A stretch of 64,000 bases of DNA from positions 213,983 through 277,982 of the forward strand of contig NZ_HE611015.1 in assembly GCF_000236865.1 (NCBI RefSeq), in the 5' to 3' direction. Both the position numbers and the translations under genes were made by a program. Shown here in pieces: positions 1-64,000 of the stretch. Numbering within the stretch: the first letter of the stretch is position 1; each line of letters starts with the position of its first letter. The notes under the pieces are model-generated. The model searched no databases, was not told the origin of the DNA, and was given only the letters and a program-made list of their open reading frames with translations. This DNA is from Senegalimassilia anaerobia JC110 (GTDB taxonomy: Bacteria > Actinomycetota > Coriobacteriia > Coriobacteriales > Eggerthellaceae).

Positions 1-1
1 G

Positions 2-313
2 CGTCGTATCCTCGATGGGCAAATCGCTCCCTTATCCCCATTGCTGGCAAAAATCAAAATCGATGGATTTCAAACGACCCACGCGCTCGAAAGGGAAGGG
101 GCCGAATCCCAAGGAAAGACCGCCAACGCTACGTCCCGACATGCAAAAGGATTGAAGCTTGCAGACGAAGATGCCGCCCGTTTCGCTCGCCAGATTTCGC
201 AGGCATACGCAGAACTGGCCGATGCGTATTATCTCGACGCGAACATCGAGCCTCACATCAGAGTGAGCAAGGACGCCATTCGCATTACCATACCTGTGCT
301 CATGCAGTCTTAG
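2..313 (+). CDS. Hypothetical protein, C-terminal part only
   Basis: The frame is open to the left edge of the window, so this is the 3-prime end of a longer gene; a TTG at 41 is an in-frame possible start but nothing marks it as the real one. The visible 103 residues are mostly polar, with an Ala/Asp/Glu-rich helical stretch followed by a beta-like ending (IRITIPVLMQS). I do not recognise the family. It lies about 110 bases upstream of spoVS on the same strand, but a promoter-like sequence between them suggests spoVS can be transcribed separately. Confidence 0.55.
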   Translation, partial: RRILDGQIAPLSPLLAKIKIDGFQTTHALEREGAESQGKTANATSRHAKGLKLADEDAARFARQISQAYAELADAYYLDANIEPHIRVSKDAIRITIPVLMQS

Positions 314-333
314 CGCAGGCCCTCCACATCATG

Positions 334-362
334 TTGCGGACAGATTTCGTTATAGCTACAAT
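334..362 (+). promoter_or_regulatory. Candidate sigma-A promoter of spoVS
   Basis: TTGCGG (334-339), a 17-base spacer and TACAAT (357-362) lie about 60 bases before the spoVS start codon. The -10 box matches housekeeping promoters well and the -35 box four of six. This is sequence reading only. Confidence 0.45.
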
Positions 363-421
363 TTAGCTTGCATTTAATTACGCCGAAACACACGTCAAAC
401 AGAACACGAAAAGGTGAATGC

Positions 422-751
422 ATGAATGCCGAACAACAAGCCCCGGAATCAGGGTGCCTGAAAGTTTCCTCAAAATCTTCCCCCGCATCAGTGGCAGGCG
501 CCATTGCCGGCATGGTGAAAGACGGTGTTGGCGTTGAGATCCAAGCTGTCGGCGCCGGTGCCGTGAATCAAGCCGTGAAGGCGATTGCCATCTCTCGAGG
601 ATTCTTGTCGCCTATCGGCATCGAAATCGCCTGCATCCCTTCATTTGCCGACATCGTGATCGATGGCGAATATCGCACGGCCATTCGCTTTGCCGTAGAG
701 CCTCGATATACGCACGGCACGCCAATCGCCGATTCCGCTCTTGGCGAGTAA
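422..751 (+). CDS. spoVS: Stage V sporulation protein S family protein
   Basis: A 109-residue Alba-like protein. The body carries the family hallmark stretches LKVSSKSSPASVAGAIAGM (residues 13-31), EIQAVGAGAVNQAVKAIAI, and CIPSFADIVIDGEYRTAI, which match SpoVS almost residue for residue; the family is usually about 86-90 residues and this one has short extensions at both ends. An in-frame ATG at 368 gives 18 more residues, but ATG 422 is preceded by a purine-rich GAAAAGGTGA and is preferred. In Bacillus SpoVS acts in sporulation and septation; in non-sporulating Actinobacteria and Thermus the role is unknown, with nucleic-acid binding proposed. It directly precedes miaB, a recurrent arrangement. 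Confidence 0.9.
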   Translation: MNAEQQAPESGCLKVSSKSSPASVAGAIAGMVKDGVGVEIQAVGAGAVNQAVKAIAISRGFLSPIGIEIACIPSFADIVIDGEYRTAIRFAVEPRYTHGTPIADSALGE

Positions 752-802
752 CTTCATTTCACATAGCGCTGCTATTCTCGATTCGATCGGAACTGTATCC
801 TT

Positions 803-2158
803 ATGCATACTCCATTCATGAATATGACTTTTTGCGTCCGCACCTTCGGATGCCAGATGAACAAGCATGACTCCGAACGTATTGCGGGCATGCTCGAAGG
901 CCTCGGTGGCCTTATGGTCGACACCGTGGAGGAAGCCGATATCCTGATTTACATGACGTGCTGCGTGCGCGAAGCGGCAGATACTCGTTTGTACGGTCAG
1001 GTTGCATCGTTGAAGAACATCCCCGTGAGAAGCGGATCCCCGCTGAGCAAGAGAATCGTTGCAGTAGGTGGCTGCATCGGCCAGCGCGATGGCGATGAGC
1101 TGACGAAAAAGCTCCCTCATCTTGATGTGGTCTTCGGCACGCACAATCTGGCATCTCTACCGCACCTTCTTCAAGCTGCTATAGAAGAAGGCGGTCATCA
1201 GGTTGAGGTTCTCGATGCTTCTTCCTCCTTCCCGACCGAACTTCCGACAAGCCGTGAACATTCGTGGGCTGCGTGGCTGCCTATTACCATTGGATGCAAT
1301 AACTTCTGCACGTATTGCATCGTTCCTTACGTGCGCGGCCGGGAGAAATCGCGCCCAATCGAAGACATCGTCGTCGAAGCGGAACGTTATGTGGCAGCCG
1401 GTGTGAAGGAGATCACGCTGCTCGGTCAAAACGTCAACTCTTATGGTCGCGACCTGTATGGCAGCCCTCGTTTCGCTCAAATTCTCAAAGCTCTTGACGA
1501 GACGGGTGTCGAGCGCCTGCGCTTCGCCACCAGCCATCCTAAAGATCTGTCCGACGAGGTTATCGCGCAGTTCGGCTCGCTGCGTTCGCTTATGCCGGCA
1601 CTGCATCTCCCGGCGCAATCCGGCTCGGATCGTATTTTGCAGCTGATGAACCGTCGCTATACCTCGGCGCATTATCGACAGCTTGTCAGCAAATTGCGCG
1701 ATGCTTGCCCGGATATCGCCTTGTCCACCGACATTATCGTAGGATTCCCAGGCGAAACCGAAAAAGACTTCATGGACACAGCTCGTCTGGTCGATGAGAT
1801 CGGATATCATCAGGTATTCACCTTTATTTACTCCAAGCGAGAGGGGACTCCTGCTGCGAGCATGGAGGATAACACCCCTCATGAGGTGATTCAGAAACGG
1901 TTCGATTGCCTGGTCGATATCGTTCAGGCTCATGCTTTCGAGAAAAACCAGCTTGACCTGGGAGCAACCATCCCGGTTTTGGTGGAGGGCTCATCAAAGC
2001 GCGACGAATTGCTTATTGCAGGTAAAAGCCCGAAGAACCAAACGGTACATGCGCCGGTTCCTGCCGGCAAAACACCCGAACAACTGGCTGGAAGCATCGT
2101 CAACGTTCGAATCAACGAAGCAAAAACCTGGTATTTGGCCGGCGATATCGTTGAATAA
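803..2158 (+). CDS. miaB: tRNA-2-methylthio-N6-dimethylallyladenosine synthase
   Basis: A 451-residue radical-SAM methylthiotransferase that adds the 2-methylthio group to i6A37 of tRNAs reading UNN codons. The N-terminal UPF0004 domain has the three cluster cysteines (TFGCQMN, Cys17; CCV; GGCIGQ). The radical-SAM motif CNNFCTYC sits at residues 165-172 and binds the second 4Fe-4S cluster. A C-terminal TRAM-like region closes the protein (about 385-451). ATG 803 is used here; ATG 821 would give a product six residues shorter. The 3-prime end abuts miaA, which makes its substrate i6A, so the two enzymes of one pathway are co-transcribed. Confidence 0.95.
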   Translation: MHTPFMNMTFCVRTFGCQMNKHDSERIAGMLEGLGGLMVDTVEEADILIYMTCCVREAADTRLYGQVASLKNIPVRSGSPLSKRIVAVGGCIGQRDGDELTKKLPHLDVVFGTHNLASLPHLLQAAIEEGGHQVEVLDASSSFPTELPTSREHSWAAWLPITIGCNNFCTYCIVPYVRGREKSRPIEDIVVEAERYVAAGVKEITLLGQNVNSYGRDLYGSPRFAQILKALDETGVERLRFATSHPKDLSDEVIAQFGSLRSLMPALHLPAQSGSDRILQLMNRRYTSAHYRQLVSKLRDACPDIALSTDIIVGFPGETEKDFMDTARLVDEIGYHQVFTFIYSKREGTPAASMEDNTPHEVIQKRFDCLVDIVQAHAFEKNQLDLGATIPVLVEGSSKRDELLIAGKSPKNQTVHAPVPAGKTPEQLAGSIVNVRINEAKTWYLAGDIVE

Positions 2159-2180
2159 CGCCTCAAAGGCTGCTGCAACC

Positions 2181-3128
2181 GTGAATGCGGCGGCGGCAGC
2201 CCTCTCGCAGCCCGTGATTTGCGTGGTAGGCCCTACTGCATCGGGGAAAACCGATGTCGCGCAACTCATCGCAACGCGTTTGGACGGGGAAGTGGTAAGC
2301 GCCGACTCCATGCAGGTGTACCGCGGCATGGATATCGGAACAGGCAAACTTCCCGAAAGCGAACGACTGGTACCTCATTATGGCTTCGATTTGGTGAATC
2401 CTGGTGAGCCGTTCTCCGCGGCATTGTTTCAAGCGTATGCGCGGGAAAGCTTCGTGGAAATCGAATCTAAGGGCAAGCGCAGCATTCTAGCTGGCGGTAC
2501 CGGCTTTTACGTCCGCGCAGCCATCGATGCCTATGAGTTCCCCGATGGCGAGCAAATCGATAATCCGATCCGAAATCACTGGAATGCATTCGCCGCAGAA
2601 TATGGCCCCAAACGGTTGTGGAGTGAACTGCACCAACGTGACCCAGAGAGTGCGCAGTTAATACCTCCAGCAGATATCAAACGAGTGGTTCGTGCTTTTG
2701 AGCTGCTAGAAACGGGAGATAGCTACGCGATTCAAAAACAACGGCTCCAATCCTTACCGCAATGGGTCCCCGCAATGTTCATCGGTTTAGCGGTAGACCC
2801 CGATGTTTTACGCGCACGCATCCGAGCACGTGTTGACTCCATGGTAGCCAATGGACTTATCCAAGAAGTGGAAACTTTGCTTGCATCCGGCTTCCGTGAT
2901 GGAATCACTGCGCCACAGGCGATCGGGTACAAAGAGATAGTCGCTGCACTTGATGGCCGCACCAGCATGGAAGAGGCAATCGAATCCATAAAGGTGTCCA
3001 CTTGCCGATACGCCAAACGTCAGCGCACGTGGTTTAGAAAAGACTTGCGGATTCATTGGCTTTGCGCAGATTCGGGGGATACCGATGCGCTTGCAGATGA
3101 AGCAATATCCTTGATTGATACACTGTAA
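2181..3128 (+). CDS. miaA: tRNA dimethylallyltransferase
   Basis: MiaA transfers the dimethylallyl group of DMAPP to A37 of tRNA, the step before MiaB. Visible motifs are the P-loop GPTASGKTDV near the N-terminus, DSMQVYRGMDIGTGK, AGGTGFY, and near the C-terminus QAIGYKE and the TRRYAKRQ-like CRYAKRQRTWFRKD. The reading frame is open upstream into miaB. GTG 2181 is chosen because AAAGG lies upstream at a tolerable distance and the P-loop then falls about 15 residues in; TTG 2151, which would overlap the miaB stop by 8 bases, is the alternative. About 315 residues, normal for the family. Confidence 0.92.
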   Translation: MNAAAAALSQPVICVVGPTASGKTDVAQLIATRLDGEVVSADSMQVYRGMDIGTGKLPESERLVPHYGFDLVNPGEPFSAALFQAYARESFVEIESKGKRSILAGGTGFYVRAAIDAYEFPDGEQIDNPIRNHWNAFAAEYGPKRLWSELHQRDPESAQLIPPADIKRVVRAFELLETGDSYAIQKQRLQSLPQWVPAMFIGLAVDPDVLRARIRARVDSMVANGLIQEVETLLASGFRDGITAPQAIGYKEIVAALDGRTSMEEAIESIKVSTCRYAKRQRTWFRKDLRIHWLCADSGDTDALADEAISLIDTL

Positions 3129-3168
3129 ATCGTATTTACCCTTGTTAAAGGAGCGTGCGTAAAACCTC

Positions 3169-4089
3169 ATGGAATTGGATTTTGTTAAGCTTCATGGTCT
3201 TGGCAATGACTTCGTTTTCATCGATGATTTTTCGAGAGATATCGAGTTGACGCAGGAGCAAGTCGCCTTGCTGTGCGATCGTCATTTCGGTATCGGCGCG
3301 GATGGCGTGATTATGGTGCGCCCTTCGAAACGCTCCGAGTGTGCTGCATATATGCACTACATTAACGCAGATGGCACGCTTGCGCAAATGTGCGGCAATG
3401 GTGTTCGTTGCTTTGCAAAGTACCTCGTAGACCGCGGGTTCGTGCTTGCAAGCGATGGCTCCTTCGTGGCCGACACGTTGGCGGGTCCGAAGCCGATCAG
3501 CTTTGAGGTGGACAAACACGACAAGTTGACCTTTGCCACCGTTGATATGGGTCATCCTGTTCTCGAACCGCAAAATGTACCGGTTGACTTGCCTGCAAAC
3601 GCCCTCACCGATGACGAGACGGGTTTCGTGAAAGACAGTGCTATCGAATCTCCTTGGGGGGCGTTTGCCTTCACGTGCGTCTCTATGGGGAATCCGCATG
3701 CTATCTGCTTCATCGATGATTTCAGCACACTGCCCGATGAACTGTTCGTAAGCGCGAGCGATAAATGTCTCGCAAAGCTGGATCTGAATCGAATCGGTGC
3801 ATACTACGAAAGCCATTTAGTGTTCCCCGAGAAAACCAATGTCGAATTCGCCCATGTCGGCAATGACGCCATTGAAATGCGCGTATTCGAACGCGGTTGC
3901 GGTGAGACGCTTGCCTGCGGCACCGGGGCTTGCGCCACTAACGTCGCAGCAGCTTTGACTGGACGCGCTTCCAGGGAGAACGATGTCATATTGCGCGGCG
4001 GTACGCTTCATATCAAGTGGGATGCCGATGATCACGTTATGATGACGGGTCCTGCCACGGAAGCCTTCCAGGGTACCGTTGAGTTGTAG
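3169..4089 (+). CDS. dapF: Diaminopimelate epimerase
   Basis: Interconverts LL- and meso-diaminopimelate in the lysine and peptidoglycan pathway. The 306-residue protein carries both catalytic cysteine motifs: MCGNGVRCFAKYL (about residues 81-93) and GCGETLACGTGACA (about 243-256), plus the N-terminal KLHGLGNDFVFID. AAAGGAG stands upstream of ATG 3169. It is separated from miaA by 40 bases and followed by a strong hairpin terminator, so it appears to close the spoVS-miaB-miaA-dapF unit. Meso-DAP peptidoglycan is consistent with a coriobacterial host. Confidence 0.95.
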   Translation: MELDFVKLHGLGNDFVFIDDFSRDIELTQEQVALLCDRHFGIGADGVIMVRPSKRSECAAYMHYINADGTLAQMCGNGVRCFAKYLVDRGFVLASDGSFVADTLAGPKPISFEVDKHDKLTFATVDMGHPVLEPQNVPVDLPANALTDDETGFVKDSAIESPWGAFAFTCVSMGNPHAICFIDDFSTLPDELFVSASDKCLAKLDLNRIGAYYESHLVFPEKTNVEFAHVGNDAIEMRVFERGCGETLACGTGACATNVAAALTGRASRENDVILRGGTLHIKWDADDHVMMTGPATEAFQGTVEL

Positions 4090-4122
4090 CCGCTCGTAAT
4101 CGGACGGCTTATGCTACTATCG

Positions 4123-4159
4123 ACAAGCGCAGGAATGCACCTGCGCTTGTTTTTATTTT
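4123..4159 (+). terminator. Rho-independent terminator after dapF
   Basis: An 11-bp perfect stem, ACAAGCGCAGG (4123-4133) with CCTGCGCTTGT (4140-4150), a 6-base loop, followed by TTTTTATTTT. A textbook intrinsic terminator. Confidence 0.92.
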
Positions 4160-4236
4160 GGGGGCCACATCAAGCACAAGCCGTAATCCATTCCTATGTA
4201 CGCATTTCAGCTTGAACCCACCGGAGAGGATTACCG

Positions 4237-5550
4237 ATGTCGGAATATCAATCGGTCTTAATTAAGGGTGCGAAAACAACTGTTGAAGAGAAGCGGGAAA
4301 AGGCCGTGCTTGTTGGCGTCGAACGACCCGGCATGCGTTGGAATATCTCGTCTTCTTTAGCGGAGCTTGAGCGATTAGCGGATACCGCAGGAGCGGATAC
4401 GGTTGCCGTTACAACACAAAAGCTTGATTCTCCAAATCCCAGAACTTTTGTGGGCAGCGGCAAAGTGGAAGAGATCTCCCGTCTTTGCCGATCAACTGGA
4501 GCAGATTTGATCATTTTCGATGACGAGTTAACACCATCACAGCAATCAAATCTGGAAAAGTCTGTTGATCGCGACTTGAAAGTCATCGATCGCACCGCTT
4601 TGATCTTAGATATTTTCGCACTTCACGCAACAACCAAAGAAGGACGTTTGCAAGTTCGTCTTGCTCAGAACCAATATCTGCTCCCCCGACTTCGTGGTAT
4701 GTGGTCGCATTTAGCCTCAAACCGCATGGGCGGTGGCGTAGGCAGCCGATTCGGCGAAGGCGAAAGCCAGCTTGAAGTTGACCGTCGATTGGTTCGCAAG
4801 CGTATCACCACCATCAAACGCGAACTTGCACATTTGGCTGAAGTTCGAGCCGTTCAACGAGAAAGCAGATACGAAAGCGGGATGTTCAAGGTCTCGCTCG
4901 CAGGGTATACCAATGCTGGTAAATCAAGTTTGCTCAATCGGCTCACCAATGCTGATGTCCTTGCATACGACAAATTATTTGCCACGCTCGACTCCACTAC
5001 AAGGAAATACGAACTGCCCGAAGGACGCGAAATCACGCTAACCGATACGGTCGGCTTCATTCAGAAGCTACCGACCACCTTGGTTGAAGCATTTAAATCT
5101 ACGCTGGATGAAATCACCGGCTCGAATTTAATATTGCATGTAGTTGATGCCTCTTCTGACGAATTTGAAGAACAGATAGTGGCAGTTGAAGAAGTCTTAG
5201 AGCAGATCAATGCGCAAACCTTACCCAGGGTGCTGGTTTTTAATAAGTGCGACTTACTGACGATCGAGCAACAGGAAGCATTGGCCAATCGCTATGATGC
5301 GCTGCTCGTATCGGCAGAAACAGGAGAGGGAATAGATCAGCTTGTCGACAGGATCGCTCATGTAGCATCCGCTCAAGACACGCACCTTGATGTAGTCGTT
5401 CCGTACCAACGCGGTGATTTGGTATCGAAGGCTCACGAGCGTTGCAGGATCTTGACCGAAGAGCATATCGAAACTGGGACTCATCTGACTATGTTAGTAC
5501 CAAAAGCATATGTAGATGAATTCGGATCATTGAGCGATGCCAAGCAATAA
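4237..5550 (+). CDS. hflX: Ribosome-associated GTPase HflX
   Basis: A 437-residue GTPase of the Obg-HflX superfamily that binds 50S subunits and splits stalled or dormant ribosomes. The N-terminal HflX domain (about 30-180) includes NPRTFVGSGKVEEI and the RGMWSHLASNRMGGGVGSR stretch. The G domain shows G1 GYTNAGKSS, G3 DTVGF and G4 NKCD. GGAGAGG precedes ATG 4237. It stands alone between two terminators, so it is probably monocistronic. Confidence 0.94.
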   Translation: MSEYQSVLIKGAKTTVEEKREKAVLVGVERPGMRWNISSSLAELERLADTAGADTVAVTTQKLDSPNPRTFVGSGKVEEISRLCRSTGADLIIFDDELTPSQQSNLEKSVDRDLKVIDRTALILDIFALHATTKEGRLQVRLAQNQYLLPRLRGMWSHLASNRMGGGVGSRFGEGESQLEVDRRLVRKRITTIKRELAHLAEVRAVQRESRYESGMFKVSLAGYTNAGKSSLLNRLTNADVLAYDKLFATLDSTTRKYELPEGREITLTDTVGFIQKLPTTLVEAFKSTLDEITGSNLILHVVDASSDEFEEQIVAVEEVLEQINAQTLPRVLVFNKCDLLTIEQQEALANRYDALLVSAETGEGIDQLVDRIAHVASAQDTHLDVVVPYQRGDLVSKAHERCRILTEEHIETGTHLTMLVPKAYVDEFGSLSDAKQ

Positions 5551-5630
5551 ATCGACAGCCCACAACTTATAAGCCCGGCAGAAAAGACGTTTTGCAATTT
5601 CAGGCGGACATCTTCGTGCCCGGGTAGTCA

Positions 5631-5677
5631 ACGGCCCGAATGCGCGCATGCTACATTCGGGCCGTATTTAGGTTTTA
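5631..5677 (+). terminator. Terminator after hflX
   Basis: A 12-bp perfect stem, ACGGCCCGAATG (5631-5642) with CATTCGGGCCGT (5654-5665), then ATTTAGGTTTT. The U-tract is interrupted but the position behind hflX fits a terminator. Confidence 0.75.
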
Positions 5678-5928
5678 TGCGGGCATTATTCAACTCTCAT
5701 AGCGGTTCGTACGATATCGGCGACCCAAATACACATGCCCCATGTAGCTATATCGCATACACAATCTTCCGCGTCATCAGAGCGGCTTGTACCAACTGTT
5801 CCGACACTACCAGATTGCACGAGCAAAGGTGCCTGAACAAGTTCATATTGCGAGCATTACAACTTGAATGGCTAGCTCAATCACAGATCACGTGTTCTAG
5901 CTTGAGTAACTACCCCCGTAGAGTTTCA
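5678..5928. other. Intergenic stretch without recognisable gene
   Basis: AT-rich spacer between the hflX terminator and the end of lexA. An 85-codon plus-strand reading frame (5677-5934) starts inside the terminator, resembles no family I know and runs into lexA, so I do not call it. A near-repeat (CTAGCTCAA at 5870-5878 and CTAGCTTGAG around 5897) is the only visible structure. No tRNA or riboswitch was recognised. Confidence 0.5.
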
Positions 5929-6567
5929 TTATAAACGGCGGAACACGGCAACAACCTTGCCGGCAATGGAACAATCAGTGGTGATGATGGGATCCATGGA
6001 AGAGTTTTCTGGCTGCAGTCGAATATGATCTTGCTCTTTGTAGAAGCGCTTAACCGTAGCCCCATCGTCGATGATCGCAACAACGATGTCCCCATTGTTT
6101 GCAACCGGCTGCTCTTTAACCACGACGTAATCGCCGTCGTTGATACCCGCCTCAATCATGCTTTCCCCATGCACAGACAGCATGAAAGAAGGTGCATCGC
6201 CAACGATTTCGATAGGCAACGACATAGTGTTGGTGATGTTCTGCTCGGCAAGGATGGGGACTCCAGCCGCAACGTCCCCGACCAATGGCACGGACACGAT
6301 ATCGTCAAACTGAGCGTGAACGATATTCGTAGCATCTTCGGTATGGTCAAGCGGGTAGGTAAGCGCTATCGACCGCGATTTCAGCGCATCGCGCTTGATA
6401 AGGCCCTTCTCCTCAAGCGCCTTCAAGTGAACATGCACGGTGGAAGGAGAGGAGAGCCCCAAAGCCTGACACACCTCGCGAACAGTGGGACCAAAGCCTT
6501 TTTCGCGGATGTATTGCTCGATGACGTCGAGCACCGCCTGCTGGCGCTTAGTGATCTTGTCGGTCAT
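5929..6567 (-). CDS. lexA: LexA repressor, SOS regulator
   Basis: A 212-residue transcriptional repressor and self-cleaving serine protease. The N-terminal winged helix includes ITKRQQAVLDVIEQYI and SSPSTVHVHLKALEEKGLIK (about 1-65). The S24 domain shows the cleavage bond Ala101-Gly102 (DVAAGVPI), the nucleophile Ser136 (HGESM) and the general base Lys173 (ATVKRFYK). It is divergently arranged with a small membrane-protein gene, and three GAAC-N4-GTTY boxes lie between the two starts, so both are probably SOS-induced and lexA is autoregulated. Confidence 0.97.
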   Translation of the reverse strand: MTDKITKRQQAVLDVIEQYIREKGFGPTVREVCQALGLSSPSTVHVHLKALEEKGLIKRDALKSRSIALTYPLDHTEDATNIVHAQFDDIVSVPLVGDVAAGVPILAEQNITNTMSLPIEIVGDAPSFMLSVHGESMIEAGINDGDYVVVKEQPVANNGDIVVAIIDDGATVKRFYKEQDHIRLQPENSSMDPIITTDCSIAGKVVAVFRRL

Positions 6568-6594
6568 GGGCTGTCCTTTCGAGGTGAACTATAA

Positions 6595-6663
6595 CGAACA
6601 TCCGTTTGTTTTCTGTTGACATGAACCTTTGTTCGCTCTATTATATATGCGAACAAAGGTTCT
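6595..6663. promoter_or_regulatory. Cluster of three LexA boxes between lexA and the divergent gene
   Basis: Three SOS boxes of the Gram-positive GAAC-N4-GTTC type are readable: CGAACATCCGTTTG (6595-6608), TGAACCTTTGTTCG (6622-6635) and CGAACAAAGGTTCT (6650-6663). Their starts are 27 and 28 bases apart, putting them at nearly regular spacing. TTGACA (6615-6620), just before the second box, with TATATA-like sequence (6641-6648) makes a rightward promoter candidate interleaved with the boxes. Confidence 0.85.
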
Positions 6664-6687
6664 ACGCAAGAGCAAAGGGGAGGAAAT

Positions 6688-6981
6688 ATGCAACACCGTG
6701 ATTCTCGTTCGGCAATTAGCGGCACAGCGGCGCTAAAGCTAGATGCACGCGTTTCATCTGCGCATATCATTCAATTTCCCGGATCTGAGTATAGCGCCCG
6801 GCAGATCGACGATATATCATCCTCTCATCCTGCCGACGAGTCTCGACGCAGTAACGCGCGCATAAGGCAAAGTGGCGACTCCCGTCAGCCATATCAAGCA
6901 GGACCTCGCGCAACTCCAGCTCAAACCGCCGGCGCAATCACCTTGTTCGCGTTGCTTACCATCATCGCTGGCATTTTGTGA
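6688..6981 (+). CDS. Small SOS-controlled protein with a C-terminal membrane anchor
   Basis: 97 residues: a polar, Ser/Arg-rich N-terminal part (1-80) and one hydrophobic helix at the very end (AGAITLFALLTIIAGIL), so it should be tail-anchored with its N-terminus in the cytoplasm. GGGGAGG precedes ATG 6688. It is divergent from lexA across three LexA boxes. In Bacillus and Corynebacterium this position is held by YneA/DivS-type SOS division inhibitors, which usually carry a LysM domain; no LysM is visible here, nor in the other frames downstream. The function as a division inhibitor is inference from context. Confidence 0.7.
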   Translation: MQHRDSRSAISGTAALKLDARVSSAHIIQFPGSEYSARQIDDISSSHPADESRRSNARIRQSGDSRQPYQAGPRATPAQTAGAITLFALLTIIAGIL

Positions 6982-7113
6982 TTCACGCCGATCCGCACTT
7001 CCGCTAAGGGCAATATCTTGTGTCACGATTTGGTGCACTCTTTTGTAACAATGTATATACCGCTATATCTTGTATGTTAGGCTACATATCATCGAACGAA
7101 GGAGTGCGATTGT

Positions 7114-7560
7114 ATGAAATGCCCGGCATGCGGAAACTTAGAATCCAAAGTAGTTGATTCCCGTCCGTCTGATGATGGTAGCAGCATCCGCCGCAGGCGG
7201 GAATGCCTCCAATGCGGTCGAAGGTTCACTACGTATGAGCGCTTAGGCGACAATCCGCTCATCATCATTAAATCCGATGGTTCATCCGAAGCTTATGACA
7301 GACAAAAGCTCATGAGGGGTCTCCTCATTGCATGCGCTAAGCGGCCGATAGCTCCTGAGCAGTTGGGCGCATTGATTGATAGCATAGAAGCCGAGCTACG
7401 CAATGCATCTAAAAGCGAAATCGGCTCTAAAGAGCTTGGCGACATGGCTTTGGTGCGATTGGCGAAGCTTGACGATGTAGCCTACGTGCGATTTGCAAGC
7501 GTATACAAAGATTTTCAAAACGTAGAGGAATTTGCTGCGGCTCTTGAGGGGTTGAAGTAG
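7114..7560 (+). CDS. nrdR: Transcriptional repressor NrdR
   Basis: A 148-residue regulator of ribonucleotide reductase genes. The N-terminal zinc ribbon has two Cys pairs (MKCPACGN and ECLQCGRRFTTYER), followed by an ATP-cone domain (IIIKSDGSSEAYDRQKLMRGL onward). Length is normal. GAAGGAG precedes ATG 7114. The stop is followed after two bases by dut, so dNTP supply functions are grouped. Confidence 0.96.
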   Translation: MKCPACGNLESKVVDSRPSDDGSSIRRRRECLQCGRRFTTYERLGDNPLIIIKSDGSSEAYDRQKLMRGLLIACAKRPIAPEQLGALIDSIEAELRNASKSEIGSKELGDMALVRLAKLDDVAYVRFASVYKDFQNVEEFAAALEGLK

Positions 7561-7562
7561 CT

Positions 7563-8009
7563 ATGGACAACGTGCGCGTCCCTATTAAAATGCTCTCACG
7601 CGATGCTCAAATCCCTCACACGGCATACAACGGTGATGCGGGAGTAGACTTGAGATCCGTCGAGCGTATTGTGTTGAAACCGCATGAACGCGCTATGGTC
7701 GCCACAGGACTCGCAATCGCGCTACCTGAAGGGCATGCAGGTTTTGTATTACCTCGCAGCGGCTTAGCTGCGAAACACGGCATTTCTATCGTCAATGCAC
7801 CTGGTCTTATCGACAGCAATTATCGTGGTGAGCTGAAGGTAATTTTACTGAACAACGATCCCAACGATTCTTTTGCCATCGAAATCGGTGACCGCATTGC
7901 ACAGCTCATCGTCATGCCGATCCCTACGATCAATTTCGAGCAGGTCGAGGAATTGACGGAATCGCAACGAGGAGAATCGGGTTTCGGCAGCAGTGGAATC
8001 CGCAATTAG
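7563..8009 (+). CDS. dut: Deoxyuridine 5-prime-triphosphate nucleotidohydrolase
   Basis: Hydrolyses dUTP to dUMP and pyrophosphate, keeping uracil out of DNA and feeding dTMP synthesis. The five trimeric dUTPase motifs are visible in order: DAGVDLRS, PRSGLAAKHGI, NAPGLIDSNYRGEL, GDRIAQLIV and RGESGFGSSG at the C-terminus (motif V). 148 residues, full length. Translationally close to nrdR (2-base gap) and to the next membrane protein gene (8-base gap). Confidence 0.96.
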   Translation: MDNVRVPIKMLSRDAQIPHTAYNGDAGVDLRSVERIVLKPHERAMVATGLAIALPEGHAGFVLPRSGLAAKHGISIVNAPGLIDSNYRGELKVILLNNDPNDSFAIEIGDRIAQLIVMPIPTINFEQVEELTESQRGESGFGSSGIRN

Positions 8010-8017
8010 GAGTTAAC

Positions 8018-8500
8018 GTGGCCGATCAACAAAACAATCGTCCCAGTCCATATCTTGATGAAAATCAAGAGCCTTATGGCAAACCGGACACACAACCTAA
8101 TCCGAATGATGGAAACAATCAGTTCAAGCCGAATGCCTTAGACGAGCAGACGCTTAGGTCAGCTCGCTCTCAAACGATGTTTGCATTTATTGCGGGCCCT
8201 TTGTCCCTGTTTTTAGGCGGAATGCTGTTAGGAACCATCGGTGCGATTTGCGCATTTTTGGCTTATCGCAAATTGCACTCGCTTGCTCAAAAAACAAACG
8301 AGACCGCATCCATAGCTCGCGGAATGCTCAAGTCCACGCGGACCGCATTGGTTATCTGCTTGGTTGCGGTAACGCTTAACGCAGTTTCCTTTGTAATTAT
8401 GTTTCCCGTAATCGAACAGATGCTTCAAAGCGGAGACTTCGCAAGCATTGCTGGCAATATGAGCGCAGGAACAGCTGCAGGAACTTCAACATGGGGCTAG
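8018..8500 (+). CDS. Small membrane protein with Asn/Pro-rich N-terminus
   Basis: 160 residues starting at GTG 8018, preceded by TAGGAG. The first 50 residues are rich in Asn, Pro and Gln. Two hydrophobic segments follow (about 54-86 and 109-132) separated by a charged loop. The layout resembles DUF4190-type proteins but I cannot assign a family. It is the last gene of the nrdR-dut unit before the insertion sequence. Confidence 0.7.
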   Translation: MADQQNNRPSPYLDENQEPYGKPDTQPNPNDGNNQFKPNALDEQTLRSARSQTMFAFIAGPLSLFLGGMLLGTIGAICAFLAYRKLHSLAQKTNETASIARGMLKSTRTALVICLVAVTLNAVSFVIMFPVIEQMLQSGDFASIAGNMSAGTAAGTSTWG

Positions 8501-8688
8501 GAGATATTTCCCGAACCGCGCTGAGCTTGGCTTGAGACACATGCATAACAGGAGCTTCAAAATAACACCTGCAAGCACAACGCCACCGTCTAAGTTCAAG
8601 CTGGGTCCATGTGTTTCATAACGTTGTGCTCTGCTTAGGTAAACATCTTATTCGTGTTGCGCCTAGATTGACATCTCAAAGTACGTTC

Positions 8689-8708
8689 GATGTGACATAA
8701 GTCTGTCA
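8689..8708. repeat. Left terminal repeat of the IS30-like element
   Basis: TGACA and TGTCA flank a 6-base core (TAAGTC), so the end is an internal palindrome. It matches the right end both as a direct 18-bp repeat and as an imperfect inverted repeat. Confidence 0.75.
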
Positions 8709-8770
8709 AAAACCAAGAACGAGCTGGTAATATTCAAACATGCTTCCTGGGCGCCAGGAAGGAGCGCGAC

Positions 8771-10096
8771 ATGCCAGTTTCAAAAGGCAGGCACCTTGTC
8801 ATGTTCGATAGGCGCATGATCGAAGACATGCTCAGAGACGGCGAGAGCGTGGGCGCGATCGCCGGAAAGATCGGCGTAAGCTGGGCGACGGTGGCCCGCG
8901 AAATCAAGAGGCACAGGACCCGGGACACCACCCACTATCAGAACCTGGACGGCAAGAACCTCTGCCAGTTCCGCGACAGCTGCAGGATGACGAACATGTG
9001 CAGGACGGGCTGCAATTCGAGATGCTCGAGGTGCGCCAGCGCGGCATGCAACAAGGTGTGCGAAAAGTACGTCGAGGTGCCCGAATGCCCCAAGCTCTCG
9101 AGGGCGCCGTACGTGTGCAACGGGTGCCGGTCGAGGATCACGCTCGCATGCAGGCATCGCTGCTGGTTCTACGACGCGGACGCGGCAAACGAGGAGGCCG
9201 CATGGGCGAAGGTGGCGGGCCGCCAAGGCGTCGACTGCTCGCCCGAGGAGCTCGCGGCAATGGTCGCCGTGGTGAAGCCGCTGATGAAGAAGGGGCAAAG
9301 CCTGAGCCATATCTGGCAGACCCACGGGTCCGAGTTTCCCGTCGGAGCGAGGACGTTCTACCGCTACATCAATCTCGGGATCCTCGACATCTGCAACCTC
9401 GAGCTCCCCAAAAAGGTGAAATACAAGCCGAGGCGGAGGCGAAAGAAGGACGAGGTCCCGTTCAGGCATTCCCTTGAGGGCAGGACATACGAGGACTTCC
9501 AGAGGCTCGACTACGACGTCCAGATGTCTGCCGTCGAAATGGACTGCGTGGTGTCGGCCAAAGGCTCGGACAAAGCCATCCTCACACTCCTGTTCAGGCG
9601 CTTCTGCTTTCAGATCATGGTGATGCTGCCGGCGCATACCTCGGAGTGCGTGACGAGGGCGCTCGACAGCATCGAGATGCTCTGCGGGCGGCAAGCGTTC
9701 ATGGACAGCTTCAACGTCCTCCTCACTGACAGGGGGTCCGAGTTCCTCGACTACGAGGCGATCGGGCGAAGCGTGGACGGAGGCAGGCGCTGCTCCGTCT
9801 ACTACTGCGACCCGCTGCAGTCCGGGCAGAAGGGCCGCTGCGAGAAAAACCACGTCGAGCTGAGGAAAATCCTCCCAAAGGGAACCTGCTTCGAGGGAAT
9901 CACCAACTACGAGCTCTCGATCATCTGCTCCCACGTCAACTCTTACACGAGGCCGGTGCTGGGCGGCACGGCGCCCATAGACATCGCCAGCAGAATACTG
10001 CCCGCCGACCTGTTCGACGGGCTGGCAATCAGGAAGATCAACCCCGACGAGGTCGTCATGAGGCCGAGCCTGCTCGCCGAGCTAGGGCTCAGGTAG
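8771..10096 (+). CDS. IS30 family transposase
   Basis: 441 residues. An N-terminal helix-turn-helix (about 10-45, RRMIEDMLRDGESVGAIAGK and SWATVAREIKRH) is followed by a cysteine-rich region with many CxxC pairs (about 55-130), probably zinc-binding, then a DDE/RNase-H fold. Candidate catalytic residues are Asp258 (EMDCV), Asp320 (TDRGSEF) and Glu358 (CEKNH, before LRKILPKG). No frameshift or stop interrupts it, so the element may be active. Codon use is GC-rich in contrast to its neighbours, pointing to recent arrival. Confidence 0.92.
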   Translation: MPVSKGRHLVMFDRRMIEDMLRDGESVGAIAGKIGVSWATVAREIKRHRTRDTTHYQNLDGKNLCQFRDSCRMTNMCRTGCNSRCSRCASAACNKVCEKYVEVPECPKLSRAPYVCNGCRSRITLACRHRCWFYDADAANEEAAWAKVAGRQGVDCSPEELAAMVAVVKPLMKKGQSLSHIWQTHGSEFPVGARTFYRYINLGILDICNLELPKKVKYKPRRRRKKDEVPFRHSLEGRTYEDFQRLDYDVQMSAVEMDCVVSAKGSDKAILTLLFRRFCFQIMVMLPAHTSECVTRALDSIEMLCGRQAFMDSFNVLLTDRGSEFLDYEAIGRSVDGGRRCSVYYCDPLQSGQKGRCEKNHVELRKILPKGTCFEGITNYELSIICSHVNSYTRPVLGGTAPIDIASRILPADLFDGLAIRKINPDEVVMRPSLLAELGLR

Positions 10097-10171
10097 ACGC
10101 GAGGACGAACCGCGAAAAAGCAAGGCGCCCGGGACCGAACGGAATACGCTCTCCATTGCGCGCCCTGAGCA

Positions 10172-10193
10172 TGTGACATAAGTCTGTCACATC
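10172..10193. repeat. Right terminal repeat of the IS30-like element
   Basis: TGTGACATAAGTCTGTCACATC; the first 18 bases repeat the left end directly. It lies 75 bases behind the transposase stop. Confidence 0.75.
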
Positions 10194-10459
10194 ATTTGAC
10201 GGGGGCTAGGATACGTGTATGCTGTAAGGGGGTCGAACAAGCAGGCGCACAACCGTTCTCTGACCTCGACGGACTTAAGTCAGCATCCTCCAAGGCGCCT
10301 GGCCAGGGATTGTCAGGGTTAAGTCACAACTTCATCCAGACTTCACGAAATGCTGACTTTGCTTTGTCAATCAACCCATTCGTGTTGCGATTGAATGATA
10401 TTAATCATTGATAATATATGTTATGTGAACTAGCGAACTGAGATTTGGAGGGCTGATCC
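10194..10459. other. Intergenic region with an AT-rich palindrome before the lipoprotein gene
   Basis: No gene recognised; a 71-codon frame at 10196 looks random. At 10394-10409 AATGAT and ATCATT form a perfect 6-bp inverted repeat around ATTA, inside the likely promoter of the lipoprotein gene. It resembles a metal-repressor or Fur-like site only loosely. Confidence 0.4.
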
Positions 10460-11047
10460 ATGAACTCTGAAGCATTAGATTTCAAGTCGATATCGATTCG
10501 CGTCGTCTGTATTACTGCGATCGCGATCGCAACTGGTTTTCTATTGCTTGCGTTAACAGGTTGCGGCCCCTCTAACGAGGAACGCATCAAACAAGCCGTC
10601 TCTCAACCTCTGGAAGCTATCAAAGCTAAAGATGAAGCTACATTGACTAGCTTGCTCTCAGACGATGCCAAGCAACAGATCTCAGACATCGGCATAGACC
10701 CTGCGTCGTATATGTCAGCTTACCTTGATGGGTTCGACTACGCGCTCGGCCCTATCACTATCAACAAGGACACGGCAACCGTAGATCTCACCATAACCTG
10801 TAAAACCACGGACAGCATCTTTTCCGCGCTTCAACAGAAAGCCACGGAAGATTTCGAATCCGGCGCAAGCGCGAACAATACTGAAGAGCAAACGAAATCC
10901 GAGGTTGTCGAAAACACACTTGACCTCATCAATGCGGCACCACCGGTACAACATGATCCGATTACGGTAACCTTGCATAAGGTTGATAAGTCATGGATTG
11001 TTGAAAGCGACATCAATGGAGCCTTGCTGAAAGCATTGCAAGGCTAG
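10460..11047 (+). CDS. Predicted lipoprotein with DUF4878-like layout
   Basis: 195 residues. An N-terminal charged stretch and hydrophobic helix lead to a lipobox (LALTGC, Cys at about residue 35), so the mature protein should be anchored outside the cytoplasmic membrane. The body reads like the small NTF2-type lipoproteins (SNEERIKQAVSQPLEAIKAKDEATL, then SYMSAYLDGFDYALG). GGAGGG lies before ATG 10460. Function unknown. It is convergent with the thioesterase gene. Confidence 0.75.
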   Translation: MNSEALDFKSISIRVVCITAIAIATGFLLLALTGCGPSNEERIKQAVSQPLEAIKAKDEATLTSLLSDDAKQQISDIGIDPASYMSAYLDGFDYALGPITINKDTATVDLTITCKTTDSIFSALQQKATEDFESGASANNTEEQTKSEVVENTLDLINAAPPVQHDPITVTLHKVDKSWIVESDINGALLKALQG

Positions 11048-11123
11048 CTAATTTCACAAGAGCACACAATGAGATTCAGATACTGTATATGGATGGCACT
11101 TGATTTTCGTAAGCACACGAAGC

Positions 11124-11555
11124 TTATCTTTCGCAAACCTGTTCATAGAGATCAAACAGTTCTGGCAGCGTGCGCTTGATGCTTACCGGCTTAAACGTAT
11201 TCGCATCAACAAGACAGTGAGTGCTCGTGCCTGTAACGCAAGGCTTAGCTACTTCCATGTCATCACCCTGCTTAAACACCTCATATGAATACGTGGTTTT
11301 GGTGCCACGGGATTCACTGACCCAAGTGCGCACGATGGCAACATCACCGTATCGCAAAGGCTCTCCGTAGTGCACTTCGAACGAGACCACCGGCGACATG
11401 TAGCCGGCTTGTTCAATGCGCGCATACGGATAGCCGAGCTCTTCAAGAAAGCGAGTCCGTGCGTCCTCAAAATACAGTAAATAGTTTGCATGATACACAA
11501 CTGCCATCTTGTCCGTTTCCGCATATCGAACAGGTATCGCCGTGCAAACTTTCAT
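11124..11555 (-). CDS. Acyl-CoA thioesterase, YbgC/FadM hotdog family
   Basis: 143 residues with the 4-hydroxybenzoyl-CoA thioesterase-type signature ETDKMAVVYHANYLLYFEDAR: candidate catalytic Asp15 and the conserved His22-x-Asn24-Tyr25. It probably hydrolyses short or aromatic acyl-CoA esters. It starts 41 bases from the divergent lipase-like gene. Since this chromosome makes arylacetyl-CoA via PaaK enzymes, an aryl-CoA substrate is conceivable, but that is inference. Confidence 0.85.
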   Translation of the reverse strand: MKVCTAIPVRYAETDKMAVVYHANYLLYFEDARTRFLEELGYPYARIEQAGYMSPVVSFEVHYGEPLRYGDVAIVRTWVSESRGTKTTYSYEVFKQGDDMEVAKPCVTGTSTHCLVDANTFKPVSIKRTLPELFDLYEQVCER

Positions 11556-11596
11556 AGCAACCTCCCAGTACCTAGCAAAACGATTAGAATGAACCT

Positions 11597-12784
11597 ATGG
11601 ACTCAATCGTAACGTATATTGAACGCGAGCAGCGAACGTTTATCGAATCACCCGTAAATCCGGTTGATTCACTTGTATTTTCATCGTTGTGCTATTTCAA
11701 TTTCGATCAGCTTGTTCTAAAACCCGAGCTGACCGCAGTTAACTGCCTATTAGACACGCATACCTCAACGCCTGTATTGCTGTCCGACATATTGGCTTTA
11801 TGTGAAGTCAACTCGCTTACCGAAGGGAGCTGGCTGAAGGACTCCGAGGAGACAGTACGTTTCATTCAGGCCATCAGAGCCAGCAGACGCTATCGGGATG
11901 TTTCCGTTGCGCTGTTCGTCGATGAAACATCCGACGCAGTTGATAAGCAGTTTTCGGCATGCACCTTTTTCTTCGAGTCCGGTCAAGGAATCATGGCATA
12001 CATTGCGTTCCGAGGAACCGATGGAACGCTGACAGGCTGGAAAGAGGACTTCAATCTTTCATATAAACCGGTCATCCCCTCCCAGCGCTCCGCGCTTGCT
12101 TATGTTTCCGGCGTTTCGTCAGCAACGACCTGTCAGCTGATACTCGGCGGACATTCAAAAGGCGGAAACCTTGCCCAATACGCGGCATTGTGCACAGACG
12201 AAGGCACCTATCGCCGAATCATCGCCATATACGATCACGATGGACCTTCGTTCCTTGAAGACCCCTCCCCTCGTCGAACTACCGCTGAGTACGATCGTAA
12301 ACTGCATAAACTTGTTCCCGAGTCTTCTGCGTTCGGAATGATATTGGAACGCCGCGACGATTATCGCGTGGTTCAATCGTCAGCTTCCGCTATCTTTCAG
12401 CACCACCCTTTCTCGTGGATGGTTGAGGGAGATGATTTCGTTTACCAACAAGATTTGAATGCATCTGCACAGTTCTTCGATGAAGCGTTAGATACGTGGT
12501 TACGCAGCAAAACCCCTGCTGAGCGAGAGCGCTTCATCCAAACCATATATGATTTGATCATGCAAACAAACGCAACAAGCTGGGCAGATTTCCAAACCCG
12601 TCTGGGAGCGAATATGGCAACCGTTATGGGGGCTGGCTCCAAACTCGACGTCGACACCAAACAATTCCTCATTTCCACATTAGGAAGTCTGGGGGCAACG
12701 CTGAAAAACCAAACCATAGCCCGCATTAAGGATGCGGGAAACGGTCTTCTGCAAAACGAGTCTAGAAAGCGAAGCAATCAGTAA
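11597..12784 (+). CDS. Mbeg1-like (DUF2974) alpha/beta-hydrolase fold protein
   Basis: 395 residues. The centre contains the nucleophile elbow GGHSKGGNLAQYAAL (Ser about residue 189), preceded by IMAYIAFRGTDGTLTGWKEDF, the pattern of the DUF2974 lipase-like family common in Firmicutes and Actinobacteria. No signal peptide is seen, so it is probably cytoplasmic. The substrate is unknown. Its stop overlaps the menA-like ATG by one base (TAATG), indicating translational coupling. Confidence 0.85.
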   Translation: MDSIVTYIEREQRTFIESPVNPVDSLVFSSLCYFNFDQLVLKPELTAVNCLLDTHTSTPVLLSDILALCEVNSLTEGSWLKDSEETVRFIQAIRASRRYRDVSVALFVDETSDAVDKQFSACTFFFESGQGIMAYIAFRGTDGTLTGWKEDFNLSYKPVIPSQRSALAYVSGVSSATTCQLILGGHSKGGNLAQYAALCTDEGTYRRIIAIYDHDGPSFLEDPSPRRTTAEYDRKLHKLVPESSAFGMILERRDDYRVVQSSASAIFQHHPFSWMVEGDDFVYQQDLNASAQFFDEALDTWLRSKTPAERERFIQTIYDLIMQTNATSWADFQTRLGANMATVMGAGSKLDVDTKQFLISTLGSLGATLKNQTIARIKDAGNGLLQNESRKRSNQ

Positions 12785-13731
12785 TGAGCCGATCACAAAA
12801 CCCTAGCGGGCACTCTTACAACCGATTTACCGCGAAGATGGCGTTCGACCTTGCTGCCCCTCACACCTGGCCAGCGTCGATAGCGCCTGTTGCAATAGCC
12901 GCCTCATTGGCAATAGCGACGGGGTTCCCGATATCCGCAACCTTGACCATCGCGCTCCTTGGCATCTGCATCCTCATGCAAAGCTCGGTGAACACGTTCA
13001 ATGATTACTACGATTACGTTAAGGGCACCGATTCGTCGGATGATGACGTAGACCCTACCGACGCTGTGCTGATCTACAACAACGTGAATCCTACCTGCGC
13101 ACTGGTATACGCCATCGCTTTACTGGTTACAGCTTTTATCCTGGGCGGCTATGTGATCTATCATGCCGGACTGATTCCCCTTGCAATCGGTGCTATCGGC
13201 GCGGTTTTCGTTGTTCTCTATTCTGCTGGTAAAACCCCGATTTCCTATCTCCCTCTTGGAGAAGCGGTCAGCGGCATCGTTATGGGCGGCCTTATCCCCT
13301 TGGCGTGCTACCAGGTTCTCACCGGGTTGCTCACTCCCCTAGCTGTGCTTTGGGCGGTCCCGGAAATCCTTGGCATCGGCTTGATCATGTTCACCAACAA
13401 CACGTGCGATATCGAGAAAGACGCCGTAGCCCATCGCCGTACGCTATCCGTGCTGCTGAATCGCGAAAAAGCCCGCAGGTTGTACCACGCGATTACGTGG
13501 TTATGGCTCATCGCAATTATCCTAATCGTCGGCATCTTCTTCACGCGGGGCCTCATCATACTCCCCTTCTTGCTGCTTTCGACCTATCCGCTTCTCAAAG
13601 CTTTGCGAAACAATCCTTTAGCGCCGCAAAGCCGACAAGCGGCCATGTCGCAGATTTGCTCGGTGAATATCGCCTTAGGTGCTTGGTATGCCGCTGCGAT
13701 TCTGGCGAGCAATTCTGTTATCGTATGTTAG
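12784..13731 (+). CDS. menA: UbiA-family prenyltransferase, probable 1,4-dihydroxy-2-naphthoate polyprenyltransferase
   Basis: 315 residues with eight to nine hydrophobic helices. Both Asp-rich prenyl-diphosphate motifs are present: NDYYDYVKGTD (from residue 73) and NNTCDIEKD (about 211-219). The N-terminal APHTWPASIAPV resembles the LRPHSLTASVVPV start of MenA. It would attach the polyprenyl tail to DHNA in menaquinone synthesis at the membrane. Menaquinone is the expected quinone of this group. Coupled to the upstream hydrolase-fold gene by a one-base overlap. Confidence 0.82.
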   Translation: MSRSQNPSGHSYNRFTAKMAFDLAAPHTWPASIAPVAIAASLAIATGFPISATLTIALLGICILMQSSVNTFNDYYDYVKGTDSSDDDVDPTDAVLIYNNVNPTCALVYAIALLVTAFILGGYVIYHAGLIPLAIGAIGAVFVVLYSAGKTPISYLPLGEAVSGIVMGGLIPLACYQVLTGLLTPLAVLWAVPEILGIGLIMFTNNTCDIEKDAVAHRRTLSVLLNREKARRLYHAITWLWLIAIILIVGIFFTRGLIILPFLLLSTYPLLKALRNNPLAPQSRQAAMSQICSVNIALGAWYAAAILASNSVIVC

Positions 13732-13769
13732 AGAGGTTTACCGGACTGTAAAGAGACGAGGTTTGCTCA

Positions 13770-14210
13770 ATGGGATTGCTTCAAATCTTTTTCGCCGTCA
13801 TCTTCGGATGTGTTTCGCTGCTTGTGGCTTTTCAGCTGATGAATGGAAAATGCCTTCAGTTGGTCTACAAATATGACGAAAGCGCAAATTACCAAAAACA
13901 GCAACAAGAAGCAAAGGCTACGGAAATCGCCAAATTGGCAAGTGCCGTTACCTTCGCCTTCTTCGCCACTGATGCCAGCTTGCTCTTCTACGAACTCGGA
14001 CGAACCATGGGCGTCCCTGATTTGGCTTCGATCTTCTCTCTTGTTTGCGATGTGGCCATGGTGGCGTTTCTGATCACCGTGGTTCGACTGTACGTGAAGC
14101 TTGTTGGTTCGAAAGACCCCAAAGCTAAGTTCAAAAGCAGCAATGTTCGTGTAACCGTTTTCGTTTTGGTACAATGCGTGCTCCTCAGCCTGATGGCGGT
14201 TGTATTCTAA
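13770..14210 (+). CDS. Small membrane protein, three to four helices
   Basis: 146 residues: hydrophobic segments near 5-25, 58-75, 84-108 and 124-146, with a Lys/Gln-rich cytoplasmic loop between the first two. GAGACGAGG stands upstream of ATG 13770. I do not recognise the family. It ends just before a long hairpin and probably belongs to the menA unit. Confidence 0.65.
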   Translation: MGLLQIFFAVIFGCVSLLVAFQLMNGKCLQLVYKYDESANYQKQQQEAKATEIAKLASAVTFAFFATDASLLFYELGRTMGVPDLASIFSLVCDVAMVAFLITVVRLYVKLVGSKDPKAKFKSSNVRVTVFVLVQCVLLSLMAVVF

Positions 14211-14213
14211 ACC

Positions 14214-14254
14214 ATTGATGCCTGGCGTTCATAAACGCCAGGCATCAATCTTTC
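14214..14254 (+). terminator. Strong hairpin between the small membrane protein and gluQ
   Basis: A perfect 16-bp stem, ATTGATGCCTGGCGTT (14214-14229) with its complement at 14234-14249 and a 4-base loop. The following U-tract is short (CTTTC). It lies at a convergent junction and may act in both directions. Confidence 0.8.
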
Positions 14255-14347
14255 GAGCTAAGACGTTTGCAGCCATTGGATAGAGCGCGCAAAGGTACCG
14301 TCAAGGTTCTTTCGCACATTTGCCGAGTTTAAGTGGGGCAACCGGCG

Positions 14348-15307
14348 TTATCGCCAGGCAATTTGTACAGGATCGCCAAACAGCTCAGGCAATCGCGCTA
14401 CATCGAACGTAGCCAGCAGCTGTTCAGGGGTTGCAGGATCGCACGTTGGAGCAAGTCCACATATGCCTGCGATATGTCCTATAATCGCTGCCGGAGTCTT
14501 GAACCTTGCGAGCAGCTCTTCGATACCGGCATCATGATCACGCTTCGAAAGCCGGCGATTCTTCTCCGCAACTAATAAAGGGATATGCGCATAACGAGGA
14601 TGATCAAGCCCGAGCAGCTCCTGCAAGTACAACTGCTGAGGAGTAGAGCAAAGCAAATCAACGCCTCTCACGATGCTTGTAACGCCCTGAGCCGCATCGT
14701 CCACGACCACGGCAAGCTGGTATGCGAATGCCTGATCGGAACGACGAATAAGGAAATCTCCGCAATCATGCGCCAAGTTCTGCTCATAGCGCCCCTGCAC
14801 CATATCCTCGAAGGAGTATGTGTCATCTGGCACGCGTAAGCGCTGTGCTGGGGCCCTGCGCATGCTTTTTTCGGCAATCTGTTCCGCAGTCAATCCGCGA
14901 CAAGTGCCAGGATAGACGAATTTCTCTCCCCTATGCGGAGCAGATGCCGCATGCAGGTCAGCGCGCGTGCAGAAGCACGGGTACACCAGACCTTTGCGCT
15001 CCAAAGCGCTAAACGCCTCGAGATAGGCCTCATCCCTATCATGTTGAAAGAACGGACCATGATCCCAGGTAAGGCCTAACAACTCGAAATCTCGTTGCAC
15101 AGCGCTGATATATTCCGCTTTGGATCGGTCACGATCTAGATCCTCGATACGCAGAACGATCGTTCCGCCTTGGGATTTAGCAACCAGCCAAGCCGAAAGA
15201 GCAGCATAAATATTCCCGGCATGCATCCGACCTGTCGGAGATGGAGCGAACCGCCCCACCACGGGACGGTTCGCATTCGGTTCGAAATAATGTGACTGCG
15301 CCATCAT
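14348..15307 (-). CDS. gluQ: Glutamyl-Q tRNA(Asp) synthetase
   Basis: 319 residues, a truncated GluRS paralogue that glutamylates queuosine in tRNA(Asp). Class-I signatures are visible: GRFAPSPTGRMHAGNI near the N-terminus (HIGH equivalent HAGN) and RRLSKRDHD (KMSKS equivalent) near residue 255. A zinc site is suggested by CFCTR and C of YPGTCRG. The anticodon-binding domain is absent, as expected for GluQ. It directly follows paaK (stop of paaK at 15308, start here at 15307), so it is co-transcribed with an unrelated pathway. Confidence 0.93.
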   Translation of the reverse strand: MMAQSHYFEPNANRPVVGRFAPSPTGRMHAGNIYAALSAWLVAKSQGGTIVLRIEDLDRDRSKAEYISAVQRDFELLGLTWDHGPFFQHDRDEAYLEAFSALERKGLVYPCFCTRADLHAASAPHRGEKFVYPGTCRGLTAEQIAEKSMRRAPAQRLRVPDDTYSFEDMVQGRYEQNLAHDCGDFLIRRSDQAFAYQLAVVVDDAAQGVTSIVRGVDLLCSTPQQLYLQELLGLDHPRYAHIPLLVAEKNRRLSKRDHDAGIEELLARFKTPAAIIGHIAGICGLAPTCDPATPEQLLATFDVARLPELFGDPVQIAWR

Positions 15308-16672
15308 TTACTTGCGCAGGTCCTGAACATGCTTGGTTTTACCGAACGAGCGCTCGATACCGCCAGGCTCGACAAGCTTTACCTTCGAAGCCACAAGCAG
15401 AACGTTCTTAAGTTCCTTCTCGATATGCTTGCGGAACTTGTCCATTTCCTCGAAGGAGTCGCTGAACGCCTCAGGCTTCAGCTCCACGTGCACGACCATA
15501 CGATCCAGACCCGTTTCATTATCGACGACGATGCGATAATGCGGGGTCACGCCGTCAATGCCCGAAAGCACGTCTTCCACTTGGCTGGGGAACACGTTCG
15601 TCCCGCGAATGATGAGCATATCGTCACAGCGCGAACGGACCTTCTGCATCCTTGCAGACGTGCGGCCGCACCTGCAGGGCTCCGTAACCACGCGAGTCAA
15701 GTCATGCGTGCGATAGCGCAGAACCGGAATTGCCTGCTTGTCAAGCGGGGTAAGAACAAGCTCTCCCATCTCACCATCGGCAACAGGTTCGCCGGTTTCG
15801 GGGTCAACCACTTCCCACAGGAAATGATCCTCGGCGATGTGTTGCATATCGCGTTCAGCAAGGCACTCGCCAGACACGCCAGGTCCCATGACCTCGGTCA
15901 AGCCGTAATTATCCGTGCAAACGATATGCATACGAGATTCAATCTCGGCCTTGAGACCCGGAGGGCACGGCTCTCCACCGAACAGACCGACGCGTAGCGT
16001 GGAGGTCTCCCAGTCGTAGCCCATCTTCTCGCCGACTTCGCAGATATGCATGGCATAAGAAGGCGTAGCCACCAGCACCGTCGTGCCATAATCCTGGATC
16101 ATCTGGATTTGGCGCTCGGTATTGCCCGAGCCGGCAGGGATCATCATGCAGCCAAGACGCTGCAGGCCGTAATGCAAGCCGAAACCGCCGGTGAACATGC
16201 CATACCCGAACGCCATCTGCACGCGATCGGTAGGCACGACACCCGCCATCTGCACCAATCGCATGATGCAATCGTTCCAAACGTCCATGTCGTGGCGGTT
16301 ATAGCCCACCACAATGGGCTTTCCCGTGGTGCCCGAAGACGAATGAAGCTCCACAACCTCGTCCAAAGGCACGGCGAACATGCCATAAGGGAACGTCTTG
16401 CGCAACGCATGCTTGTCGGTGAAGGGAAGCTTGCGCACGTCCTCCAAGCACTTTATGTCGGAAGGCTTCACACCCATCTCGTCCATCTGGTCGCGATACC
16501 ACGCGACTCGCTCATAGGTCCACTCCACCTGCGCAATCAGTTTTTCAAGCTGAATGGCGCGGATGCGCTCACGCGAACAGCATTCCACATCCGGGTTATG
16601 AACGGGCAGCTCATTGAAGCGACCCTCAGAGGCCGCGCGAAGCGCTGCGCCCTTTTCCGTGATATCGATCAT
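15308..16672 (-). CDS. paaK: Phenylacetate-CoA ligase family enzyme (copy 1)
   Basis: 454 residues. Adenylate-forming motifs: HSSSGTTGKPIVVGY (P-loop-like), FGGEPCPPGLK, DNYGLTEVMGPGV, and YRTHDLTRV. The ending GGIERSFGKTKHVQDLRK carries the conserved catalytic Lys region. It activates phenylacetate or related arylacetates to CoA thioesters with ATP, or runs in the ATP-forming direction when coupled to IorAB. It is preceded by a double-ACT gene and iorBA. A second copy lies at 21832-23133. Confidence 0.92.
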   Translation of the reverse strand: MIDITEKGAALRAASEGRFNELPVHNPDVECCSRERIRAIQLEKLIAQVEWTYERVAWYRDQMDEMGVKPSDIKCLEDVRKLPFTDKHALRKTFPYGMFAVPLDEVVELHSSSGTTGKPIVVGYNRHDMDVWNDCIMRLVQMAGVVPTDRVQMAFGYGMFTGGFGLHYGLQRLGCMMIPAGSGNTERQIQMIQDYGTTVLVATPSYAMHICEVGEKMGYDWETSTLRVGLFGGEPCPPGLKAEIESRMHIVCTDNYGLTEVMGPGVSGECLAERDMQHIAEDHFLWEVVDPETGEPVADGEMGELVLTPLDKQAIPVLRYRTHDLTRVVTEPCRCGRTSARMQKVRSRCDDMLIIRGTNVFPSQVEDVLSGIDGVTPHYRIVVDNETGLDRMVVHVELKPEAFSDSFEEMDKFRKHIEKELKNVLLVASKVKLVEPGGIERSFGKTKHVQDLRK

Positions 16673-16700
16673 GAAACAACACCTTATCTAGCGTGCGAGG

Positions 16701-17132
16701 TTAAGCAATACCGGCCGTCATGTGAAGAAAATCCTCCTGATCAAGCAGCTCAACGGGCTGATCGGCCAACAGCTTCTCCGCTTGATCAAGGTCTTTGACG
16801 TATAGGCAAATATACGTGGAGATCAGCGAATAGCTGTACTGCACGTTGATGCCGCACGAGGAGAGCACCTTCAAAACACGCGCCAACTCGCCAGGCTTGT
16901 CCTCAAGACGAAGACACAGCACGGAGGTTTTCGTGGCAGCGCAGTTCATGTCATGCAACACCTGCAGCGCGCGATCGGGGTCATCGACCACGAATCGCAC
17001 GATGCCGTAATCGCCGGTGTCGGATGCGCTATAGCCTCGAACGCTGACGTTTGCCTCCGTGAACGCATCAACCACACGGGACAAATGCCCCGGCTTGCTT
17101 TCAACGAACACGCTGATCTGCTGAACGCTCAT
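16701..17132 (-). CDS. Double ACT-domain protein (copy 1)
   Basis: 143 residues made of two tandem ACT folds (QQISVFVESKPGHLSRVVDAF at 3-23 and VLCLRLEDKPGELARVLKVL at about 71-90). Such proteins bind amino acids and usually act as sensors or allosteric partners; this one accompanies iorAB-paaK and probably senses an aromatic amino acid or keto acid (inference). Its ATG overlaps the iorB stop (TAATG). A homologue with the same two-domain plan is next to the second paaK. Confidence 0.88.
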   Translation of the reverse strand: MSVQQISVFVESKPGHLSRVVDAFTEANVSVRGYSASDTGDYGIVRFVVDDPDRALQVLHDMNCAATKTSVLCLRLEDKPGELARVLKVLSSCGINVQYSYSLISTYICLYVKDLDQAEKLLADQPVELLDQEDFLHMTAGIA

Positions 17133-17722
17133 TATTCGGCCCCCTTTCGGGCAAATTCATAACCGGCATCGAATGCGCGAAGGTTTGCTTCGACGGTTTT
17201 GGGAGGAACGCGCTTTGAGATGACTTCCTTCCATACCTCTTCGGAGAAATCCAGGCGCGTGGCCAACGCCCCGAGCAGCACCACGTTCACCGATTTCGAG
17301 GTTGCCACCTGTTCGGCGATGGGGCCCGCAGGGATAAGCGAAGCACCCGCAGCCTGCAGCTTCTCGCGAGCGTTTTCAGGCATGCCGGCCTTACCGGTGA
17401 GCACGGGCAGCGGTTTGATGTCCTCGTCGGCCACCAGCAGATAGCCGCCTTCGCGAACGAAGGGCAGATTGCGCAGCGCCTCGGTGGTTTCAAAGGACAC
17501 CACACAGTCGACGCACCCGTGGTCGGCGACCATGGTTGCGACCGGCTCGGTACCGAAACGGACGACCGTGGTAACGGCGCCGCCGCGCTGGGACATGCCG
17601 TGGATCTCAGAAACCTTCACGTCGTAATTGCTGGCAAGGGCCGTGCGAGCAAGCAGGTCCGCGGCAAGGATGGTGCCCTGCCCGCCGACGCCGCACAGCA
17701 AAACGGTAGTTGCGTTGGACAT
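17132..17722 (-). CDS. iorB: Indolepyruvate:ferredoxin oxidoreductase, beta subunit
   Basis: 196 residues of the 2-oxoacid oxidoreductase gamma-type fold: LLCGVGGQGTILAADLLARTAL at the start, SEIHGMSQRGGAVTTVVRFG following. With IorA it oxidatively decarboxylates aryl pyruvates (from Trp, Tyr, Phe transamination) to arylacetyl-CoA, reducing ferredoxin. Lies 3 bases after iorA. Confidence 0.95.
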   Translation of the reverse strand: MSNATTVLLCGVGGQGTILAADLLARTALASNYDVKVSEIHGMSQRGGAVTTVVRFGTEPVATMVADHGCVDCVVSFETTEALRNLPFVREGGYLLVADEDIKPLPVLTGKAGMPENAREKLQAAGASLIPAGPIAEQVATSKSVNVVLLGALATRLDFSEEVWKEVISKRVPPKTVEANLRAFDAGYEFARKGAE

Positions 17723-17725
17723 GAG

Positions 17726-19465
17726 CTATTCCCCTTCCTTGGCCGTGGATACGATGCTCTTGAACGCGCAATACTGCTCGCATTGGCCACAGCCGATGCA
17801 CATGCCGCCGTCGATGACCGCATGCCCGTCCTCGGTCTTGGCGATAGCCGGGCAGCCCAGCGTGGTGCACACGCCGCACGCAGTGCACGTATCCGCAACG
17901 GCATACGCAGGCTTGCGGATACGGTCGATGAGCACGCAGGGGCTGCGGAACACGATAACGGACAGCTCATCGGAGCGCGTGGCCTCGCGCAGGGCAAGAC
18001 GGACGGCCTTCATATCGTTGGGGTCGACGGTGCGCACATCGGGCACGCCGATGGCATGGAGCACGCCTTCCAAGTCAAGCTCGCGCGACGGACGATGCTG
18101 CAGCGTTTCGCCATTGAAGGGATTGCCCTGTCGGCCCGTCATAGCGGTGGTACGGTTGTCGAGCACGCAGACGGTCCCAGCACCCTTGTTGTACACAGTG
18201 CTGATGAGCGCCGAGAGACCGGAGTGGGCGAAGGTGGAGTCGCCGATGACGGCCACTACGGGGCGATGCTCGGTGCCTGCCCAAGCAAGCTCGAAGCCAT
18301 GGGACATGGAAACGGAGGCGCCCATGTCGATGCACGTGTCCATGGCGGAAAGCGGTGGCAACGCGCCCAGCGTGTAGCATCCGATATCGCCCGTGACGAC
18401 GGCTTTGATGCGCGAAAGCTCCTTGAACACCAGACGATGCGGGCAACCGGCGCACAACGCGGGCGGGCGGCCCGGAACGTCGGCAGGCGCCTGCGCGTGT
18501 GCGGGAGCCTCTTGTCCGAACGCCGCACGGATAAGGCCGGGGCTCAATTCGCCGTCGCGCGGCAAGCCGCACGGGAAATCGGCGACGCGAACGCCCAGCG
18601 CACGCACCGCGTCGGTCAAGTAGGTCGAACCTTCCTCTACGACGTACAGCGCATCCACGCCTGCCTCGAACTCGCGCAGCGCCTGCGCGGGCAAGGGATA
18701 CGTGACGCCGAGCTTGAACACCGATGCATCCGGGAGAGCCTCCACCACATGCTGGTAGGCAGCACCGGCGCACACCACGCCAACAGCAGCGCCCTTGCGC
18801 TCGATGCGGTTGAACTCACAGGTTTCAACCCATTCGGAAAGCTGATCAATGCGCTCAAGCTGCACCTTGCGGCGCGGCTTGGCGAACGCAGGCATCATGA
18901 CCCATTTAGCAGGGTTGCTCTCATAGGGCTTAAGCTCGTGCTCGGTACGCGGACCGCGCTCGACCGGGGTCTTCGTGTGGGACACGCGCACGGAGGAGCG
19001 GATGAAAAACGGCACGTCGAAGCGCTCGGAAAGATCGAAGGCATTGCGAGTGAATGCCAAGGCCTCAGCGGAATCGGCGGGATCCATCATGGGGATATGA
19101 GCCGCCGCTGCATAGTAATGGGAGTCCTGCTCGTTTTGGGAGGAATACATGCCGGGATCGTCGGCCGCAAGCACTACATACCCCCCGCCGACGCCGGTAT
19201 AAGCGGCAGTGAACAGCGGGTCCGCCGCAACGTTGACGCCGACGTGCTTCATGGTGGACAGCACGCGTGCGCCGGCCGCGCTTGCGCCGACGCCCACTTC
19301 CACGGCGACCTTCTCATTGACGCACCATTCCGCGTACACGCCGTCCATCTTCGCAAAGGTCTCAAGCGTTTCGGTGGAAGGCGTGCCCGGATAAGCCACG
19401 CCGATACGGCAACCGGCTTCCCATGCGCCTTGGGCTATCGCCTCGTTTCCTGATAACAGTTCCAT
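17726..19465 (-). CDS. iorA: Indolepyruvate:ferredoxin oxidoreductase, alpha subunit
   Basis: 579 residues. The N-terminal pyrimidine-binding domain begins ELLSGNEAIAQGAWEAG with AYPGTPSTE; the TPP-binding domain shows CAGCPHR, GDIGCYTLG and GDSTFAHSG. Two 4Fe-4S motifs close the protein (CTACGVCTTLGCP and CIGCGQCEQYC). This is the full catalytic subunit, oxygen-sensitive and typical of anaerobes that ferment aromatic amino acids. Operon order is FHA gene, iorA, iorB, ACT, paaK, gluQ. Confidence 0.96.
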   Translation of the reverse strand: MELLSGNEAIAQGAWEAGCRIGVAYPGTPSTETLETFAKMDGVYAEWCVNEKVAVEVGVGASAAGARVLSTMKHVGVNVAADPLFTAAYTGVGGGYVVLAADDPGMYSSQNEQDSHYYAAAAHIPMMDPADSAEALAFTRNAFDLSERFDVPFFIRSSVRVSHTKTPVERGPRTEHELKPYESNPAKWVMMPAFAKPRRKVQLERIDQLSEWVETCEFNRIERKGAAVGVVCAGAAYQHVVEALPDASVFKLGVTYPLPAQALREFEAGVDALYVVEEGSTYLTDAVRALGVRVADFPCGLPRDGELSPGLIRAAFGQEAPAHAQAPADVPGRPPALCAGCPHRLVFKELSRIKAVVTGDIGCYTLGALPPLSAMDTCIDMGASVSMSHGFELAWAGTEHRPVVAVIGDSTFAHSGLSALISTVYNKGAGTVCVLDNRTTAMTGRQGNPFNGETLQHRPSRELDLEGVLHAIGVPDVRTVDPNDMKAVRLALREATRSDELSVIVFRSPCVLIDRIRKPAYAVADTCTACGVCTTLGCPAIAKTEDGHAVIDGGMCIGCGQCEQYCAFKSIVSTAKEGE

Positions 19466-19526
19466 GTCGCTCCCGTCTGTGAAAACGCGCGGACGCGTTT
19501 ATCCGAAACCGCGGACTCCCGCGGCG

Positions 19527-19967
19527 TTACTCTTCTTTGTACACCAGGCAAAACGCGCCGATTTGCACGACGTCGCCGTCAGCCAGCAGATACGTATCGA
19601 TGCTGTTGTTGTTCACCCACACCCCGTTAAACGATGCCTCATCGGAAATCTCGTAGCCCGAATCCACCGGCTCGACGGAGGCATGCGTGCGGGAGACGGT
19701 CATATCGTTGAGAAAGATATCGCACTGCGGGCTGCGTCCTATGCTGAGCTTTTGATCCCCCAGCTTGAACGACACGCCGGTTTGAGGTCCGCGCACCACG
19801 TGAAGCACGGCCGTGGGTTTGGTCTTCGCGGCGGCGACCAGCTGGTCTTCACCGAACTGCAGCGGCGCGAAACGCTGCGTGGAACCCTGCAGCTTGAAGC
19901 CGCAGTGCGGGCAGGCCGAATCCTCGGGACCTACCGGGTTGTTGCATACCGGGCATACATTGGCCAT
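19527..19967 (-). CDS. Zinc-ribbon FHA-domain protein
   Basis: 146 residues. An N-terminal zinc ribbon (CPVCNNPVGPEDSACPHCG, residues 5-23) is followed by a linker and a forkhead-associated domain (LSIGRSPQCDIFLND then VSRTHASVEP and NGVWVNN), which binds phosphothreonine. It would act with a Ser/Thr kinase encoded elsewhere. It lies just downstream of the DD-carboxypeptidase gene (22 bases), hinting at cell-envelope signalling. Confidence 0.9.
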   Translation of the reverse strand: MANVCPVCNNPVGPEDSACPHCGFKLQGSTQRFAPLQFGEDQLVAAAKTKPTAVLHVVRGPQTGVSFKLGDQKLSIGRSPQCDIFLNDMTVSRTHASVEPVDSGYEISDEASFNGVWVNNNSIDTYLLADGDVVQIGAFCLVYKEE

Positions 19968-19989
19968 GATAGCTCCTTCCTACATGCCG

Positions 19990-21408
19990 CTATTGCGTCG
20001 ACACGGTTTTGTCCACGATGAGCGGCGTGGTGTTCAAAAGCTGCGAGGTTGCCGTTTTGTCCTCGCCAGAGAAACCGCGCATGAACCTGTCAAAGGCGAT
20101 GCCGATGCTCTCGAAGAAGTTCGGCGCGGGAACATCCTTGCAAGCCACCAGGTCTTGCGTTGCGATGACCTGGTTGCGCTGCTTGAACGTGACGGTTCCA
20201 ACGACCTGACCAGCCTTCACCGAACCGTGCAGCTCGTTGAACTCCACGGTCTGGCTGACGTTGCCGTTCAAGTCGAAGACCTCCACGGCGCATTGCGGAT
20301 CGGAGAACGTTGCGGGCACCGTACGGTCTATCCAGTCATCATGCGCCACTTGAGCCACCAAGGGCACGGAGGCGCCGTTCATCTGCGTATTCTGGTCGCA
20401 ATTGGCAAGCTGATAGGACTTACGGTGTTCAAATACCCACTCAACCAGCTCGTCCGCATCGAAAAAGCGCTGGCTTTCCGACGTCGACCCCAATACGATG
20501 GCGTACAGCTCCTGCCCGTCTTTGTTAACGGCGCCCGCGAACGAAGCGCCGGCCTTCTCGGTGTAGCCAGTTTTAACACCAATGGCATCATCGTTGATAT
20601 CGAAGAAACCGTCGGTGGTTTCAAGGAACACATCGGCAGAGGACCCGCCTCGCTTCACCGTGATAGTGGTCGACCCGCCGCCGACAACCGAACGGAACGT
20701 CTGGTTGGTCATGGCATAGGCAACCACTTTCGCCTGGTCGGCAGCAGTGGAATGCAGGTTACCGTCGTATTGGTCGAAGTCGAGGCCATGCGGGTTCTCG
20801 TAAACCGTGTTCGTGCAACCGAGCTTTTGCGCAGTGGCGTTCATCTGCGCAACGAACGCCTTCACATCGGAATCGCCCGAGGCGGTGCCGCTCGACCGCA
20901 GAGCCGCGCCCACCGATTCGGCGATGGCGATGGCGGCATCGTTTCCCGACGGCACCAACAGCGCGTACAATGCCGTTTTCAGCGTCATGGTGTCGCCTTC
21001 CTGCAAGCCGGCGGAGGACTCGCCCACCGCAGCAGCATCAGCCGAAACGGTGATAGTGGAATCCAAGGACGTCAGGCCGGAGGCAACGGCGTCGAGCGCC
21101 ACCACGCCCGTCATGATCTTCGTGACCGAGGCGATGCATGCGGCATCGTCGGCGTTACGCTCGAAATACACGGTGCCGTTTGTATCCACCACGATCGCGC
21201 GTTCGGCGTCGATGTTCGGGCACTGCGCGACGGCCAAGCCGCGAGCATCAACCGTTTCGCCCATGACGATGTCCGCTTTGCGCACATCGGCGTACGCATT
21301 GCCGACACCGCCGGCGACGGGGGTGAGGGCCAGCACGAATACAAGCACGCACGCTATGGCGCGTGCGTGCTTGTTCAGCCCACTATGCAACGTGAAGCTA
21401 GTCGACAA
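19990..21408 (-). CDS. D-alanyl-D-alanine carboxypeptidase (PBP5/DacF type)
   Basis: 472 residues. Signal peptide with hydrophobic core ending NAYA (about residue 40), then peptidase S11 motifs: SxxK at 94-97 (ASVTKI), SxN (PSGNDAA) and KTG (VKTGYTEKAG), followed by the C-terminal PBP5-like beta domain. It trims the terminal D-Ala of peptidoglycan stems. The start is set by GGAGG at 21418-21422: it touches ATG 21417 but stands nine bases before TTG 21408, so TTG is preferred. The start overlaps none or only the very end of the upstream ACT gene. No C-terminal anchor helix is obvious. Confidence 0.88.
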   Translation of the reverse strand: MSTSFTLHSGLNKHARAIACVLVFVLALTPVAGGVGNAYADVRKADIVMGETVDARGLAVAQCPNIDAERAIVVDTNGTVYFERNADDAACIASVTKIMTGVVALDAVASGLTSLDSTITVSADAAAVGESSAGLQEGDTMTLKTALYALLVPSGNDAAIAIAESVGAALRSSGTASGDSDVKAFVAQMNATAQKLGCTNTVYENPHGLDFDQYDGNLHSTAADQAKVVAYAMTNQTFRSVVGGGSTTITVKRGGSSADVFLETTDGFFDINDDAIGVKTGYTEKAGASFAGAVNKDGQELYAIVLGSTSESQRFFDADELVEWVFEHRKSYQLANCDQNTQMNGASVPLVAQVAHDDWIDRTVPATFSDPQCAVEVFDLNGNVSQTVEFNELHGSVKAGQVVGTVTFKQRNQVIATQDLVACKDVPAPNFFESIGIAFDRFMRGFSGEDKTATSQLLNTTPLIVDKTVSTQ

Positions 21409-21826
21409 TGTACACATCCTCCGCGGAAACGGGCGCGAAGCCGGCATCGGCGAGCTTGCGCTCGATTTCCTCGTCTCCAGATACCTTCAATACGTCGATG
21501 GCGTGCCCGCCCTCGACCGACATGCAGTAACCGTATTCCACGTTGACGCCGCACTCGTCCAAGAACTCGAGCAGCGAGGCCAACCCCCCCGGCACATCCG
21601 GGACGCGAACGGCCATGACCGGCGTGACGGCGGCTCGCCAACCGGCAAGCGTCAACTTCTCGGCGGCTTTAATCGGCGTATCACACAGCATACGGGCCAC
21701 ACCGAAATCCTCGGTATCGGCCAGATACAGCGCGTGCATGTTGACGCCGGCATCCGCGACTGCACGGGTAGCTGCGGCCAGACGGCCCTTTTCGTTCTCC
21801 AAAAAAACGGTGAGCTGGGAAATCAT
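21398..21826 (-). CDS. Double ACT-domain protein (copy 2)
   Basis: 142 residues of two ACT folds (ISQLTVFLENEKGRLAAATRAV and VMAVRVPDVPGGLASLLEFLDECGVNVEY). Same plan as the copy at 16701. It sits 5 bases downstream of paaK copy 2 and should be co-transcribed, a partner arrangement repeated twice in this window. Larger in-frame upstream extension runs inside paaK and is not used; ATG 21826 has AAAGGAGT before it. Confidence 0.88.
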   Translation of the reverse strand: MISQLTVFLENEKGRLAAATRAVADAGVNMHALYLADTEDFGVARMLCDTPIKAAEKLTLAGWRAAVTPVMAVRVPDVPGGLASLLEFLDECGVNVEYGYCMSVEGGHAIDVLKVSGDEEIERKLADAGFAPVSAEDVYIVD

Positions 21827-21831
21827 AGCCT

Positions 21832-23133
21832 TTACTCCTTTCGCAGGTCGATGATGCGCTTTGCCTTGCCCTCGCTGCGCTCGATGGACTTGGGCTCGAC
21901 GAGCTTGATGTCCACGGCGATTTGCAGGTTGCCCTTGAGCTCGGCGGCCAGACGCTTCTTGAGCATTTCGAGCTTGCGGATCTCGTCGAACGGGAACTCG
22001 GGCACGGTCTCGACGCGCAGCTCGACGTGGTCGAGCGGGCCTCGCGTGGTGAGGATGATCTGGTACTGCGTAGCGATCTCGGGGAAGCCGGTGAGCACCT
22101 GCTCGATCTGGGACGGGAACACGTTCACGCCGCGCAGGATGAGCATGTCGTCGGAACGGCCGATGATGCGGTCGATCTTGCGATGCGTACGGCCGCAGGC
22201 GCAGGGCTCGGAGATGATGCGGGTGATGTCGCGGGTACGGTAGCGCACGAGCGGGCAGCACTCGCGCGTGAGCGTGGTGAACACCAGTTCGCCGTATTCG
22301 CCATCAGGCACCGGCTGCAGGGTGTCGGGGTCGATGATCTCGGCGAAGAAGTGGTCCTCGGCCAGGTGCAGGCCGCTCATCTCCTTGCACTCGAAGGCCA
22401 CGCCCGGGCCCATGACCTCGGACAGGCCGTACACGTCGCAGTACTGCACGCCCAGCTTCTCGGCGATCTCGTCGCGCATGCCCTGGCTGCAGGGCTCGGC
22501 GCCGAAGATGCCGGCACGAACCTTCAAATCGGTTGCAGGGTTGATGCCCATCTCGATGGCGGTATCGGCGATATGCAGGGCGTAGGACGGCGTGCACGCC
22601 AGCACATCGACCTGCATATCCTTGAGCATCTGGATTTGACGCTTGGTGTTGCCCGAGGAAATGGGAACGACCGCGCAGCCGGCTGTCTCGCCGCCTCTAT
22701 GGGCGCCCAGGCCGCCGGTGAACAGGCCGTAGCCGTAGGCGATCTGCATGGTGGCGTTTTCGTCGCAATCGCAGATAGCAAGGCCGCGCGCAAAGCACTC
22801 GCCCCAATGCTTCAGATCGTTTTCCGTGCACCCGACGACCGTGGCCTGACCAGTGGTGCCGGAAGAGGCATGCAAGCGCACGACCTTGGATCGCGGCACG
22901 GCGAACAGGCCGTCAGGATAGTTGTCGCGCATGTCCTGCTTGAGGATGAACGGGAACTTCGTAATGTCCTCGAGCGTTTTCAGATCGCCAGGTTCGACGC
23001 CGGCGTCCTTGAAGCTCTTTTGATAGAAAGGGACGTTGTCATACGCGTACTGCACGCACCACTTCATGCGCTCGAGCTGCAAATCGCGCAGCTCCTCACG
23101 TGACATCGTTTCGATTTCCGGCTGGAAGTACAC
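21832..23133 (-). CDS. paaK: Phenylacetate-CoA ligase family enzyme (copy 2)
   Basis: 433 residues from GTG 23133. Motifs mirror copy 1: LHASSGTTGQATVVGC, FGAEPCSQGMR, DVYGLSEVMGPGV, YRTRDITRI, and the ending IERSEGKAKRIIDLRKE. The two copies differ widely in sequence, so they are not a recent duplication; different arylacetate preferences (phenyl, hydroxyphenyl, indolyl) are plausible. It heads the minus-strand unit that continues through ACT, dac, FHA, iorAB to gluQ. Confidence 0.92.
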   Translation of the reverse strand: MYFQPEIETMSREELRDLQLERMKWCVQYAYDNVPFYQKSFKDAGVEPGDLKTLEDITKFPFILKQDMRDNYPDGLFAVPRSKVVRLHASSGTTGQATVVGCTENDLKHWGECFARGLAICDCDENATMQIAYGYGLFTGGLGAHRGGETAGCAVVPISSGNTKRQIQMLKDMQVDVLACTPSYALHIADTAIEMGINPATDLKVRAGIFGAEPCSQGMRDEIAEKLGVQYCDVYGLSEVMGPGVAFECKEMSGLHLAEDHFFAEIIDPDTLQPVPDGEYGELVFTTLTRECCPLVRYRTRDITRIISEPCACGRTHRKIDRIIGRSDDMLILRGVNVFPSQIEQVLTGFPEIATQYQIILTTRGPLDHVELRVETVPEFPFDEIRKLEMLKKRLAAELKGNLQIAVDIKLVEPKSIERSEGKAKRIIDLRKE

Positions 23134-23210
23134 CTTTCTCTTACCTTTCTTTGTGCGCGGCGCCTGGCGTGCGGTGGGCGCGTATCGCCGCTTTAATATG
23201 AAGTAACCCG

Positions 23211-25577
23211 CTAGCTTCGATCCGGACCCTTCAAGATAACCTCGTTGATGGGATCGTACACGCTGGCGAACAGGTTTTGGCGCACGATGTTTCCGTTCAC
23301 GTCCTTGACCGTACGCGTCACCTCGATGGTCGAACCGTCGGTGCCGCGCGTTTTCACGTAGCTGGTGCCCGGCGCAAGGGTATCATCCACTTTGGTGGTG
23401 GTCGAATACTTCTTGCCCGCCTCCCATTGACCGGTTTCGGTGGTTACCTGATAGCCGGGATCGACTCCATACAGTGTAGCGGTTACCGACCCGACTTGGG
23501 TGGAAACCTTTACCAAAACATCGCTGGAGGTGTCGTTTCGCCACACAAGGTCAAGTTCGGGGTACGAGACGGCCGCATCGCGTCCGGCCGGATAGCTGGC
23601 GATGTAGAGCGAATGATTGTGGCGCTCGACGATCGGAAGACCGGACTCATAAACCGCATCGAACACCGTAGTGGCAACCTGGCAGATGCCGCCGCCCACT
23701 GAATCGGTGTACTCGCCATCTATGATGGCACCCGCTCCCAGAAACCCCTTCTCCTCGTTGCAATCCCCCGTGGTCCCGTTGTACGACCACGTCTCGCCGG
23801 ATTTGCAGATGGAGTTGTCGAGTATCTGGGAGACCAGCTCGATATTGTGGTTGCGGTTCTCGGTGCCTTGGCCCGTGGTATAGGTGGTGGTGAAGGTGCC
23901 GATGGGACCGACCACACCTTTATCGACGGCCTCTTGGAAGGCGAGACGCTGAGGCATATCTTCGGCATCCACCTCGATCGCGGGAGCCTGCTGTGCCGGG
24001 GTAACGCTATCCCCTTGCCCGAACAACGCAGAAGACAACGCTTCGGCGGCATCCGACACATCGGGGAGCTTGCCTTGCCCATCGGTGGTGACGCTTACCT
24101 GGCCGGACTCATCGGTCTCGAAGCCGACGCCTGAGAGCGAATCGCCCTCAGCCTGACGGATGCCCGATGCCATGGCCGACTTGGATAGCTGTTGGTCGAT
24201 ATAGGGACGCAAACGCCAGCCATCCCCCGCCTGCTCCACGCACGTGGATACCCAGGCGCCGACCTCGGAGGCAGTTGCCTGCCATGTATGACCGCCAAAC
24301 TGGAAACGCGCACCCCCGGCAAGCGCCGAGGTGACGTCCTGAGCCAGCTGAGTAGCGGCTTCGGACGATATGCGCACGGGGGTGTACTCGGTATGCGCGA
24401 CGATACGCCCATCGGAGAAGCCGAGCATGGTGTCACCGAGAAGGCCGGCCAGCGTTTGCCGGTTGACCTCCCAGCCGTCATTGCCCTGCACCACATAGGC
24501 CACGCCGCCGGAAACCTTCACATCGTAGTCCACACGGGCCTGCCCGATGGCCGCATCGATGCCCGAAGCAAAGTCCTCAAGCGCCCCTTCATCGAAGGAA
24601 GGGTCCACTTGGATGCGTTTGCCGAACAAACCCGCGCCCATGCGCGCGAGCACGCCGCCGTCGGAGCGCCCCACGGCAAGCGCCTGCTGGGCAAGCTGGC
24701 CGGAATCCAGCGACGCCCCCAACTCCGCGCCGGTGGTCTGCCACGCCTGCTTCGAAGCCATGGCCTCGTCCACCGCCATCTGCTCGGCAAGCGCCGCATC
24801 CTGCTGGTTTTGAGCCGCAGCGGCCTCGTCGGTTTGCTGAGCCGCCTCGTCGGAAGCGAACACCGTGGCGCTAGCCTGCTGAAGCGGCTGCGCGTAGGCT
24901 TGGTCGAGCGCTTGCTCGATCTCCTGGGCGCTCAGCCCGGACACATCGATATCGCCGACCTTGACGCCGGAGTACGCGCGACCAGCATGGGAAACCCCAT
25001 CGACGGCGCAAACGACGACGAGCGCGATAGCGCACACCGACACGATAAGCGCGGGCCTGCTCTTCCGAACAAGCTTGAACCAAGCGCGAAGCAAGGCGCC
25101 TACCACGCGCCCAATGGCACGTACAAGGGTGGCAAGAACGCCGAACAGCAAGGAAAGCACGCTTCCGGCAGCTGATGCAATGGCGGACCCGCCGCCAGAA
25201 CGCGCTTGCCCGTGGTCGCGAGCACCGGAAGGACGCGAAGAGGTGCGCTGCTGCTTGGTCCACAGATTTGGCTGCACGCCAGAACGTTCGGTCCCCGCAG
25301 AATGCATGCGACGACCGGACCGCTGAGCGGTTCGGGCCGTCGATGACGTTCTATTCCCTTGTCTTAGCGCACAAGGCGAACCCGCACCCGCGCAGGAGCG
25401 GCCGGATGCATGTTGATAAGATCCGCCGGAGGAGGATTGCGCGGCCGCATGTCGAGGAGATCCGTCGCTGCTCCTGGGCCTTCCGGAGTTTACGCGAGCG
25501 TAATCACCTGTACGCGTTTGCGAGCCAGGACGCGAAGCACCCCCTCGCGAAGACCTGCTATGCTGCGGAGCACTCAC
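23211..25577 (-). CDS. VanW-family cell-surface protein
   Basis: 788 residues from GTG 25577, which overlaps the pgsA stop (GTGA). Residues 1-130 are a Ser/Arg/Gly-rich basic tail, followed by a hydrophobic region (about 130-160) and a transmembrane helix (about 177-196, LIVSVCAIALVVVCAVDG). Outside the membrane come two peptidoglycan-binding-like repeats with Gln/Ala-rich insert, then the VanW domain (about 560-720; SYNGTTGDCNEEKGFLGAG, GGGICQVATTVFDAVYESGL, ERHNHSLYI) and a G5-like ending. Related YoaR/VanW proteins are linked to the envelope, function not established. The very long cytoplasmic tail is unusual. Confidence 0.88.
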   Translation of the reverse strand: MSAPQHSRSSRGGASRPGSQTRTGDYARVNSGRPRSSDGSPRHAAAQSSSGGSYQHASGRSCAGAGSPCALRQGNRTSSTARTAQRSGRRMHSAGTERSGVQPNLWTKQQRTSSRPSGARDHGQARSGGGSAIASAAGSVLSLLFGVLATLVRAIGRVVGALLRAWFKLVRKSRPALIVSVCAIALVVVCAVDGVSHAGRAYSGVKVGDIDVSGLSAQEIEQALDQAYAQPLQQASATVFASDEAAQQTDEAAAAQNQQDAALAEQMAVDEAMASKQAWQTTGAELGASLDSGQLAQQALAVGRSDGGVLARMGAGLFGKRIQVDPSFDEGALEDFASGIDAAIGQARVDYDVKVSGGVAYVVQGNDGWEVNRQTLAGLLGDTMLGFSDGRIVAHTEYTPVRISSEAATQLAQDVTSALAGGARFQFGGHTWQATASEVGAWVSTCVEQAGDGWRLRPYIDQQLSKSAMASGIRQAEGDSLSGVGFETDESGQVSVTTDGQGKLPDVSDAAEALSSALFGQGDSVTPAQQAPAIEVDAEDMPQRLAFQEAVDKGVVGPIGTFTTTYTTGQGTENRNHNIELVSQILDNSICKSGETWSYNGTTGDCNEEKGFLGAGAIIDGEYTDSVGGGICQVATTVFDAVYESGLPIVERHNHSLYIASYPAGRDAAVSYPELDLVWRNDTSSDVLVKVSTQVGSVTATLYGVDPGYQVTTETGQWEAGKKYSTTTKVDDTLAPGTSYVKTRGTDGSTIEVTRTVKDVNGNIVRQNLFASVYDPINEVILKGPDRS

Positions 25578-26218
25578 CTTACTCGCCCCTTCGCTTCAAG
25601 CCGACGAGCCTTCTGCATCTTGCGGTACCCGGCCAACACATAGTACAGCGTGGTGAACAGGCCAAGCAGCAAGCCGGCGTACACGAACCAAATGCCCCAA
25701 GAGCATGCCTCGGAACCGAAGCCCGGCAACCAGGATGCTTCAAACCAACCAAGCCCACCGATGAGGGGCATGTTCAGCAACAAGCCCGCGAACCCGACGA
25801 ACAAAAACGTGGTGGCCACCTTGCCGGGATAGATGACGGCGACGCGCTCGTGATAGCGCTTCAGCAGATACGCTCCCCCGACAAGGAGCATCAGATCGCG
25901 CCCCAAAACGACGACGACGATCCAGATAGGCAAACGGCCCACGAGCATAAGGCCGATGACGCCGCAGCTCATGAGGATCCTGTCCACCGCAGGGTCGAGC
26001 AGCTGCCCGAGCTTCGACACGCAGTTCGTGCGCCGCGCAAGCTGGCCGTCGATCCAATCGGTGCCTGCCGCCAGCGCGAACATGAACGTGGCGAGCAGAT
26101 CGTAGCCGTTGAGCAACAGCACCATGTACACCGGCACCATGCACAACCTGATGAAGGATATAACGTTGGGAATGGTGAAGATGCGGTTAGTGACTGCTTC
26201 GGTTTTCTGAGATGACAT
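25574..26218 (-). CDS. pgsA: CDP-diacylglycerol-glycerol-3-phosphate 3-phosphatidyltransferase
   Basis: 214 residues from ATG 26218 (preceded by GGGGTAGGGA). The CDP-alcohol phosphatidyltransferase signature is complete: Asp54, Asp57-Gly58, Ala61-Arg62, Gly71, Asp75, Asp79. Several membrane helices follow. It makes phosphatidylglycerol phosphate; other CDP-alcohol transferases (cardiolipin or inositol) share the motif, so the exact product is inferred from similarity of the N-terminal NRIFTIPNVISFIRL. Coupled to the VanW gene by a four-base overlap. Confidence 0.88.
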   Translation of the reverse strand: MSSQKTEAVTNRIFTIPNVISFIRLCMVPVYMVLLLNGYDLLATFMFALAAGTDWIDGQLARRTNCVSKLGQLLDPAVDRILMSCGVIGLMLVGRLPIWIVVVVLGRDLMLLVGGAYLLKRYHERVAVIYPGKVATTFLFVGFAGLLLNMPLIGGLGWFEASWLPGFGSEACSWGIWFVYAGLLLGLFTTLYYVLAGYRKMQKARRLEAKGRVR

Positions 26219-26332
26219 GTGTTCCCTACCCCGTGGCCTGCAACGCAAGACGGGGCGCCGAAAGCGCCCCGCGCAAGTTTCGAATGCGATTATACTAACC
26301 TACCGCGCATCGAAAGGTTACGGTTGGGCTAC

Positions 26333-26713
26333 CTATTCACCGGCATCTTCACGTTTGGGAGCGGCTTTGGGCCGCTCGGGGATGCTGAAGGTGTGCACGC
26401 GCTTTTGCCGCGATACGGTCTCATAGGTGGGCAGCATGGTAAGGCTGCCCTTGGGGCACTCATAGGTGCAGCTGCCGCATTGGACGCAGCGGAAGTGGTC
26501 GATGGCCCAGGTACGGGCCTTCTTGTCAACTTCGATAGCACCGCAAGGGCAGCGCTTGACGCACAGGCTGCACAAGATGCAGGTGGACTCGTCGACCTCC
26601 ACATGACCTTTCAAGCCCGCGGGAGGCTCGGGTTTCACCACGGGGTACAGCACGGTCTCGGGCTTCTTGAACAGCGAGCCGAACGTCATTTTTCCAAGTT
26701 TGAATCCGCTCAT
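26333..26713 (-). CDS. Ech-type hydrogenase, polyferredoxin-like 2x[4Fe-4S] subunit (EchF/NuoI-like)
   Basis: 126 residues with two 4Fe-4S motifs: CILCSLCVKRCP (about 47-58) and CVQCGSCTYECP (about 77-88). It passes electrons from soluble ferredoxin to the small subunit. The N-terminal GSLFKKPETVLYP resembles NuoI/HycF/EchF starts. Last gene of the six-gene hydrogenase operon, 4 bases behind the large subunit. Confidence 0.9.
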   Translation of the reverse strand: MSGFKLGKMTFGSLFKKPETVLYPVVKPEPPAGLKGHVEVDESTCILCSLCVKRCPCGAIEVDKKARTWAIDHFRCVQCGSCTYECPKGSLTMLPTYETVSRQKRVHTFSIPERPKAAPKREDAGE

Positions 26714-26717
26714 CGCT

Positions 26718-27806
26718 CTACCTTTCCGTGCAGCTGATGCAAGGGTCGATGGTCAGGATGATGTTGTTCACATCAGCCAGATCGCAGCCCTTCAGGGCGA
26801 TGGTCATGCCTGCGATGTTCTGAGAGGTTGGCGTGCGCATGCGCATGCGCTCCAAGAACTTCGTGCCGTTGCCGCGGGCATAGTAATAGCACTCGCCGCG
26901 AGGCTGCTCGAGCACGTTGCAGGCCTCGGCGCCATCGGCGGGATTGCCCTTGACCTTCACTTCGATATCGCCGGCGGGCATTCGGGAGATGACCTCTTCG
27001 ATGATGTCGATGGACTGCAGCACCTCAAGGCAGCGCACCTGAACGCGCGCATAGCAATCGCCGTCGTTGGACAGGATGGGCTGGAACTCGGAAAGCTTGC
27101 CGTACCAGCCGTTGCCGAGCATGCGCACATCGTAGTTCACGCCCGAAGCGCGGCCGAACGGGCCGACCATGCTTTCCGCGACGGCGTCGTCGTGGCTGAC
27201 GTAGCCGACACCCACCAGGCGGTTCTTCACCGAGGTATCGGTGAGCAGCGTGTTCATGATCTGGCGATACTCGTCCTTCAGGCCTTCGAGGACCTGCTTG
27301 ATGTATGCGAACATGGCATCGTCGACATCGCGCACAACGCCGCCGACCTTGACCACGGATAAGATAACGCGCCCGCCGGTGGTCTTCTCGAAGATGTCGA
27401 GCACGCGCTCGCGCAGGCGCCAGCAATGCATGAACAGGCTCTCGAAGCCGAAGGCGTCGGCGGCAAGGCCGAGCCACAGGACATGCGAGTGGATACGCGA
27501 GAGCTCATGCCACATGACGCGCAGCGCCTGGGCCCTGTCGGGAACCTCCACGCCCATGAGCTGCTCAACCGTTTCAGCATAGCCCATGGAATGGCCGAAG
27601 GCGCAGATGCCGCAGATACGCTCGGCGACATAGATGAACTGGTTGTAGTCGCGCGTTTCCACGAGCTTCTCAAGGCCGCGATGCACGAAGCCGATCTGGG
27701 GCATGGCCTCGATGACCTTCTCGTCCTCAACGACGAGGTCCAGATGAAGCGGCTCGGGGAGAACCGGATGCTGCGGTCCGAAGGGGATGACGGTTGCCTT
27801 TCCCAT
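26718..27806 (-). CDS. Ech-type hydrogenase, [NiFe] large catalytic subunit (EchE-like)
   Basis: 362 residues from ATG 27806 (GTG 27815, overlapping the previous stop, is the alternative). Both nickel-ligand pairs are present: RICGIC (Cys65, Cys68) and DPCISC (Cys356, Cys359), which separates this from NuoD, where they are lost. The motif GxHxGxEK-like QIGFVHRGLEKL is conserved with complex I. The protein ends with Arg exactly three residues after the last cysteine, so there is no tail for an endopeptidase to remove. Catalyses H+ reduction or H2 oxidation on the cytoplasmic side. Confidence 0.93.
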   Translation of the reverse strand: MGKATVIPFGPQHPVLPEPLHLDLVVEDEKVIEAMPQIGFVHRGLEKLVETRDYNQFIYVAERICGICAFGHSMGYAETVEQLMGVEVPDRAQALRVMWHELSRIHSHVLWLGLAADAFGFESLFMHCWRLRERVLDIFEKTTGGRVILSVVKVGGVVRDVDDAMFAYIKQVLEGLKDEYRQIMNTLLTDTSVKNRLVGVGYVSHDDAVAESMVGPFGRASGVNYDVRMLGNGWYGKLSEFQPILSNDGDCYARVQVRCLEVLQSIDIIEEVISRMPAGDIEVKVKGNPADGAEACNVLEQPRGECYYYARGNGTKFLERMRMRTPTSQNIAGMTIALKGCDLADVNNIILTIDPCISCTER

Positions 27807-27807
27807 G

Positions 27808-28854
27808 CTATTCACCAGCCTTTCCGTTTTCCTGCGCTTGGCGCTGCTTCTCCTCGAACGCGGCGCGCACCTTGGCTGCCTTCTCGGGATCCATGTTCTT
27901 CAGACGCTCCTCGAGCACGGCGACCTTCTCATCGTGCTCGGCCTGAGCGGTTTCCTGGCGGGCGCGCGCATCGAGCGCGGCACGCACCTTGGCTGCCTTC
28001 TCGGGGTCGAGTTGGGCAAGCTTGGCGTCGAGCTCAGCTTGCTGCTCGGCCGTTGCCTGACCGGTGGCTCGCTGGCTTTCCAGCTTCGCCTCGTTGGCGA
28101 GCGCACCGCGAACAGCTTGGGCCTTCTCAGGCTCCATACCCGAAAGCTTGGCCTTCGCGGCCATTGCCGCGCGCACCTTGGCGGCCTTCTCCGGGTCCAT
28201 GGCGGCAAGCTTGGCCTCAAGCGCCTCGTCGTAGACCTGCGGGCGGGCTGCCTGCGCTTCGGCCTCGGCGCGCTTGGCCTTCGCGGCGAGTGCGGCCTTG
28301 ACGCGGGCGATCTTCTCGGGGTCGGCGCCGGCCATCTTCAGCTCGATGTCCTCGGCGTTCGCCGAAGGGGCCACGCCGGAGACCTTGTCCTTGGCGTCGG
28401 GGTGGGACGTGACGAAGCTTGCGTTTGCCGCCGCCGCCTGGCGGGCGCGCTCGGCCTTGGCAGCCGCCGCCTTCTTGGCCTTCTCGCGGGCGGCCTTCTG
28501 AGCCGGCGAGATGATGGTCATGGGGCTGGGCTGCGCCGTCACGTAGAAGTTGCCGCCGAAATCGATGGCGATGTCGCGGACGTTCACGCCGAACAGGTCG
28601 TGGATCTCGTTCTCGAATACGAACGCGGCGATGAAGCGGTCGGTGATGCTGGGGATGGGGATCTCAGGCGTGACGCCTTTGATGGTGAAGACCTCGAGCA
28701 CGCCGTCTTTCATAAACGTGTACTGCACGTCGATGCCTGCTTCGGTGTTGACGGCGAGCACCTGCACGAAACGGTGGCCCTCCGTCTGCATACGCTCGGA
28801 CAGGGCGGGCAGGCCCTCGACCGAGATCTCCTGGTACTGTGCGGGTATTGCCAT
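27808..28854 (-). CDS. Ech-type hydrogenase, 30-kDa subunit (EchD/NuoC-like) with long repeat tail
   Basis: 348 residues from ATG 28854, 5 bases after the small-subunit stop. Residues 1-115 are the complex-I 30-kDa domain with the signature region FENEIHDLFGV (80-90). The remaining two thirds are an Ala/Lys/Glu-rich helical tail in which DPEKAAKVRAA recurs: DPEK/EPEK at residues 178, 220, 241, 283 and 322, on a spacing near 21 residues or twice that, with LxAKLAxM preceding several. EchD and NuoC of other organisms lack such a tail as far as I know. Predicted to be a long charged helix or coiled coil. Confidence 0.88.
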   Translation of the reverse strand: MAIPAQYQEISVEGLPALSERMQTEGHRFVQVLAVNTEAGIDVQYTFMKDGVLEVFTIKGVTPEIPIPSITDRFIAAFVFENEIHDLFGVNVRDIAIDFGGNFYVTAQPSPMTIISPAQKAAREKAKKAAAAKAERARQAAAANASFVTSHPDAKDKVSGVAPSANAEDIELKMAGADPEKIARVKAALAAKAKRAEAEAQAARPQVYDEALEAKLAAMDPEKAAKVRAAMAAKAKLSGMEPEKAQAVRGALANEAKLESQRATGQATAEQQAELDAKLAQLDPEKAAKVRAALDARARQETAQAEHDEKVAVLEERLKNMDPEKAAKVRAAFEEKQRQAQENGKAGE

Positions 28855-28859
28855 GGCGC

Positions 28860-29300
28860 TTACGCCTCCTTCCCGTTCTTCATTGCGGCACGCTTCTCCT
28901 CCAAGATGCCCACGGCCTCGACGACCGCATCGATGATGGCCTCGGGGCGCACCGCGCAGCCCGGAGCGTACACGTCGACGGGAATGGCCTGATCGACGCC
29001 GCCGATAACGTTGTAGCAATCGTGGAAGATGCCGCCGGAGCATGCGCAGATGCCGCATGCCACGACCACCTTCGGCTCGAGCATCTGTTCGTAGATCTCC
29101 TTGACGACCGAGATGTTCTGCTCGTTGACGCTACCCGTGACCAGGAAGATGTCAGCGTGCTTGGGGTTGCCGGTGTTGATCACGCCGAAGCGCTCGGCGT
29201 CGAAGCCGGGGCACAGGGCCGCCAGAACCTCGATATCGCAGCCGTTGCAGCTTGATGCGTCGTAGTGGATGACCCACGGCGATTTCGCGAAATAAGCCAT
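28860..29300 (-). CDS. Ech-type hydrogenase, small subunit (EchC/NuoB-like)
   Basis: 146 residues with the proximal 4Fe-4S cluster ligands: SSCNGCDIE (Cys18, Cys21), ACGICACSGG and YAPGCAVRPE. Homologous to NuoB/HycG/EchC. It relays electrons from the ferredoxin-like subunit to the NiFe site. GGAGG precedes ATG 29300. Confidence 0.93.
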   Translation of the reverse strand: MAYFAKSPWVIHYDASSCNGCDIEVLAALCPGFDAERFGVINTGNPKHADIFLVTGSVNEQNISVVKEIYEQMLEPKVVVACGICACSGGIFHDCYNVIGGVDQAIPVDVYAPGCAVRPEAIIDAVVEAVGILEEKRAAMKNGKEA

Positions 29301-29310
29301 TGCGACCTCC

Positions 29311-30180
29311 TTACAGGTACATAAGGACGGCGATGTTGATGCCGCCGGCCACCAGGGCCACCGCCCACGCGCTCTTGAGCATGAGCTGCCACTTCACGCG
29401 GGCGAAATTGTTGTCGATGAGGATTTCCAGGAAGAACGCGGCAAGAGCCGCGACCACGGCCACAACGAGGGAGACGGGGTTGCCCCACACGAAGAACAGG
29501 CCGATCCACCCGAGCGCCAGGACGTTCTCGCACCAGTGCATGACCTCCACCTTCGCGAGCGTGCGACCGCTCATCTCGGTGGTGACGCCCTTGACGAGCT
29601 CCTGGTGGGCGTGGTGCGAATAGCTCAGATCGAAGGGGCTTTTGCGCATCTTGATGGTGAGGATGAACAGGAAGCCCAGGAAGGCGATCCAGGTGGCGCC
29701 GATGGCCGGAATCTCCAGGCCGAACGCCGCGCAGCTGTCGAACGAGCCCGTGGCCAGGAAGAACGCCACGGCAATGAACAGGCTCATGGGCTCTTCGGCC
29801 ATGATCTGCAGCGCCTCGCGGGCCGCACCGACCTCGGAGTAGGGGCTGCGCGTGCAGTACGCCGCCAGGATGAAGAACAGGCTGGAGAGCGTGAGCACGA
29901 ACACGGACAGCAGCAGGTTCCCGCCGCCGAAGAAGATGCCGCCTGCCAGGATGGCGAACACGAGGGCGCAGGTGATGTAGGTGCCCTCGACGTTGTTCAC
30001 CGCCGCACGGTCCTTCTCCAGAAGCTTGCGCACGTCATAGTAGGGCTGCAGGATGGGCGGGCCGACGCGGCCCTGCATACGGGCGGACAGTTTACGATCA
30101 AGGCCGGCGAGCAGGCAGCCGACCACGGGTGCGAGCACGGCGAAGGCGATGGTGCCCACGATGATGGGGATCAAATACAT
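29311..30180 (-). CDS. Ech-type hydrogenase, membrane subunit EchB/NuoH-like
   Basis: 289 residues, about eight membrane helices. Complex-I subunit-1 features: RKLSARMQGRVGPP after the first helix, EEPMSLFIA, and KSPFDLSYSHHAHQELVKGVTTEMSG corresponding to the quinone-site loop of NuoH. It anchors the hydrogenase module and is part of the ion-pump path. GGAAGGGAAG precedes ATG 30180. Confidence 0.92.
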   Translation of the reverse strand: MYLIPIIVGTIAFAVLAPVVGCLLAGLDRKLSARMQGRVGPPILQPYYDVRKLLEKDRAAVNNVEGTYITCALVFAILAGGIFFGGGNLLLSVFVLTLSSLFFILAAYCTRSPYSEVGAAREALQIMAEEPMSLFIAVAFFLATGSFDSCAAFGLEIPAIGATWIAFLGFLFILTIKMRKSPFDLSYSHHAHQELVKGVTTEMSGRTLAKVEVMHWCENVLALGWIGLFFVWGNPVSLVVAVVAALAAFFLEILIDNNFARVKWQLMLKSAWAVALVAGGINIAVLMYL

Positions 30181-30195
30181 GAGACACTTCCCTTC

Positions 30196-32115
30196 CTAGA
30201 GCAGCCCGCACAGCGTGGCGATAGCTGCGCAGAACCCGACGACGATGATGATGCTGGTGGCCCAGACGCCCACCGGGGTGATCTTGGGCTCGCCGAAGAC
30301 GCCCTCCATGTACCAGTTGCGGGACGTGGCCATGGTCTCGCCGGACAAGGAGTTGCGGAACGTGCGGTTGGCGTTGTTCTCGCTGACGCCGGCAAGGTAG
30401 ACGGGAACCTGCTTGACCTGCTTGGAGCCCAAGCCGCCGAACAGGACCACGAACACCACGGCCGAAAGCAGGGCGGCAACCCAGAGGTTTGCCTGGCTGA
30501 CGCCCTGGGAGCACACGCCGAACACGTCGAAGATGTAAGGCTCGACCAGGAACGTGGACAGGACGGGCAGGCCTACGCAGCACAGCATGGAGAGCACGGC
30601 CATGACCATGAGCGCGATCCACTCGCTGCGATGCACGGTGGTCTCGACGTTCAGGGGATGGGCGGCGATACCCGAGAGCTTGCCGAGCCACTTGGCCCAG
30701 AACAGGAACGTGGCGGCAGAGCCGAAGCCCAGGATGAGGATGAGGGCGACGTTGCCGGTATCGGCGAAGCTGACGAGCGTGCCCCACTTCGCGATAAGCA
30801 TGCCGAACGGGGCCACGAACATAATCATGATGCCGGCCATCATGAAACGGGCCAGACGCGGCATGCGCTCGAACATAAGGTCCATGTCCTCAATGTCGCG
30901 GCTGCCGATATGATGCTCGGCGGTACCCACGCACAGGAACAGGAGACTCTTGGCCACTGCATGGAACAGCACCAGGAACGTTGCCGCCCATACGGCTTCG
31001 GGGGTGCCCACGCCGGCGCAGGCCACGATGAGGCCCAGGTTGGCGATAGTGGAGTATGCCAGCACGCGCTTGGCGTTGGTCTGCGAGATGGCCATGAAGC
31101 TGCACAGCAGGAAGGTCAGTCCGCCCACGAGGATGGTCATGACAGCCGCCACGGGGCACACCAGGAAGATCGGCGAGAGCTTGATGAGCAGGAAGACGCC
31201 GGCCTTGACCATGGTGGACGAATGGAGAAGCGCGGAGGTGGGAGTAGGTGCCACCATAGCGCCGAGCAGCCAGGTGTGGAACGGCATCTGAGCCGCCTTG
31301 GTGATGCCGGCGAACGCCAACGCCACCGCAGGCAGGGCGACAAGCGCCGGAGCCATGACACCGACGGCGATGAACTCCACGAGCGAGAGCGTGTCCATAG
31401 TCAGCGCGATGGCGAACAGCGCCACCAGAAAGCCGATGCCGCCAGCCAGGTTCATGATGATCTGGCGAAACGCGTTGTTGATGGCCTCAGGCGTTTTGGT
31501 GTAACCGATGAGCAAAAACGAGCACACCGTGGTGATTTCCCAGCCGGTGAACATCCACAACAGGTTGTTGGAGAACACGATGACGTACATGGCGGAGAGG
31601 AACAGGAACATGAGGGCGAAAAACTTCGGACGGCGATCCTTGGCATCGGCAGGCTCATGAGCCTGAAAATCCTCCATATAGCCCAAAGCGTAGATGCAGA
31701 TGCCGCTGCCGACGACGCCGATGATGAACGTAGTGACCAGCGTAAGGCTATCCAGGTACAACCCATATTGCACTTCGATGCCATGGGCGACGAACACGTC
31801 GAACACCAAAGAGCCCACAACCTGCACCACGGCAAGCACGCATGCCAATACGTTCTTGTACTTCACGCCGAAGCACAAGATGACCGCGGCGATGACCAAG
31901 CCGATGAGCGTGCATACGATATCGATCGCACCTGAAGAGAACTCGATTCCGACCCACGGCGTGCCCAGGTTGGCCAATACCAGCCAAACAGACCCGAATC
32001 CGATGATCACCGCTGAAGAGCACACGATGACGCGTCGCGCCGTCTCGTTGCCCACGAGCAGCAGCACACCGGCCACGAGCAACGGGAACAGAATCAGAAA
32101 CCCGATGAGAGCCAC
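30196..32115 (-). CDS. Ech-type hydrogenase, antiporter-like subunit EchA/NuoL-like
   Basis: 639 residues from GTG 32115, chosen because AAAGGGGGAA ends seven bases before it; the frame stays open much further upstream without meaningful sequence. About 14-16 helices of the proton-conducting antiporter family: FTGWEITTVCSFLLIGY, GITKAAQMPFHTWLLGAMVAPTP (conserved Lys), HSSTMVKAGVFLL and the FHAVAKSLLFLCVG helix. First gene of the operon and the probable ion-translocating subunit. Confidence 0.92.
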   Translation of the reverse strand: MALIGFLILFPLLVAGVLLLVGNETARRVIVCSSAVIIGFGSVWLVLANLGTPWVGIEFSSGAIDIVCTLIGLVIAAVILCFGVKYKNVLACVLAVVQVVGSLVFDVFVAHGIEVQYGLYLDSLTLVTTFIIGVVGSGICIYALGYMEDFQAHEPADAKDRRPKFFALMFLFLSAMYVIVFSNNLLWMFTGWEITTVCSFLLIGYTKTPEAINNAFRQIIMNLAGGIGFLVALFAIALTMDTLSLVEFIAVGVMAPALVALPAVALAFAGITKAAQMPFHTWLLGAMVAPTPTSALLHSSTMVKAGVFLLIKLSPIFLVCPVAAVMTILVGGLTFLLCSFMAISQTNAKRVLAYSTIANLGLIVACAGVGTPEAVWAATFLVLFHAVAKSLLFLCVGTAEHHIGSRDIEDMDLMFERMPRLARFMMAGIMIMFVAPFGMLIAKWGTLVSFADTGNVALILILGFGSAATFLFWAKWLGKLSGIAAHPLNVETTVHRSEWIALMVMAVLSMLCCVGLPVLSTFLVEPYIFDVFGVCSQGVSQANLWVAALLSAVVFVVLFGGLGSKQVKQVPVYLAGVSENNANRTFRNSLSGETMATSRNWYMEGVFGEPKITPVGVWATSIIIVVGFCAAIATLCGLL

Positions 32116-32690
32116 GCTGCTTCCCCCTTTCATTTTCCTTGCTAGCCGAATCCGACCCCGCGAACCTTCTAGCGCCACATAAAGCCGAACGTGCCCGGAC
32201 GTCGGGCACGGATAGCACTCTACCATCCCACCGGCCGTTTCCCCCGCAAGCATAGAGGACGGACGGTATGCTCGGTAAATGGGTCCGTTTTGACAACAAA
32301 ATACCGGTAGACGGCATATCGTGGGCGCAATGATTCCCCATTCCGAAGATATTGGGGTACAAGCGGAACGTTTTTCGCAGCCACCCGAATCCTGCATGAT
32401 GGGATACCGCCCCTACGCCCGAATCCGAGGGATGCGCATAAATGACGATTCCATGACAGAGAGGAAACGCCCGTTCGTACGCCAATGGATTTGCTAGGAT
32501 AACCCACCGTCATGTTTCAATCGCTTGCCAACATATTCCACCGTATCCGCCGCACGGACTCAATGCTGTGCGCGCCATGCTCGCTGCCCGCCTTCGATAC
32601 CTGCAGCCTCACCTCCATGCTCATATGATGCGTGCGCGCAAACCGCGCTGATCGAACACGTTTCATATCGGCTAATTGGAGGATCTTCTT
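32116..32690. other. 575-base divergent intergenic region before the hydrogenase operon and the MFS gene
   Basis: No credible gene. Frames at 32220-32513 and 32525 upward are short or shadow the MFS gene. A perfect 8-bp hairpin, CGTGCCCG (32190-32197) with CGGGCACG (32203-32210), stands about 75 bases before the hydrogenase start and would be in its leader. The length allows promoter control for both neighbours; I recognise no known riboswitch class. Confidence 0.5.
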
Positions 32691-34151
32691 TTGAACAATG
32701 CAAGCTCCGCCGCAACACACCGTGTGCGCATCACGGGTATTGTGGTCTTCGGCGCCTTCTTGGCGCTGCTCAATCAAACCGTCATGTCCCCCGCCCTGCC
32801 CGTCATCATGGCCGACTTCGCCATCGATGCCTCCACGGCGCAGTGGATCATGTCCATATACCCTCTGGTCAGCGGCATCATGGTGCCGGTTTCCGCCTTT
32901 TTGATCGACCGTTTCACCACCCGTCAGCTGTTCTTCGCCGCAACGGGGGCGTTTGCCGCGGGAACGGCGCTTTGCGCAGCTGCCCCGACGTTTTTCCTGC
33001 TGATCTGCGGACGCGTGCTGCAAGCGGCCGCATCCGGCGTGCTGCTTCCGTTGGTATCGGTGGTTCCCATGCTCGTGTTTCCCGTGGAGAAGCGCGGAAC
33101 CGCCATGGGCATGGCCGGCATCGTGATGTCGGCAGGTCCCGCGATCGGGCCCGTCGTGGGCGGGGCCATCATCGACGCGTACGGGTGGCGCGCATGCCTG
33201 GGCTGCATCGTGCCGTTGGCCCTTGCTTCGCTTGCCTGTGCCGTGTTCTTACTCGATAACGTTGGGGAAGGAAAGCGACCGCATCTCGATGTGCCGTCCA
33301 TCGCGCTTTCCACCGTGGCGTTCGGAGGCATGCTGTACGGCTTCTCCAGCGCATCTTCGATGGGTTGGACGAGCCCGGTGGTACTCGGATGCATCATCGC
33401 AGGCGTGGCCTGCCTGGTGCTGTTCGCTCGCCGTCAGCTGCACTTAGAGGATCCGCTGCTCGACCTGAGATGCCTGAAATCAAGCGATTTCGCCGTGGCC
33501 GCCATCGTCGTCACCCTTATCAACGCGGCATGCCTGGTCACCAACACCATTCTGCCCATTTTGCTGCAGACCGCGATGGGCGCGACGGCGCTGCAGACGG
33601 GCATGGCGATGCTTCCCGCCGCCGCGGTCGGCATCCTTATCAGCCCCATCTCGGGCGTGGTATTCGACAAGTTCGGCCCGCGAGCCATTTCCGTGGGCGG
33701 TTTGACGCTCATGACCGTGGCGCTTTTCGCTCTCTCGCGCATGGATGCAAGCTGCTCGATCGTGATGGTGGCGGTGTTGTGCGCAGCGCAGGCTGCAGGT
33801 CAATCGTTGGCGAACATGCCGGTCAACACCTGGGGCATCAACGCGCTTGAGAACAGCCAGATCGCCCATGGCAACGCCATCGCCAACACCGGACGTCAGG
33901 TTGCAGGCGGCCTAGGGACCGCCATCATCGTCACGCTTATGACAACGGTCACCTCTAGCGCGGCTCTACAAGGCGGCGCAACCGTCGAGGCGACGGTTGC
34001 CGGCACGAGCGCAGCTTATATGGCATGCGCCGCTATCGGCTTGGTGGCTTTGGTCTTCGGCGTGCTGAAGATCCGCGTTGCAAAGGAGACGCGTCAGCAG
34101 CCTCATGTGATTCGCGACACTGCCGCCGAGCGCTCGAAGGCCGCAAGCTAG
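32691..34151 (+). CDS. MFS drug exporter, DHA2 (14-helix) family
   Basis: 486 residues from TTG 32691; GGAGG (32678-32682) sits eight bases before it, so TTG 32676, which overlaps the SD, is rejected. Motif A-like loop DRFTTRQLF (about 75-83), motif C GPAIGPVVGG, and around 14 hydrophobic helices resemble EmrB/QacA-type proton-driven drug efflux. It stands alone and ends at a terminator. Substrate unknown. Confidence 0.88.
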   Translation: MNNASSAATHRVRITGIVVFGAFLALLNQTVMSPALPVIMADFAIDASTAQWIMSIYPLVSGIMVPVSAFLIDRFTTRQLFFAATGAFAAGTALCAAAPTFFLLICGRVLQAAASGVLLPLVSVVPMLVFPVEKRGTAMGMAGIVMSAGPAIGPVVGGAIIDAYGWRACLGCIVPLALASLACAVFLLDNVGEGKRPHLDVPSIALSTVAFGGMLYGFSSASSMGWTSPVVLGCIIAGVACLVLFARRQLHLEDPLLDLRCLKSSDFAVAAIVVTLINAACLVTNTILPILLQTAMGATALQTGMAMLPAAAVGILISPISGVVFDKFGPRAISVGGLTLMTVALFALSRMDASCSIVMVAVLCAAQAAGQSLANMPVNTWGINALENSQIAHGNAIANTGRQVAGGLGTAIIVTLMTTVTSSAALQGGATVEATVAGTSAAYMACAAIGLVALVFGVLKIRVAKETRQQPHVIRDTAAERSKAAS

Positions 34152-34200
34152 CTGCGCACCGGCGCCGAATAGCGCAACGTGCACCTTCCCGATAACCACA

Positions 34201-34252
34201 ACGGCCCGGATCGCAGAATCGACGACGAACTGCAATCCGGGCCGTCTTTTCA
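34201..34252 (+). terminator. Terminator after the MFS gene
   Basis: ACGGCCCGGAT (34201-34211) pairs with ATCCGGGCCGT (34235-34245), followed by CTTTTC. The loop is large (23 bases) but the stem is perfect. Confidence 0.75.
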
Positions 34253-34359
34253 CAGAAACGTGAGTCTAGCCCCCTGCTTCCAGGATGCATGCTGAGCAAC
34301 GCGCATATCTGAGGGCATCCGACCGATAAGGCGCCGACAACGACCCTTATCGCGTTACC

Positions 34360-36537
34360 TTACTTCTCCTTCGCCGCCATGATCTTCGAAAGGGCGTCGA
34401 TGAGCTTATCCGAATCGATAGGTTTCGTCAGATGCCCGTCCATACCGGCTTCTCGGCAGCGAACCTTATCCTCGGTGAAGGCGTTTGCGCTCATGGCCAC
34501 GATGGGGATGGTGCGCGCATCCTCGCGTGAAAGCGAACGAATGGCACGCGTTGCCTCATACCCGTTCATATTGGGCATCATGATGTCCATGAGAATCAAG
34601 TCGAACGTGCCGGCATCGGCCTGCTCGAACGCGCTGAGCGCCTTGAAGCCATCATCTGCGCACGTCACCTTCGCACCCGCCTCGGTAAGAATGAATAGAG
34701 CGATCTCACGATTCAGGTCGTTGTCCTCTGCCAAAAGGATATTCATACCGGCGAGCTTCGCCTGATCGTGCGCATGGTGCTCGTTCAGCGTTGACGATGC
34801 TTCGAAATCTATGGTCAAGGGCAAGGTGATGGTGCAAACCGTGCCCTCGCCCAAGCGGCTCTCATATACGAGGTCCCCATCCATGAGCTCGGCAAGCTGC
34901 TTGGCGATGACGGTTCCCAATCCCGTACCCGTTACATGCTCGGCATCCTTTCGCTGCTCACGTGAAAACGGGTCGAACACTCGATTTTGGAACTCTGAGC
35001 TCATGCCGATGCCGGTATCGGCGATGACGAACCTATACGTTGCCGCACCGCCTTCTTGCGCATGCTCCGAGCAAGTAACGCGTACCGCACCGCCCGGCTT
35101 GTTGTATTTCACCGCATTACTGGCGATATTCATGATCAAGCGCTTCAGATGCAGCGAACTCGCCATGACCACGGGATGGGATATGCCGCTTCGATCGCAG
35201 CTGATGGTCACACCGAGTTGCGCGGCTTGATGTTCCATGATCTGGCAAATCTCCTCGACGACTTCAACAAGGTTGGTAGGCTGCAGGTCCAGCTTCACCT
35301 CGCCGCTTTCGAGTTTGCTCATATCAAGAACTTCGTTGACCAGTTCGGAAAGTATCCCCGACGCCGTCCAGATCTTCTGGCGACACTCGCGTTGTTTAGC
35401 AAGATCCCCATCATAGGCATTGGCGATTTCCACCATGCCGCGGATGCCGTTTATGGGCGTGCGGATGTCGTGGCTCATGCGCTGCAGAAACTCGGTTTTC
35501 GCCCTGTTCGCGCTCTGCGCCTGATGTGCCGACATGGCAAGACGATCGGCGTACTCGCGCTCTTGCAGCACAAGCTGATGCAAGTGCTCGTGCTCGGATT
35601 TGCGCCGAGAGAAGGCGAACACGGCAACCACGAAGCAATACAACGCGACGGAAACCAACACGAGCCCCGCCACTTCGCCCAAGCAAGACGAAACCGGTAT
35701 GAACGTGAAAACATAGTAATCACGAGCCTTGTCGAGGGAAGCGATATAGGGTTTCGACCCTGAAATCAACAGCGTGGTCTCACCGACCTGGCAGCGGCTT
35801 TTGATATCCTCGACCACCTTCGCATCAACGGGATCAAGCTGGATATCCCCGCTCATCTGATCGGAAACCATGTTGGCCGCCACAACCGAGCCATCGGATT
35901 CCACCACGATATCGCCGCTGCCACGCACATCGTAACCCGCCAGCATATTCTGCAACGAAAGCATATAGCGATTGGAAAATGCCTCCGAAGTATAGTAGCC
36001 CGCAACAACCATGCCCGCCTGGTCGATGCGCGCCGCGCAACCTACGTCGATATACGACCCGTCATCGAAAACGATGCGTGTACCGTAGACTTTACGGGGA
36101 TGATCCACCACATCAAGGGCTACATCAGCTGTAATCTCGTGCTGAACCATGTCGAATGTGACGTTGTTGTTGGAATATGAGCTTACCAGCTGGCCGTCAA
36201 CGGTCAAAACGAACGCGTTTGAAACGCCAAGCAGCCGTGCAGCACGCTCAAGATCGGCTTGGTCGACCTCATCTCCACCATAGGAGATGCTATGAGCAAG
36301 CTGAGAAGCGTTCTCAAGCGCAAGAACCTGGCTTGTCATAGCTACGGAATCATTGAAAGAATCATAGGTCAGGCTCTGCGATTTCGCAAAACCAACCACA
36401 TTGCCGGAGCGCTCGGCAGCTTCCCTGAGCACCGAACCGAAACCGAACATCCCGCTCACGCAAGCCACCATAACGCCGACGACGATGGCGATTGTCCAGA
36501 AACGTCCGCCTAGTTGATATTTTTTAGCCACGCACAT
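34360..36537 (-). CDS. Hybrid sensor histidine kinase with C-terminal receiver domain
   Basis: 725 residues. Helix 1 (about 13-33), an extracytoplasmic sensor region (about 40-280, Cache-like), helix 2 (about 285-310), HisKA with phospho-accepting His356 (RMSHDIRTPING), HATPase with N and G boxes (NIASNAVKYNKPGG, DTGIGM, GTGLG), and a receiver with Asp651 (LILMDIMMPN). Organisation is of the ArcB/BarA type without an Hpt domain. The 5-prime end overlaps the upstream solute-binding lipoprotein by 14 bases, suggesting the two form one sensory unit. No DNA-binding regulator is adjacent. ATG 36537 or GTG 36531 could start it. Confidence 0.92.
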   Translation of the reverse strand: MCVAKKYQLGGRFWTIAIVVGVMVACVSGMFGFGSVLREAAERSGNVVGFAKSQSLTYDSFNDSVAMTSQVLALENASQLAHSISYGGDEVDQADLERAARLLGVSNAFVLTVDGQLVSSYSNNNVTFDMVQHEITADVALDVVDHPRKVYGTRIVFDDGSYIDVGCAARIDQAGMVVAGYYTSEAFSNRYMLSLQNMLAGYDVRGSGDIVVESDGSVVAANMVSDQMSGDIQLDPVDAKVVEDIKSRCQVGETTLLISGSKPYIASLDKARDYYVFTFIPVSSCLGEVAGLVLVSVALYCFVVAVFAFSRRKSEHEHLHQLVLQEREYADRLAMSAHQAQSANRAKTEFLQRMSHDIRTPINGIRGMVEIANAYDGDLAKQRECRQKIWTASGILSELVNEVLDMSKLESGEVKLDLQPTNLVEVVEEICQIMEHQAAQLGVTISCDRSGISHPVVMASSLHLKRLIMNIASNAVKYNKPGGAVRVTCSEHAQEGGAATYRFVIADTGIGMSSEFQNRVFDPFSREQRKDAEHVTGTGLGTVIAKQLAELMDGDLVYESRLGEGTVCTITLPLTIDFEASSTLNEHHAHDQAKLAGMNILLAEDNDLNREIALFILTEAGAKVTCADDGFKALSAFEQADAGTFDLILMDIMMPNMNGYEATRAIRSLSREDARTIPIVAMSANAFTEDKVRCREAGMDGHLTKPIDSDKLIDALSKIMAAKEK

Positions 36538-37345
36538 CGCCTACCTGCAGAAACGGCGAAGGATCCTCGAAGTACCTCGAGAGAATCTCATACATGGTGC
36601 CATCTTCGATCATGTCCTCAAACGCGCCCGAAAGCTCAGCATCGATGTCACGATGGTCGTTTAGATTGAACGCGCAGCCAAGACCGACATCGAGCAAGGA
36701 TTCATCTAGGATGCGCACGTCCACACCGTAATCCTGCTCATACTGCAATATAGAGGTCTCGTGCGCCGCAATGGCGTCAACGGAGCCCTTCAATAACGCG
36801 GGGATCAAACACGAACGGTCAGAGAAGCTGAACACGTTCACCACCTCCGGCATGTCGGGGTTCGTGTGGTTAAGCAAGATGCCCTCCGGCTTGGTAGTGG
36901 ATTGCACGGCAATGCTTTTACCCTCAAGATCGGCAAACGAGGCTATCGAGCTCGAAGGCTCCACGGCAACCACTTGACGGCTTTTCATATACGGACCAGC
37001 CCAGCGATAATCGGCCTCGCGACCCGTCATCGAGAAGCAGCCCGCGACGCAATCGAGTTCGCCTGTGGCAAGCAACTCGTTTTTCTTTTGCCAAGCGATG
37101 TATTTGAATTCGGGTTTATACCCGATGCGGCCTAACGCCTCGGTAAGGATATCGACATCGATACCGCTGGCATTGCCATCCGCATCGTCGGAAACGAACG
37201 GCGGGTAGGGATCGGTGCCGATCACAAGGGTTTTCAGCTCCGTCGACTTCGAAGCTTCGTTCGAGCTTGAGAATACGCAGGCAGGAAGCGTGAAAGCCAA
37301 TAACGCCGAAACGACGATAAGCGCGATAAGCTTCTTGCTACCCAT
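36524..37345 (-). CDS. Solute-binding lipoprotein, family 3 (amino-acid type)
   Basis: 273 residues from ATG 37345 (AGAGG-TTAGGA upstream). Lipobox FTLPAC with Cys23. The mature part is a bacterial SBP family 3 domain: LVIGTDPYPPFVSDDADGNA, GIDVDILTEALGRIGY, DCVAGCFSMTGREADYRWAGPY. No permease or ATPase follows; instead the gene runs into the hybrid kinase by a 14-base overlap. It probably presents a ligand to the kinase rather than feeding a transporter (inference). Confidence 0.9.
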   Translation of the reverse strand: MGSKKLIALIVVSALLAFTLPACVFSSSNEASKSTELKTLVIGTDPYPPFVSDDADGNASGIDVDILTEALGRIGYKPEFKYIAWQKKNELLATGELDCVAGCFSMTGREADYRWAGPYMKSRQVVAVEPSSSIASFADLEGKSIAVQSTTKPEGILLNHTNPDMPEVVNVFSFSDRSCLIPALLKGSVDAIAAHETSILQYEQDYGVDVRILDESLLDVGLGCAFNLNDHRDIDAELSGAFEDMIEDGTMYEILSRYFEDPSPFLQVGDVRG

Positions 37346-37667
37346 CTGTATCCTAACCTCTGTGACTGCCCCTCCGCAGTATAGCCGAATCCTAGGTATT
37401 ACCTCGGAAAAACGGCCGATATCGTCATACGCGACCGCATCACAATGTGAGGCCGCCCCCAAAAATTGCCCCATAGCGCTCTCGGCGGGCTCCATGCGCC
37501 CGTGTCATGCCCGCAAAGAGAAAGCCAAGGCTGCAACATGCGGCGTGTTCAAACAGCAAACGTCACGGTTGCGGCACAGAGAAGGTGGAAATCAAGATAA
37601 GAAGACGAATCAGTCGAGGTAAAAGAAAAGCAGGTCTCAAGAAATCTTAAGACCTGCTTGTGTAAGC
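37346..37667. other. Intergenic region between the SBP gene and tRNA-Pro
   Basis: A minus-strand -10-like TATACT (37378-37383) about 35 bases before the SBP start, without a good -35 box. The tRNA terminator occupies 37621-37659. No open frame in the rest is convincing. Confidence 0.5.
37621..37659 (-). terminator. Terminator of tRNA-Pro
   Basis: On the minus strand AAGCAGGTCT and AGACCTGCTT (37650-37659 and 37628-37637) pair perfectly and are followed by TTCTTTT, right behind the tRNA 3-prime end. Confidence 0.88.
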
Positions 37668-37744
<77 letters not shown>

Positions 37745-37877
37745 AACTTTCAAACTGCTGCTGTCCGAAGCAGCTCATTTATAATACCAAAACCAGGAAA
37801 GCGTGCAAGGGGTAATTTCAAACTTTTTCGCAAATCATGAAAAAGTTCTCCCGCACACAAAGACTTCGCTCGGCAAC

Positions 37878-39089
37878 CTAGCGCAGATATTCCAACGCAT
37901 GATCGAGGATCACGTCCGCCAGCTTGTCCTTGGGCATGCTGGGCGTCTCGTCGATCTCGTCTGCGTCCACGAAGCACACGGCGTTGTCGTCGGTGCCGAA
38001 CGCTAGCCCCTCGCCCACTCGATTGGCGACGATGACATCGGCGTTCTTTTTCACAAGCTTCGCCTGGGCGTTAGCGATGACGTTATCAGTTTCGGCAGCG
38101 AAGCCCACCACAACCTGGTGCGGGCCCTTCTTCGCCCCGAGCGTGGCAAGGATATCCGGGTTCTCGACCAATGTGATGGTGCCAAGGTCGGCATCGGCCG
38201 CGCCCTTCTTCAGCTTATGGTCCGCCGCATGCGCCGGACGCATATCGGCGACGGCTGCGGAGAACAACGCGATATCGGCGGAAGGGAACGCCTCTTCGCA
38301 AGCCTGCAGCATCTCGAGCGCGGTGTTCACGTGCACCACGTGGACGTCCGAGGGGGCGGGAATGGAAACCGGCCCGGTGATCAGCGTCACATCGGCGCCA
38401 CGGCGCCGGGCAGCGCGCGCGATGGCGTACCCCGTCTTGCCGCTAGAACGGTTGGAGATATAGCGTACCGGGTCGATGGGCTCGACGGTGGGACCGGCGG
38501 TGATCATGACATGCTTGCCCTCAAGGTCTTGCTTCACGCCAAGAACCTCGAGCGTGCGCGCGACGATGGCGGCAGGGTCGGCCAAACGGCCGCGTCCCAC
38601 ATCGCCGCATGCCAGGTATCCCTCATCGGCCTCGACGAACACGGCGCCGCGGATGCCGAGCTTGCCGATGTTGTAGCGCGTGGCAGCCGCCTCGTACATG
38701 TGCACGTTCATGGCCGGCGCCAACACAAGCGGCGCGGTACACGCCAGGGCCGTGGTGGTGAGCAGATCGTCGGCGATGCCGTTGGCCAGCTTGGCCAGGA
38801 CGTTGGCCGTGCAAGGCGCGATGACGAAGGCATCGGCCTCCTCGGCAAGCGAAATGTGATGAATGGGATCGGTAGGGTCGTCGAACAGGTCGACCGCCAC
38901 CTTCTCGTGGGTAAGCGATCGGAACGTGACGGGATCGACGAAATGCGTGGCGTGTTCGGTCATGCATACCTTCACACGCACGCCAGCCTTTTGAAGGCCG
39001 CGGACGATCTCGCAGGATTTATATGCGGCAATGCCGCCGGTTACGCCCAGCAGCACCGTTTTCTGAGGTTTTGCAGCCTCGCTACTCAT
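37878..39089 (-). CDS. coaBC: Bifunctional phosphopantothenoylcysteine decarboxylase / phosphopantothenate-cysteine ligase
   Basis: 403 residues from ATG 39089; the frame is open further upstream inside hemH but without family sequence. CoaC part (1-175): GVTGGIAAYKSCEIVRGL, flavin site, catalytic His in DPIHHISLA, APAMNVHMY, and the substrate clamp Cys in GYLACGDVGRGRL. CoaB part (about 185-403): ITAGPTVEPIDPVRYISNRSSGKTGYAIA, then KLKK and AADVIVANRV-like NADVIVANRVG. Two steps of coenzyme A synthesis. Its start overlaps the hemH stop. Confidence 0.95.
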   Translation of the reverse strand: MSSEAAKPQKTVLLGVTGGIAAYKSCEIVRGLQKAGVRVKVCMTEHATHFVDPVTFRSLTHEKVAVDLFDDPTDPIHHISLAEEADAFVIAPCTANVLAKLANGIADDLLTTTALACTAPLVLAPAMNVHMYEAAATRYNIGKLGIRGAVFVEADEGYLACGDVGRGRLADPAAIVARTLEVLGVKQDLEGKHVMITAGPTVEPIDPVRYISNRSSGKTGYAIARAARRRGADVTLITGPVSIPAPSDVHVVHVNTALEMLQACEEAFPSADIALFSAAVADMRPAHAADHKLKKGAADADLGTITLVENPDILATLGAKKGPHQVVVGFAAETDNVIANAQAKLVKKNADVIVANRVGEGLAFGTDDNAVCFVDADEIDETPSMPKDKLADVILDHALEYLR

Positions 39090-40113
39090 GATGATCCTCT
39101 CCGGTAAGATACGGCGCAAGCACATGGGCAAGCACCGAAGCATGCATCGACGTGCCGTTGAGGCACGGAACATATACGAACTCGCTGCCTTCGTACGGTC
39201 GGCCGGCTTCCTCGACGGCCTGTCGATACCAAGGCACCAATTCGTAATCGATATCATAAAGGGTTTCAAGGCAATCTACCGCGAAATTCGGGCAAACCAT
39301 GAAGACACGGCCATCTCGCGCCTGTGCCCACCGTTTGAGAACGCCTCGGGTAAACGGCTGCAGCCATTCGCGGCTTTTGTCGAACCGGCAGTTGTAACCG
39401 ATGGACCACTGCGTTCGGTCAAGACGAAGGCGACCCGCCACCGCCAAAGCGGTTGCGCCGGTCTGAGGCTCGTAGGTATCACCCTGTTCGATATCTTTCA
39501 TCGGAATGGAGTGGTAGTTGAACAGCAGCCTATCGCCCGCCTGCGCGTTGAAACCCGCAGCCGAAACGGTTTCGGCGATCGCATCGATATAGGCGCTGTC
39601 CATACCATAAGAATCCACGAACGCCACCGGCGCCTGCCATGACAGCTCGGTCATAGCCGCCGCAACGCCGTCCTTGACGCTCAACGTGGTCGAATGGGCG
39701 CTTTGCGGATACAAGGGAAGCACCACCACCTGCGTGCATCCTTGCTCACGAAGGGCGGCAAGGGCCGCTTGAATGGAATCCTCGCCATAGCTCTGCCCCA
39801 CCTGCACCCGCACATCCATGCCATCGCCCTGCAGCAGTTGTTCCAGCAGATTCCGAAGCTTGGCGTGCTCCACGTCGAAGGGCGACCCGGCTTCGGTCCA
39901 GATCTTCCCGTATTTCCTCCCGGACTTCACCGAACGCGTGGGAAGGATGAACAGGTGCAGGATCAACCACCATGGCGCCTTGGCCATAGGACGTATGCGC
40001 TCGTCCATCAAAAACCTTCCCAGATACCTGCGCACGTCGCGCGGTTCGGGGCTTTTCGGCGTGCCCGTGTTCGCGAGCAGCACGCCGATACGCGTGGCCT
40101 CATATGCCGTCAT
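39082..40113 (-). CDS. hemH: Ferrochelatase
   Basis: 343 residues from ATG 40113. Iron insertion into porphyrin; catalytic His201 (LFNYHSIPMKDIEQGD) and the second metal/proton site in CLETLYDIDYE. Stretches such as GYNCRFDKSREWLQPFT and VCPNFAVDCLETL are closer to proteobacterial protoheme ferrochelatases than to the actinobacterial coproporphyrin type, as I read them. No other haem gene is adjacent. Coupled by overlap to coaBC. Confidence 0.92.
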   Translation of the reverse strand: MTAYEATRIGVLLANTGTPKSPEPRDVRRYLGRFLMDERIRPMAKAPWWLILHLFILPTRSVKSGRKYGKIWTEAGSPFDVEHAKLRNLLEQLLQGDGMDVRVQVGQSYGEDSIQAALAALREQGCTQVVVLPLYPQSAHSTTLSVKDGVAAAMTELSWQAPVAFVDSYGMDSAYIDAIAETVSAAGFNAQAGDRLLFNYHSIPMKDIEQGDTYEPQTGATALAVAGRLRLDRTQWSIGYNCRFDKSREWLQPFTRGVLKRWAQARDGRVFMVCPNFAVDCLETLYDIDYELVPWYRQAVEEAGRPYEGSEFVYVPCLNGTSMHASVLAHVLAPYLTGEDHHE

Positions 40114-40208
40114 AGCAACCGTCTCCAAACTTCGCCTGCGAAAACAAGAAGGCGGCTGTTGCAAGCCGCCCGATGCAACGTGTTTGCACGCAAACACGCT
40201 ACCAAATG

Positions 40209-41276
40209 CTATAGAGCTCCGAAATCCTCCAGATGGTGTACCGGAGCCGTGGGGTGCGGCGAGTCTGCCAGCAACTCGAACACTTCCCTACCCGCCTCGG
40301 TACGACCGCGGCTTCGAGATGCCAGCTGATCGAGCACGGCAGCAAGGTCGTCGGTAAGGTTATCGGCAAAGAAGAGGCCCTCGCCCGTCATGGGCTGGGT
40401 GAACCCCACCTGGAAGGAATGCAGGAACTGCCGATCAAGCCCGAAGTTCGCATCGGCGTCCTTGGGCGCACCGGAGTTGTACACCGGATCGCCCACCAAC
40501 GGATGCTTCGCGTACTGCATGTGAACGCGGATCTGATGGGTTCTGCCCGTGTACAGCTTGCAGTCAATCAGGGTATAGCCGTTGTCGCGCGAGCCATGCT
40601 CGAAGCGCTCGAGCACGCGGAACGTGGTGAGCGCATCTCGCGCCGAGGGGCATTCGCGAACCGCCATGCGCGTGCGTTCGTTGAGCGAACGGGCGATGGG
40701 CGCATCGATCATGCCGGTATCGTGCGGGATGACCCCGTGCACCAAGGCAAGGTAGCGGCGATCGACCGCGCGATCGCGGATATCGGCCATAAGCGCCAAA
40801 CCGGCAGCATCGTTTTTTGCGGCAAGCATAAGGCCCGTGGTGTCGCGGTCGAGGCGATGCACGATGCCGGGGCGATCGCTTTCGCCCTGGACGTTGCACA
40901 GGTGCTCGACGCCGCAATGGTAGACCAGGGCATTGACCAACGTGCCATCGGCATGATCGACCGACGGATGGCACACAAGCCCCGCCTGCTTGGAGATGAC
41001 GAGCATGTCGTCGTCCTCGTAGCGGATATCGAGCGGGATGGCCTGGCCTTGCACAGGGCCCTGTTCGGGAGCGTCCGGCACCTCGTACACCACCGTATCG
41101 CCCGCGCACAGCGTATGCTTTTTCGCCACGGTGGAGCCGTTGACGTATACTGCGCCGTCTTCCACGGCCCGCGCCGCCGCGCTACGGCTGGGATACAGCC
41201 CGTGTGCGGCCAGCACGGCATCGATACGCGAACCGGCATCTTCGGCGCAGGCGGTATAGCTTTTCAACGCGCCCAT
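40209..41276 (-). CDS. RluA-family 23S rRNA pseudouridine synthase (RluD-like)
   Basis: 355 residues. N-terminal S4 RNA-binding domain (about 15-65), then the catalytic domain with HRLDRDTTGLM, catalytic Asp143, and GRTHQIRVHM. A C-terminal His/Pro-rich end is extra. Likely modifies 23S rRNA helix 69 or a similar site. Adjacent to lspA (stop of lspA at 41277), the common lspA-rluD order. Confidence 0.93.
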   Translation of the reverse strand: MGALKSYTACAEDAGSRIDAVLAAHGLYPSRSAAARAVEDGAVYVNGSTVAKKHTLCAGDTVVYEVPDAPEQGPVQGQAIPLDIRYEDDDMLVISKQAGLVCHPSVDHADGTLVNALVYHCGVEHLCNVQGESDRPGIVHRLDRDTTGLMLAAKNDAAGLALMADIRDRAVDRRYLALVHGVIPHDTGMIDAPIARSLNERTRMAVRECPSARDALTTFRVLERFEHGSRDNGYTLIDCKLYTGRTHQIRVHMQYAKHPLVGDPVYNSGAPKDADANFGLDRQFLHSFQVGFTQPMTGEGLFFADNLTDDLAAVLDQLASRSRGRTEAGREVFELLADSPHPTAPVHHLEDFGAL

Positions 41277-41837
41277 CTAGCGCACCTCCTCATGATGTCG
41301 TTCGCGAACGATCCATCCGATCAAAAACAAAGCAAGACCGCAGGTCACACCGATATCGGCGATGTTGAACACAGGGAAATCCATGAAGCTGAGGTCGATG
41401 AAGTCAACCACGTAGCCCAAGGCGAAACGATCGATGGCGTTGCCTATCCCCCCGCCGATGACAAGCCCCAGCCCGATAAGCTCGGGCCAACTGATACGGG
41501 CGCGCTCGTGCACCGCGAACGCCGCAAGCGCCGCGCACATGACGATGGAGAACACGCCCAAGGCTGCCGTGGCGCCCGAGAACATGCTCCAGGCGCCGCC
41601 GGTGTTGTGCACAAGGTGCAGCCTGAGCAAACCGGCAACGGGATCGGACAGGACGCTGCCCGCTGCATGGGCGTTCAAGCGGAACTTGACCGCCTGGTCC
41701 AGGGCGATCCAGCACAGGGCCAAAACGCCCATGGCCCCCAAGCGAAGCGCCTGGGAGCGCACCGAAGGCGCGGGGCCGGCGCATACCGCGTCGGCCCCTT
41801 CGCTTCCAGCGATGTTCATAGGTTCATGCTGGGTCAA
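41277..41837 (-). CDS. lspA: Lipoprotein signal peptidase (signal peptidase II)
   Basis: 186 residues with four membrane helices. Catalytic aspartates are in GNAIDRFALGYVVDF and FNIADIGVTCG. It cleaves prolipoproteins before the lipidated cysteine, as needed for the lipoproteins in this window. An N-terminal extension of about 30 residues before the first helix is longer than usual; ATG 41837 overlaps nothing and follows ileS by 5 bases. Confidence 0.94.
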   Translation of the reverse strand: MTQHEPMNIAGSEGADAVCAGPAPSVRSQALRLGAMGVLALCWIALDQAVKFRLNAHAAGSVLSDPVAGLLRLHLVHNTGGAWSMFSGATAALGVFSIVMCAALAAFAVHERARISWPELIGLGLVIGGGIGNAIDRFALGYVVDFIDLSFMDFPVFNIADIGVTCGLALFLIGWIVRERHHEEVR

Positions 41838-41842
41838 ACCGT

Positions 41843-44689
41843 TTACTCCTCGGTGAAGCCGATGGCGTCAAGGGCGTCGCCGCAACGCTGGCAAACATCC
41901 GCGTGGTTGGCGTTGCCGCCGAGCTCGCGATAGTTCCAGCAACGCGGGCACTTGTCGCCCTCGGCGGGCTTGACCTCGCATGCAAGCTCGTCGCCTGCGG
42001 CGAACGTCACGCCGGACACGATGAACAGCTCCTCGAACACGGAGGCATCGAAGGCTGAAAGCGCATCGAGGGTTGCCTGCGGAGCGGTAACCGAAACGGT
42101 GGCTTCCTGGCTCTTGTTGATGACCTTGGCGCCGCGAGCGTCCTCAAGCGCCTTGGTGACCACGTCGCGCACCTCGAGGGCGCCGCCGAATGCGGCGAGC
42201 ACCTTGTCCTCGGCAGCCTTGCCGGGAAGCGCGGGCACGAAGCCGGAGCGGTGCGGCCAGCCGGCCAGCTGCACGTTGCACACACGGCCTTCTCGGTTGC
42301 GCATGGCCTCGGGATAACACTCCCACACCTCATCGGCCGTGAACGACAGGATGGGCGAAAGCACGCGCACAAGTACTTCCAGGATGTTGAACAGCACCGT
42401 CTGCACGGCACGACGGCGCGGGCTGTCGGGCGACTCGGAGTACAGGCGGTCCTTCGTGACGTCCATGTACACGCTGGACAGGTCGTTGACGAAGTCGTAG
42501 ACGGCACGGTAGACGCCGTTGAACTTGAAGCTGTCGTAGGCCTGCTCGACGTCGGAGAGCAGCTGGGCGGTCTTGGCCATCATGTACTGGTCGATGGGCT
42601 CGAGGTCGTCCCAGTTGGAAACCGCATTCGCCTGATCGTCGAAGTCAGACAGGTTGCCCAGCAGGAAGCGGAACGTGTTGCGGAAACGGCGATATGCGTC
42701 GGAGACCTGCTTCAAGATGTTGTCGGAAATTGACACGTCCTGCGCGTAATCGGCGGATGCGACCCACAAGCGCAAGACATCGGCGCCCCATTTGCTGGTG
42801 ACATCGGCCGGGTCGACGCCGTTGCCCAGGGACTTGGACATCTTGCGACCCTGCTCGTCGACGGTGAAGCCGCACGACAGGATGTTCTTATACGGTGCGC
42901 AGCCATATGCGCCCACGCTGGTGAGCAGGCTGGACTGGAACCAACCGCGGTGCTGGTCGGAGCCTTCCAGGTACATATCGGCCGGGAACGTCAGGCCCTC
43001 GTCTGCGCGGTGCTTGAGCACGCTGGTGTGCGTGACGCCGGATTCCCACCACACGTCGAGGATGTCCTTCTCAGGGACGAGCTCGGTGCAGCCGCACTTC
43101 TCGCAGTGCGTGCCGTGCGGCAGGTACTCGCTGGGCTTCTTGGTGAACCAGGCGTCGGCGCCCTCTTCGTAGAACAGCTTGATAACGGCGTCGAACGTTG
43201 CCTCGTTGGCCACGGTCTCGCCGCACTTGGCGCACTTGAACACGGGGATGGGCACGCCCCAGCTGCGCTGACGCGAGATGCACCAGTCGGGACGGTCCGA
43301 CACCATGGAGCCGATGCGGTTGACGGCCCAGCCGGGATAGAAGGTCACATCGCGCTCGATGGCGTCCATAGCCTTGCCGCGCAGGCCGTTCTCCTCCATG
43401 GAGACGAACCACTGGTCGGTGGCGCGGAAGATGACGGGCTCATGGCAGCGCCAGCAATGCGGATAGCTGTGGCTGATCTTGCGCGCAGCCACGAGCGTGC
43501 CCTGCTCGCGCAGCCAATCGATGATGACGGGGTTGGCGTCGTCGGTATCCAGACCCGCGAACGGGCCGGCATCCTCGGTGAGCACGCCGTTGTCGTCGAC
43601 GGGCATGAGGATCGGGATGTCGAACTGCAGGCCCACCAGGTAGTCGTCCTGGCCATGGCCCGGGGCGGTGTGGACACAGCCGGTACCGGAGTCGAGCGTG
43701 ACATGGTCGCCGTAGATGATCTTGCCCTTAAGGTCCTGGCGGATGGGGCAGGTATAGGTAAGGCCGCACAGCTCCGTGCCCTTGAGCACGACGGGCTGGC
43801 CGTCCTGGCCGCACACCAGGGAGTAATCCTCCCAACCGGCGATCTCAGCGACTTCCTCGACGAGCTCCTTGGCGAAGATGACGTTGCTGCCGTCGACCTG
43901 GACCATGACGTAATCGGCGTCGGGCATCAGGCACACGGCGGCGTTGGCCGGAAGGGTCCACGGCGTGGTGGTCCAAATGAGCACGTACGCATCGCCGGTG
44001 GCGCCGGCGGCCTCGAAGATGCCGGGCATGGCGTCAAGCTTGAACTTCACGTAAACGGACGGGGAAACCTCGTCGGAGTATTCGATTTCGGCCTCGGCAA
44101 GAGCCGTATGGCACTTCTTGCACCAGTGGATGGGCTTGCGGCCGCGATATACCTGGCCCTTGAGGTACATATCGCGGAAGATCTCCACGTTGCCGGCCTC
44201 GAAGTTCGGGATATAGGTCAGATACGGGTGATCCCAGTCGGCGTTGACGCCCAGGCGCTTGAAGCCATCGCGCTGGATGCCGACGTATTTGGTCGCCCAC
44301 TCGCGGCACAGACGGCGCAACTCGGGCTGCGGCGTTTCCTTCATCTTATCAGGGCCCAAGGTGACCTCGACCATATGCTCGATAGGCTGGCCGTGGCAGT
44401 CCCAACCCGGCACGTACGGGGTGAAGTACCCGCGCTGGGCATGGCTTTTGTTCACGAAGTCCTTCAGCACCTTGTTGAAGGCGTGGCCGATGTGGATGGG
44501 GCCGTTGGCATAAGGCGGGCCATCGTGCAGGACGAAGGGCTTGCCGTCCTTGTTCTTCTCGAGAACCTGTTCGTAGATGTGCTCCTGCTCCCACTTCTCA
44601 AGCCTTTTCGGCTCGGATGCCGGCAGGTTGCCTCGCATCGGGAAATCCGTCTGCGGGAGATTCATGGTGTTCTTGTACGTGTTCGCCAC
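41843..44689 (-). CDS. ileS: Isoleucyl-tRNA synthetase
   Basis: 948 residues. Class-I motifs GPIHIGHAFNKVL (HIGH) near residue 65 and GRKMSKSLGNGVDP (KMSKS) near 610, an editing domain between, and a C-terminal zinc finger (CPRCWNYRE ... CQRC). Full length for the bacterial type with zinc finger. No T-box leader is visible upstream. It heads the ileS-lspA-rluD unit. A minus-strand TATATACTAA stands about 65 bases before the start. Confidence 0.96.
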   Translation of the reverse strand: MANTYKNTMNLPQTDFPMRGNLPASEPKRLEKWEQEHIYEQVLEKNKDGKPFVLHDGPPYANGPIHIGHAFNKVLKDFVNKSHAQRGYFTPYVPGWDCHGQPIEHMVEVTLGPDKMKETPQPELRRLCREWATKYVGIQRDGFKRLGVNADWDHPYLTYIPNFEAGNVEIFRDMYLKGQVYRGRKPIHWCKKCHTALAEAEIEYSDEVSPSVYVKFKLDAMPGIFEAAGATGDAYVLIWTTTPWTLPANAAVCLMPDADYVMVQVDGSNVIFAKELVEEVAEIAGWEDYSLVCGQDGQPVVLKGTELCGLTYTCPIRQDLKGKIIYGDHVTLDSGTGCVHTAPGHGQDDYLVGLQFDIPILMPVDDNGVLTEDAGPFAGLDTDDANPVIIDWLREQGTLVAARKISHSYPHCWRCHEPVIFRATDQWFVSMEENGLRGKAMDAIERDVTFYPGWAVNRIGSMVSDRPDWCISRQRSWGVPIPVFKCAKCGETVANEATFDAVIKLFYEEGADAWFTKKPSEYLPHGTHCEKCGCTELVPEKDILDVWWESGVTHTSVLKHRADEGLTFPADMYLEGSDQHRGWFQSSLLTSVGAYGCAPYKNILSCGFTVDEQGRKMSKSLGNGVDPADVTSKWGADVLRLWVASADYAQDVSISDNILKQVSDAYRRFRNTFRFLLGNLSDFDDQANAVSNWDDLEPIDQYMMAKTAQLLSDVEQAYDSFKFNGVYRAVYDFVNDLSSVYMDVTKDRLYSESPDSPRRRAVQTVLFNILEVLVRVLSPILSFTADEVWECYPEAMRNREGRVCNVQLAGWPHRSGFVPALPGKAAEDKVLAAFGGALEVRDVVTKALEDARGAKVINKSQEATVSVTAPQATLDALSAFDASVFEELFIVSGVTFAAGDELACEVKPAEGDKCPRCWNYRELGGNANHADVCQRCGDALDAIGFTEE

Positions 44690-44991
44690 GAGATCGCGCC
44701 TTCCTTTGCCTAACTATGACCAGACGGCGCATGCCGTCCTTGCTTATAAACCCGATTAGTATATAGGAAACCCACGGAAACGAAACGCGCGCAGGCCACA
44801 TTCCGAAAAAGCACTCAGAGAAAACGCGGTACCGTTCGTTGCGGTAGCGCAGCGATATGGTTTCGGAAGGTTATACTGGTGTGGACACGTAAGCTGAATA
44901 CGGGGCGTTGCGCCGTATGCGCCGCATCGAATCCAAGGGTTTTGCGACGTCTCACCCCGCAGACGGGCAACCTGTTAGGAAAGGCACGACC

Positions 44992-45879
44992 ATGAACCGA
45001 AGCTTCGAGATAGTGACCGACTCTTGCTGCAACCTCACCGAGGAAACCATCGACCGCTATGAACTGCACGTGCTGCCGCTCTCGTTCATGGCCGATGGCG
45101 ACGACACGGTGTATCGCAGCTATCTCAAAGGCAGGAAAACCGACCTTTCGCAGTTCTATGCCATGATGCGCGAGGGAAAGGTGTTCCGCACCTCGCTTCC
45201 CAACCTTGCCGATACCGAGACGCTGTTCCGCAGCTTGCTCGATCAAGGCAGGGACATCCTATACCTGGGCTTTTCCAGTGGTCTCTCGGGCACCTATGAG
45301 GCCACCGAGCTTCTCGCAAAGCAATTGCGCGAGGAGTACCCTCAGCGCAAGCTGCTGACGGTCGACACGCTTGCAGCCTCGGGCGGCCAAGGGCTGCTCG
45401 TGTGGCACGCATGCCAGCGCGCCGAGCAGGGCGAGGGCATCGAAGAAGTGCGCGATTGGACGGAGGCGAACAAGCTTCATCTGGCGCATTGGTTCACCGT
45501 CGACGACCTCATGTTCTTGTGGCGCGGCGGCCGCGTCTCGAAGACGAGCGCCTGGGCCGGCACGCTGCTCAACATCAAGCCGGTCATGCACGTAGACGAC
45601 GAGGGGCACCTTGTCCCCTTGGAAAAGGTGCGAGGACGCAAAAAGTCGCTGTCCGCATTGCTCGACCACATGGAGCGCACCGGCACGGCGCCGATCGCCG
45701 AGCAAACGGTCTTCATCACCCATGGCGATTGCATCGATGATGCGAAATGGCTCGAGAAGAAGATCCGCGAAAGTTTCGGCGTCGAAGACATCCGCATCAA
45801 CTACGTCGACCCCGTCATCGGTGCGCATTCCGGCCCGGGCACCATGGCGCTGTTCTTCCTGGCATCGAACCGCGATTAG
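44992..45879 (+). CDS. DegV family fatty-acid-binding protein
   Basis: 295 residues from ATG 44992 with AGGAAAGG upstream; an in-frame ATG at 44908 has no support. DegV signatures: EIVTDSCCNLTEE at the start, FRTSLPNLADTETLF (the T/S-S-x-P fatty-acid loop), YLGFSSGLSGTYEA, and GAHSGPGTMALFF at the end. DegV/FakB proteins bind a fatty acid and present it to a kinase (FakA) for phosphorylation; the partner is not in this window. Confidence 0.93.
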   Translation: MNRSFEIVTDSCCNLTEETIDRYELHVLPLSFMADGDDTVYRSYLKGRKTDLSQFYAMMREGKVFRTSLPNLADTETLFRSLLDQGRDILYLGFSSGLSGTYEATELLAKQLREEYPQRKLLTVDTLAASGGQGLLVWHACQRAEQGEGIEEVRDWTEANKLHLAHWFTVDDLMFLWRGGRVSKTSAWAGTLLNIKPVMHVDDEGHLVPLEKVRGRKKSLSALLDHMERTGTAPIAEQTVFITHGDCIDDAKWLEKKIRESFGVEDIRINYVDPVIGAHSGPGTMALFFLASNRD

Positions 45880-46065
45880 AAACCCGTCCGATACAAAATA
45901 ACGTGCCCTGGCTTAATCGCCTGCTCCGCGCGAATCGGAATCTGAAACGTCGACATCACCTTGCTTGATCGACAAGCGACCGCGCGACTCAAGCAAATGA
46001 TGACGGGTCTGTTGCGGCAGCGCGACTTGCCCAGACGATCTATCGATCGCACAGCCGGCGCAGAC
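45880..46065. other. Spacer between degV and the YfcC terminator
   Basis: No gene, RNA or repeat was recognised here. Minus-strand frames through it look random. Confidence 0.4.
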
Positions 46066-46100
46066 ATGAAGAAGGCTCCCCCGCGGGGAGCCTTCTTCAT
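46066..46100 (-). terminator. Hairpin after the YfcC-type carrier gene
   Basis: A perfect 16-bp stem, ATGAAGAAGGCTCCCC (46066-46081) with its complement at 46085-46100, and a 3-base loop. There is no U-tract on either side, so termination efficiency is uncertain. Confidence 0.65.
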
Positions 46101-46119
46101 AAGGAGTATGTTTGCGGCA

Positions 46120-47700
46120 TTATGCGAGCATGACCTGCGCGCACAGGAGGATACCGCCGAACACCAACGTGAACACCACGATGGGCCACACGAACTTGAA
46201 CCACTTGGAGTACTTCATATCCAACATGGTAAGGGTTGCCAAAACCAGGCCGGTAGGTGCGAGGTAGAGCATCGCGTACTGACCCCACTGATAAGCGCAG
46301 ACGATGGAGTAGCGATCGATGCCGACCGTATCGGCCAGGGGAGCCATAATGGGCATTGCCAAAACGGCCAGACCGGAGGAAGACGGGACCACGAAGCCGA
46401 GCAGGAAGAACAGCAGCATCATGATCAGGATGAACGCCGGGCCCGCCATGCCCTGGACCGCGTTGGAGGACCAGAACAGGAGCGTGTCGGAGATCAGGCC
46501 CTCTTCCATGATCAGGTTGATGCCACGGGCCAGGCCGATGATCAGGGAAACGCCGACCAGCGAGGATGCGCCGTTGATGAACGCGTTCACCACGGTCTTC
46601 TCGTCGGTACCCGAGATGAACATGATGATGATTGAGATGGCCAGGAACATGGCAGCCATCTGCGGGAACCACCAGTGCAGGTTCATGACGCCGTACACCA
46701 TAAGGACGAAGGCGGAGATGAAGAGCACCAGGATGGCCTTCTTGCGCAGGCTGAAGCCTTCTGCATGGGCAGCAGCGGTCTCGCCGCGCTCAACGTTGAA
46801 CAGCTGCGCGAAGTGCTCGCGATCCTCGTAGGTATAAGAAGCCTCGGGGTTGGCCTTGATCTTCTTGCAGTACCAGTACAGGTAGCTGATGACCACGATG
46901 GCGCCCACGATGCAGCCGCCGACGCGCCACTCGAAGCCCTCCATGAAGTTGATGCCCGCCGCGTTCGAGGCGATAACGACGCTGAACGGGTTAATCGTGG
47001 AGAACGTGGTGCCCATGGAGCCGGCCAGGAAGATAGCGCCAACGCATACGATGGAGTCGTATCCGAGCGCTAGGAACACCGGTACCAGAATCGGGTAGAA
47101 CGCCACAGCCTCCTCTTCAAGGCCGCACGAGGTGCCGCCGAGGACCATGAGCAGGGCGACCAGGAACACGAGCAAGAACTCATGGCCTTTGGTCTTTTTC
47201 GTCAAAGCCATCAGACCGGATTCGAACGCTCCGGTTGCGTTGACCACGCCGATCAGACCGCCGAGCACCAGGATGAACACCATGATGTCGACGCCGTCGA
47301 TCGTGCCGGATACCATTGCCTGCGTGACATCGGCGATGCCCTTAGGCTGAGCCTGAAGCTGCTCATAGGTTCCGGGGATCGAAATGGCCTTCGTGATGGA
47401 CCCGCCGGTGAACTGCTCGATGTCGATCTGCACGCCGAGCTGATCGAGCTCGTCCTGCGTTGCCGGCACCTCGCTGATCTCGCCCTGCGGGCTCGTGACC
47501 GTCAGCACATTGGAGTCGGCCACATACTGAAGCTTCGCGTACTGTCCTGCCGGCACGAACGACGTTGCGATAACCGCGATGATGGTCAAGACGAACAGGA
47601 TGGTGAACGCCGTCGGGAAACTAAGCTTCTTCTTCCTCTTCGTCTTCTTCTTCACCACGGGCCCGCCTGCGGAGTCGACGGCAGCGGCCTCGGTAGACAT
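46120..47700 (-). CDS. YfcC/ArsB-NhaD superfamily carrier
   Basis: 526 residues from ATG 47700. After a Lys-rich cytoplasmic start (KKKTKRKKKLSFPTAFTIL) about 12-13 membrane helices follow. Family features: GTSCGLEEEAVAFYPILVP, GSMGTTFSTINPFSVVIASNAAGI, and GFVVPSSSGLAVLAMPIMAPLAD. Members (YfcC, DcuC-like) are predicted uptake or exchange carriers for amino acids, peptides or C4-dicarboxylates; I cannot name the substrate. It is divergent from a membrane LuxR regulator. Confidence 0.88.
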   Translation of the reverse strand: MSTEAAAVDSAGGPVVKKKTKRKKKLSFPTAFTILFVLTIIAVIATSFVPAGQYAKLQYVADSNVLTVTSPQGEISEVPATQDELDQLGVQIDIEQFTGGSITKAISIPGTYEQLQAQPKGIADVTQAMVSGTIDGVDIMVFILVLGGLIGVVNATGAFESGLMALTKKTKGHEFLLVFLVALLMVLGGTSCGLEEEAVAFYPILVPVFLALGYDSIVCVGAIFLAGSMGTTFSTINPFSVVIASNAAGINFMEGFEWRVGGCIVGAIVVISYLYWYCKKIKANPEASYTYEDREHFAQLFNVERGETAAAHAEGFSLRKKAILVLFISAFVLMVYGVMNLHWWFPQMAAMFLAISIIIMFISGTDEKTVVNAFINGASSLVGVSLIIGLARGINLIMEEGLISDTLLFWSSNAVQGMAGPAFILIMMLLFFLLGFVVPSSSGLAVLAMPIMAPLADTVGIDRYSIVCAYQWGQYAMLYLAPTGLVLATLTMLDMKYSKWFKFVWPIVVFTLVFGGILLCAQVMLA

Positions 47701-47737
47701 ATGCACCCCCCTTTCATGGAGTTCCGGACTCTCATCC

Positions 47738-47915
47738 GGTATAGCGTTGTCGCAACTTCCACGTTCCGCTTGGCTCAGTCCGCTTGATTGCGAGCGACTT
47801 GCGCCCGTGCTTTTCGGGCTGCACACATCATTGCCAGGTTTAGGCATATATCACCAGAGGAAAGCTGGGTATAGATGAAGGTATAAACCGGGTATAGGTA
47901 CTTCTCATCAGGTAT
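47738..47915. promoter_or_regulatory. GGTATA repeat array in the YfcC / LuxR divergent promoter
   Basis: GGTATA occurs at 47738, 47868, 47880 and 47891 with a GGTAT at 47911. The three central copies are 12 and 11 bases apart, about one helix turn, so a protein could contact one face. TATACT at 47939-47944 may be the -10 box toward the LuxR gene. Candidate site for the adjacent LuxR-type regulator; inference. Confidence 0.5.
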
Positions 47916-47990
47916 TTCTTTGTTTAGGAGATGTAGCGTATACTGAACCCGTTCTGACTGGGACCCATAACCAAACGAAAGCGATGCGCT

Positions 47991-48956
47991 ATGGATTCAA
48001 GTATGTTCCTGTTTTACTACTCGATCGCCATGCAGATATGCGCGATCTTGACCTCGGCATGCTGCCTGGCATCCTACTTGGTCTCGCGCAACAAGGTGCA
48101 GCTGTACTGCTTCGCAGGCTTTCTCATGTACTACGCCGACTGCATGCTGGTGTTCCGCGACGATTACGTGATGGCATCGGAGTCGGCGGTATCGCATGAG
48201 GCGTTCTTCATCGGGGACCCCGCTTTTTCCATCATCTTCGGTTGCGCTACGCTCATGTCGTTTTGGTTGATGGTGTGCGCCTACGTCGAAGAAGATTCGA
48301 TTATCGTCAAGTTCGGCCCGGCGTATCTGTTCGTCGGCGCAAGCCTTGCCGTGACGCTGCTCCTTCCGCAAGGGTATGTGCACATGTTCGTGTTTTATTC
48401 GCTGCGCGAGGTGTTCATCGCCTGGATGCTGTTTTTCGCAGCATATAAATACATCACCACCGACGACGATCGGTTACGGCTGCGACTAAGCCGCTTCCCG
48501 AAGTTCTATGTGCTGCTTTGGGTTCTGCTGCTTGCGGTGGTGGCCGAAAACGGCTTGGTATTGCTGCTGATCGGCCCCGGACACGTGGATATTCCCCTGG
48601 GCTTCTTCCCGGAACGCAACTTCGCAGAGAACCTGCTTGCCTTGGTCTGCGAGTTCGTGGCCCTGCGCTCTTCGTTAACGTACCTTTCCGTACGCCATAG
48701 CGAACCTCCCACGCAAGGTGGCGACCAGGTGGAAACCTATATCGACCACAACCTGGTACCGTACGCGGCATCCCACAAGCTGACGCCTCGCGAAACCGAG
48801 ATCTTGCGACTGGTGCTGCTTGGCAAGGACAACCAGAACATAGCAGCCGAGCTATCGCTTGCACCGGGAACCGTGAAAGTGCACGTGCACAATATCCTGA
48901 AGAAATCGCAGAAAGCGAACAGACAGGAGTTGATACAGGATTACTGGGACTACTAG
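47991..48956 (+). CDS. Membrane-bound LuxR-type transcriptional regulator
   Basis: 321 residues. Seven hydrophobic helices fill residues 5-225, then a LuxR/GerE helix-turn-helix ends the protein (KLTPRETEILRLVLLGKDNQNIAAELSLAPGTVKVHVHNILKKSQ). Such seven-helix LuxR proteins are numerous in Eggerthellaceae and often neighbour a transporter or reductase that they control. Here the divergent gene is a YfcC-type carrier, the probable target. Confidence 0.92.
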   Translation: MDSSMFLFYYSIAMQICAILTSACCLASYLVSRNKVQLYCFAGFLMYYADCMLVFRDDYVMASESAVSHEAFFIGDPAFSIIFGCATLMSFWLMVCAYVEEDSIIVKFGPAYLFVGASLAVTLLLPQGYVHMFVFYSLREVFIAWMLFFAAYKYITTDDDRLRLRLSRFPKFYVLLWVLLLAVVAENGLVLLLIGPGHVDIPLGFFPERNFAENLLALVCEFVALRSSLTYLSVRHSEPPTQGGDQVETYIDHNLVPYAASHKLTPRETEILRLVLLGKDNQNIAAELSLAPGTVKVHVHNILKKSQKANRQELIQDYWDY

Positions 48957-49089
48957 CCGTTCATCCGCTTATCCCAAACGCTCCAATCGGTCATACGCAT
49001 GGAGGCGCTCAGCAAGCGGGAACCATCAAACCCGTGAGCCAACGGGCAAACTTCGTCACCGTGATGCCCGTGGCAGGCCGAACACGCAC

Positions 49090-49126
49090 GCAGCGCCTAC
49101 GTCGCCATCGGGAACGCAGGCGCTGC
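49090..49126. terminator. Hairpin between the LuxR gene and dinB
   Basis: GCAGCGCCT (49090-49098) pairs with AGGCGCTGC (49118-49126) at a convergent junction. No U-tract, so a weak call. Confidence 0.4.
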
Positions 49127-49137
49127 ATACAGCATGC

Positions 49138-50436
49138 TCACTTATAATCGGCAGGGTTCTTGGCGGCGGTGCCGGTGGTGTTGCCGTCGTTGCGCAGCTC
49201 GTGGCCGAAACGCACCGCCCCTTCCCCGAAGCGATCTTTCACCAGATCGGTTGCAGCAAGCAGGCCACGCCGCTTCGACTCGTCTTGAATACGCGGCTTC
49301 GCATCGCCCTCGAGAGGGGCGACCTGCTTTACGTCGAACAAGCTGCCCTGCTCGCCTTCCGGCTCGGAAAACCCGGACACGGACACCCCGATAAGGCGCA
49401 CAGCGATGCCGGGCTCCCATAGCTCATCGAGCATGCTGCAGAGCTCGGGGGCGAACAGCAGCTCGTCATCGGTAGGCCGGGCAAGCCTGCGCTGGACCGA
49501 GCGGCTCGACCTGTCGGGATATCGAAGGCGCAAGCCGATGGTGGACCCGCGCAAGCTCTTGCCGCGCAGCCGCCGCCCTACCTTTGCCGCCTGCGTGCAG
49601 ATGGCCGCCTCGATATCCTCGCGCATACGAAGATCGTTCGCGAAGGTGACCTCGTTCGACACCGATTTCACCGGCGCATGTTGCTGGATGGGCGAATCAT
49701 CAAGACCGCAGGCCCGCATATACATGACGCGTCCGTTCTTCCCGAACAGGCGCTCAAGGCGCGCCGTGCCCTCGCACACCAGCTGCCCGAGCGTTTCCAC
49801 CCCATGGCTTTTCAGGCGCTGCTCAGCTGCGGCACCGATGCCGCTCATGCTGCGCACGGGAAGTGGATCGAGGAACATGCGCTCGGTTCCCGGATAGACG
49901 ACGGTGAGGCCGCGGGGCTTGTCCATATCGGAAGCGATCTTCGCAACCGTCTTCGAGGTCCCCACCCCTACCGAGCACGTTACGCCAAGCTGCTCGACCC
50001 GCTGCTGGATGCGCCTTGCCACGGCAACGGGGTGCTCCCTGTTGGTGCGCGTGGGGGTGACGTCAAGGAAGGCCTCGTCGATGCTGACCTGCTGCACAAG
50101 CGGCGTCTCATCGTTCAAAATGGACATGACCTGGTTGCTGACCTGCTTGTACCGATCGAACCTGCCTGCGGCCCAGATGGCCTGGGGGCAAAGCTTGCGC
50201 GCCGTTGCCGCGGGCATGGCGGAACGAACGCCGAATACTCGCGCTTCATAGGACGCCGTGGACACCACGCCGTGCTTGTCGGCGCTTCCCCCGACGATAA
50301 CGGGTTTGCCACGCCAACCGGGATGGTCAAGCTGCTCGACGGAGGCGAAGAACGCGTCAAGATCGACCAGCAGGATTGCCGGCCCATCCCAGGGTTCCAA
50401 AGGCAGCATGCCCTCATGTTCGCTCGAATCGATCAT
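49138..50436 (-). CDS. dinB: DNA polymerase IV (Y family)
   Basis: 432 residues. Palm: ILLVDLDAFFASVEQ and the catalytic QQVSIDEAFLDVT; RRIQQRVEQLGVTCSVGVGTSKTVAKIASDMDKP; helix-hairpin-helix region (PVRSMSGIGAAAEQRLKSHGV); little-finger domain to about 365. The last 65 residues contain no beta-clamp motif that I could identify with certainty (QGSLFD near 370 is the candidate). No LexA box is visible in front of it. Confidence 0.94.
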   Translation of the reverse strand: MIDSSEHEGMLPLEPWDGPAILLVDLDAFFASVEQLDHPGWRGKPVIVGGSADKHGVVSTASYEARVFGVRSAMPAATARKLCPQAIWAAGRFDRYKQVSNQVMSILNDETPLVQQVSIDEAFLDVTPTRTNREHPVAVARRIQQRVEQLGVTCSVGVGTSKTVAKIASDMDKPRGLTVVYPGTERMFLDPLPVRSMSGIGAAAEQRLKSHGVETLGQLVCEGTARLERLFGKNGRVMYMRACGLDDSPIQQHAPVKSVSNEVTFANDLRMREDIEAAICTQAAKVGRRLRGKSLRGSTIGLRLRYPDRSSRSVQRRLARPTDDELLFAPELCSMLDELWEPGIAVRLIGVSVSGFSEPEGEQGSLFDVKQVAPLEGDAKPRIQDESKRRGLLAATDLVKDRFGEGAVRFGHELRNDGNTTGTAAKNPADYK

Positions 50437-50535
50437 GTGTTCCAGTTTACCACGGGGTTCGGGGCTCGAAACGCTGTGCTACTATAAGCGTTCGGCTTTA
50501 TCGCGATATCGGGCACCAACGGGAAGGAGGGCGGT

Positions 50536-51663
50536 TTGGACGGATTGAACGGACGCCTTCGCACCACAGGATGGGGTGCCTTTGCTCCCGTATCGACGGC
50601 ACCCGACATGTTGCCCGGTTCCGAGATCTCCATCATCGATTGGCTCGACTTCTCGCAGACGCTCAATCCGCTCGGCATGCCCGAGGCCTTCAGCCCTGCG
50701 CTGAACCTGCTGACGCGAAACCCCATCACGCCGGAAGAAGAACGCACGGCGCAAGCCCAAATTCCCGAGCTGCTGGCAAAACGCTACGGCGTACACCCCG
50801 ATTGCGTAGCCGTCGGCGCATCGGCGACCGACGTGCTAGCTGCCGTGGCGAACTCGTTCGAGCCACGATCCGTGGCGGTGCCCGTACCCTCTCGCGCCGC
50901 CTATGAGCGATGCCTGGGAACCGCCGGCCATCGCATCGTGGAGGTTCCCGGCCCTGATGGCTTCGTGGTCCCCGACCCGCAGGCCGTTCGACGCATGGGA
51001 CTATCCTTCGATGCGGCCATGCTCGCCAACCCCGCCTTCCCCACCAGCCGGCTGCTGGCGCGGCAAACGCTGCTGGATTACCTGCAAGCCTGCGCATGGG
51101 TGATCGTCGACGAGCGGGGAATCGACCTGACGTTCGGCGGCGAATCAACGGCGACCATGATCGATGAGCATTCGAACCTCATCGTTATCCGGTCGCTCAC
51201 GGACACGTTCTCGCTGCCCGGCATGCCCCTGTCGTGCGCATTGGCGCACCCCGCCGTCGCAAGCCGCATCTCCCAGATAGCCAAACGCCCGGCCTCCGCC
51301 GCGCTCAGCGCGCGCTTGCTGAAGCTGGCCACGCCCGATCATCACCTGGAACGGGCGCGCGAAGTGCTTGAAACGGAGATACCTTGGATGCAGTGCATGC
51401 TCAGCTTGGTACCCGGGATCAGCATCTATCCAGCGGAAGCCAATTACGTGATGTGCTCGTTCGCCCCGGGACGCTCCATGCATCTGGGAGCCGCGGATGC
51501 GCCCGACCTCGTGCGCAAGCTGCACAAGCGTGGATTCCCGGTTCGCACGCTCGATCGCACGCCCGGGGTCTCGCCCGGAAGCCATTTTTGCGTGAGCGTG
51601 CGCACAAGGTCGGACAACGAGCGATTCATCACCGTTTTGCGGCAGATCGTCGCCGGAAGCTGA
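50536..51663 (+). CDS. Aminotransferase-fold protein (HisC/CobD-like) lacking the PLP lysine
   Basis: 375 residues from TTG 50536, with AGGAGG five bases before it. The fold-type-I layout of CobD/HisC is recognisable: LDFSQTLNPLGMP at the start (usually D-F-S-x-N-x-N-P), VAVGASATDVLAAV, LANPAFPTSRLL (usually NPNNPTG), VIVDERGIDL and IRSLTDTFSLPGMPLSCAL. In the last motif Asp replaces the lysine that binds PLP (normally SLTKxFxLPG). The NP and DE motifs are degraded too. It is therefore unlikely to be an active transaminase or threonine-phosphate decarboxylase. Divergent from dinB. Confidence 0.82.
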   Translation: MDGLNGRLRTTGWGAFAPVSTAPDMLPGSEISIIDWLDFSQTLNPLGMPEAFSPALNLLTRNPITPEEERTAQAQIPELLAKRYGVHPDCVAVGASATDVLAAVANSFEPRSVAVPVPSRAAYERCLGTAGHRIVEVPGPDGFVVPDPQAVRRMGLSFDAAMLANPAFPTSRLLARQTLLDYLQACAWVIVDERGIDLTFGGESTATMIDEHSNLIVIRSLTDTFSLPGMPLSCALAHPAVASRISQIAKRPASAALSARLLKLATPDHHLERAREVLETEIPWMQCMLSLVPGISIYPAEANYVMCSFAPGRSMHLGAADAPDLVRKLHKRGFPVRTLDRTPGVSPGSHFCVSVRTRSDNERFITVLRQIVAGS

Positions 51664-51678
51664 CCCGGCCAACGAAAA

Positions 51679-51737
51679 CGGCGCCGTCATCGCACCGGGA
51701 CCTGAGACGTCCTATGCGATGGCGGCGCCGCGATTTT
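51679..51737. terminator. Bidirectional terminator between the aminotransferase-like gene and copA
   Basis: A 16-bp stem with one G-T pair (51679-51694 with 51715-51730) and a 20-base loop, flanked by GAAAA on the left and GATTTTG on the right. It suits the convergent genes on both sides. Confidence 0.75.
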
Positions 51738-51758
51738 GCGAGTCCGGAAACGACCCGT

Positions 51759-51968
51759 CTACTCGATGCCCTTCACCTCGTAGCCGGCTTCGACAACGGC
51801 GTTCACGAGCACGGTATCGTCCACCGCATCGGCAAGCTTCGCAACGGCGGTGCCGGCATCAAGGTCGACGACGGCCTCCGACACGCCCTCTACGTCCTCG
51901 AGCGCCTTCTTCACATGGGCGACGCACTTCGGGCACATCATACCCTCGACGGTGAGCTTCTTTTCCAT
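51759..51968 (-). CDS. Possible internal translation product: CopZ-like copper chaperone
   Basis: Inside copA the in-frame ATG at 51968 is preceded by AAGGAGA with a 5-6 base gap, an excellent ribosome-binding site. From it 69 residues would be made: a complete HMA domain (KLTVEGMMCPKCVAHVKKAL) to the common stop. So the fused domain may also be made as a free chaperone. Production is inferred from the signal only. Confidence 0.45.
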   Translation of the reverse strand: MEKKLTVEGMMCPKCVAHVKKALEDVEGVSEAVVDLDAGTAVAKLADAVDDTVLVNAVVEAGYEVKGIE

Positions 51969-54374
51969 GATGATCTCCTTATCCGCGGGCGCACCCGCAT
52001 CGATTGCCTGGATATCCTGCTCGGATGCGGTTGCATCCGTAGCTTCTTCCTCAATGTCGCATTGCGTTGCGGCGATTTGCTGCGCAGCATCCGAGCTGAA
52101 CCGGGGCTTCCACGAACGCAAACGCAACGCATTCGACACCACGCACACGCTTGAGCAGCTCATAGCCGCCGCGGCGATCATGGGATTGAGCGTGAAACCG
52201 GCGAACGAGAACACGCCGGCAGCCACCGGGATGCATACCGCATTGTAAATCAACGCCCAGAACAGGTTCTGCTTGATATTGCGCAGCGTGGAGCGTGAAA
52301 GCTGTATGGCAGCGGGAACGTCCAGGACGTCAGAGCGCATGAGCACGACATCGGCGCTGTCGATGGCGATGTCGGTGCCCGCGCCGATGGCGATGCCCAC
52401 GTCTGCGCGGGCAAGCGCCGGGGCGTCGTTGATGCCGTCGCCGACCATGGCCACGCGTCCCTGTGCGGAAAGGCGGCGGATCTCGCGCTCCTTATCCTCG
52501 GGGAGCACGCCGGCTATCACCTCATCTGCGCCGACCAGGCGCTGGATAGCCTGCGCCGTGCGTTCGTTGTCGCCCGTGAGCATGACGGTGCGCAAGCCCA
52601 TGGCGCGCAACTCCTCAAGCGCGGCGGCGCTTGAGGGCTTGACGGTGTCGGCTACGGCGACAAGACCGCACACCTTGCCACCACAGGCGAAGAACAAGGG
52701 GGTTTTGCCCTCATCGGCAAACTCGCGGGCACGCGGCTCGAACGCGGAAGCGTCCACACCCGCTTGCTCCATCAACCTGGCATTGCCCGCCAACGCGCAC
52801 GCCCCGCCGACGTTTGCGCGTACGCCTCCGCCGGCAACCTGCTCAAAGGCCACGACCGGTTGAACCTGTCCACCGGCGGCTTCCGCCCAAGCTGCAACGG
52901 CTTGGGCAAGCGGATGCTCGCTGCGCTGCTCGATGGAAAGCGCAAGACCGGCAAGGCCCCGCTCATCCACGCCGTAGGCGCACACGATGTCGGTGACCAC
53001 GGGCTTACCCGTTGTGATGGTTCCCGTCTTGTCGAACACGACTGTTTTAACATCATGGGCGACCTCGAGCGCCTCGGCCGACTTCACCAAGATGCCGCTG
53101 GAAGCCCCGCGACCCGTTCCCACCATAATGGCAGTTGGCGTGGCAAGGCCGAGCGCGCAGGGGCAGCTGATCACAAGCACGGAGATAGCGTGCGTGAGCG
53201 CCGTGGACACATCGGCGGAGAGCACCATCCACACGAGGAACGTCGCAACCGCGATAACGATGACGGCGGGGACGAACACGCCGGCTATCTTGTCCGCGAT
53301 CTTCTCGATGGGGGCCTTGGTGGAGGTGGCCTCGTCGACAAGACGGATGATGCCCGCAAGCGTGGTGTCGGCGCCGACGCGGTCAGCCCTCATGACGAAC
53401 CACCCGGACTTGTTCAGGGTAGCGCCCGTGACGGTATCGCCGGCGTGTTTGCCGACCGGCACGCTCTCGCCGGTGATGACCGACTCGTCCACCACGCCGT
53501 CGCCTTCGATGACGATGCCGTCGACGGGCACGCTCTGACCGGCCTTGACCTCGAGCATGTCGCCAACGCGGACCTGCTCGACCGGCACCTGCTCAACGCC
53601 GCCATCCGGTGTGCGCCGCGCGGCCTCCTTCGGCGTCAGGTCCATGAGCTTGGCGATGGCGTCGGTGGTCTTGCCCTTCGCCCTCGCCTCGAAGTACTTG
53701 CCAAGCGTGATGAGCATCAAGATCATGGCAGCGGATTCGAAGTACAGGTCCATAGCCGCCGCATGCGCGAAATCGATATCCCCATGGCCCATGCCCCAGC
53801 CGATGCGGTAGATGGCGGCAATGCCATATATGGTAGATGCGGCAGAACCGAGCGCGATGAGCGAATCCATGTTCGGCGCGCCGTGGGCAAGCGTTTTGAA
53901 GCCCACACGGAAAAACTTGAAGTTCACGAAGATGACGGGCAGCAGCAGCAGGAATTGGGTAAACGCGAACGTGAGCATGTTCTCGTGGCCCAAGAAGACC
54001 CCGGGCAGCGGCCAGCCGAACATATGCCCCATCGACAGATAGAACAACGGGATGGTGAAGCAGAAGCTCACGATGAGGCGCATGCGAACCCTTTTCGCTT
54101 CCGCGGCGGGATCGTTCATCGTCTGCACAGGCTGCTGCACGTTAGCGGACGAAGCCCCTGCCTCAGGCCGCGGATATGCGCCGTAGCCCGCCTTCTCTAC
54201 CGCCGCGGAAACAGCGGCAAGGGTGGCAGCTTCGCCATCGAAATCCACTTCCATGCTGTTCTTCAGCAGGTTCACTGACACTGAGGCTATGCCCGGGACG
54301 TTTGCCGCGGCCTTCTCGACACGCGCCGAGCATGCGGCGCACGTCATGCCGGTCACGTCGAATGTACGTTTCAT
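51759..54374 (-). CDS. copA: Copper-exporting P1B-type ATPase with N- and C-terminal HMA domains
   Basis: 871 residues. N-terminal HMA (Cys12-x-x-Cys15), membrane domain, phosphatase TGES (VITGESVPVGKH), ion-site Cys404-Pro-Cys406 (SCPCALGLATP), phosphorylated Asp448 (DKTGTIT) and hinge GDGINDAPAL. After the last helices (normal end near residue 760) a linker and a second HMA follow (from Met803; Cys814-x-x-Cys817, VEGMMCPKC). This C-terminal domain is a CopZ chaperone fused to the pump. Exports Cu(I). Follows csoR on the same strand. Confidence 0.95.
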   Translation of the reverse strand: MKRTFDVTGMTCAACSARVEKAAANVPGIASVSVNLLKNSMEVDFDGEAATLAAVSAAVEKAGYGAYPRPEAGASSANVQQPVQTMNDPAAEAKRVRMRLIVSFCFTIPLFYLSMGHMFGWPLPGVFLGHENMLTFAFTQFLLLLPVIFVNFKFFRVGFKTLAHGAPNMDSLIALGSAASTIYGIAAIYRIGWGMGHGDIDFAHAAAMDLYFESAAMILMLITLGKYFEARAKGKTTDAIAKLMDLTPKEAARRTPDGGVEQVPVEQVRVGDMLEVKAGQSVPVDGIVIEGDGVVDESVITGESVPVGKHAGDTVTGATLNKSGWFVMRADRVGADTTLAGIIRLVDEATSTKAPIEKIADKIAGVFVPAVIVIAVATFLVWMVLSADVSTALTHAISVLVISCPCALGLATPTAIMVGTGRGASSGILVKSAEALEVAHDVKTVVFDKTGTITTGKPVVTDIVCAYGVDERGLAGLALSIEQRSEHPLAQAVAAWAEAAGGQVQPVVAFEQVAGGGVRANVGGACALAGNARLMEQAGVDASAFEPRAREFADEGKTPLFFACGGKVCGLVAVADTVKPSSAAALEELRAMGLRTVMLTGDNERTAQAIQRLVGADEVIAGVLPEDKEREIRRLSAQGRVAMVGDGINDAPALARADVGIAIGAGTDIAIDSADVVLMRSDVLDVPAAIQLSRSTLRNIKQNLFWALIYNAVCIPVAAGVFSFAGFTLNPMIAAAAMSCSSVCVVSNALRLRSWKPRFSSDAAQQIAATQCDIEEEATDATASEQDIQAIDAGAPADKEIIMEKKLTVEGMMCPKCVAHVKKALEDVEGVSEAVVDLDAGTAVAKLADAVDDTVLVNAVVEAGYEVKGIE

Positions 54375-54394
54375 GCTTGTCCTTCTTCCGGCGC

Positions 54395-54727
54395 TTATCG
54401 CGCGAATTTCTTGATGAGCTGCATGGCTTCATCGATGATCTGCGTATTGCCTTGCTCGATTTGCTCGACCACGCAGGTTTCCAGGTGATTTTGCAGCAAG
54501 ATGGCGGAAATGCTGTGCACGGCGCTTTCGGCGGCGGAGAGCTGTATGAGCACGTCGCCGCAATAACGATTGTCGTCGATCATCGTTTTCACGCCGTTGA
54601 GCTGGCCTATCACGCGATTCAGCCGTTTTTGCAAGTCATCTTGCATCTGCTGACTGCGCGGCGTGGCCTTGTGATGGCAACCGCAAGCCTTTTGCGTACC
54701 CTGGCTATCGGGCGAATCTTCGCTCAT
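54395..54727 (-). CDS. csoR: CsoR-family copper-sensing repressor
   Basis: 110 residues from ATG 54727. DUF156/CsoR helix bundle: RLNRVIGQLNGVKTMIDDNRYCGDVLIQLSAAESAV, with the Cys-His-Cys copper site as YCGD plus NHLETC. An N-terminal tail holds CGCHH, extra potential ligands. Released from DNA by Cu(I). It precedes copA by 20 bases, and two CsoR-type palindromes lie in its promoter. Confidence 0.93.
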   Translation of the reverse strand: MSEDSPDSQGTQKACGCHHKATPRSQQMQDDLQKRLNRVIGQLNGVKTMIDDNRYCGDVLIQLSAAESAVHSISAILLQNHLETCVVEQIEQGNTQIIDEAMQLIKKFAR

Positions 54728-54777
54728 GAAGCATCCTTCCAATCGGAGCGCACCAAGGGGACATACAGCGATTCGCA

Positions 54778-54836
54778 TATACCCCCATAGGGCATGTATA
54801 TCATGCTTAGTATATGCCCCCGAGGGGTATAGTCAA
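54778..54836 (-). promoter_or_regulatory. csoR-copA promoter with two CsoR-type operators
   Basis: Minus-strand TTGACT (54831-54836), 16-base spacer and TATACT (54809-54814). The palindrome TATGCCCCCGAGGGGTAT (54813-54830) fills the spacer exactly; a second, ATACCCCCATAGGGCATGTAT-like site (54777-54797) lies downstream in the leader. Both match the known G/C-tract CsoR operator plan. Confidence 0.85.
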
Positions 54837-54908
54837 GCAAAAGGTTTACGCAATGATACTTAATACGCAACGCGAACGCAGGTCGGTTTCGCGATATCGC
54901 AAAACCAG

Positions 54909-54953
54909 TTGACAAGCATGCGCTGCAGACTATACTTATGAACAGTTGCTCAT
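54909..54953 (+). promoter_or_regulatory. Promoter and SmtB/ArsR-type operator of the cadmium/zinc operon
   Basis: TTGACA (54909-54914), a 16-base spacer and TATACT (54931-54936). Right behind it ATGAACAGTTGCTCAT (54938-54953) is an imperfect palindrome (ATGARCA-N2-TGYTCAT), the form bound by CadC/SmtB repressors. The operator would cover the transcription start. Confidence 0.82.
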
Positions 54954-54985
54954 ATGTTTAGCAGTTAGCTGAAAGGATCGCAACC

Positions 54986-55462
54986 ATGGCAAACCAGGAG
55001 ATGGCCGCGTCCACGTTGCACTCGATGCAAAGCGGCGCAGCGGCTACCGACCAGCCATCGGTCATGGAAACCGAACACCGGTGCACCCCCGCTGACGCCC
55101 TGCCAGCCCAAAACCCGCAGACCGACGATTGCCCATGCGGATGCAACCGCCAGGAAACGCAGCAACGCTTCGACACCATGCCCGACGAGGAGCTGCTCTA
55201 CGATTTGGCCGACCTGTTCAAGGTGTTCGCCGATACCACCCGCATCAAGATCCTGTTCGCGCTGATGGCGCGTCCCATGCCCGTGGGCGAGCTGGCCGAG
55301 GCCATCGGCGCCACGCAATCCGCGGTATCCCACCAGCTACGCCAGCTTAAGCAAGCCCACCTGGTGAAGTTCCAGCGCGACGGCAAATCCGTCATCTATT
55401 CCCTATCGGACGACCACGTGTACACCATGCTTGCACAAGGCATGACCCATATCTGCGAATAG
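54986..55462 (+). CDS. ArsR/SmtB-family metal-responsive repressor
   Basis: 158 residues. The N-terminal 55 residues carry His and Cys (TEHRCTP, DDCPCGCN), likely metal ligands as in CadC. The winged helix follows (LADLFKVFADTTRIKILFALM, ELAEAIGATQSAVSHQLRQLKQAHLVKFQRDGKSVIYSL). A CadC-like DxCxC pattern near 48-53 suggests Cd/Pb/Zn sensing. First gene of the operon with the HMA protein and P-type ATPase. Confidence 0.93.
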   Translation: MANQEMAASTLHSMQSGAAATDQPSVMETEHRCTPADALPAQNPQTDDCPCGCNRQETQQRFDTMPDEELLYDLADLFKVFADTTRIKILFALMARPMPVGELAEAIGATQSAVSHQLRQLKQAHLVKFQRDGKSVIYSLSDDHVYTMLAQGMTHICE

Positions 55463-55516
55463 CCGGGCACGCGCCCGAAACCATTCGACCCCATCCACCA
55501 AGCGAAAGGAACCATT

Positions 55517-55735
55517 ATGCGAAAGACGTTCAAACTCGAGGAGCTCGACTGCGCCAACTGCGGAGCGAAGATCGAAGCGGGAATCAAGCAGATCGAAGGC
55601 GTGAACGACGCCAAGGTCACCTTCATGACCCAGAAGCTCATGATCGACGCCGATGATGCCCGGTTCGACCAGATCGTCGACGAAGCTCAAAAGGTTGCCC
55701 ACAAGTTCGAGCCCGACTGCGACATCGTTCGTTAA
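55517..55735 (+). CDS. Stand-alone heavy-metal-associated (HMA) domain protein
   Basis: 72 residues: ferredoxin-like HMA fold with metal-binding LDCANCGAKI (Cys at about 11 and 14) and an extra Cys near the end (EPDCDIVR). GAAAGGA precedes ATG 55517. The ATPase encoded next lacks an N-terminal HMA domain, so this protein is probably its detached metal-binding domain. Middle gene of the operon. Confidence 0.92.
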   Translation: MRKTFKLEELDCANCGAKIEAGIKQIEGVNDAKVTFMTQKLMIDADDARFDQIVDEAQKVAHKFEPDCDIVR

Positions 55736-55775
55736 GCAAGCCGGGCGCAAGCTGCCTACATAAGGAATCGCTACC

Positions 55776-57695
55776 ATGAACAAAAAGCAACGAAAGTGGC
55801 GCAACCGCATCTTGGTCGCGTTGGCCCTGTTCGCCGTCATCTTCGCCACCGAGCACCTGCTGCCGCTGGCCGATATGCTAGGCAGCGAGGCCGCTGCGGT
55901 CTACCTGCTGTTCGCGTTGTACCTGGTGCCCTACCTCATCGCCGGCCACGATGTGCTGCTGCGGGCAGCCAGCAACATCAAAAACGGCCAAGTGTTCGAC
56001 GAGAACCTGCTCATGGCCATCGCCACCATTGGCGCATTCGCCATGATCGCGTTCCCCGACGCGGAGCCTTCGATGGCGGAAGGTTGCGCCGTGATGCTGT
56101 TCTACCAGATCGGCGAGCTGTTCCAAAGCTACGCCGTGGGCAAATCGCGCAAATCCATCGCATCCATGATGGACATTGCGCCCGATTACGCCAACATCGA
56201 GCGTGACGGCGAACTTGCGCAGGTCGATCCAGCCGAAGTGGCCATCGGCGACGTCATCGTGGTGAAGCCCGGCGAGCGCGTGCCCATCGACGGCACCGTC
56301 ATCGAAGGAGCAAGCCAGCTTGACACCGCTGCGCTCACCGGCGAGTCCGTTCCGCGCCATGTGGAAGCCGGCATGGACGTCATCAGCGGTTGCGTGAACA
56401 TGACCGGCCTTCTGCGCGTTCGCACGCAGAAGCCCTTCGGCGAGTCAACCGTCAGCCGCATCCTTGAGCTGGTGGAAAACGCCGCGGAGAAGAAGGCTCG
56501 CACAGAGAACTTCATCACCCGCTTCGCCCGCTACTACACCCCCACCGTCACGGGGCTTGCCCTGCTGCTTGCCATCATCCCGCCGCTTTTGGGCATGGGC
56601 GCCTGGAGCGATTGGATTTTGCGCGGCCTCACCTTCCTGGTGGTCAGCTGCCCGTGCGCGCTCGTCATCAGCGTGCCGCTGTCGTTCTTCGGCGGCATCG
56701 GCGGCGCCAGCAAGCTTGGCGTGCTGGTCAAGGGCAGCAACTATCTTGAGGCGCTTGCCAAGGTGGACACCGTGGTGTTCGACAAGACCGGCACGCTGAC
56801 CAACGGCACCTTCAACGTGGTGGCGGTGCATACCGAACACGACATCGACCCCGATTACCTGATGAGCTACGCGGCGCACGCGGAATCCTATTCGGACCAT
56901 CCCATCGCGCTGTCGGTCAAGGAAGCATATTCCGGCACGATCGACCAGGAACGCATCCATGACGTTCGCGAAGAGGCGGGCCATGGCGTGGCGGCCGTGA
57001 TCGACGAGCATGTGGTGCTGGTGGGCAATGACAAGCTCATGAACGCGAACGGCATGGATTACCATGATTGCGAGCTTACGGGCACGATCCTGCACGTTTC
57101 GATTGACGGACGCTACGCCGGCCACATCGTCATCGCCGACGTAGTGAAAGAAGATGCCGCCGAGGCCATCACGCGCCTTCACGCTGCAGGCGTGCGCAAA
57201 ACGGTCATGCTCACCGGCGACCGTGCCGAGGTGGCGCGCGCGGTGTCAAAACAGCTGGGCATCGACGAGTTCCACGCCCAACTGCTGCCCGCCGACAAGG
57301 TCGCCCAGGTCGAGCGCCTGCTGTCCGAGGAAGCCGACGGCGCGAACCTGGCCTTCGTAGGCGATGGGATCAACGATGCCCCGGTGCTCACCCGCGCCGA
57401 CGTGGGCATCGCCATGGGAGCAATGGGCTCGGATGCCGCCATCGAGGCCGCTGATGTGGTGCTTATGGACGACAAGCCCTCCAACATCTCGCGCGCCATC
57501 GGCCTGGCGCGGCGCACCATGCGCATCGTGTGGCAGAACATCGTGTTCGCCTTGGGCGTCAAGCTCGCCGTGCTCGTGCTGGCCGCGGTGGGCATCGCGA
57601 ACATGTGGCTAGCGGTGTTCGCCGACGTGGGCGTGGCGATCCTTGCCATCCTCAACGCCATGCGCTGCATGAACGTGAAGGGGTTGCGCAAGTAG
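55776..57695 (+). CDS. Cd/Zn/Pb-exporting P1B-type ATPase
   Basis: 639 residues, shorter than usual because no HMA domain precedes the membrane part. Motifs: TGESVPRHVEAG, Cys292-Pro-Cys294 (SCPCALVISVPLSFFGGIGG, the VISVPL form typical of Zn/Cd pumps), Asp336 (DKTGTL), HP locus (SDHPIALSV) and GDGINDAPVL. The C-terminal helix contains K-L-A near ALGVKLAVLVL, the lysine found in ZntA/CadA. Exports divalent soft metals. Regulated by the ArsR-type repressor two genes upstream. Confidence 0.94.
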   Translation: MNKKQRKWRNRILVALALFAVIFATEHLLPLADMLGSEAAAVYLLFALYLVPYLIAGHDVLLRAASNIKNGQVFDENLLMAIATIGAFAMIAFPDAEPSMAEGCAVMLFYQIGELFQSYAVGKSRKSIASMMDIAPDYANIERDGELAQVDPAEVAIGDVIVVKPGERVPIDGTVIEGASQLDTAALTGESVPRHVEAGMDVISGCVNMTGLLRVRTQKPFGESTVSRILELVENAAEKKARTENFITRFARYYTPTVTGLALLLAIIPPLLGMGAWSDWILRGLTFLVVSCPCALVISVPLSFFGGIGGASKLGVLVKGSNYLEALAKVDTVVFDKTGTLTNGTFNVVAVHTEHDIDPDYLMSYAAHAESYSDHPIALSVKEAYSGTIDQERIHDVREEAGHGVAAVIDEHVVLVGNDKLMNANGMDYHDCELTGTILHVSIDGRYAGHIVIADVVKEDAAEAITRLHAAGVRKTVMLTGDRAEVARAVSKQLGIDEFHAQLLPADKVAQVERLLSEEADGANLAFVGDGINDAPVLTRADVGIAMGAMGSDAAIEAADVVLMDDKPSNISRAIGLARRTMRIVWQNIVFALGVKLAVLVLAAVGIANMWLAVFADVGVAILAILNAMRCMNVKGLRK

Positions 57696-57850
57696 CCGCC
57701 GAAAGCAAGCGCGCCGACAGCTGCGAAGCCTCGCGCAAACGCGTGCGACATGGCGCCCCCTCGTTCGGGAATCCCCGCACCAGGCGCAGTTTCGCAAGCG
57801 CATGACAAACGACGATCGCATCGTACACCGCTTTGCGTTACCTATTTATG

Positions 57851-57885
57851 GAGAGGCCGCCCGCAATCGGGCGGCCTCTCTACGC
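57851..57885 (+). terminator. Terminator after the P-type ATPase
   Basis: GAGAGGCCGCCCG (57851-57863) pairs with CGGGCGGCCTCTC (57868-57880), loop CAAT. The stem is very strong; the following sequence is only weakly T-rich (TACG). Lies 155 bases behind the ATPase stop, and just before the helD start. Confidence 0.7.
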
Positions 57886-57932
57886 TTGCGCTAAACTAGA
57901 ATGCCGAAATTTCGAGCGAAGGGTGGGCAGCT

Positions 57933-60104
57933 GTGGCCGACAACATGCAGGATAACCTCAACGAAACCGCATCCGACCAGGCATGCGACCCGGTCTTCCA
58001 ACAAGAGCAGGACCACCTGTCCGACACGTACGCCAAGCTTGAGGCCATAGCGAAAAACCTGTCGGAGAAGATGGAACGACGCCGCTGGCAGGCCGCCAAA
58101 GACAAAGACGACATGCAAGGCGAGGTCAAGCACAACTTCGCCAGCGACGGCGAAGCCCAGGAGACCTACGTCGACTACGCCGTGCTCAACAACCTTATCC
58201 GCGATTACAACCTTGAGCAGGACGCCGACAGCGAGCGCCTTGCCGCAGCCGCAAAGCTGCTCGAACAGCCCTACTTCGCCAAAATCAGCCTGGAGATGCG
58301 CACCGGCGCCCCGGCCAAGGACATCTACATCGGCCTTGCCGGCGTTGCCGACGAAAACTACCGCCGCATGGTGGTGGACTGGCGCAGCCCCGTTGCCGAG
58401 GTGTACTACAACCAGGAAAACGGCGCCACCTCCTACGAGGCCAACGGCCGCACCATCAAAGTCAACCTGCTCAACCGCCGTCAGTTCGACATCGAGGGCA
58501 AAACGCTTCGCGCGTATTTCGACTCCGATGTCGCCATCGAGGACTCGCTGCTGCTGCAATCGCTTTCCGCACAGCGCTCCGAGCACATGAAGGCCATCAC
58601 CGCCACCATCCAAAAAGAGCAGAACCTCATCATCCGCCACGAGGACGTGCCCGCATTGCTGGTCGCGGGCATCGCCGGCAGCGGCAAGACCAGCGTGCTG
58701 CTGCAGCGCATCGCGTACCTGTTCTACCGCAACCGCGGATCGCTCGACCCGCGCCAGGTGTTCTTGATCAGCCCCAACCCTGTGTTCGCGAAATACATCG
58801 AGAACGTGCTGCCGGACCTGGGCGAACGTAACCCGGAAACCATCACCTACCACGACTTGTGCGCCCGCCTGCTTCCCGCTGGCCGCAATCCGCAGGACAA
58901 GGAAAGCCCGCTTGAACTGCTATGGAAGATCGACCGCGCCGTCGAGGGCCTTCGCTTCGAGCTTGCGGACTTGCGCGACATCAAGTTCTACGGCGTACGC
59001 CTGGTATCGGCCGGCGCCATCATGCAGCTGATGCAGAAGTACCCCAACGTGCCGGCCGGCCCGCACCTGGTCACGTTGGTGCGCGAGGAACTGTTCAACC
59101 GCCTAGACGCGCGCCTGAAACAGATGGCTGCCACCGAAGCGGTGCAGGACGAGCTGTTATGTCTGTCGCTTGATGAGCAGGTGCGCCTGTTCAACGCGCC
59201 GTACGACCCGCAAACCGAGCAGGAAGCTCGCGACTGCGCGCTCGCTTATCTGCAGGAGCGCTTCGCAGGGGCGGTGCTTGCCATCGAGCGCGATGAGTGG
59301 CTGCGCATCGACCGCATCGGCATGCGCCTGCTCGGCGTAGAGAACCTACCCGTGAGCGCATGGCTGTACCTGAACATGGCCGTCACCGGCCTGGGAAATC
59401 CTGATGCGCGCTACGTCATGATCGACGAGGTGCAGGACTATACGCCCGACCAGCTGGCAGTCATGGCCCGCTTTTTCCGCCGCGCACACTTCATGCTGCT
59501 CGGCGACCCCCATCAGGCCATCCGTCCGGAAACGGCATCCTACGAGCAGATCCGTGAGGTGTTCGAGTGCCTGCGCGGCTCCATCGAGGATTGCCAGCTG
59601 TTGACCAGCTATCGCTCCACGCCCGAGATCACGGCGCTGTTCGCGGGCCTTTTGCCCGAAAGCGAGCGCATGCAGATTTCGGCTGTGCAGCGCGCCGACC
59701 AACCGCCGGCGCTGGTCGCCTGTCCCACCGAGGAGGACTACGAGCAGAACCTGCGCCGCGTGATTCGCGAAGCATCCGACTACGACGGGCTCACCGCCGT
59801 GGTGGTGCCCTGGAAAAGCCAGCTCAAGCGCTTGCAGAAACTGCTCGGCGACGACACTCCGCAGATCATCGGCCAGGATAGGCGCCTGCCGTCCTCCGGC
59901 GTGCTGGCGCTCACCCTGCCGCTGGCGAAGGGCTTGGAATTCGATCACGTCATCATCCCCGACGCCGGCGCCAGCCTGTTCCCTGCGAACGACCACGTGG
60001 CGCAGAACCGCCTTTACACCACGATAAGCCGCGCAACCCGCACCATCACCATCCTGTCCAACGGCCCGCTCACCCCGCTGCTGGATTTCACGCACCAGAA
60101 CTGA
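57933..60104 (+). CDS. helD: HelD-like UvrD/Rep-type helicase
   Basis: 723 residues from GTG 57933. N-terminal coiled-coil arm (10-75), then HelD-specific region (YIGLAGVADENYRRMVVDWRSPVAEVYYN), Walker A AGIAGSGKTSVLL (about 245-257), Walker B VMIDEVQDYTPDQL, motif SYRST and C-terminal TTISRATRTI. HelD proteins bind RNA polymerase and recycle stalled or DNA-bound enzyme; the HelR branch in actinobacteria removes rifamycins. Which role applies is not decidable here. Followed after 20 bases by an ABC exporter. Confidence 0.9.
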   Translation: MADNMQDNLNETASDQACDPVFQQEQDHLSDTYAKLEAIAKNLSEKMERRRWQAAKDKDDMQGEVKHNFASDGEAQETYVDYAVLNNLIRDYNLEQDADSERLAAAAKLLEQPYFAKISLEMRTGAPAKDIYIGLAGVADENYRRMVVDWRSPVAEVYYNQENGATSYEANGRTIKVNLLNRRQFDIEGKTLRAYFDSDVAIEDSLLLQSLSAQRSEHMKAITATIQKEQNLIIRHEDVPALLVAGIAGSGKTSVLLQRIAYLFYRNRGSLDPRQVFLISPNPVFAKYIENVLPDLGERNPETITYHDLCARLLPAGRNPQDKESPLELLWKIDRAVEGLRFELADLRDIKFYGVRLVSAGAIMQLMQKYPNVPAGPHLVTLVREELFNRLDARLKQMAATEAVQDELLCLSLDEQVRLFNAPYDPQTEQEARDCALAYLQERFAGAVLAIERDEWLRIDRIGMRLLGVENLPVSAWLYLNMAVTGLGNPDARYVMIDEVQDYTPDQLAVMARFFRRAHFMLLGDPHQAIRPETASYEQIREVFECLRGSIEDCQLLTSYRSTPEITALFAGLLPESERMQISAVQRADQPPALVACPTEEDYEQNLRRVIREASDYDGLTAVVVPWKSQLKRLQKLLGDDTPQIIGQDRRLPSSGVLALTLPLAKGLEFDHVIIPDAGASLFPANDHVAQNRLYTTISRATRTITILSNGPLTPLLDFTHQN

Positions 60105-60124
60105 TACGCACTCGAAGGAGCCTC

Positions 60125-61909
60125 ATGGCAACGAACCGATCGACCACCACACGCCGCACCCTGCACTACTACTGGCAGGTCACTCGCAAGCACTTCGGCC
60201 TGTTCGCCGCCCTAATGGCATCGACGTTTCTGTTCGTGGCCTTGCTATCGTACGGCAACCCGTATGTGATGAGCCTGGTCGTCGATCGCGTGAGCACCGG
60301 AAGCGTGGAGTCCGACCAAGTGTTTGCGGTCTACGGCCCCTATATCGCAGCGCTTATCGCCATCAACGTGCTCGGGCAGGCAGCAAGCAAGCTTCAGGAT
60401 TACACCATGTACAAGCTCGAGATCGCAGCTGCCTACGACCTTGCCACCATGAGCTTCGATGCGCTGTGCAACCAGTCCATGAGCTTCCATTCGAACCGGT
60501 TCGGAGGCACGCTGGTCAGCCAGACGAGCAAGTTCATGAGCGCCTACCAGCTGTTACTCGAAACCATCACCTTCCCATTTTTGCCGGTTATCTGCTCGGT
60601 GATATTCACGTGCGCCATTCTGGCGCCGCGCGTGCCGGTATACGTGGTCATCCTCATGGCGCTGCTAGTCGTATACGCTTGCGTTTCGTACTACATGTAC
60701 AAGCGAATCCTTTCGCTGAACGAGAAGGCCGCCAGCGCGCAAAACCAGCTCTCCGGCGAGCTTTCCGATTCGGTGGCCAACATCCTAGCCGTGAAGACCT
60801 CGGGGCGCGAGGACTACGAGCGCGCGTTGTTCGATCAGGCGAACCGCCAGGTGGTGGAACGCGACAGCAAGCGCATGTGGGCGAGTTTGGCCCGCGGCAT
60901 CATCACCGCGTGCATCACCGTGGTCATCATGAGCGTGGTGGCCGTGTTCATCGCCGGCGGAAACGCGTGGTACGGCATCAGCGCCGGCACGCTCGTGATG
61001 ATGTTCACCTACACCTACACCGTCACGAACCAGTTCAATTTCATCAACAACGGCCTGCAGCGCTTCAACCGCGCCTTCGGCGATGCCAGCGGGATGACGC
61101 AGACCCTTGACGAACCCCGGCTTGTGGCCGACCTGCCCGGCGCGCCGGACATGGTGGTACGGGACGGCGCCATCGATTTCGAGGGAATCGGCTTCCACTA
61201 CACCGACGGCAATGCGAAAACCACGGTGTTCGAGGATTTCAACCTGCATATTCCCGCAGGTCAACGAGTGGGTTTGGTCGGCCTGAGCGGCGCCGGCAAA
61301 ACCACGCTCACGAAACTGTTGCTGCGCTTGTCCGACATCCAGGACGGTCGCATCCTCATCGACGGGCAGAACATCGCCGAATGCACGCAGCAAAGCCTTC
61401 GCCGCTCCATCGCCTACGTGCCGCAGGAGGCGCTGCTGTTCCACCGCAGCATTGCCGAGAATATCGCCTATGGGCGTCCCGACGCAACTATGGAGCAGAT
61501 CCGCGAGGCCGCGGCCCAGGCCAACGCATTGGATTTCATTGAGAACCTGCCCGACGGGTTCGACACCATCACCGGCGAGCGCGGCGTGAAGCTCTCCGGC
61601 GGGCAGCGCCAGCGCGTCGCCATCGCGCGTGCGCTGTTGGCAGACTGCCCGGTGCTCGTGCTCGACGAGGCCACAAGCGCCCTTGACTCCGAAAGCGAGG
61701 CGCTCGTGCAAGACGCTCTGTCAAAGCTGATGCGCGGCCGCACCTGCATCGTCGTGGCGCATCGCCTTTCCACCGTTGCCAGCCTTGACAGGATCGTGGT
61801 CCTCGACCACGGCAAAATCACGGAAGACGGCCCGCACGCCGACCTGGTAGCCGCCAACGGCGAATACGCAAACCTCTGGAACCGCCAAACCGGCGCCTAC
61901 CTGAAGTAG
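60125..61909 (+). CDS. ABC exporter, fused permease and ATPase
   Basis: 594 residues. Six membrane helices (about 22-310), then the ATPase: Walker A GLSGAGKTT (386-394), Q-loop YVPQEALLFHRS, signature KLSGGQRQR (about 489-497), Walker B VLVLDEATSALD, His in VAHRLSTV. A type-IV exporter half-transporter, so it should form a homodimer. GAAGGAG precedes ATG 60125. Coupled to helD; export of an antibiotic or lipid is possible, unproven. Confidence 0.92.
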   Translation: MATNRSTTTRRTLHYYWQVTRKHFGLFAALMASTFLFVALLSYGNPYVMSLVVDRVSTGSVESDQVFAVYGPYIAALIAINVLGQAASKLQDYTMYKLEIAAAYDLATMSFDALCNQSMSFHSNRFGGTLVSQTSKFMSAYQLLLETITFPFLPVICSVIFTCAILAPRVPVYVVILMALLVVYACVSYYMYKRILSLNEKAASAQNQLSGELSDSVANILAVKTSGREDYERALFDQANRQVVERDSKRMWASLARGIITACITVVIMSVVAVFIAGGNAWYGISAGTLVMMFTYTYTVTNQFNFINNGLQRFNRAFGDASGMTQTLDEPRLVADLPGAPDMVVRDGAIDFEGIGFHYTDGNAKTTVFEDFNLHIPAGQRVGLVGLSGAGKTTLTKLLLRLSDIQDGRILIDGQNIAECTQQSLRRSIAYVPQEALLFHRSIAENIAYGRPDATMEQIREAAAQANALDFIENLPDGFDTITGERGVKLSGGQRQRVAIARALLADCPVLVLDEATSALDSESEALVQDALSKLMRGRTCIVVAHRLSTVASLDRIVVLDHGKITEDGPHADLVAANGEYANLWNRQTGAYLK

Positions 61910-61930
61910 CCCCGCCCCAGACACTTTGGG

Positions 61931-63031
61931 CTAGCGGTTCTCGATGCTGCCGATGTTCTTGAGCTCGATTTGGATGAGGCCGTTCGGGGCGCTTTTGAAT
62001 TCGATGAGCTCGGTGTTGTGACTGTACTCGGCAGGGAACGTCAACACGATGCCCGTGTCGGTGACGATCTTGTGGTTGCGGCTGACGCGTTTGGCCACGT
62101 CACGCTCCATGTGCACGCTTTCGCCAAGCTGCTCGTCGGCGGCTGCTTGCTCGAAACGGCGACGGGGGCCTTCGTCGTCGAACACCTCGTCCACAAACTC
62201 GTCAAACGGCACCTCGTCGGAATCATCAGCGTTCTCGGCCAGGTAAGCCTTGGCGCGTCCCATGGCAACGGCGGAGTTCACCCCGAACTCCTCGGCAACT
62301 TCCTCGACCAAGCCCATAGTGGTATCGAACAGCTCCTTGCTGGAAGCCTCGTTGGAGCATTGCAGCAGGCCGTCGGGGATGAGCCAGCGCTCCTCACCGG
62401 CGATCTGGCGGGGCTTGTCAACGAACTGCACCGCCATAGTGCGGGCATTCACCAGCGCAAACGATGTGATCTTCTGCGAAGGGTTCGGCAAAATGGCGTG
62501 ATGACGCTCAATGTTGTTGCGGGTGGCGCCATCTTCGCCGCGCCCGACCTCATGCATAAAGGCAGGCTTGCTCTCAAGCAGCAGCAAGCCGAAGTAATGC
62601 TCGCTGCGCGCATTGTAAGCGGCGGCCTCCGCGGCTGCGGTTGCCGCAGCGATCTCCTCCTCGGTGGCATCATCGGCCAACGGGGGCATAGCGGGCGGCT
62701 TCTCCTGGTCCTCGAAATCAACCACGAGCAAGTCGCACGACGAGGGGTTCTCCATACGGCCGAGCTCGTCGGACATGAACTGGGCCACCTGCACGGAAAG
62801 GTCTACGAAGTCGCGCTCGCCCTTGAAATACGCGCTCAACTCCGCCGCAAACCCGCTGTCAGGGAAGAACTCCCCGCGACGGTTATCCATACCGCCCAAC
62901 GCATGCCTGGCAATGCGCATGACATACGATTTAACGTTCTTGTTCGTCAAATCCAGCTCGTCTTCGGAAAACACGTTCACGCATGACACGAAATCGAACA
63001 CGTGCAGCACCGCGTGGTTGATCTTGAACAT
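61931..63031 (-). CDS. NA37/YejK-type nucleoid-associated protein
   Basis: 366 residues from ATG 63031. Begins FKINHAVLHVFDFVSC and shows the family pattern, including YFGLLLLESKPAFMHEV, ILPNPSQKITSFALVN, LIPDGLLQCSNEASSKELFD. The 37-kDa nucleoid-associated family (NdpA/YejK) is best known in gamma-proteobacteria; function beyond DNA association is unclear. An Ala-rich acidic insert (EEEIAAATAAAEAAAYNA) interrupts it. Convergent with the ABC exporter. Confidence 0.85.
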   Translation of the reverse strand: MFKINHAVLHVFDFVSCVNVFSEDELDLTNKNVKSYVMRIARHALGGMDNRRGEFFPDSGFAAELSAYFKGERDFVDLSVQVAQFMSDELGRMENPSSCDLLVVDFEDQEKPPAMPPLADDATEEEIAAATAAAEAAAYNARSEHYFGLLLLESKPAFMHEVGRGEDGATRNNIERHHAILPNPSQKITSFALVNARTMAVQFVDKPRQIAGEERWLIPDGLLQCSNEASSKELFDTTMGLVEEVAEEFGVNSAVAMGRAKAYLAENADDSDEVPFDEFVDEVFDDEGPRRRFEQAAADEQLGESVHMERDVAKRVSRNHKIVTDTGIVLTFPAEYSHNTELIEFKSAPNGLIQIELKNIGSIENR

Positions 63032-63162
63032 CCAGCCTCTCCCCTGCCTACCTCGAACTTGCACCTCAAAACGCCCCGGCGACGCCCAACCTTGCAAACG
63101 CAACGGCGGCGATCCGCCTTACGAACGCACGCCTTTTGATCGCCTTCGAAACTAACGCAACG

Positions 63163-64000
63163 CTATTCTTCGCCCTCGAAGCCCCACATGCGCACCTCGG
63201 GGTACATGCGCACGCCTTCCATCTCGTACACGCGGCGCTGCACCTCGGCAATCAAATCGCGGACATCGCGAGCCGTCGCACCGCCAGCGTTCACCACAAA
63301 ACCCGTATGCTTCTCGGAAACCTGCGCGCCGCCCACACGGAAACCGCGCAAACCGGCATCCTGAATCAGCTTGCCGGCGAAATAGCCAACGGGACGCTTG
63401 AAGGTGCTGCCGGCGCTCGGCATTTCCAGGGGCTGTTTCTCAGCACGTCGCTGAGCTAGATCGTCCATGCGCGCACGTATCTCACTAGGGGAATCGGGGC
63501 GCAGCTGCAAGGTGGCCGAGAGCACGGCCCAACCGGCATCGCCCATCATGGAGTGACGATATCCCCAGCATGCCTGCCAAGCATGAAGGTTCACGATACG
63601 CCCCTGCGGCGTGGCGCACACAAGCGAGCAGCACACGTCGCGGAACTCCCCGCCATAGGCTCCAGCGTTCATGATGGCGGCGCCGCCGATGGTACCCGGG
63701 ATTCCGCTGGCGAACTCATAGCCCGCCAAACCGGCAGCGCATACGGCCTCGGCGACCTGGGCATTCGACGCACCGGCCTGCACCGTCACACGGGAACCTT
63801 CCACAACTACGTCCGAAAAGCGCTCGGCAAATCGAACGATAACCTCGGGCAAACCCGCATCGGCCACAAGCAGGTCGCTGCCCAGGCCCAGCAAGCGCAC
63901 AGGCTGGCCAGCGCCATGGCACGCTGCAATAACATCAGCTGCCTCCTGAACGCTGGCCGGCTCGACCACCACGGCAGCAGGGCCACCGATCTGAAACGTG
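63163..64000 (-). CDS. murB: UDP-N-acetylenolpyruvoylglucosamine reductase, 5-prime end cut by the window
   Basis: 279 visible residues; the frame continues through the right edge (TFQIGGPAAVVVEP), so GTG 63972 is not the real start and only about 30 residues are missing. FAD-binding part: RLLGLGSDLLVADAGLPEVIV, GYEFASGIPGTIGGAAIMNAGAYGGE. Catalytic Ser in SAGSTFKRP and C-terminal HTGFVVNAGGATARDV. It reduces UDP-GlcNAc-enolpyruvate to UDP-MurNAc in peptidoglycan synthesis. Confidence 0.95.
   Translation of the reverse strand, partial: TFQIGGPAAVVVEPASVQEAADVIAACHGAGQPVRLLGLGSDLLVADAGLPEVIVRFAERFSDVVVEGSRVTVQAGASNAQVAEAVCAAGLAGYEFASGIPGTIGGAAIMNAGAYGGEFRDVCCSLVCATPQGRIVNLHAWQACWGYRHSMMGDAGWAVLSATLQLRPDSPSEIRARMDDLAQRRAEKQPLEMPSAGSTFKRPVGYFAGKLIQDAGLRGFRVGGAQVSEKHTGFVVNAGGATARDVRDLIAEVQRRVYEMEGVRMYPEVRMWGFEGEE

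Follow-up and report, generated by a model that had tools for sequence, protein, structure and literature searches.

The NuoC/EchD-like subunit of an Ech-type hydrogenase in Senegalimassilia anaerobia JC110 ends in a long helical tail with five copies of a short repeat unit, and the same unit is found on the NuoI-like subunit of the hydrogenase and on NfnA in related bacteria. The unit is a real, conserved and lineage-specific module on a known enzyme type, and its presence on NfnA as well was unexpected. It is probably an undescribed docking or clustering module for ferredoxin metabolism. No paper on this tail, nor anything specific on the Ech hydrogenases of Coriobacteriia, was found among the searchable papers. 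The window analyzed here is a stretch of 64,000 nucleotides of contig NZ_HE611015.1, and all positions without a genome or locus label refer to it.

The tailed gene and its hydrogenase operon

The NuoC/EchD-like gene (27808..28854, minus strand) encodes 348 amino acids followed by a stop codon, and its translation from 28854 to 27808 starts with MAIPAQYQEI. PF00329 (Complex1_30kDa) covers residues 19-93 with an E-value of 1.6e-5, above the gathering score. The folded NuoC-like domain was delimited by Pfam, AlphaFold2 and Foldseek to residues 1-114 (28513..28854, minus strand). The initial annotation had placed the end of a NuoC/EchD-like domain near residue 115 of a gene going on to residue 348, and this is confirmed by the Pfam match and by the AlphaFold2 model, in which the fold is confident to about residue 100 and helices follow. 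The gene is present in a single copy in the genome (2.4 Mb). An open frame of 401 amino acids runs antisense across the whole gene (27787-28992, plus strand), as expected in high-GC DNA.

The gene is the fourth of an operon of six, all on the minus strand and all with Pfam matches. In order, these are the EchA/NuoL-like antiporter-type membrane subunit (30196..32397; PF00361, E = 1.2e-49), the EchB/NuoH-like membrane subunit (29311..30180; PF00146, E = 6.2e-37), the EchC/NuoB-like small subunit (28860..29300; PF01058, E = 2.5e-27), the tailed subunit, the EchE/NuoD-like [NiFe] hydrogenase large subunit of 365 amino acids (26718..27815; PF00346, E = 2.8e-52 and PF00374, E = 1.8e-13) and the EchF/NuoI-like 2x[4Fe-4S] subunit (26333..26713; Fer4 domains). 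The last 8 bp of the NuoC-like gene are shared with the start of the NuoD-like gene. When the ORF list of positions 20000-36000 was read, no NADH-oxidising module (NuoE/F/G) was found in the operon, and its neighbours were a phosphatidyltransferase-like gene and an MFS transporter-like gene.

As opposed to NuoD of complex I, the large subunit keeps both Ni-binding cysteine pairs (two CxxC motifs found by reading, RICGIC ... DPCISC), and the complex is therefore placed, judged from its sequence, among the group 4 [NiFe] hydrogenases that have a six-subunit Ech core. It is like Ech (EchABCDEF; group 4) in its six-gene order, these cysteine pairs, its 2x[4Fe-4S] subunit and the lack of an NADH module. 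However, known EchD proteins are short, that of Thermoanaerobacter kivui Ech2 being only 13.9 kDa (PMC9356269), whereas EchD of the window carries a stem and repeat units. Ech-type hydrogenases are ferredoxin-using enzymes (PMC9356269).

Anatomy of the tail

About 234 residues make up the C-terminal tail, in which Ala, Lys and Glu are abundant. Its stem helix is followed by five units of ~25 residues each, with variable linkers. The unit consensus is LEAKLAGMDPEKAAKVRAAMEAKAKK, that is, LEAKLAxMDPEKAAKVRAAMxAKAKK plus a linker of variable length. The stem helix (residues 117-150, PAQKAAREKAKKAAAAKAERARQ...; 28405..28506, minus strand) was recognized from the AlphaFold2 helix, the tails of homologues and its dN/dS (see below). 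The units, all on the minus strand, are unit 1 (residues 172-195; 28270..28341; 25.1 bits), unit 2 (residues 212-236; 28147..28221; 45.0 bits), unit 3, an EPEK variant (residues 235-257; 28084..28152; 22.6 bits), unit 4 (residues 275-300; 27955..28032; 44.6 bits) and unit 5 (residues 314-338; 27841..27915; 47.4 bits). Among 2000 shuffles of the tail that preserved its composition, the highest score was 10.7 bits. The unit profile was trained on homologues together with the window protein itself, so the independent check is the occurrence of the unit in other species. Weak matches of the tail to Pfam FliG_M, PABC and SieB lay far under the cut-offs and were discarded.

The DPEK/EPEK motifs had been listed at residues 178, 220, 241, 283 and 322, and all five positions are exact. 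The period near 21 residues that had been given with them does not hold: the spacings are 42, 21, 42 and 39, which is a period of ~40 with one 21-residue step.

A frameshift joining an unrelated gene had been named as a possible source of the tail. No break in codon use was found: for Ala, Lys, Glu, Arg and Val, the tail is like the neighbouring hydrogenase genes (GC3 0.83 vs 0.76-0.91). In addition, a same-genus relative has an open homologous gene with 84% identity, and a frameshift fusion was thus ruled out. Tandem Repeats Finder reported no DNA tandem array over the tail, and therefore the repeat is conserved at the protein level and is not a recent DNA expansion; moreover, identical residues are often encoded by different codons.

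AlphaFold2, run with 63 homologues, gave a confident NuoC fold followed by a chain of helices that restarts at each DPEK. These helices mostly have a pLDDT of 74-97 (mean pLDDT of the model 85.9), and the pTM of 0.43 would fit helices lacking a fixed arrangement. By Foldseek the core domain resembles NuoC of complex I (E-values of 2e-6 to 3e-4 to NuoC-type chains) and subunit K of the archaeal membrane-bound hydrogenase (MBH) and sulfane sulfur reductase (MBS), the matches including 6cfw_K, 6u8y_K and 7z0s_E. For the tail, no counterpart was found among solved structures, since the PDB sequence and fold matches were to the NuoC domain or to chance helices.

Distribution among relatives

A matching gene was found in 128 of the 138 genomes of the family and in 185 of the 299 genomes at the order level. 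Named relatives with the gene include Ellagibacter, Gordonibacter, Adlercreutzia, Slackia, Eggerthella sinensis, Paraeggerthella, Enorma and Collinsella. Tail sequences were read at 116 loci, and unit numbers were scored in 148 distinct complexes, on both the NuoC-like and the NuoI-like subunit where available.

Rather than being strain-specific, the tail is shared by most Eggerthellaceae and by members of the Coriobacteriaceae such as Collinsella. The initial annotation had known of no such tail in Ech, Hyc or Nuo complexes. This is consistent with the outgroup complexes, which lack it, and with the small T. kivui protein; however, the tail is widespread within these two families. No units were present in the short tails of the outgroups, which were families f3, f5, f6 and f8 of the order, G361 from a different family within the class, and a homologue from an archaeon. 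The stem helix directly behind the core domain (P-E/A-QKAAREKAAKIAAAKAAKE) is found in almost every Eggerthellaceae homologue, including those without units.

A count of repeats across Eggerthellaceae homologues had also been proposed. Between 0 and 5 units were found on the NuoC-like subunit of a complex, two and one being the commonest numbers and the genus of the window having the highest. When the units on the NuoC-like and NuoI-like subunits were counted together, the commonest state was 2+0 (47 of 148 complexes), 1+0 was nearly as common (40 complexes), and 1+1 was found in 12. In lineages g12, g34, g39 and g42 no full unit was found on either subunit although the complex is present, and the module is therefore dispensable there.

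Two problems in the records should be mentioned. At L229 (Collinsella tanakaei YIT 12063) the NuoC-like tail seems to be in a shifted frame, with a unit in another frame, and at L046/L190 a run of N breaks the NuoC-like tail. The repeats may have caused errors in assembly.

The unit on other proteins

In many Coriobacteriaceae and several Eggerthellaceae lineages, the NuoI-like 2x[4Fe-4S] subunit encoded in the same operon ends in up to three copies of the unit. The EchF/NuoI-like subunit of the window itself has no repeat.

A half-unit helix (EEEKAAKEAAKKAKVEAAMKAKAE) is often seen on the NuoI-like tail where the NuoC-like tail has no units (L061, L069, L070, L107, L109, L111 and L112, and L094 and L095 of families f6/f5). 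It may be an ancestral form. A strict rule of at least one unit per complex failed, as 14 complexes have neither a unit nor a half-unit on either subunit; these include outgroups and one likely frameshifted record.

Genome G060, with a hydrogenase contig that matches Adlercreutzia faecimuris, gave a stray unit match, which was traced to the C-terminal end of an NfnA-like protein (NCBIfam PRK06222, sulfide/dihydroorotate dehydrogenase-like FAD/NAD-binding protein). An NfnB-like gene of the glutamate-synthase type lies directly downstream of the unit-bearing NfnA. The unit was present on 10 NfnA proteins (loci L242-L251, e.g. L236:2016-3212) of three genera (g9, g24 and g33; Adlercreutzia- and Parvibacter-type genomes) with 26.6 to 38.0 bits. 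Shuffle controls on two of these proteins gave 29-37 bits for the units against at most 8.5 bits in 2000 shuffles. The other 20 NfnA proteins that were read lack the unit, as is the case in most of the other Eggerthellaceae genera covered, and mostly have a short ERKGA-type end. The NfnB-like protein adjoining unit-bearing NfnA (L236:3216-4973) has an Ala/Glu-rich acidic C-terminal extension of its own. NfnAB, the NADH-dependent ferredoxin:NADP+ oxidoreductase, reduces NADP+ with NADH and ferredoxin together (PMC9304861). No NfnA match was found in the window genome or its genus, and a cluster of hydrogenase and Nfn is therefore excluded as the role of the tail there.

Whole-genome scans with the unit profile of 66 Coriobacteriia genomes (15 + 51) gave 99 matches (41 + 58). 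By coordinates, all of them fall within NuoC-like, NuoI-like or NfnA genes, a few NuoI assignments (e.g. G097) being made by operon position rather than from the read sequence; no other gene in these genomes contains the unit. In the window genome the unit is confined to the NuoC-like gene. A scan of 396 genomes of the phylum gave matches in only 20, all in the family of the window and the family of Collinsella (f10). Altogether the scans covered 460-odd genomes, some of them twice.

Conservation, charge and selection

The unit is kept in well over 100 complexes. In 97 tail units that were extracted, the P, K, V, R and A positions are near invariant, and the conserved pattern consists of L, L, M, V and M together with fixed K, R and small A residues. 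Net charge is not conserved in the same way: it is nearly neutral in the window tail (+5 over 232 residues), ranges from -14 to +10 depending on lineage in the intact tails of other complexes, and is not uniformly positive in the units, some NuoI and NfnA units being near neutral or acidic.

Over 15 close pairs, the pooled dN/dS was 0.09 in both the units and the stem, compared with 0.17 in the core domain and 0.22 in the linkers; the comparison is biased toward the units, which were picked by profile similarity, although the contrast between units and linkers within the tail is large. On a tree of the core domain from which the tails were left out, and in which support is weak on many branches, at least 33 changes in copy number were counted, and the presence of units changes at least 10 times on the NuoI-like subunit and 8 times on the NuoC-like subunit. 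Thus, the module has been redistributed repeatedly between two neighbouring subunits. A constant sequence with varying number and position is as expected for a modular docking element.

Comparison with RsxC/RnfC

RsxC/RnfC of Proteobacteria belongs to a membrane redox complex, one that uses ferredoxin in other bacteria, and it also ends in helical DPxKAA repeats that are rich in Ala and Lys and vary in number. In Erwinia amylovora RsxC, a 40-amino-acid C-terminal repeat is present in 0-5 copies among strains, and no function was given (PMC10587187). E. coli RsxC (L241:2920-5139) has a C-terminal DPRKAAVEAAIARAKARK repeat with six DPRKxAVxAAIARAxAxK copies that resemble our unit. However, they are offset by one residue in their hydrophobic register and lack the LxxKLAxM first helix. 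Homology was not supported: the unit profile scored -0.2 bits, 443 of 2000 shuffles scored as well, and the hhalign probability was 3.4%. On these comparisons the RsxC repeat is better considered an analogue than a demonstrable homologue, and its likeness to the unit in position, composition and copy-number behaviour is a possible case of convergence.

Possible role of the unit

The property common to the three carriers is their membership of ferredoxin-linked redox complexes. We propose that the tail would act as a flexible arm, with a charged stem helix leaving the NuoC-like subunit beside the ferredoxin-oxidising end of the hydrogenase. Beyond the stem would come short helix-turn-helix units, one to five in number and separated by variable linkers, each an N-capped 'LxxKLAxM-DPEKAxKVRAAM' hairpin recognising a partner common to ferredoxin-linked enzymes, and the unit would be placed on the NuoC-like subunit, the NuoI-like subunit or NfnA according to lineage. 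Most likely it would keep a soluble redox partner, in the simplest case ferredoxin, at a higher local concentration, or else cluster ferredoxin enzymes by unit-unit pairing. To this reading, a mobile helical module docking a partner common to ferredoxin-linked enzymes and serving as an arm that raises the local level of redox partner or clusters enzymes, we give slightly less than an even chance. The analysis demonstrates how the tail is built, that the unit is conserved and confined to three protein families, and that it is under purifying selection, whereas binding by the unit, ferredoxin or another unit as the shared partner, and faster electron delivery are the parts that we infer. A comparable arrangement exists in NDH-1, also a complex of the NuoC/D/I type, in which ferredoxin is recruited by flexible accessory parts at the ferredoxin side; here the part in question, NdhS, is a separate folded subunit.

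A tether or organiser for a soluble partner had already been suggested in the initial annotation. The unit on the ferredoxin-side subunit and on NfnA speaks for this idea, but simple electrostatic capture of an acidic ferredoxin by the near-neutral tail is not supported. The near-zero, lineage-variable charge and the conserved pattern of the unit thus favour specific recognition over general electrostatic capture. The unit on NfnA is no straight pointer to ferredoxin because, in solved structures of NfnAB, NfnA is the NADH-side subunit and ferredoxin docks on NfnB. More tentatively, the unit could be a docking module that is transferable between proteins and dedicated to the ferredoxin metabolism of Coriobacteriia, and it would mark the hydrogenase and NfnAB for a shared partner or for co-assembly and so channel ferredoxin electrons.

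It is also conceivable, though unlikely, that the units pair with each other as helical-hairpin bundles and join two hydrogenases, or hydrogenase and Nfn, into dimers or arrays, contact with ferredoxin being indirect. Complexes most often have two units in total (2+0, with 1+1 in a further 12 complexes), the helix-turn-helix units have a conserved hydrophobic face, and Ech dimers exist, T. kivui Ech2 having been read as a dimer (PMC9356269). However, a single unit is nearly as common, three to five units occur too, and the T. kivui dimer, with its small EchD, forms without such a tail. The lineages that have no unit at all speak against both the docking and the pairing reading.

Two further explanations leave ferredoxin aside. 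The tail could serve the hydrogenase only, by stabilising the peripheral arm or by recruiting a Ni-maturation factor or assembly chaperone; the majority of unit copies are indeed on the hydrogenase complex and the stem helix is near-universal in Eggerthellaceae. We consider this very unlikely, as the copy number is very labile and the unit is also found on NfnA. NfnAB is a soluble enzyme without nickel, and so a membrane anchor, a membrane-specific role or a dock for Ni maturation is unlikely to be the common role of the unit. Largely neutral expansion would make the tail a functionless, low-complexity Ala/Lys-rich helical linker that grows and shrinks. The frequent changes in copy number, the lineages without units and the high-GC genomes, which favour Ala-rich tails, are in line with this, but the dN/dS of the units is lower than that of the core domain and less than half of that of the linkers (with some bias, as units were picked by conservation), and the same sequence is present on two other proteins and nowhere else in the 66 Coriobacteriia genomes. 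Neutral expansion is thus highly improbable.

Whether ferredoxin in anaerobes is channelled between enzymes or diffuses freely is hard to test, and a short, conserved and movable unit on only two kinds of ferredoxin-linked complexes offers a direct experimental handle. The unit can also serve as a sequence marker for further ferredoxin-partner proteins in gut Coriobacteriia such as Eggerthella, Gordonibacter, Adlercreutzia and Collinsella.

A second hydrogenase-like large subunit

Many of the genomes encode a second, distant hydrogenase-like large subunit with 36-39% identity in an open frame of near 590 amino acids (e.g. G053:C1:138957-140045 and G222:C1:430209-431303). It is perhaps HycE of the formate-hydrogenlyase type.
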